From a virus, in IMG/VR virus record IMGVR_UViG_3300028556_000048, positions 1 through 20,746 of that record: 20,746 nucleotides of DNA. One strand, given 5' to 3'. A program made the position numbers and the translations under genes. Shown in pieces: positions 1-20,746 of this stretch (positions are counted from its first letter, which is position 1; every line of letters begins with the position of its first letter). Under the pieces are notes generated by a model. It did not search any database. It saw only the letters and a list, made by a program, of their open reading frames with translations, and had not been told where the DNA came from.

Positions 1-1127
1 TCGGCGCTCCTACCTTCAAAATCACCGTCGCGCTGCCGGGCCAAGTGCCTGAAGTGTTTGATAATATCGGCGGCACAGGGAATGCGCTGTACGTCGCTAT
101 GGCGGCGGCCATCAATAGTGGTAACTCGCCCCTGCGCGGGCCTTCCCGCCTTGTCGTGGCCACGGCTGGTTCTAGCACCGGCGCACCGGCGCTTCAGACC
201 CTTACATTCGCGGGCGGCACGGACGGCGCTACCACTATCACCAGCGCCGTTCTTATCGGTGTCGATACGACGCCCCGCACCGGCATGTATGCCCTGCGCG
301 GCACGAAAACAAGCGTCGCGGTTCTGGCTGATGCGGACGATTCAACGCAATGGACAAATCAGGTTGTGTATGGCCTAAGCGAAGGCACATACATGATCGC
401 GGTCAGCCCGGCCGGGGACACCATCACGAACTTCGCAAGCACCATCGCCACGGCTGGCATCGACAGCTACGCGATTAAGGTTCTTCTGGGCGACTGGATT
501 TACATAAACGACAATGTGAATAATCTTGTGCGCCTGATTTCGCCGCAAGGCTTCATCGGCGGATTGCTGGCGAACCTTACCCCGAACAATAGCACCTTGA
601 ACAAGAAGATTCAGGGCATCATCGGAACGCAGAAGTCCTACGCCAATCAGCAATACAGCCAAGCCGAACTTCAGGCGCTTGGCCTCGCGCGTGGCGACGT
701 TATAGCGAACCCATGCCCCGGCGGTTCTTACTTCGGGGCGCAGTTCGGGCATAACACTTCCAGCAATGCCGTCATTCACGGGGACAATTATACCCGCATG
801 ACGAACTACATTGCGGCCACGCTGAACGGCGGCATGGGCATCTATGTGGGTCAGACCATCACGCCGACCGTGATGGTGAATGCGAAGGCAACACTGGACA
901 GCTTCTTCGCTGCGCTGGCACAACCTAGCGTAGCCATGCCGGACGGCATGATTAACGACTGGCTGGTGAAGCTGGACAAGACGAACAACCCGTTCACCAG
1001 AACTGCGCTTGGCTACATGCAAGCCGATTGTCAGGTTCAGTATCAGTCGATACTTGAATTCTTCATCGTCAATTTGCAGGGCGGACAAAGCGTTGTCATT
1101 CAGCGCGTGGGCGTTCAGGCCGTCTAA
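1..1127 (+). CDS. Contractile tail sheath protein (5' end cut by window)
   Basis: The frame is already open at base 3 and has no stop before 1127, so the N-terminus lies outside the window; 375 codons are visible. Internal GTG/ATG codons near the edge are not the true start. The product would be the sheath subunit that polymerises around the tail tube and contracts to drive the tube through the host envelope. Visible support is the sheath-like C-terminus: a region with PTVMVNAKATLDSFF, then NPFTRTALGYMQADCQVQYQ, then a hydrophobic strand FFIVNLQGG and a terminal QRVGVQAV. The place directly before a tube gene and a frameshifted chaperone fits the family order. Mu-type sheaths are about 500 residues, so roughly 120 are missing. 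Only two cysteines are visible. Confidence 0.85.
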   Translation, partial: GAPTFKITVALPGQVPEVFDNIGGTGNALYVAMAAAINSGNSPLRGPSRLVVATAGSSTGAPALQTLTFAGGTDGATTITSAVLIGVDTTPRTGMYALRGTKTSVAVLADADDSTQWTNQVVYGLSEGTYMIAVSPAGDTITNFASTIATAGIDSYAIKVLLGDWIYINDNVNNLVRLISPQGFIGGLLANLTPNNSTLNKKIQGIIGTQKSYANQQYSQAELQALGLARGDVIANPCPGGSYFGAQFGHNTSSNAVIHGDNYTRMTNYIAATLNGGMGIYVGQTITPTVMVNAKATLDSFFAALAQPSVAMPDGMINDWLVKLDKTNNPFTRTALGYMQADCQVQYQSILEFFIVNLQGGQSVVIQRVGVQAV

Positions 1128-1167
1128 GAATCTCGAATCACAACCCGTCAACTTATGAGGTAGAAAA

Positions 1168-1599
1168 ATGCCTATTAATGGCTTTAACGTCGGCAAAGAC
1201 GTAACCCTTACCGTTCTAAATCCGAACGGAAATCTGGCTATGGCTGGCCTGACCAGCTTCACGGCAAAGCCAATGTTTACCGACATAAAGTCGAAGCGGC
1301 TGGACGGCAAGACGTACTTCGGTGAGATCCCGGACGGCTGGTCTGGAAGTTTCAAACTTGACAGAACCGACCCAAGCGTCGATATTTTCTTCGCCAATCT
1401 GGAAGCGGGTTATTACGCGGGTCAGAACAATCCATCCGGCACTATCCAAGAAGTGATTAGCGAGGCGGACGGAACGACGACGACTTGGCGCTATGACGGC
1501 GTAGTCCTTAAACTGGACGACGCTGGCGACTGGAAGGGCGACGCAAGGGTCGAACAATCAATTACCTTCAATGCTACCACGAAGGTCAAGGTCGGGTAA
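1168..1599 (+). CDS. Phage tail tube protein
   Basis: A 143-residue protein that would form the inner tube of the contractile tail, through which DNA passes. It begins MPINGFNVGKDVTLTVL and is rich in beta-prone stretches, with a middle segment GEIPDGWSGSFKLDR typical of small tube proteins (about 120-170 residues). The ATG follows a good Shine-Dalgarno (GAGG, then AGAAAA). It sits 40 bases after the sheath stop and overlaps the chaperone start by one base (TAATG). The call rests mainly on position between sheath and chaperone and on size; the fold was not checked. Confidence 0.8.
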   Translation: MPINGFNVGKDVTLTVLNPNGNLAMAGLTSFTAKPMFTDIKSKRLDGKTYFGEIPDGWSGSFKLDRTDPSVDIFFANLEAGYYAGQNNPSGTIQEVISEADGTTTTWRYDGVVLKLDDAGDWKGDARVEQSITFNATTKVKVG

Positions 1600-2048
1600 T
1601 GCAAGTCACGGTAAACAAGACACCGGAAAATTCAGTAGCGCAGCCAGAGGCGGCAGCAGCGCCGCAGATCGACGCCCTGAAAGCCATTCCGCCCAGCGTC
1701 GTCGTCAAGGACGGAACCGCTGTTTTCATTATCAGCGATGGCCGCACCATCAGCATCAGGAAAATGGGGCCGATGGACAGAATGCGGATGGCCAGCATCA
1801 TCGGTGCTGAAAATTCCAAGAACGAACTTTACCTGTCAAACGCAGTTCCAGCTTTCTGCGTGATAAAAATAGATAGCGAGGCTGTGCCGCGCCCGCAGAA
1901 CGTGCTTGGCCTTGAAACGCTGGCGGAACGCCTGGGCGACAAGGCTTTGCTGGAAATCACGCTGGCGATGGCGGAGAATTTCCCTGAAGCCGATCTGACG
2001 CAGATCGTGAAAGACTTTCAGGCGAGGCAAGCACTAAAAAACTTGTAG
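1599..2048 (+). CDS. Tail assembly chaperone, short (zero-frame) form
   Basis: A 149-residue protein with an Ala/Pro/Gln-rich N-terminus (about residues 10-30), a beta-rich core around VVVKDGTAVFIISDGRTISI, and a helical C-terminal half ending RQALKNL. Such proteins bind the tape measure and guide tube polymerisation; they are absent from the mature tail. The identification rests on the position between tube and tape measure and on a programmed -1 frameshift signal at its last codons, the hallmark of lambda G/GT, P2 E/E' and Mu gp41/42-type chaperones. Its start overlaps the tube stop by one base, so translation is coupled. Confidence 0.82.
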   Translation: MQVTVNKTPENSVAQPEAAAAPQIDALKAIPPSVVVKDGTAVFIISDGRTISIRKMGPMDRMRMASIIGAENSKNELYLSNAVPAFCVIKIDSEAVPRPQNVLGLETLAERLGDKALLEITLAMAENFPEADLTQIVKDFQARQALKNL

Positions 2049-2242
2049 AGAATTCCGAATGGCCAGCCATGCTAAGGCTGGTCGCAAACGGGGTTCCTTG
2101 GCATGTCGCGCTTGGCATCGACCCATCTGAACACATAGTCCTGACAGAAATGGAACGCGCCGCTGCTGCCATTATCTTCGGCATCTTCGATGGCGGGAAA
2201 TGGAATTGGGACAGCATGACATGGGACAAACCCAATGCCTGA
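1599..2242 (+). CDS. Tail assembly chaperone, long form made by -1 frameshift
   Basis: If ribosomes slip one base back on the heptamer at 2036-2042, reading leaves the frame that stops at 2046-2048 and continues in the next frame to the TGA at 2240-2242. The product is 148 shared residues plus 66 extra, 214 in all. The extension starts LVENSEWPAMLRLVANGVPW and ends TWDKPNA. It contains a helix-prone MERAAAAIIF segment and several tryptophans, as in gpT-type extensions. The frame has no good start of its own: the ATG at 2069 lies in the loop of a predicted hairpin and lacks a Shine-Dalgarno. Its end overlaps the next gene by eight bases. Existence of the product is inferred. Confidence 0.82.
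2036..2042 (+). promoter_or_regulatory. -1 ribosomal frameshift slippery heptamer
   Basis: The sequence A AAA AAC is in exactly the right phase (zero-frame codons CTA AAA AAC TTG TAG). A one-base backward slip allows AAA/AAA re-pairing. A Shine-Dalgarno-like GAGG lies at 2024-2027, eight bases upstream of the heptamer, as at E. coli dnaX. A stem-loop follows at 2061-2083. The zero-frame stop comes only one codon after the heptamer. Confidence 0.85.
2061..2083 (+). promoter_or_regulatory. Stem-loop downstream of the frameshift site
   Basis: GGCCAGCC (2061-2068) pairs with GGCTGGTC (2076-2083) through eight pairs, one of them G-U, around a seven-base loop (2069-2075). It begins 18 bases past the heptamer, longer than the usual 5-9 base spacer, so its stimulatory role is less certain than the heptamer itself. 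Confidence 0.6.
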
Positions 2243-2732
2243 ATTTGACAGCTTCCTAAAGGCCGCCACGCATTGCGCGGAAATGGCCGTCGCGCAGCAC
2301 GAAGCCACGCATAACGCTCTGGAACGCGCGACACGCCTATTGCAGCGCAAGGCAAAACAGAAATTCGGAGAATATCAGGAACAGGCCGGTCAATTCGTGG
2401 CATGGGCCGAACTGGCAGACTCCACGCAGGATCAACGGGAAAGGGCTGGCTACGAGCCGGACGAACCGCTGCTGCGCGATGGAACGCTGCGCGAAGGTAT
2501 TCAGCGCCTTGTGAAAGATGGCGAAGGCTATGTCGGCAGCAATGACGACGTGATGGTTTATCAGGAACTTGGCACTAAGAATATGCCGCCGCGTTCCGTA
2601 CTCGGCGCGACAGGCGTAGAAAATGTCGAAGGCGTGGTAAAAATCGTCGGGCAAAGCGTCGTCATGGCGCTTGTCGGGGAGTATGTTTTTGAAGGCTCAA
2701 TAGACATTCTCGAATGGTCGGCTAAACCATAA
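2235..2732 (+). CDS. HK97 gp10-like phage protein (tail completion/connector type)
   Basis: A 165-residue protein. The N-terminal half is helical and charged (LERATRLLQRKAKQKF). Then comes a region LLRDGTLREGIQ, and at about residues 110-126 the segment VYQELGTKNMPPRSVLG. The pattern aromatic-x-E-x-GT-x(2)-MPPR-x-x-L is the signature of HK97 gp10-family proteins, which usually sit at the head-tail junction. Start ATG 2235 overlaps the end of the chaperone extension by eight bases, so it is probably coupled to frameshifted ribosomes. Its place after the chaperone rather than upstream of the sheath is unusual and leaves the exact role open. Confidence 0.55.
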   Translation: MPEFDSFLKAATHCAEMAVAQHEATHNALERATRLLQRKAKQKFGEYQEQAGQFVAWAELADSTQDQRERAGYEPDEPLLRDGTLREGIQRLVKDGEGYVGSNDDVMVYQELGTKNMPPRSVLGATGVENVEGVVKIVGQSVVMALVGEYVFEGSIDILEWSAKP

Positions 2733-2755
2733 AGCTGATGGACGCAGGGGTCGCT

Positions 2756-2809
2756 TCTTATATTGACTTCAATATAAGATTCAGCAGCACAGCAATATAA
2801 CTTATATTG
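2756..2809 (+). repeat. AT-rich leader with two palindromes sharing one 8-mer
   Basis: The 90-base gap 2733-2822 is strikingly AT-rich. Palindrome 1 is TCTTATATTG-ACTT-CAATATAAGA (2756-2779), with ten-base perfect arms. Palindrome 2 is CAATATAA-C-TTATATTG (2793-2809). The same 8-mer thus occurs four times, two per orientation. The Shine-Dalgarno GGAG (2809-2812) for the gene at 2823 begins at the last base of palindrome 2. Possible roles are an operator, a transcribed attenuator or an insertion scar. A TTGACT (2763-2768) resembles a -35 box but no well-spaced -10 is seen. Confidence 0.6.
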
Positions 2810-2822
2810 GAGACCATATAAA

Positions 2823-3119
2823 ATGCGCGAATCTAAAATTAACGTGCCATGTGTGCGCGTCGATGAACTTCCTTTTGAAGCACCTGCTGGTCATACGGTT
2901 GTTTATAAGGACGGCGATCAAACTGTAATAAATTTCGGTTGTCCATGCGGTTGCGGCGCACACTATGGCGGCAAGGGATGGAATGTAACCGAAAACGAAG
3001 GCAAACTTTCGTCGACCCCGTCCTTTGGATGCTATCCAACAAAACGCGGCGATGCTGGCCCTGATGGAAACTTTCATTGGCACGGCTTCCTGACGAATGG
3101 AGTTTTCACGGAATGCTGA
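2823..3119 (+). CDS. DUF6527-like small Cys/His protein
   Basis: A 98-residue protein with a probable metal site: CPCGCG (C40, C42, C44), W53, a SSTPSFGC stretch (64-70) and HWH (85-87) followed by GFLTNGVF. The order CPCGCG, Trp, S-x-x-PS, H-x-W/H, then a hydrophobic turn with NG, is what I recall of DUF6527, a family of about 100 residues with unknown biochemical role; no database was searched. Some DUF6527 genes lie beside ThiF/E2-like ubiquitin-type genes in bacteria, but nothing of that kind is present here. GGAG ten bases before ATG 2823 supports the start. It sits between the chaperone and the tape measure, behind its own AT-rich leader, so it may be cargo rather than a structural tail part. 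Confidence 0.6.
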   Translation: MRESKINVPCVRVDELPFEAPAGHTVVYKDGDQTVINFGCPCGCGAHYGGKGWNVTENEGKLSSTPSFGCYPTKRGDAGPDGNFHWHGFLTNGVFTEC

Positions 3120-3415
3120 CAGAAATACCGCGCCTTACCGATCATAAAGCTGCCGGGCCGGGATGGTTTCGCACCGTCAATAGTGAAGGCAAGCCGTTAA
3201 AGCCTACGATTATGTGCAAGTGCGGCCATCTTTCAGGGATTTCGCTGCATCATGTCCATGCGGACGGGACTGTCACCGCTTCGTTTTATCACGGCGAGGC
3301 GCAGAAGTTCACGCATAACGGTAAGGAATACGATCAAGGCGCACCGGGTTGTGGCTGGCACGTCTTTCTTAAATTACTTGACTGGAATGATGGCGAGTTT
3401 CCGCCGGTTCCGTAA
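3113..3415 (+). CDS. Small Cys/His protein, possible diverged DUF6527-like partner
   Basis: A 100-residue protein starting at ATG 3113, overlapping the stop of the preceding gene by seven bases. GGAG lies ten bases upstream. An in-frame extension to 3077 exists but would run deep into the preceding gene and is unlikely. It carries CKCGH (C35, C37), LHHVHADGTVTASFYHG (45-61) and GCGWHVFLKLLDW (79-91). The layout C-x-C-G, then an H-rich strand with DG, then C-x-W-H before a hydrophobic strand echoes its neighbour, so a shared zinc-binding fold from an old duplication is my inference. I do not recognise a named family with confidence. Confidence 0.55.
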   Translation: MLTEIPRLTDHKAAGPGWFRTVNSEGKPLKPTIMCKCGHLSGISLHHVHADGTVTASFYHGEAQKFTHNGKEYDQGAPGCGWHVFLKLLDWNDGEFPPVP

Positions 3416-3439
3416 CGCAATCCGGGGAGGCTAAGAACA

Positions 3440-5338
3440 ATGTTTGAAGCCTTTAAGGTAGGCATCACTATTGCCTTGACGAATACGGTCAGTTCCGCGC
3501 TCGGCATGATGAGCAAGGATTTTATCAAGACCGATGCCGAAGCGCAGCGCCTGAAGTCCACGCTTAAAGAAATCAAGATGCTCGGCGCTACCGGGATCCT
3601 GTTCGGCGCAGCTGGGATGATGGGGCTTAAACTGGTGGAAGCGGCTGTAAAGCCCGCCACGGAGTACGCGCACCAGCTTAACATTATGAACATGGCCGGT
3701 CTGAAACAGGCCGAAATTGCTGATGCGGTCGGCGCGGCATGGAAGAACACGCGCGACGTAATGACGACGACGGCCACGGAAAACCTGAAATCGCTTCTCG
3801 ATCTGCGTAACGTGCTTGGCAATATGGAAGACGCCAAGGCCATGTTACCGATTGTTACGAAGATCGAAGCCGTCATGGCAGCGTCCGGCAGTTCGAACCT
3901 TGTGAGTAATGCGCACGATATAGCGTTCAGCATGGCGAAGGCCTTGGACGTGATCGGGGCTGTCAGTAATCCTGCCGTCATGCAGCGCCAAGCCGCAGAA
4001 ATGTCCAAGGTGATTGCAGCCTTTCAGGGCCGCGTGACGCCGCAGATGTTCCAGCAGGTCTTCACTTATGCGCGTCAGGCCAAGTTCGATATGTCGGACG
4101 AATTCAAGTATGAAATCCTGCCCAGCCTTATGCTGGAAATGGCGACAAAAACAGGCGGCGGGGGCGGTTCGCGCGGCGTCGGCCCCATGCTTGCCGCCAT
4201 GTATCGCATAACAAATCAGGGCTATATCAATAAAAAAGCCCTGCCGGAACTGGAAAGCCTCGGCCTTGTGGACGGAAGAAGTGCGCTCCGCACCACGACC
4301 AGCGGAACGACCGTCAGCGCCATGAAGGAAGCCGCGCTTGCCGCCAGCAATCCGTTCCGATGGGTCAATGAAGTTCTGGTTCCTGCCATTCGTAAAAAGT
4401 ACGGCGAAGGAGTCACGGACGAATTTGTGCGCAGCAAGATTAACGAAGTCATGCGCGGCAATCAGCTTGCCGCGTCGATGGCCGTGGAATTCTTCACGAA
4501 ACAAAATAACTTCCTGCGCGACCAGAAAATTATTCAGGGCGCGATGCCGTTTAACGAAGCCTTCAAGCAAGCCACGAATAACGATTATTTCACGGCACGG
4601 ACAATGCTGGATAAGCAATGGGAAAGTTTCAAGATCGCGCTCGGCAAGGATATAGTGCCGATAATCGTACCCGCACTTCTCGCTATGGCGCGTGGCATTA
4701 ATGCTTTGACCAGTGTAATCACGGCGCATCCCACGGCGACGCGCCTTATCATGGAATTCGTGGCCGTCTTTTCAGCCCTGCTTATTGCGGTCGGCACCGG
4801 CGCTGGTATCTATGCCTTGGTACTGGCCTTCGGGCTGCTGGGCGGCATCTTCGCCGTCGGCACAGGGACAATCGGCCTTATCGTGGCTGGTATAGCTGCT
4901 GCGGTCACGGCTGTTTATGAGATTTACGCGCACTGGGGAACAATGTCGGCCAGGATTAAAGCTGTAATCGTCGATATATGGAATAATTCCACGCTTGGGA
5001 TTTTGTGGAACCTTGCGACATGGATTTTCAACTTCGTGGGACGCCTCATAGGTATGTGGCGCGGTAAATCTGGTGACACTGTTCCCGCTGCGCAGACCGT
5101 TACGAACGGCGCGGCTGGCGCTGCCGGAATAGACGTTTCCGGCGCTCCTGGGCAGGGTATGCGGATCGGCGCACCGCCAAAATCTATGCAACCCATAGCG
5201 GTTAACAACCAGCTATTCCTTGATGGGCGGCAGATTCACGAGTCGACCATGCAGTTCATGTATAACGACATGAACGTCGTTCCGCCCACGGGCAGCAGCT
5301 TTGATGGGCGTCAATCTTTGCAGGGCGCTACGCAATGA
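3440..5338 (+). CDS. Tail tape measure protein
   Basis: The longest gene of the tail module, 632 residues, following the chaperone region as expected. Tape measures set tail length and may enter the host membrane during DNA delivery. The N-terminal half is mostly helical and Ala/Met-rich (AALGMM-type segments, a Gly run GGGGG near residue 235). Residues about 405-500 are strongly hydrophobic (VPIIVPALLAMARGI, then ALLIAVGTGAGIYALVLAFG, then IGLIVAGIAAAVTAVYEIY), typical of the membrane-active part. The C-terminus is polar (QSLQGATQ). At about 0.15 nm per residue, a general rule, the tail would be near 95 nm. No cysteine is present. A strong Shine-Dalgarno (GGGGAGG) precedes ATG 3440. Confidence 0.9.
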   Translation: MFEAFKVGITIALTNTVSSALGMMSKDFIKTDAEAQRLKSTLKEIKMLGATGILFGAAGMMGLKLVEAAVKPATEYAHQLNIMNMAGLKQAEIADAVGAAWKNTRDVMTTTATENLKSLLDLRNVLGNMEDAKAMLPIVTKIEAVMAASGSSNLVSNAHDIAFSMAKALDVIGAVSNPAVMQRQAAEMSKVIAAFQGRVTPQMFQQVFTYARQAKFDMSDEFKYEILPSLMLEMATKTGGGGGSRGVGPMLAAMYRITNQGYINKKALPELESLGLVDGRSALRTTTSGTTVSAMKEAALAASNPFRWVNEVLVPAIRKKYGEGVTDEFVRSKINEVMRGNQLAASMAVEFFTKQNNFLRDQKIIQGAMPFNEAFKQATNNDYFTARTMLDKQWESFKIALGKDIVPIIVPALLAMARGINALTSVITAHPTATRLIMEFVAVFSALLIAVGTGAGIYALVLAFGLLGGIFAVGTGTIGLIVAGIAAAVTAVYEIYAHWGTMSARIKAVIVDIWNNSTLGILWNLATWIFNFVGRLIGMWRGKSGDTVPAAQTVTNGAAGAAGIDVSGAPGQGMRIGAPPKSMQPIAVNNQLFLDGRQIHESTMQFMYNDMNVVPPTGSSFDGRQSLQGATQ

Positions 5339-5517
5339 ACTGGGCTGCGATAGTCCTTATAATAGTTCAGGGACATTTAGTTCCTGCCGGAGTTTATGTG
5401 GAACACTTCAATAGCCGCGCGGCATGTATTGTCTTCGCGGATTCAATAAAATCCGACATAGAAGAAATAGACCCTAGACTTCATGTCATTTCTGGCTGCA
5501 TGGACGACTTCAAATGA
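5335..5517 (+). CDS. Small membrane-anchored protein of unknown function
   Basis: A 60-residue protein overlapping the tape measure stop (ATGA at 5335) and the next gene's start (ATGA at 5514), so it is tightly coupled and very probably real. The N-terminus is hydrophobic (WAAIVLIIVQGHLVPAGVYV), resembling a signal anchor or an uncleaved signal peptide. A short polar domain with two cysteines follows (RAACIVF and SGCMDD). I do not recognise a family. It could be an accessory of tape measure insertion, or an adsorption or exclusion protein. The two cysteines would suit a disulphide if the C-terminal part faces the periplasm. Confidence 0.7.
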   Translation: MNWAAIVLIIVQGHLVPAGVYVEHFNSRAACIVFADSIKSDIEEIDPRLHVISGCMDDFK

Positions 5518-6284
5518 TCGTAATTCTAACCCTTGGCGGCGTAATCTTTCAGGATTTTGAGATCCCGGAAAAGATTTCTGGCGGCGGCGCACAGTCGCTG
5601 GACACGAAGAAGTTTCTAGGTGGTTCCAGAATAATCGACGCGCTTGGCAGCGATGATGATGAAATTGCATGGGATGGAAGGTTTCGCGGCTTCGGTGCGG
5701 AAGGGCGATGCCAGCAGCTTGACCTTATGCGGAAGCAGGGCGTTCCGATCAGCCTGACGTTCAGTACCTTCAGCTATCAGGTGCTGATTAAGCGGTTCAA
5801 GTTCGACTTTCAGCAGCCCTTTGAAATCCCGTACAGCATCAGCCTTGAAGTTCTGGTCGACAATAACGCGCCCCCGCCAGGCATACTGGCGACGATAGAT
5901 GAAGTGTTCGGCACGGACTTGGCGGATTCGCTGGATTTAAGTGGCGAAATCGACATACCGGCCATTACGTCGGCGCTGAATAACGTGCAGACGACGGTAA
6001 GCACGATCCAGTCCCTGACGGGCGCGAATTCAGGCGTTTTGAACACGCTTAGCCAGGATATTGTATCGGCGCAGGGCGCGACGCAAACAGCCATCGGCGC
6101 GGCCAGCGGGCAGATTACGCCTGTGGCCGGTTCTGTCTTCGGCGGTGTCGCAGGACTTCCCCCGGCCACAATCGCGGCGAACGTCGCGGGTCAGGCCAGC
6201 AGCTTCGCCAGCCTGTCGAATCTCATTCCGCTTAACTCGGTTCTTGGCGTGATGAATAAGAACCTTGCGACTGTGGGGCCGTAA
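5514..6284 (+). CDS. Tail/baseplate adaptor between tape measure and hub (Mu gpN position)
   Basis: A 256-residue protein. The N-terminal 120 residues show features I associate with baseplate-proximal tail adaptors: LGGVIFQDFEIPEKIS, then GGSRIIDALGSDDDEIAWDG, RFRGFGAEGRC and FSYQVLIKRFKFDF. The pattern of a short strand, E-I-P-E-x-I-x-x-GG, a DALG-DDD turn, W-x-G-x-F-x-G and a late IPY strand is shared by phage proteins that bridge the tube end and the hub. The C-terminal half is Ala/Ser/Thr-rich and low in charge. The neighbours on both sides (tape measure module, then LysM/gpX-like and gpD-like) fit the position of the Mu DNA circulation protein. The specific biochemical role is not shown by the sequence. 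Confidence 0.6.
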   Translation: MIVILTLGGVIFQDFEIPEKISGGGAQSLDTKKFLGGSRIIDALGSDDDEIAWDGRFRGFGAEGRCQQLDLMRKQGVPISLTFSTFSYQVLIKRFKFDFQQPFEIPYSISLEVLVDNNAPPPGILATIDEVFGTDLADSLDLSGEIDIPAITSALNNVQTTVSTIQSLTGANSGVLNTLSQDIVSAQGATQTAIGAASGQITPVAGSVFGGVAGLPPATIAANVAGQASSFASLSNLIPLNSVLGVMNKNLATVGP

Positions 6285-6505
6285 TGCAGAATATCAATGT
6301 GGCGGGCGGCAATCTTTTCCAGCTTGCCCTGCAATATCTCGGCGACGCTACGCAATGGAACAGAATTGCGCTGGCGAATCTATCGACTCTTGCGCCTAAT
6401 GGCGGCGTTCCAGACCCTGTGATTGCAGGGGTCGTAAACCTTAACATTCCATCCATTAATACGGATGCTGGCGGCGGTGTCTATGTTCCTCCCCTCCCCG
6501 ACTAG
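6284..6505 (+). CDS. LysM/gpX-like small tail protein
   Basis: A 73-residue protein starting with a one-base overlap (TAATG). VNLNIPS near residues 51-57 and GGNLFQLALQYLGDATQWNRIA at residues 8-29 (a G-x-L-x-x-L-A-x-x-x-LGD-x-x-W-x-x-I-A pattern) are the classic small LysM motif of P2 gpX-type proteins, which cap or connect the tube end near the baseplate hub. A Pro-rich tail (YVPPLPD) ends it. The gene lies directly before the gpD-like hub, as gpX does in P2-like phages. Confidence 0.75.
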   Translation: MQNINVAGGNLFQLALQYLGDATQWNRIALANLSTLAPNGGVPDPVIAGVVNLNIPSINTDAGGGVYVPPLPD

Positions 6506-7589
6506 CCCAGCTGCGACGGCAAACAAGGCCAGAAAGCCTATCCTTGCCGCGCTGCTGAACGGCCAGACCGCGTTGCCATGCTACGAATCCGACATTACGA
6601 ACACGGCACATTTCACCAGCGACACTTTCCGCGCCTGTTTCGCGCTATCCGGTATGCCGCAAGGCCTGGGCGCGTCTTACTGGTCGGACAGCAGCAACGA
6701 TCAGATTCAGATTTCGATGGGGCTGGTGGGCGATACGCCCGTGCCATTCATTCTCGGCCAAGTCGATAATGCCGAAATAGATCAGGTGAAGCAAATCCTG
6801 ACACTGACTGGCCGTGATTTGTCAGCCGTGTTTATCGACACGAAGACGACGGAGAAGTATCAGAACCTTACCAGCAGCGACATTGCCGGAATGCTGGCAG
6901 ACGCGCATGGAATGCAGAAAAACATAGCCGCGACGACGACAAAGGTGGGAACTTATTACGTCGAAGATCAGGTGGCGCTGACGCGCGAAGAATCGGAATG
7001 GGATTTGCTGATTTATCTCGCGCAGCATGAAGGCTTCGATTTATGGGTAAGCGGAAACACGCTTAATTTCCAGCCCAGCGTCGATTTGTCCACGGCTGTG
7101 CCCTACGTCCTTATTTATAGTGATGCGGGCGCTGGCGGTGCAGGGAAGTTTTCCAGCTTTACAGGCCTGAAAATGAACAGGTCGCAAACGCTGGCCAAGG
7201 ACGTGATAGTCAAGGTTCGGACTTGGAATCAGATCAATGCCAAGGTTTATAACGTCACAGCGAAACGCACCCAGGCCAGCAAGGGGCAACGCTCCGGCGG
7301 CGTGGCGCAGACATATAGTTTCACGGTTCCAAATCTGGATGAGGAAGGCGCATTGAATTACGCGCAGCAGAAGGCGGAAGAAATTTCGCGGCATGAACGG
7401 GTTATTAATGCTGATTTGGCCGGGGATAATTCCTTGTCGATACGGACGCCGGTACAGCTTGTCGGGACGGGAACAAGTTTCGATCAGAAATACTACCCCG
7501 ATAGCATCACGCGCCGCATCAGCTTTGAAAAATATACGATGAGTCTTCGCGCCAAGAACCACAGCGTAGAATCAACGGTGTTGGCATGA
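6483..7589 (+). CDS. Baseplate hub protein, late control gpD / Mu gp44-like
   Basis: About 368 residues. The protein carries the fold features of gpD-family hubs: an opening KPILAALLNGQTALPCYES, then ITNTAHFTSDTFRACF, a strand pair FILGQVDNAEI, then a LTGRDLSAVFIDTKT segment and a C-terminal QKAEEISRHE helix followed by RTPVQLVGTGTSFDQKYY. The GRDLSA-type stretch is typical. The hub joins spike and tube. Two in-frame starts are possible, ATG 6465 and ATG 6483. I chose 6483 because GGCGG lies upstream and the overlap with the preceding gene is shorter. The stop overlaps the spike gene start (ATGA). Confidence 0.85.
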   Translation: MFLPSPTSPAATANKARKPILAALLNGQTALPCYESDITNTAHFTSDTFRACFALSGMPQGLGASYWSDSSNDQIQISMGLVGDTPVPFILGQVDNAEIDQVKQILTLTGRDLSAVFIDTKTTEKYQNLTSSDIAGMLADAHGMQKNIAATTTKVGTYYVEDQVALTREESEWDLLIYLAQHEGFDLWVSGNTLNFQPSVDLSTAVPYVLIYSDAGAGGAGKFSSFTGLKMNRSQTLAKDVIVKVRTWNQINAKVYNVTAKRTQASKGQRSGGVAQTYSFTVPNLDEEGALNYAQQKAEEISRHERVINADLAGDNSLSIRTPVQLVGTGTSFDQKYYPDSITRRISFEKYTMSLRAKNHSVESTVLA

Positions 7590-8242
7590 ATGTAAGTGGC
7601 TTACTCAATATAATGCGGCGCGAAAGCGAAAAGGTTGTTGCGCAACAGGCTGACACCCGCATGGCCATTGTGGACAGCTACGATCCTGTGCGGTACTGCG
7701 CGAAGGTCTGGATACAGCCGGAAAATGTTTTGACTGGATTCCTGCCCATCGCTACGGAATGGGTCGGCAACGGATGGGGCATGTTCTGCCCGCCTACCAA
7801 GGGCGATGTGGTTGACGTGCATTTTCAGGAATGGGGAAAAAACGCTGGCTATATCAGCAAGCGGTTCTTCAGCGATCCTACGCCTCCCCTGCCCGTCAAT
7901 AGCGGCGAATTCTGGCTGGTGCATCAATCCGGCAGTTGTTTGAAGTTTACGAACGACGGGAAGGTTCTTGTGCAAAGCGCCACGGACATGAATTTGCAGG
8001 TCGGTAACGACTTAAATATAAATGTTCTCGGCGGTGTCAGCTTAACATCGGTCGATGATATTAATATGACAGCGCCGAACCTGAACGTCACCGGCAATAT
8101 CACGGCAACGGGCGACATTACGGATCAGTCCCTTACGACAAACGAATCCATGCGCGATCAGCGCCAGATATACGATTCCCATACGCACCCAGGCGTCCAG
8201 TCCGGCGGCTCGAACACGGGCGCACCGAACCAGCCGGAGTAG
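7586..8242 (+). CDS. Baseplate assembly protein V, central spike (P2 gpV / Mu gp45 type)
   Basis: A 218-residue membrane-piercing spike. An N-terminal OB-like domain (about 20-100) contains AIVDSYDPVRYCAKVWI, FLPIATEWVGNGWGMF, PPTKGDVVDVHFQE. Then comes a beta-helix of short repeats (VLVQSATDMNLQVGNDLNI, LNVTGNITATGDIT). The C-terminal end HTHPGVQSGGSNTGAP (H199 and H201) is the iron-binding apex motif of P2 gpV and Mu gp45, which form trimeric needles with H-x-H coordinated metal. The start overlaps the hub stop by four bases. Confidence 0.92.
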   Translation: MNVSGLLNIMRRESEKVVAQQADTRMAIVDSYDPVRYCAKVWIQPENVLTGFLPIATEWVGNGWGMFCPPTKGDVVDVHFQEWGKNAGYISKRFFSDPTPPLPVNSGEFWLVHQSGSCLKFTNDGKVLVQSATDMNLQVGNDLNINVLGGVSLTSVDDINMTAPNLNVTGNITATGDITDQSLTTNESMRDQRQIYDSHTHPGVQSGGSNTGAPNQPE

Positions 8243-8248
8243 GAAAAA

Positions 8249-8614
8249 ATGGCCGATCTGTTTCACTATTTCAGCGGTGATTTGCAGTTCGCCAGTAATG
8301 GCGATTTGCAGGTCGTGCAATCCGTGCAGGAAAGCCAGCAGCGCATTCTTAGGCGCTTGCTGACGAACCAGCTGGATTACTGGTGGCACGGCGAATATGG
8401 CGCTGGCCTCCCATCCTATGTCGGCAAGCCGGTCAACAAATCGGCTATGGAAACCCTTATCAAAACGCAGATGTATCTGGAACAAAGCGTTGTGCAAAGT
8501 CCGCAGCCGCAGGTCACTTACAATGATTTCTTTGCCGGATTAAGCGCACTTATCCAGTACGTCGAAACGGACACACAGCAGCAGCAAACACTAAGTTTCT
8601 CTGCCAAGATTTAG
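8249..8614 (+). CDS. Baseplate wedge protein, Mu gp46 / gp25-like
   Basis: A 121-residue protein directly between spike and J-like wedge, the normal place for gpW/gp25/gp46. It opens with a D-L-Q-F-x-x-x-G-D-L-Q-V-V pattern (residues 11-23) seen in the Mu gp46 group. The helix QESQQRILRRLLTNQLDYWW then precedes GEYGAGLPSYVGKPVN, matching the family's long helix followed by a Y-G-x-x-L motif. It helps join baseplate wedges to the sheath. AGGAAAAA before ATG 8249 is the Shine-Dalgarno. Confidence 0.82.
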   Translation: MADLFHYFSGDLQFASNGDLQVVQSVQESQQRILRRLLTNQLDYWWHGEYGAGLPSYVGKPVNKSAMETLIKTQMYLEQSVVQSPQPQVTYNDFFAGLSALIQYVETDTQQQQTLSFSAKI

Positions 8615-8624
8615 GAATTGAAAG

Positions 8625-9749
8625 ATGGCCAATCTGCAAAGCCTTGATTTTACGACGCTGGTTCAGCGCATGGTTACGGCTGTTCAGGCCTCGGCCACGG
8701 CTGCGATCAACGTCACCATCGGATCAGTGCTTCGCGCCCTGCTTGAAGCTGTCGCCAGCCTAGGGATTTGGCTGGAAGCGCAGATCGCCTACGTCCTTAC
8801 CATTACGCGGGCCGCAACTAGCAACGGCCCCGATCTTGACAGTTTCGTAAACGACTTCGGGCTGTACCGCTTGGCCGCTATTGCGGCCACGGGCAGCCTG
8901 ACGTTCAGCAGGTTTTCCACGACGGGACAGGCCGTCGTCCCCATCAGTTCACCCGTGCAAAGCGCGGACGGGACGCAAAATTTCTTTGTAACGCTCGATT
9001 CATCCAATCCGGCCTACAGCGCCACGCTCGGCGGCTATGTGATGATTGGCGGTGTCGGCAGCGTGACAGTGCCATGCCAAGCCGTCACGCCCGGCATCGG
9101 CGGTAACGTGCTGGCCGGAACCATAACGGCCATCACAAGTCCAATCCCAGGCGTCGATAGCGTCACGAACGCTGCGGACTTCACGAACGGAATGGATGCG
9201 GAAAGCGATCCCGCGCTTCGCGCCCGCTTCGTTCTCTTTATCAATTCGTTATCGAAAGCGATTAAGACCGCCATCGAATTCGCCATTATGTCCGTGCAGC
9301 AAGGCATCCGCTACACCTTGACGGAAAACTACGCCCATAATGGGAATTATCAGCCCGGCTTCTTCTACGCCGTTGTGGATGATGGCACAGGAACCCCGCC
9401 GGACAGCCTTGTAACGCTTGTCGCCAACGCCATCGAAGCCGTGCGCGGTCTCACGATTCAATATGCTGTGTTCAAGCCGCAGGTGCTGACAGCTAATGTC
9501 GTCGCGCAGGTTATCGTCGCGCCTGGCTTTGATGAAAATACAGTAATCGGAAATGTTGGCGAAGCCTTAACGAACTTTATCAATGGACTGACGGTCGGCG
9601 TATCGCTGCCATATACGCAAATTGTCGCCATAGCCTATGGAATCTCTGGCGTTACGAACGTCAGAAATGTTACGCTGAATAGTCTCACGGCTGATTTGTC
9701 GGCAAACGAAAACCAGACGATCAAGGCTGGCACTATCACGGTAAGCTAA
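8625..9749 (+). CDS. Baseplate J-like wedge protein (Mu gp47 type)
   Basis: A 374-residue protein with the baseplate J pattern. A helical N-terminus comes first (LVQRMVTAVQASATAAINV). GPDLDSFVNDFGLYRL follows at about 68-83, then a strand-rich GSLTFSRFSTTGQAVVPI with a G-x-x-V-P-x-G-T-like turn. GIGGNVLAGTITAI is near 160, and ESDPALRARF near 190 matches the D-x-x-L-R-x-R-F signature. The C-terminal part carries LTANVVAQVIVAPGFD and a long AEAL-type helix. It forms the wedge periphery and links to fibres. AGGA precedes ATG 8625; the stop is one base from the next start. Confidence 0.9.
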   Translation: MANLQSLDFTTLVQRMVTAVQASATAAINVTIGSVLRALLEAVASLGIWLEAQIAYVLTITRAATSNGPDLDSFVNDFGLYRLAAIAATGSLTFSRFSTTGQAVVPISSPVQSADGTQNFFVTLDSSNPAYSATLGGYVMIGGVGSVTVPCQAVTPGIGGNVLAGTITAITSPIPGVDSVTNAADFTNGMDAESDPALRARFVLFINSLSKAIKTAIEFAIMSVQQGIRYTLTENYAHNGNYQPGFFYAVVDDGTGTPPDSLVTLVANAIEAVRGLTIQYAVFKPQVLTANVVAQVIVAPGFDENTVIGNVGEALTNFINGLTVGVSLPYTQIVAIAYGISGVTNVRNVTLNSLTADLSANENQTIKAGTITVS

Positions 9750-9750
9750 A

Positions 9751-10509
9751 ATGGCGACTGGCGATCAGAATGATATGGTGTCCCGCCTGAAAGCGGCGAT
9801 ACCGAAGGGCTGGTTCGCAGACGTTGCGCCGGTGCGCGATGCCGTTCTTAACGGCTTCGCCTATGCCATGTCACTGATTTACGGGCTTGTGGCTTTCGCA
9901 AAGCTGCAAACCCGCATAAAATCCGCCACGGACGGCTTCCTGGATCTGGTCAGCTTCGACTTTTTTGGAACCCTGCTGCCGCGCGGCGCTGGCGAAGCGG
10001 ATAACCCATTCCGTGCCAGAATTCTTTTCAACCTGCTGCGCGAAAAAGCAACGCGCAACGGTATGGTGAAAATCCTTACCGAACTGACTGGATTTGTCCC
10101 TACCATTTTCGAGCCGTGGCGACCCCTCGATACGGGGGCATGGAACGTGAATATATGGGGCTACGGCATGGCGGGCGGTTATGGATCGCTGGCGCTGCCG
10201 TACCAGGCCTTTATCACGGCATACCGTCCCGTCGGCTTCGGCATTCCTAATGTGGCTGGCTACTGCGATCCGGAAGGCGCTTACAGCACACCGAGCCAGG
10301 GCGAATGGGCGAACCCGTCCCTGATAGCTGGCGGTGTAACGGATGCAGATATTTATGCCGCGATTGCCGACACGAAGATGGAAGGCACGATTGCCTGGGC
10401 GCAAATAACGAATTTCCCTGTACCGTTCAATCCTCCAAAACTTTTGCAGGAAGACGGCACTTCGGAAATCTTACTCGAAGATGGTCAGGGCTACCTTGGC
10501 CTTGGCTAA
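9751..10509 (+). CDS. Baseplate/tail protein in the gpI / Mu gp48 position
   Basis: A 252-residue protein. The first 115 residues follow a pattern common in baseplate proteins after gpJ: GWFADVAPVRDAVLNGF, then SATDGFLDLVSFDFFG (D-G-x-x-x-D-L-x-x-x-D-x-F-G), then NPFRARILFNLL and TRNGMVKILTELTGFVP. The second half is Gly/Tyr/Trp-rich (NIWGYGMAGGYGSLALPY) and may contact the fibres. It ends LEDGQGYLGLG. It is probably the last wedge gene, linking baseplate to fibre; the gene order supports this more than any single motif. Confidence 0.72.
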   Translation: MATGDQNDMVSRLKAAIPKGWFADVAPVRDAVLNGFAYAMSLIYGLVAFAKLQTRIKSATDGFLDLVSFDFFGTLLPRGAGEADNPFRARILFNLLREKATRNGMVKILTELTGFVPTIFEPWRPLDTGAWNVNIWGYGMAGGYGSLALPYQAFITAYRPVGFGIPNVAGYCDPEGAYSTPSQGEWANPSLIAGGVTDADIYAAIADTKMEGTIAWAQITNFPVPFNPPKLLQEDGTSEILLEDGQGYLGLG

Positions 10510-10532
10510 CAATTTGAAACAGGAGAGTCACC

Positions 10533-12491
10533 TTGGATAGACGCATAGTTTATGTCGGCGCAATCCCGCAGGATAGCGACGTTCTATACACGAACCGCTA
10601 CGCTATGATTAGCGATGGATGGGTCGCGCAAGGCATCTTAGGCATAGCAACGCTCTTTAGCGGCCTCGCCTGTACGCCGACAAGCCCTGCCGGAATGACG
10701 GTCAACGTCGCGCCAGGCGCTGTCTTTTCGCAGCAGAACATCGACAACAGCGCCTATGGCAGCTTGTCGCCAGATACGGCGGATCAGGTCGTAAAGGTCG
10801 GAATCAATCAATCCACGCAGAATTTCAGTTGCCCAGCGCCGGTAACGGCTGGGCAAAGCGTGGTATATCTTATCGAAGCCGCGTTCGTGGAACAGGACAC
10901 CGGATCGGTCGTCCTTCCGTATTACAACGCCGCCAATCCGACGGCACCTTTCAATGGGCCGAATAACAGCGGCATTTCGCAAAACACAATCCGGCAGGAC
11001 GTTTGCAGCATTCAGGTGAAGGTGGGCGTACCGGCCACGACAGGTCTTCAAGCCATTCCTGCGCCGGATGCTGGATATACAGGGCTTTACGCCATCACCG
11101 TCGCCAATGGGCAGACAACCATCGTGTCAGGCAATATCAGCATCGTAAGCGGTGCGCCGTTCATCACGGAAACGCTGACGCAGAAAATCAGCCAAGCCAC
11201 GGGCGACGCGCGTTACGCAATGATTACGGGTGTGCAGAATAATTCCTATGCGTTCGGCATAGATACGAGCGTGTCCGCAAATACTTTGACGGTTAATCTT
11301 TCCCCTGCGCCTTCCGTTATCACGCAAGGCATGACTTTAATCATTACCGTAGCGAATAATAATACGGGCGCATCCACGATTAACGTGAATGGCCTGGGCG
11401 CAAAAAGCATAACGAAGAATGGCGGTAACGCGCTGACCGGCGGCGAACTTCAGGCGGGACAGAACGTCGAATTATCCTACAACGGTTCGGCATGGAATCT
11501 TCTTTCCCAAACCACGCCAGTTACCACGGTTTATGCCGGTTCCGGATCGACGACCGGCACGGCGAACGCCCAAGTCCTTGCGACCGTAACGCCGGGCGGT
11601 TTTAGCCTTGTCTATGGCGATGCCGTCACCTTCACGGCTGGATTCACAAACACCGGCGCTATGACAATAAATGTGTCCAGCAGCGGTGCCATCACCATCA
11701 AGAAAAAGAATTCCGGCGGCGGCCTTGTCGATCTTGCGGCAAGCGACATTGTGGCAACGGACATTTATCAGATCATCTATGACGGCACATACTGGGAATT
11801 AAATTCGCAATCGTTCCCCGCAGCCAGCACGTTCTTCCAGACGGCAAATAATTTGTCGGAAGGCGTTCTTGCCACGAAACAGGCGAACCTTGGCATAGAC
11901 CCTACATCGTTCTTTTCCACGGGTGACGTTAAGCTAACCCTGAAAACCGTAGCCGATACGGGCTGGGTTATGTGTAACGACCAAACCATCGGCAGCGCGG
12001 CGTCCAGCGCGGCTTATGCGAATGCGAATGCACAGGCTCTATTTACCCTGCTGTGGAACAACGTAAGCAATACCTATGCGCCTGTTTCCAGCGGTCGCGG
12101 CGCAAATGCGGCAGCGGATTGGGCGGCGAACAAGACTATCCAGCTTACGCAAATGATGGGCCGTGCGCTCGGTATTTCAGGCGCTGGCGCTGGCTTGACG
12201 GCGCGGACGCTTGGCCAAACTTTCGGCAACGAAAATCTGCAAACCCATACGCATACAGCGACTGTCACCGATCCTACCCATCAACATTCCATGAACGCTC
12301 CGGCGTCAGCGGAAGGACAGGGCGGTTCGGAGGTGCAGTTCGGGCTTGTCGAATCCTACCCCGCTGGTATCTCTGGTGCGCCAAGCACACCGGCAAGCAC
12401 CGGCATTACCGTTGCCAATGCGAATACCGGCACTGGCACGGCGGGCAATATGCAGCCTACCCTGTTCCTGAACGCCATGATTAAACTGTAA
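10533..12491 (+). CDS. Tail fibre with C-terminal collar domain (TTG start)
   Basis: A 652-residue fibre. The start is TTG 10533: AGGAG (10521-10525) lies seven bases upstream and the conserved DRRIVYVGAIPQDSDVLYTN follows at once. Two related beta-sandwich-like repeats lie at about residues 239-325 and 335-426. Each runs NTGA-x-TINV, then GA-x-(S/T)I-x-K, and ends with a YDG/YNG-x-x-W-x-L-x-S motif. The C-terminal collar region begins near GDVKLTLKT (464), with GWVMCNDQTIG, ALFTLLWNN and a HTHTATVTDPTHQH cluster (572-585) of the metal-binding type seen in collar fibres; it ends with MQPTLFLNAMIKL. The fibre should contact the host receptor. Four cysteines, no signal peptide. Confidence 0.88.
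   Translation: MDRRIVYVGAIPQDSDVLYTNRYAMISDGWVAQGILGIATLFSGLACTPTSPAGMTVNVAPGAVFSQQNIDNSAYGSLSPDTADQVVKVGINQSTQNFSCPAPVTAGQSVVYLIEAAFVEQDTGSVVLPYYNAANPTAPFNGPNNSGISQNTIRQDVCSIQVKVGVPATTGLQAIPAPDAGYTGLYAITVANGQTTIVSGNISIVSGAPFITETLTQKISQATGDARYAMITGVQNNSYAFGIDTSVSANTLTVNLSPAPSVITQGMTLIITVANNNTGASTINVNGLGAKSITKNGGNALTGGELQAGQNVELSYNGSAWNLLSQTTPVTTVYAGSGSTTGTANAQVLATVTPGGFSLVYGDAVTFTAGFTNTGAMTINVSSSGAITIKKKNSGGGLVDLAASDIVATDIYQIIYDGTYWELNSQSFPAASTFFQTANNLSEGVLATKQANLGIDPTSFFSTGDVKLTLKTVADTGWVMCNDQTIGSAASSAAYANANAQALFTLLWNNVSNTYAPVSSGRGANAAADWAANKTIQLTQMMGRALGISGAGAGLTARTLGQTFGNENLQTHTHTATVTDPTHQHSMNAPASAEGQGGSEVQFGLVESYPAGISGAPSTPASTGITVANANTGTGTAGNMQPTLFLNAMIKL
11247..11810 (+). repeat. Two diverged copies of a beta domain within the collar fibre
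   Basis: Residues about 239-325 and 335-426 share the sequence pattern NTGA-x-TINV, then GA-x-(S/T)I-x-K, ending in a Y(N/D)G-x-x-W-x-L-x-S turn. They look like shaft modules duplicated at protein level; the DNA identity is low by eye. Confidence 0.6.
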
Positions 12492-12501
12492 GGAAAAATC
12501 A

Positions 12502-12570
12502 ATGATGAACAAGTTTTTACCCCTGCTAGGCCTTCTGGCCGCGCTTCTGCTGCCCGCGCATGGCTACGCG
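12502..12570 (+). other. Sec signal peptide coding segment of the fibre-like protein
   Basis: It encodes residues 1-23: a Lys after three residues, 15 largely hydrophobic residues, then PAHGYA with small residues at -3 (Gly) and -1 (Ala). The Shine-Dalgarno and the ATG-ATG start just after the collar fibre stop fix the N-terminus here, so this is not an artefact of a wrong start. Confidence 0.8.
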
Positions 12571-15500
12571 CAGAACAGCACGATCAGCGGATTGAACAAC
12601 GGCGGTCTGCTTCAGACGGGCGACAATATCCCGATTGCGCGAAGCGGGGTTAACTACCGCGCCCATATCGGGCCTCTTGGTGCGCTTGGCGGTGGTAACG
12701 GACTTGTCACCATCGGCACGACGCTAAATCTTGCAAACCCGCTTTCCTACGCATGGGGCATAAGCACGAACCTAGCCAATCTTCCCGCACCGCAGACGGG
12801 CAGCCTTATCCAGCTGGGCAGCGCCGACACGGTAAATACACGCATCGAACTTGATGCCTTCGGCGCGAAATCCTATTTCACAGGTGTTTGCTTCGGCAAT
12901 ACGGCTGGAACGCCTCTGGCTGTCACAAGCGGCACGGAATGCGGTGCCTATAACGTCCATGCCTATAATGGAGCCAGCGTCGTAGGGCCGCTTGCCACGT
13001 TCCACATGTTCGCGGCTGAAAATCAAAGCAGCGGGCATGGCGGGTTCTATGCAGAAATTGCGACGACCCCCATCGGTACTACAGCGATGGCACCTGTCGT
13101 CCGCTTTGAAAATGATGGCGGCATAACTGTCCCATCCACGGTTACGGGGGGAAGCAAAGCCGCCGGTACGCTGAACATCAGCGGCGGTTATTATCTTCTC
13201 GGCACCAAAATTGCCCAAACAGCTTCTTCCCCACTTGTCCTGACGGCTGGCGCTCTTACCTGCCCGACATGCGTTACGACTTCTGGCGGTTCGATCACGG
13301 GAACGCCCCCCATATCGGTAAGCGGGGCTGGTGCCGTATCAATCGCAAATGCTGCATCGGACGGCAGCACGAAGGGCGCGGCTGCGTTCAATGCGACAGA
13401 CTTTTCTTGCAGCGCCGGTGTCTGCGATACGATACAGGGCATCGCCACGGCGTCGACCCCTTCCTTTGCCGGATTGACGCTTACCGCAAATCTCACCCTA
13501 TCCACGCACAATCTTGTCACGGATACCACGACCGGAACGAAGATTGGTACCGCGACAAATCAAAAGATCGGTTTCTTTAACGCTACCCCGATTGTCCAAC
13601 CCAGCGGCGAAATCATAACCGCGCTGCAAAATCTTGGCCTGGGCGCAAGCCTTACCATCGCGGCGTCCGATATTGCGAACGCGGCCAGCGATGGCGCTAC
13701 CAAAGGGGTCGCAGCTTTCAATGCCACGGATTTCACCTGCACGACCGGCGTGTGCGATACCATTCAAGGCATTGCCACGACTTCCACCCCATCTTTTGCC
13801 GCGCTGACGCTGACGGGGAATTTGACGCTTTCCACGCATAACATCGTCAGCGATACGGTTACTGGAACGAAAATCCTGACGGCGACGACGCAGAAACTTG
13901 GCTTTTATAACGCCACGCCTATCGTGCAGCCCACGGGCGATATTGTCACCGCGTTAAGCAATCTCGGCCTTGTCGGAACCCCGACGCTTTCCGGCGCAGA
14001 TATTACGCTCGGCGTTGTCCCCGCCGCGAACGGCGGCGCTGGCGCTATCACTGGCGCACTGAAGGCAAACGGTAGCGGCACCGTCACGCAAGCGGCTTGC
14101 GCCGATCTCTCGAACGGTGCCACGGGTTGCAACACGGCGACCGGCACCACGGGCGCGACGATTGCGCTGAACAATGGCAATAATACCTTCAGCGGCAATA
14201 TCCTTTTCAGCGGAAATTCCGGTACGCTGGCGAACGGCAAAGCCACGGTCTTCGGTGTAGCCGCATCGGGCGGCATCTTCTCCGGGCAGGGCAGCACCAG
14301 CGACGTAACGATTCAGAATAAATCTGCCGCTGCTGTCTGCAATGTGCTTACCGGCACAACGCAATGGAACTGCATAACCTATCAGGTTAACGCGAACGGC
14401 ATCCTAAGTTCCCCAGCTGCTGCCACGCTTCATTTAGGCGCGGCTGACGCGGCATCGCCCGTGGCGCAGACCCTTGGCGTTCAGAACGTCGTGGGTGGCA
14501 CCAGCAACACGGCGGGCGCGAACTTTACCATAGCGGCTTCGCAAGGCACAGGCACCGGCATTGGCGGCAGCATCATTATCCAGACAGCCCCCGCCGGTAC
14601 GACCGGCACGTCGCAGAACGCCCTTGCCACGGCCATGACGATCAATAACACGGGCGGCGTCACTATCGGCGCACCGACCGGCGGTGACAAAGGCGCTGGC
14701 ACGATGAACGTGGCAGGAAATCTGTATATCAATAACGTGGCTGTGGCGGCTGGCATTTCAGCGAACACGGCGACAGGCCTTTCCTCCGGATTCGTCAATA
14801 AATTTCGTAACGCGCAGATGGAAATTGCTCAACTCGGCACTTCCGGCACGGTGACGACTGGTGCCGATCTTTACACGCTTGATGGCTGGCAGGTTCACAC
14901 CGTAGGCGCAAGCGTCACATGGTCGCAAAGCGGGGCTTTGACGCTGGCCAGCACCAGCCAGAAGGTAGCTAAGTCGCTGACGGTTACAGGCCTGACAAGC
15001 AATACGGACACACAGGTCTATCAGCGCATTCAAAGCTATGATGCGGCTGCGCTGGCGGGTCAGCAAGTAACGGGACAATTCACATACACGAACAACACCG
15101 GCGCAACGAACACGCCGCAGATAGTTGGATGCTACGCTTCGTCGGCTGACAATTTCGGCACCTGCACGGCTGATCTTGCCGCCGTGAACATGCAAGCCTG
15201 TACCAATGGGTCGACCTGCACAGAAGCATATTCGTTTGTTGCTTCGGCAAATGCTGTGAATGGCTACCAAATCACGATTGATTTTGGAGCCATGAACAGC
15301 AATGCGAAGAACGTAGTTATTTCTGCGGCTGATCTGCGCGTAACTCCGGCAGCAACGACCGGCACAATTTCCACGCCTCCATACCCAGAACTTGCGCCGA
15401 TTGGCGCGGAATATGCCCGCGATGAAGTCTATTTTGAAAGCAGCTACGACAACGGAACAGCGCCAGGCACCGCTACTTTTGTCGGCGCGACGCAATGGGT

Positions 15501-15741
15501 AAATTATTCCACGACGAACGCAAACTTCTTTATCAGATGGAGAACCAGGAAACGCTGCGATCCGACCGTAACATCTTATAGCCCGACGACTGGCGCAAGC
15601 GGTAAGTTAGATACAGGCGGAAGCGGCGATGTGGGGGCTAATATATCCAGCCAGGGCCAAACAGGAACGCTTATCAGCGATTCTGGTAGCATTGGGCTTG
15701 CCGCCATGTCCTATCAATATGTCGCTGATTGCCGACTCTAG
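12502..15741 (+). CDS. Large fibre-like protein with Sec signal peptide and receptor-binding C-terminus
   Basis: A 1079-residue protein with a clear signal peptide: basic N-terminus MMNK, hydrophobic core FLPLLGLLAALLLPA, probable cut after GYA (residue 23). The mature part starts QNSTISGL-x-NGG-x-L-x-x-GD-x-IPIARSGV, a start pattern common to phage fibres. Residues 283-490 hold a tandem repeat of 110 residues. The C-terminal domain from about 767 (KFRNAQMEIAQLGTSG, then LYTLDGWQVHT, later APIGAEYARDEVYFESSYDNG) resembles the carbohydrate-binding end of many tail fibres. It has 18 cysteines, most in pairs 4-15 residues apart, unlike the other tail proteins here. AAGGAAAAA precedes ATG 12502. 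A signal peptide is odd for a virion protein assembled in the cytoplasm. Confidence 0.8.
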   Translation: MMNKFLPLLGLLAALLLPAHGYAQNSTISGLNNGGLLQTGDNIPIARSGVNYRAHIGPLGALGGGNGLVTIGTTLNLANPLSYAWGISTNLANLPAPQTGSLIQLGSADTVNTRIELDAFGAKSYFTGVCFGNTAGTPLAVTSGTECGAYNVHAYNGASVVGPLATFHMFAAENQSSGHGGFYAEIATTPIGTTAMAPVVRFENDGGITVPSTVTGGSKAAGTLNISGGYYLLGTKIAQTASSPLVLTAGALTCPTCVTTSGGSITGTPPISVSGAGAVSIANAASDGSTKGAAAFNATDFSCSAGVCDTIQGIATASTPSFAGLTLTANLTLSTHNLVTDTTTGTKIGTATNQKIGFFNATPIVQPSGEIITALQNLGLGASLTIAASDIANAASDGATKGVAAFNATDFTCTTGVCDTIQGIATTSTPSFAALTLTGNLTLSTHNIVSDTVTGTKILTATTQKLGFYNATPIVQPTGDIVTALSNLGLVGTPTLSGADITLGVVPAANGGAGAITGALKANGSGTVTQAACADLSNGATGCNTATGTTGATIALNNGNNTFSGNILFSGNSGTLANGKATVFGVAASGGIFSGQGSTSDVTIQNKSAAAVCNVLTGTTQWNCITYQVNANGILSSPAAATLHLGAADAASPVAQTLGVQNVVGGTSNTAGANFTIAASQGTGTGIGGSIIIQTAPAGTTGTSQNALATAMTINNTGGVTIGAPTGGDKGAGTMNVAGNLYINNVAVAAGISANTATGLSSGFVNKFRNAQMEIAQLGTSGTVTTGADLYTLDGWQVHTVGASVTWSQSGALTLASTSQKVAKSLTVTGLTSNTDTQVYQRIQSYDAAALAGQQVTGQFTYTNNTGATNTPQIVGCYASSADNFGTCTADLAAVNMQACTNGSTCTEAYSFVASANAVNGYQITIDFGAMNSNAKNVVISAADLRVTPAATTGTISTPPYPELAPIGAEYARDEVYFESSYDNGTAPGTATFVGATQWVNYSTTNANFFIRWRTRKRCDPTVTSYSPTTGASGKLDTGGSGDVGANISSQGQTGTLISDSGSIGLAAMSYQYVADCRL
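13348..13980 (+). repeat. Tandem 330-base (110-residue) repeat in the fibre-like gene
   Basis: Copy 1 begins at 13348 and copy 2 at 13678. Both encode NAASDG-x-TKG-x-AAFNATDF-x-C, a GVCDTIQGIAT-x-STPSFA stretch, LTLSTHN-(L/I)-V, a TGTKI-x-TAT block, then F-(F/Y)-NATPIVQP-x-G-(E/D)-I-(I/V)-TAL-x-NLGL. The second copy runs to about 13980. The protein is strongly alike but many codons differ, so the duplication is old or under selection. Each copy has one Cys pair (S/T-C and GVC). Confidence 0.85.
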
Positions 15742-15762
15742 CCACGGAACGGAGAACAAGAA

Positions 15763-15975
15763 ATGTCTGACCCAAATCTGATTATGCAAGCCCGCGCGGC
15801 CCTCGCGGACAGCGATCTTGTGGCGCTACGCAACTGCTTGAAAACATCAAATCCCGTACCTTATCCCGCCGCATGGGAGGCGCGGGACAATGCGCTGCGC
15901 CAGATCATCAGCACCGGCACTGGTACAATTCCTGACTATCCGCGCAATCAGGACGGCACAATTGCCTATCCATAA
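15763..15975 (+). CDS. Small protein after the fibre, tail-assembly-chaperone-like end
   Basis: A 70-residue protein with GGAG upstream of ATG 15763. It is helical, then ends W-x-x-R-x-x-ALRQI followed by IPDYPRNQDGTIAYP. The W-x-x-(Y/R)-R...LR...P-x-(F/Y)-P...P pattern recalls the short C-terminal motif of phage tail fibre assembly chaperones (Phage_tail_APC type). This is a weak pattern match, but the position straight after the fibre gene fits. Confidence 0.5.
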   Translation: MSDPNLIMQARAALADSDLVALRNCLKTSNPVPYPAAWEARDNALRQIISTGTGTIPDYPRNQDGTIAYP

Positions 15976-15985
15976 GGGGGAAAAC

Positions 15986-16294
15986 ATGGCCAATTCCGAC
16001 GCAGAACCACAGGATAACGCCGAATTTGCCCCTAGCAAGGGTCACGGCAAGCTGGCCGCCTTAATCCCGGCCGGGATTGCCAGCCATTTCATAATTCAGG
16101 TTTTACAGAATCATTATTCGTGGGTATATGACTATGCCCAGTTCTACGGCGGATTGAACCCCGAAGCCATGAACGAATCCATCGCCTTCGGCCTTTTCAG
16201 TTTCTTCGTCTGGCTGTCGCCGCATAATCTGTCCGACGCTATCAAGGCGGGCATCCTTTATGTGAAATCTCTCGACAAACTTTGGAGATCGTAA
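15986..16294 (+). CDS. Holin-like membrane protein
   Basis: A 102-residue protein starting at ATG 15986 behind a strong GGGGGAAAA leader; longer in-frame starts would overlap the previous gene without support. An acidic soluble N-terminus precedes TM1 (LAALIPAGIASHFIIQVL, 23-40) and TM2 (SIAFGLFSFFVWLS, 65-78), followed by a basic end (KSLDKLWRS). Two membrane segments, small size and the place before the spanin genes suggest a holin that would form membrane lesions at lysis. There is no family-specific motif, so other phage membrane roles remain possible. Confidence 0.5.
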   Translation: MANSDAEPQDNAEFAPSKGHGKLAALIPAGIASHFIIQVLQNHYSWVYDYAQFYGGLNPEAMNESIAFGLFSFFVWLSPHNLSDAIKAGILYVKSLDKLWRS

Positions 16295-16295
16295 C

Positions 16296-16763
16296 ATGAC
16301 GCCTTCCGACGCAAGCAACACGACCGACAGCGCCGCCGCAGCTTCTGCGGCTCCGGCTGCGACACCAGCGCCCGCACCTGCGGCTGCTGCACCGGCACCT
16401 GCCGCAGATACTTCGCCAAGTCTTTTCCAAAAGATCGTGGACGAAGTGAAAGACGAAGCGGTCGAAGTATGGGACGACGACATTAAGCCAGTCTTCGTGG
16501 ACGACGTGGAACCTTTGTTCAAAAACACGCTGCTTCTGGTGGAACGTAATGGCGGTACGCTGCTGATTGCTGTCGCCAAAGACCTGTTTGCTACCCTTAC
16601 CGGCAGTTCATGGGGCGCTGTCACGGCGCAGATCGTCACGGACGCAAAAGCACAGGGCGCTACCTTCGTGCAGGGCGAGGAACAGCTTGCCGCAAGTACG
16701 GCGCTGCAAATCGTCCAGTCCAGCCAAGCTGTTGCCACCCCTGCTTCGGGCGCAGCCGCTTAA
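16296..16763 (+). CDS. Ala/Pro-rich phage protein of unknown function in lysis cassette
   Basis: A 155-residue protein starting two bases after the holin-like stop. Residues 13-37 are an Ala/Pro-rich low-complexity linker. An acidic stretch follows (VDEVKDEAVEVWDDD and VFVDDVEPLF, about 48-74), then a hydrophobic segment near 85-100 (GGTLLIAVAKDLFATL), and an Ala/Gln-rich helical end. I do not recognise it. A role with the neighbouring lysis genes is guessed from position only; it could equally be a virion or anti-host protein. Confidence 0.6.
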   Translation: MTPSDASNTTDSAAAASAAPAATPAPAPAAAAPAPAADTSPSLFQKIVDEVKDEAVEVWDDDIKPVFVDDVEPLFKNTLLLVERNGGTLLIAVAKDLFATLTGSSWGAVTAQIVTDAKAQGATFVQGEEQLAASTALQIVQSSQAVATPASGAAA

Positions 16764-16791
16764 ACCGCAACGCAAGACATGGAGTTCCCCT

Positions 16792-17010
16792 ATGGGTTGG
16801 CTTTCCGCACTTTGGGCTTTTGTTAAAGCAATTCCTGCATGGATACAGGATTTACAAAGCGGGAAGGATCAGCGCATAGGGGAACAGATGCAGCAAGGCG
16901 CAGACCTTGCCGCAGCGCAGAAAAACAACGCGGATATGGCCAAGGCCGCCGCCAATGCGCCGAAGACACTTCAGGAACTGGAAGACGAACAGAACGCGGG
17001 GAAAGTGTAA
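16792..17010 (+). CDS. Inner-membrane spanin-like protein (Rz type)
   Basis: A 72-residue protein starting at ATG 16792 with GGAG seven bases upstream. It begins MGWLSALWAFVKAIPAWI, a short hydrophobic/amphipathic segment, then a Gln/Ala-rich helix (RIGEQMQQGADLAAAQK), and ends NAPKTLQELEDEQNAGKV. The Ala-Pro, then Leu/Glu-rich, then Gly-Val end is the usual finish of short Rz-like proteins I know from alphaproteobacterial phages. The hydrophobic anchor is weak, so membrane insertion is uncertain. The next gene overlaps its stop by one base and is a lipoprotein, the expected partner. Confidence 0.6.
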   Translation: MGWLSALWAFVKAIPAWIQDLQSGKDQRIGEQMQQGADLAAAQKNNADMAKAAANAPKTLQELEDEQNAGKV

Positions 17011-17321
17011 TGCTGCGCTACATTATAATTTCAACCATCCTTCTGATGCTGACGGGTTGTGAACTATTTAGCAGCAATCCAGCGCCTATCGTTTTAGGCT
17101 GCCCCGCGCTGAAAGATTATTCGGCAGATGAACAGAAGGCACAGGCACAAGCCGAAGCCGCCCTGCCAGCCAATTCACCGCTTGCCGCGCCGCTTCTGGA
17201 ATGGGGCGATCTTCGCGCCCAGCTGAAATTGTGTCAGACACAGCCCGGCGCTGCGCCACTTCCGCCCGATGCAGCGCCTGTAGCGCCGGTGAAAAAATCC
17301 TTCTTCGGAACGTCGCTATGA
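17010..17321 (+). CDS. Outer-membrane lipoprotein spanin-like protein (Rz1 type)
   Basis: A 103-residue protein starting at ATG 17010 (TAATG overlap). The signal has a lipobox: MLRYIIISTILLMLTGCELF, with the lipidated Cys at 17. After it come GCPALKDYSADEQ, ALPANSPLAAPLLEWGDLRAQLKLCQ and a Pro-rich end (APLPPDAAPVAPVKK). The order CP-x-L-x-x-YS, AL-P-x-x-SPL, W/Y-G-x-LR-x-Q-x-x-x-C is a pattern I know from small phage lipoproteins next to Rz-like genes. With the upstream gene it would bridge inner and outer membranes and fuse them in the last step of lysis. Confidence 0.7.
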   Translation: MLRYIIISTILLMLTGCELFSSNPAPIVLGCPALKDYSADEQKAQAQAEAALPANSPLAAPLLEWGDLRAQLKLCQTQPGAAPLPPDAAPVAPVKKSFFGTSL

Positions 17322-17947
17322 TGTATGCGCTTCGCGCCCTTCTCGAAATCCTTAAAGACGCCTTCCTCTACCGGATGCGCGGGGGCGGCTATGTCACGCT
17401 TGGCGACACGCTGGCGCGGACAATATGGGTGACGGCTGGTCTGGCCGAAACCTATTTCGATTTGGCGTGGGGACATTGGAACCTGATCGTTCTGGCATGG
17501 TTCGTGATAGGTGGATTCTGCGCCATATCCTTCATTCCACACGCCTTCGCGCAGAACATGGGACGCCTGGGTAGGCCGTGGACGCTCGGCCCGAACGGGG
17601 AAACCGAAACGCTGTCGAAGTTTTGGCCCGGCGCGTGGCTGCCCTACATCAAGACACAGGCGGATTGGAATGCCGCTACACCGGCGCGGAAGTTCTGGCT
17701 GGACTATCTCGGCATGACAAGCTGCGCCTTTCTGCGCGGCTGTATCGTTTACGGCCCGATGATGTATTTTAGCCCCATCAGGGCGGCGCTCGGAATTGTG
17801 ACGCTTGCCCTGCTTCAGCCGCTTGCCTACGCCGCAGCGCCCCATATTCCCTTTTCGTTACCTGGGGTTAGCGCGGGAACGAATGAGTGGGGCGAATTCC
17901 TGACAGGCGCAGCGTGGGCCGCTTCAATAATCGTAGCCACGATCTAA
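17318..17947 (+). CDS. Multi-pass membrane protein of unknown function
   Basis: A 209-residue protein starting at ATG 17318, overlapping the spanin stop (ATGA). It opens with a basic segment LYRMRGGGYVTLGDTL, then likely membrane segments at about 54-72, 137-152, 155-172 and 193-208. A soluble loop at about 80-130 contains RPWTLGPNGE, FWPGAWLPYIK and a W-x-x-A-T-x-A-R-K segment. I do not recognise the family. It is the last gene of the forward tail/lysis run and is followed by genes on the other strand, so it may be the final member of the late operon. It has no endolysin motif. Confidence 0.65.
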   Translation: MMYALRALLEILKDAFLYRMRGGGYVTLGDTLARTIWVTAGLAETYFDLAWGHWNLIVLAWFVIGGFCAISFIPHAFAQNMGRLGRPWTLGPNGETETLSKFWPGAWLPYIKTQADWNAATPARKFWLDYLGMTSCAFLRGCIVYGPMMYFSPIRAALGIVTLALLQPLAYAAAPHIPFSLPGVSAGTNEWGEFLTGAAWAASIIVATI

Positions 17948-17997
17948 ATTTTGGCAATTATATACTTCGCAAACCTACACTCAAAATGTAGCCTCAT

Positions 17998-18210
17998 TCA
18001 AAGGTTATCGAACTTTTTGGCGATGAACCCAGCATATATCCATAGCGCGATGATGCCCCCATATTCCATAAGACTACCGCCCCGTGTATCGGGATGCGTG
18101 TCGTAATAGTTAAAAATCAAACCCGTTGCGCCCCACAACGCTATTATTAAAATAGCGGAAAATGTCCAATTAATCTTACGCTCGATCCTGTCCAGATGTT
18201 CATTATCCAT
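17998..18210 (-). CDS. Small two-TM membrane protein
   Basis: A 70-residue protein on the reverse strand with an AAGGGAAACGCA leader before ATG 18210, overlapping the end of the gene upstream on the same strand by eight bases. The N-terminus is charged (DNEHLDRIERK), TM1 is about 16-33 (FSAILIIALWGATGLIF), a short loop holds THPDTRGGS, and TM2 is about 49-65 (GGIIALWIYAGFIAKK). Small two-TM proteins next to phage lysis genes can be holins, antiholins or superinfection exclusion factors. Expression from the opposite strand favours a prophage-stage role, but no motif decides this. Confidence 0.6.
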   Translation of the reverse strand: MDNEHLDRIERKINWTFSAILIIALWGATGLIFNYYDTHPDTRGGSLMEYGGIIALWIYAGFIAKKFDNL

Positions 18211-18379
18211 TGCGTTTCCCTTTTTTCACTGGCTTTGGCGTAGCCTTCGCAATCCGGCGCAGCTTGCTTTCAAACGCGGCTTCGGATTCGTCGCAGCCAG
18301 CTTTACGGGCTGTGGCGATAAAGGCGGCTGACTGGCCCCTAAACCTCTTTTCGGGCGTTTTGATAAGTTTTTCAGCCAT
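18203..18379 (-). CDS. Small basic protein, likely first gene of a reverse two-gene unit
   Basis: A 58-residue protein from ATG 18379 (GAGG five bases upstream). A longer frame exists up to TTG 18433 or ATG 18424, but it would overlap the promoter and has no good Shine-Dalgarno. The sequence runs MAEKLIKTPEKRFRGQSAAFI, then ARKAGCDESEAAFESKLRRI, and a very basic end KPVKKGKRNG. It is charged and helical. It could bind nucleic acid, but no known fold is recognised. It overlaps the two-TM gene downstream, so the two are probably co-translated. Confidence 0.6.
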   Translation of the reverse strand: MAEKLIKTPEKRFRGQSAAFIATARKAGCDESEAAFESKLRRIAKATPKPVKKGKRNG

Positions 18380-18394
18380 TAAGTCCTCGCTTAG

Positions 18395-18423
18395 ATTATA
18401 GGCTTGACGTGAGGCAGTCTCCA
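18395..18423 (-). promoter_or_regulatory. Sigma-70-like promoter for the reverse two-gene unit
   Basis: Read on the reverse strand: TGGAGA (18423-18418) matches four of six -35 bases, the spacer is exactly 17, and TATAAT (18400-18395) is a perfect -10. Transcription would start near 18388, just before the GAGG and ATG 18379. This favours the shorter start for the 58-residue protein. Confidence 0.5.
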
Positions 18424-18439
18424 TGAAATCCAATCATGG

Positions 18440-18943
18440 ATGAGGCTAAGGGATTTAATCAAGATTAAAAAAACGATCACCGCCTTGGGGAAATGGCAGG
18501 TGGGCAAGATGCCTCGTTCTGCATTTCCTTTATCAAAATCAGGCAATAGGGCTTACAGACTCGGCAATCGCAGGTGGCGGGTTGTAGAATTTACAGTGGA
18601 AAGTTTATGTTTTCGGCTGTTAATCAATTATAATCCCCTTCTCCTACAATATCAGGCCATGCTGGGCTTGACGCAGGGAAATGACACAAAGGTTTTGGCA
18701 TCTCTTGAGTATCATGGAACTCATGGCTCATGGCATGTCCATACCTCATGTGACATTTTCGACTCTATTCCTGCGGGAATTAAAAGAGGGCCATGGATAA
18801 CGCGCCTTCCAAGTCCAAAAAACTACAATAGGGCAGGAATTTTTGTTATAGGTGATGATGCAGCATTTACTCGTGCTATTGACTTTTTTGGGTTAGATAA
18901 AACAGCAGATTCGACAACCGATGCACCGAGGTTTCCATTGTGA
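18440..18943 (+). CDS. Uncharacterised protein paired with a DUF1828-like gene
   Basis: A 167-residue protein. The start is uncertain: ATG 18440 has no clear Shine-Dalgarno, whereas ATG 18509 (residue 24) follows AGGTGGGC. The sequence has a basic N-terminus (RDLIKIKKTITALGKW), then NRAYRLGNRRWRVVEF and CFRLLINYNPLLLQY. The stretch YHGTHGSWHVHTSC (91-104) has four His, then IKRGPWITRLP, and the end is RAIDFFGLDK. The H-x-x-H-x-x-x-H-x-H group could bind a metal. I cannot name a family. The codon and base make-up is AT-richer than the phage operon, suggesting recent acquisition. The GTGA overlap with the next gene implies a single functional unit. Confidence 0.6.
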   Translation: MRLRDLIKIKKTITALGKWQVGKMPRSAFPLSKSGNRAYRLGNRRWRVVEFTVESLCFRLLINYNPLLLQYQAMLGLTQGNDTKVLASLEYHGTHGSWHVHTSCDIFDSIPAGIKRGPWITRLPSPKNYNRAGIFVIGDDAAFTRAIDFFGLDKTADSTTDAPRFPL

Positions 18944-19725
18944 AAGAAGAACTCTGCAAAGCCTTCTGTAGTGAGTTACAAGTCCGCGAGGTTCCGGCAG
19001 GGCTGGCGGTGGGGACTGGCTTTCAGGGCATCACCGGAGATCAAATAGGATTTTATATTGTTGGCCCAGATACAAGAAATATGTGGCGCGTACAAGATGA
19101 TGGCGCGACTATTCCATTTATTGAAGCGGCTGGCGGTGACCTCGAAATTGAGGCTCGTTCTGATGTGTTCGATTCTTTATTAGAGGAATACGACACGACA
19201 TACGATCCTGATACTGGTGAACTTTCGAGTTTGCCAGTCTCCAAAAACGACCTTCCACAAACGGCAATTCAGTTTGTAGCGTTATTGTTACGCATTCAAG
19301 ACATACTATTTATGACGAGAGAACGCGCTGAATCTACATGGGTTCAGGAGGCAACGCGAGACTTACAAAGTTCCTTGGGTAATCGTGGCACCATCGAAGA
19401 AAACGCAGCCGTCATGCCTAGCGTTGCGGAATATGCTGCCGACATAGTTGTAAGGACTACGGGTCGTTCACCAGTTGCGCTATTCTTTGGAATCAACGAT
19501 GCAAAAGCATACGAAGCGTTGATGTTTCATTTCATGGTGAACTATAAATTAAAGTTAAATGTTCCTGTGGTTTTGCTATTGGAAAAGGATAACTCTTTAA
19601 CAAGAAAAGCGCGAACCAGAGTTGATAATAATATCATTGTTCCGCGTTATCGTGGTGGAGAACATGAAGCAATAGGCCGAATTGTAGAGACTGCTACCGG
19701 AGAGAGATTAGACACTGTTCACTGA
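18940..19725 (+). CDS. DUF1828-like protein
   Basis: A 261-residue protein from GTG 18940 (GAGG eight bases upstream, GTGA overlap with its partner). The first 95 residues match what I recall of DUF1828: LCKAFCSELQVREVPAGLAVGT, then GDQIGFYIV, a WRVQDDGATIPFIEAAGGDLE segment and an EYDTTYDPDTGEL turn. The middle is helical (QFVALLLRIQDILFMTRER). The end has DAKAYEALMFHFMVN, then PVVLLLEKD and NNIIVPRYRGG, which could be a DUF1829-type tail. DUF1828 has no settled function to my knowledge. Its position with an unknown partner, next to a transposase at the accessory end of a phage, is typical of cargo. A defence or toxin-antitoxin role is only a guess. Confidence 0.6.
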   Translation: MKEELCKAFCSELQVREVPAGLAVGTGFQGITGDQIGFYIVGPDTRNMWRVQDDGATIPFIEAAGGDLEIEARSDVFDSLLEEYDTTYDPDTGELSSLPVSKNDLPQTAIQFVALLLRIQDILFMTRERAESTWVQEATRDLQSSLGNRGTIEENAAVMPSVAEYAADIVVRTTGRSPVALFFGINDAKAYEALMFHFMVNYKLKLNVPVVLLLEKDNSLTRKARTRVDNNIIVPRYRGGEHEAIGRIVETATGERLDTVH

Positions 19726-19741
19726 CAGCTAAACTTACTTT

Positions 19742-20698
19742 CTACGCGTCAGTCCGCCGATATGTAAGACGCTTACCAACGGCCCCCGATAAAGCTGCAT
19801 CTGCTCTTTCGGCGTCAGAGATTTTTCTTTCATTGTATCTGAAATCAAACTCCGCAACGTAGCGGCCAAGGTGTTGTTGGCTAACATGATGGAACGTGCC
19901 AACAATACCGCGTTTCAGGATTGAAAAGTAATTTTCAACCGTGTTCGTATGCCAGAAGGTACCGCGCACATATTCACCGCCACTATGGTTCACGCTGCCA
20001 TGTCCGGCAAAGGCTTCGGTAACAGCCGGATAAACCCTAGCTTCGTCCGTCATTAGGTAGGTTTTCTTGTCGATATGACGGTCAAGAATAGGGCGAAGCG
20101 TTTTCGCCGTGACTTCCGGCAAGTGCATGGAACGCACCCTACCGTCACGCTCGACAAGGGAAACGACAGGGGCTTTGCCGACAGCGCCACGGCCAGCGCG
20201 TAAACGCTTGTTGGCGTGTTTGTTCTTTTCCTTGCCGCCCACATACGTTTCGTCAATTTCCACAACCTTATTCTGGCCGCCCATAGGCGTCATATTACCG
20301 TCCTTCATTGCTTCACGGATGCGATGACACATAAACCACGCGCTTTTATAAGTGATTTCCAAGGTGCGCTGGATTTGCAGGGCAGAAATGCCTTTCTTGC
20401 TGCTACACATGAGATAGGTAGCCTGTAACCATTTGTGCAGAGGAATGTGGCTGCTTTCGTAAACGGTGCCTACGGTCACGGTAAACTGCTCACGGCAAGC
20501 GCCGCACTTTTTCAGGCCAAAGCGTTCCTTGCCTTCGGGGTTCTTCTTGGAGGGCTTGGATTTGACGCCTTCGAGGCAATAGACCTTCTCTGTGCTGCCG
20601 CAATGGGGGCAGACAGCACCGTGAGGCCACAGGATGCCCTCTAGGTAGGCATACGCCTTGGCTTCATCGTGAAAATGGGGCTTGGATAGGATAGACAT
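19742..20698 (-). mobile_element. IS1595-family (ISXO2-like) transposase
   Basis: A 318-residue transposase from ATG 20698 with GGAG upstream. A zinc ribbon lies at the start: CPHCG (30-34) and CGACREQFTV (65-74, with GTVYESSHIPLHKW after it), the classic ISXO2 layout. A helical DNA-binding region follows (residues 100-130). The catalytic core shows EIDETYVGG (D149), YLMTDEARVY (D218) and WHTNTVENYFSILKRGI with N252/E255 and K262, matching the DDN/E-K triad region, then a FDFRYNER end motif (284-291). It is full length with no stop or frameshift and appears intact. The enzyme would act as a DDE-type integrase-like nuclease. Terminal inverted repeats are not seen. Confidence 0.88.
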
Positions 20699-20746
20699 AG
20701 CGTTCTCCGTTGTTATGGGAAAACACTACCCTTTGGGGTTGGGTTT
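20699..20746. other. Upstream flank of the transposase; possible right end
   Basis: Read inward on the reverse strand it gives GGGTAGTGTTTTCCC followed by ATAACAACGGAGAACGCT up to the start codon. This is where one terminal repeat would be expected, but no matching copy is found between the transposase stop and the DUF1828-like gene (19726-19741). The window ends here, so the outer boundary cannot be read. Confidence 0.35.

Follow-up and report, generated by a model that had tools for sequence, protein, structure and literature searches.

A fibre-like phage protein with a predicted Sec signal peptide and paired cysteines, and similar proteins in other tailed phages

The DNA analysed here, referred to as the window, is an IMG/VR record of 20.7 kb (20,746 nucleotides) and comprises the tail half of a contractile-tailed phage. 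Its genes are ordered sheath, tube, tape measure, hub, baseplate genes, a collar-type fibre, ORF 12502–15741, and small lysis-type genes. ORF 12502–15741 occupies the fibre slot, directly 3' of the baseplate genes and 5' of the lysis genes. The features considered below are as follows.

9751–10509, + strand: baseplate-region protein (PHROG match, phrog_26379), the query used for finding syntenic phages
10533–12491, + strand: collar-type fibre gene without a signal peptide, immediately upstream of ORF 12502–15741 (phrog_8763 tail protein, E 5e-22)
12490–12494, + strand: Shine-Dalgarno sequence AAGGA, 7 bases 5' of the ATG at 12502
12502–15741, + strand: fibre-like ORF with an ATG start, encoding a 1079-aa precursor with 18 cysteines
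12502–12570, + strand: Sec signal peptide, residues 1–23, predicted cut GYA/QNS (rule-based test)
12574–12690, + strand: mature N-terminal motif xTIxxL..D.xP...xG, similar to the first residues of signal-less fibres in the syntenic loci L039, L076, L078, and L080 (weak by profile)
12799–13194, + strand: fibre domain, residues 100–231, shared with signal-bearing fibres of L001, L099, L100, L103, L217, and others
13348–14007, + strand: two 110-residue repeats, each with one C-x4-C pair (FSCSAGVCDTI and FTCTTGVCDTI); borders approximate
14455–14670, + strand: residues 652–723, with 62% identity to a signal-bearing protein of phage ctLpZ231
15388–15738, + strand: C-terminal domain, homologous to the tip of the Stenotrophomonas phage Silvanus tail fibre, where C1019 and C1077 are missing

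The initial annotation proposed a Sec signal peptide behind a Shine-Dalgarno sequence, and both parts of this proposal held. The AAGGA element lies 7 bases 5' of the ATG at 12502, sets this start, and overlaps the stop of the upstream gene; a further ATG is present at 12505. The N-terminus, MMNKFLPLLGLLAALLLPAHGYA followed by QNST, combines a positively charged n-region, an extended hydrophobic core, and, up to residue 23, the signal-peptidase-type site GYA, behind which cleavage is predicted. The rule-based signal test was positive for this protein, for only 0.86% of shuffles of its own letters, and for none of the 12 other structural ORFs of the window.

The 18 cysteines of the protein (1.67 per 100 aa) are found at positions 130, 147, 254, 257, 303, 308, 413, 418, 533, 543, 613, 624, 877, 888, 900, 906, 1019, and 1077. 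The description of them as mostly close pairs is accurate: 16 have a neighbour no more than 19 residues away (p=0.001 against random placement). The contrast drawn with other proteins of the window also stands, with two cysteines in the partial sheath, four in the collar fibre, and none in the tape measure. C1019 and C1077, which are 58 residues apart, are a plausible pair as well; S and A occupy the aligned positions in the signal-less Silvanus tail fibre.

The window protein had no match in Pfam, in PHROG, or in a sequence search of the PDB. Homology to known virion fibres is present at the sequence level: the C-terminal 117 residues match the Silvanus tail fibre tip (E 2e-12), residues 639–723 match the ctLpZ231 protein, which is itself signal-bearing, and the internal domain (residues 100–231) recurs in the fibre 2 family described below. 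The N-terminal motif shares T-I-x-x-L, D, P, and G with signal-less neighbours, a weak match with a profile probability of 9%. The internal domain was modelled with a pLDDT of 70 and is predicted to have a tail-fibre fold; the structural matches of the model were Bdellovibrio Bd1334 (E 1e-4), Bd2439, and the L-shaped tail fibre of phage T5 (4uw8, E 3e-3), and it also resembles viral tail fibres. C130 and C147 roughly coincide in position with the cysteine pairs in this domain of the relatives. The similarity to the T5 fibre consists in the fold of 4uw8/4uw7, to which the predicted fold corresponds; the difference is that the Pfam search found no S74 chaperone domain in the window protein. The T5 fibre is made without export. 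Cytoplasmic manufacture without a signal peptide is usual for tail fibres, although not definitional, and the window protein departs from it.

We compared the content of the fibre slot between syntenic phages, using the baseplate-region protein (nearest named relative, a Polynucleobacter prophage, 56%), which retrieved 68 viral and 8 genomic relatives. A Phage_sheath_1 search was uninformative, as it missed the sheath of the window itself. The gene 3' of the collar fibre varies among the syntenic relatives. In L013 and L064, the slot of the window gene is occupied by a signal-bearing tailspike-like protein (568 aa in L013, 467 aa in L064), and the L064 record has an integrase. In L038, L039, L047, L076, and L077–L080, it is occupied by large signal-less fibres that start directly with the motif TIxxLP..DDxLP..NG. 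A signal-bearing tailspike is also encoded by a named phage, Acetobacter phage phiAO1, whose strain is mitomycin-inducible. Its protein PhiAO1_380 (BCZ75793.1), a pectate-lyase-like tailspike, resembles the window protein in its signal peptide, its cysteines (two in the mature form), and its location in the tail region. It differs in that its sequence is unrelated and its cysteines are fewer, and the phage was predicted by its authors to be incomplete. At L104 6945–9928, in phiAO1, a short signal-less protein beginning MPLSALP is encoded just 5' of the signal-bearing tailspike; the arrangement looks like a division of N-terminal motif and spike between two genes.

The internal domain of the window protein also led to contractile-tail phages (L099, L100, and L103) with consecutive signal-bearing genes 3' of baseplate genes. 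The first of these genes represents fibre 1, an established tail-fibre family with matches to PHROG 12796 (tail fibre, E 8e-33) and, in L114, to a Collar domain (E 6e-23), and homologous to the tail fibres of Bcep1, Bcep781, and Acinetobacter AB1; the second represents fibre 2. Tblastn searches of annotated phages and plasmids with the window N-terminus, the window domain, and fibre 2 gave no useful relatives, and a profile built on the short N-terminal motif proved too narrow for surveying genomes. Two scans yielded 144 fibre 1 loci with 84 distinct domains. In signal-less forms, the domain begins at about residue 3; in the other forms, the signal peptide ends exactly at this point. The cysteine pair takes the form NC..GGC in place of NG..GGV, and a different pair is present within the same domain in L116 and L099. 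Among distinct sequences, at least two cysteines are present in the domain of 23 of 27 signal-bearing forms and of 0 of 56 signal-less ones (with the start of L210 taken as GTG), an association for which Fisher values count related sequences and hence are not strict probabilities, parity after clustering being the better test. A phylogenetic sign test of joint change in signal and cysteines was underpowered, with 9 changes on the best tree, one of them forced by well-supported branches. The signal-bearing forms may stem from few origins, as no more than one is forced by the tree. Modelling of the fibre 1 protein gave a poor result (pLDDT 58).

The fibre 1 genes are placed 3' of contractile-tail baseplate genes, and near the fibres in the carrier records are a sheath (PHROG 205), a baseplate protein (PHROG 6), and a structural protein (PHROG 587). 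By these neighbours, the carriers of signal-bearing fibres are true phages. A single copy of the fibre 1 gene was present in each of the 12 records checked; this count concerns fibre 1 only, and the relative in L259–L261 has another, signal-less glycine-rich protein, for which reason export is not claimed here for every fibre of these phages. In 18 of 22 records, some of which may be incomplete, no tyrosine or serine recombinase was found, and this argues against a purely lysogenic role. In a profile survey of 289 genomes, four matched fibre 1, and the three fibre-1-like reading frames inspected had no obvious signal peptide. The Bcep781/AB1-type cytoplasmic fibres (PHROG 12796 and 38625; Collar PF07484) occupy the same slot behind the baseplate genes as the signal-bearing fibres, share the N-terminal domain with signal-bearing fibre 1, and have modular adhesive C-terminal parts. 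In contrast to signal-bearing fibre 1, they have neither a signal peptide nor a conserved cysteine pair. The window protein has the slot and the design in common with this type, but not the N-terminal domain.

Fibre 2 is defined by the N-terminal motif PTxxQWNxxFxxKQDxLGYTPLN and is represented by 35 signal-bearing and 13 signal-less forms, a few of the latter being partial hits. The typical signal-peptidase site A-x-A/Q closes nearly all of the fibre 2 signals. Cysteines amount to 1.30 per 100 residues in the signal-bearing forms versus 0.35 in the signal-less ones (p=1e-5), and several fibre 2 proteins that contain the window internal domain have a pair of cysteines at a similar position. 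Downstream (3') of fibre 1 in L138, L145, L148, and L150, there are very short ORFs (101–144 aa mature) that consist of no more than the fibre 2 N-terminus behind a signal-like start; these are perhaps truncated or stand-alone exported N-terminal domains. In L002, a third consecutive signal-bearing gene of the tail region (9990–10907) looks more like an esterase/depolymerase than a fibre.

Because the periplasm disfavours free cysteines, exported proteins that are fully bonded should carry even numbers of them. Among complete mature proteins, the number is even in 21 of 23 signal-bearing fibre 1 forms and odd in 2 (p=3e-5), and even in 31 of 32 signal-bearing fibre 2 forms and odd in one (p=8e-9), the fibre 2 counts ranging from 2 to 22. 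With one sequence per cluster at 50% identity, 22 of 23 are even (p=3e-6); at 40%, 16 are even and none odd. Signal-less fibre 1 comprises 15 even and 27 odd forms and 10 without cysteines. Nine phages combine a signal-less fibre 1 with a signal-bearing fibre 2, a comparison in which host and habitat are controlled for. In these, all nine fibre 2 proteins are even, against two even and six odd fibre 1 proteins. In cysteine density, by contrast with parity, the two fibres show no significant difference within the nine phages (p=0.18). L197 provides a natural within-phage contrast: its fibre 1 (3992–5056), closely similar in sequence to signal-bearing forms, has neither signal nor cysteine pair and lies beside a signal-bearing fibre 2 with 20 mature cysteines (5076–7823). 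Other signal-bearing fibres contain 12 (L001), 4 (L004), 14 (L013), 4 (L064), 2 (phiAO1), 14 (L002, second gene), 8 (L099, first gene), and 18 (window) cysteines; the first gene of L002, with 9, is an exception.

Since paired, even cysteines accompany the signal peptide both across families and within single phages, export and disulphide bonding of the signal-bearing fibres are very probable. The link between export and paired cysteines that the initial annotation suggested for one protein is thereby strongly supported, and the survey of signal peptides in homologues that it called for revealed the same combination in other phages and in two further fibre families. Homologues that lack the signal region but keep the rest, which were expected to speak against the idea, do exist; they also lack the cysteine pairs, and therefore represent a natural control rather than a refutation.

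Tail assembly is taught as a cytoplasmic process, and virion fibres normally have no signal peptide. We nonetheless consider it somewhat probable that the window gene encodes an exported virion tail fibre, the receptor-binding protein of a contractile-tailed phage, which is oxidised in the periplasm and joins the tail around lysis. The precursor would pass through SecYEG and be cut after residue 23. In the periplasm, the chain would fold, trimerise, and become locked by up to nine disulphides made by the host Dsb system, as suggested by the even, paired cysteines that accompany the signal peptide across families. The fibre would be held there while heads and tails are assembled in the cytoplasm, until lysis removes the inner-membrane barrier and allows it to be fitted to the baseplate via its N-terminal domain. 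The phage would gain a disulphide-stabilised fibre for extracellular life and avoid premature contact with cytoplasmic partners. We give about even chances to the broader proposition that several groups of tailed phages complete their virions outside the cytoplasm by means of Sec-exported, disulphide-bonded fibres, the signal and the cysteine pairs being gained or lost jointly, a trait that individual fibre genes can switch.

The virion-fibre reading has to be weighed against the possibility that the exported protein acts outside the virion, on the cell surface or in the medium, as an adhesin or decoy that blocks receptors, excludes other phages, or aids host adhesion. The mosaic adhesive trimer (MAT) proteins of Bdellovibrio, phage-fibre-like mosaics behind a signal peptide, act as surface adhesins (PMC10769870), and the window domain finds its best structural matches in two of them; apart from phage T5, the nearest solved folds are these Bdellovibrio surface fibres. 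Furthermore, signal-less fibre-like genes are also present in the window phage (the collar fibre) and in L259 (the glycine-rich protein), so that the exported protein need not be the fibre of the virion, and at least one signal-bearing syntenic relative, the L064 record, carries an integrase. The weak match of the window N-terminal motif to the signal-less fibres also counts against the virion reading, as do the non-significant density difference within the nine phages and the possibly few origins of signal-bearing fibre 1. However, the signal-bearing proteins replace ordinary fibres in the normal fibre slot, fibre 1 is the sole copy, the N-terminal fibre domain is kept although an adhesin would have no need of a baseplate-side domain, and most records contain no recombinase gene. 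These observations favour the virion fibre over the decoy, which we regard as unlikely. Of the two readings offered by the initial annotation, a fibre added after export thus appears better supported than a decoy made by the lysogen.

It is also conceivable, but quite improbable, that the hydrophobic start is left uncleaved and holds the fibres in the inner membrane, in the manner of the signal-anchor-release (SAR) starts of some phage endolysins (PMC6116005), until holin depolarisation times their release for lysis. Lysis-type genes do lie immediately downstream in the window, but a signal-peptidase site is present in nearly all fibre 2 proteins (A-x-A/Q) and in the window protein (GYA/Q), and the mature proteins begin where the signal-less fibres do. 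That the hydrophobic start is functionless and the cysteines have no structural role appears hardly credible: about 1% of shuffled sequences do pass the simple signal test, but the recurrence of the combination in many phages, the even cysteine numbers, the conserved cut site, and the negative signal test of every other structural ORF tested in the window contradict chance or artefact.

Exported phage proteins are already known, among them endolysins, spanins, and exclusion lipoproteins. Lys44 of fOg44, for example, is made late and exported via the Sec system of the host (PMC6116005); such Sec-exported endolysins, including the SAR endolysins, share this route with the window protein but are lysis enzymes and not virion parts. 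The MAT proteins resemble it in their signal peptide and fibre modules, with the tips of Bd1334 and Bd2439 as the best structural matches, but are encoded by chromosomal genes of the predator and serve as adhesins on prey with no virion role, whereas the window gene is part of a phage tail operon. The MAT superfamily has a conserved β-rich domain of ~130 aa right behind the signal; the window protein has a signal peptide and a 132-residue β domain, the latter at 100–231 and not immediately behind the signal. Our literature search, conducted outside subscription papers, turned up no account of virion tail fibres that bear signal peptides, or of Sec-exported, disulphide-paired ones.

If the signal-bearing proteins are virion fibres, some phages use host export and Dsb oxidation for a part of the virion and have a late, extracytoplasmic assembly step. 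This would change the way receptor-binding proteins are recognised, as the absence of a signal peptide was taken as support for phage origin in one survey (PMC6199706), and would affect the laboratory production of such proteins (oxidising conditions) and the dependence of phages on host genes (secA, dsbA). If they are exported adhesins instead, MAT-like surface proteins would have a source in phages.

Three further genes were noted downstream in the window. An inner reading of ORF 16839–17321 (17010–17321, + strand; MLRYIIISTILLMLTGCELF...) resembles a small lipoprotein, such as the outer-membrane spanin of a lysis cassette. The right end of the record carries a transposase-like gene (19742–20698, − strand; PHROG 25593), presumably of the IS1595/ISXO2 type, and because of its position the phage part of the record may stop or be interrupted there. 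A DUF1828 protein (Pfam E 2e-9; PHROG 5059) is encoded at 18940–19725 on the + strand.
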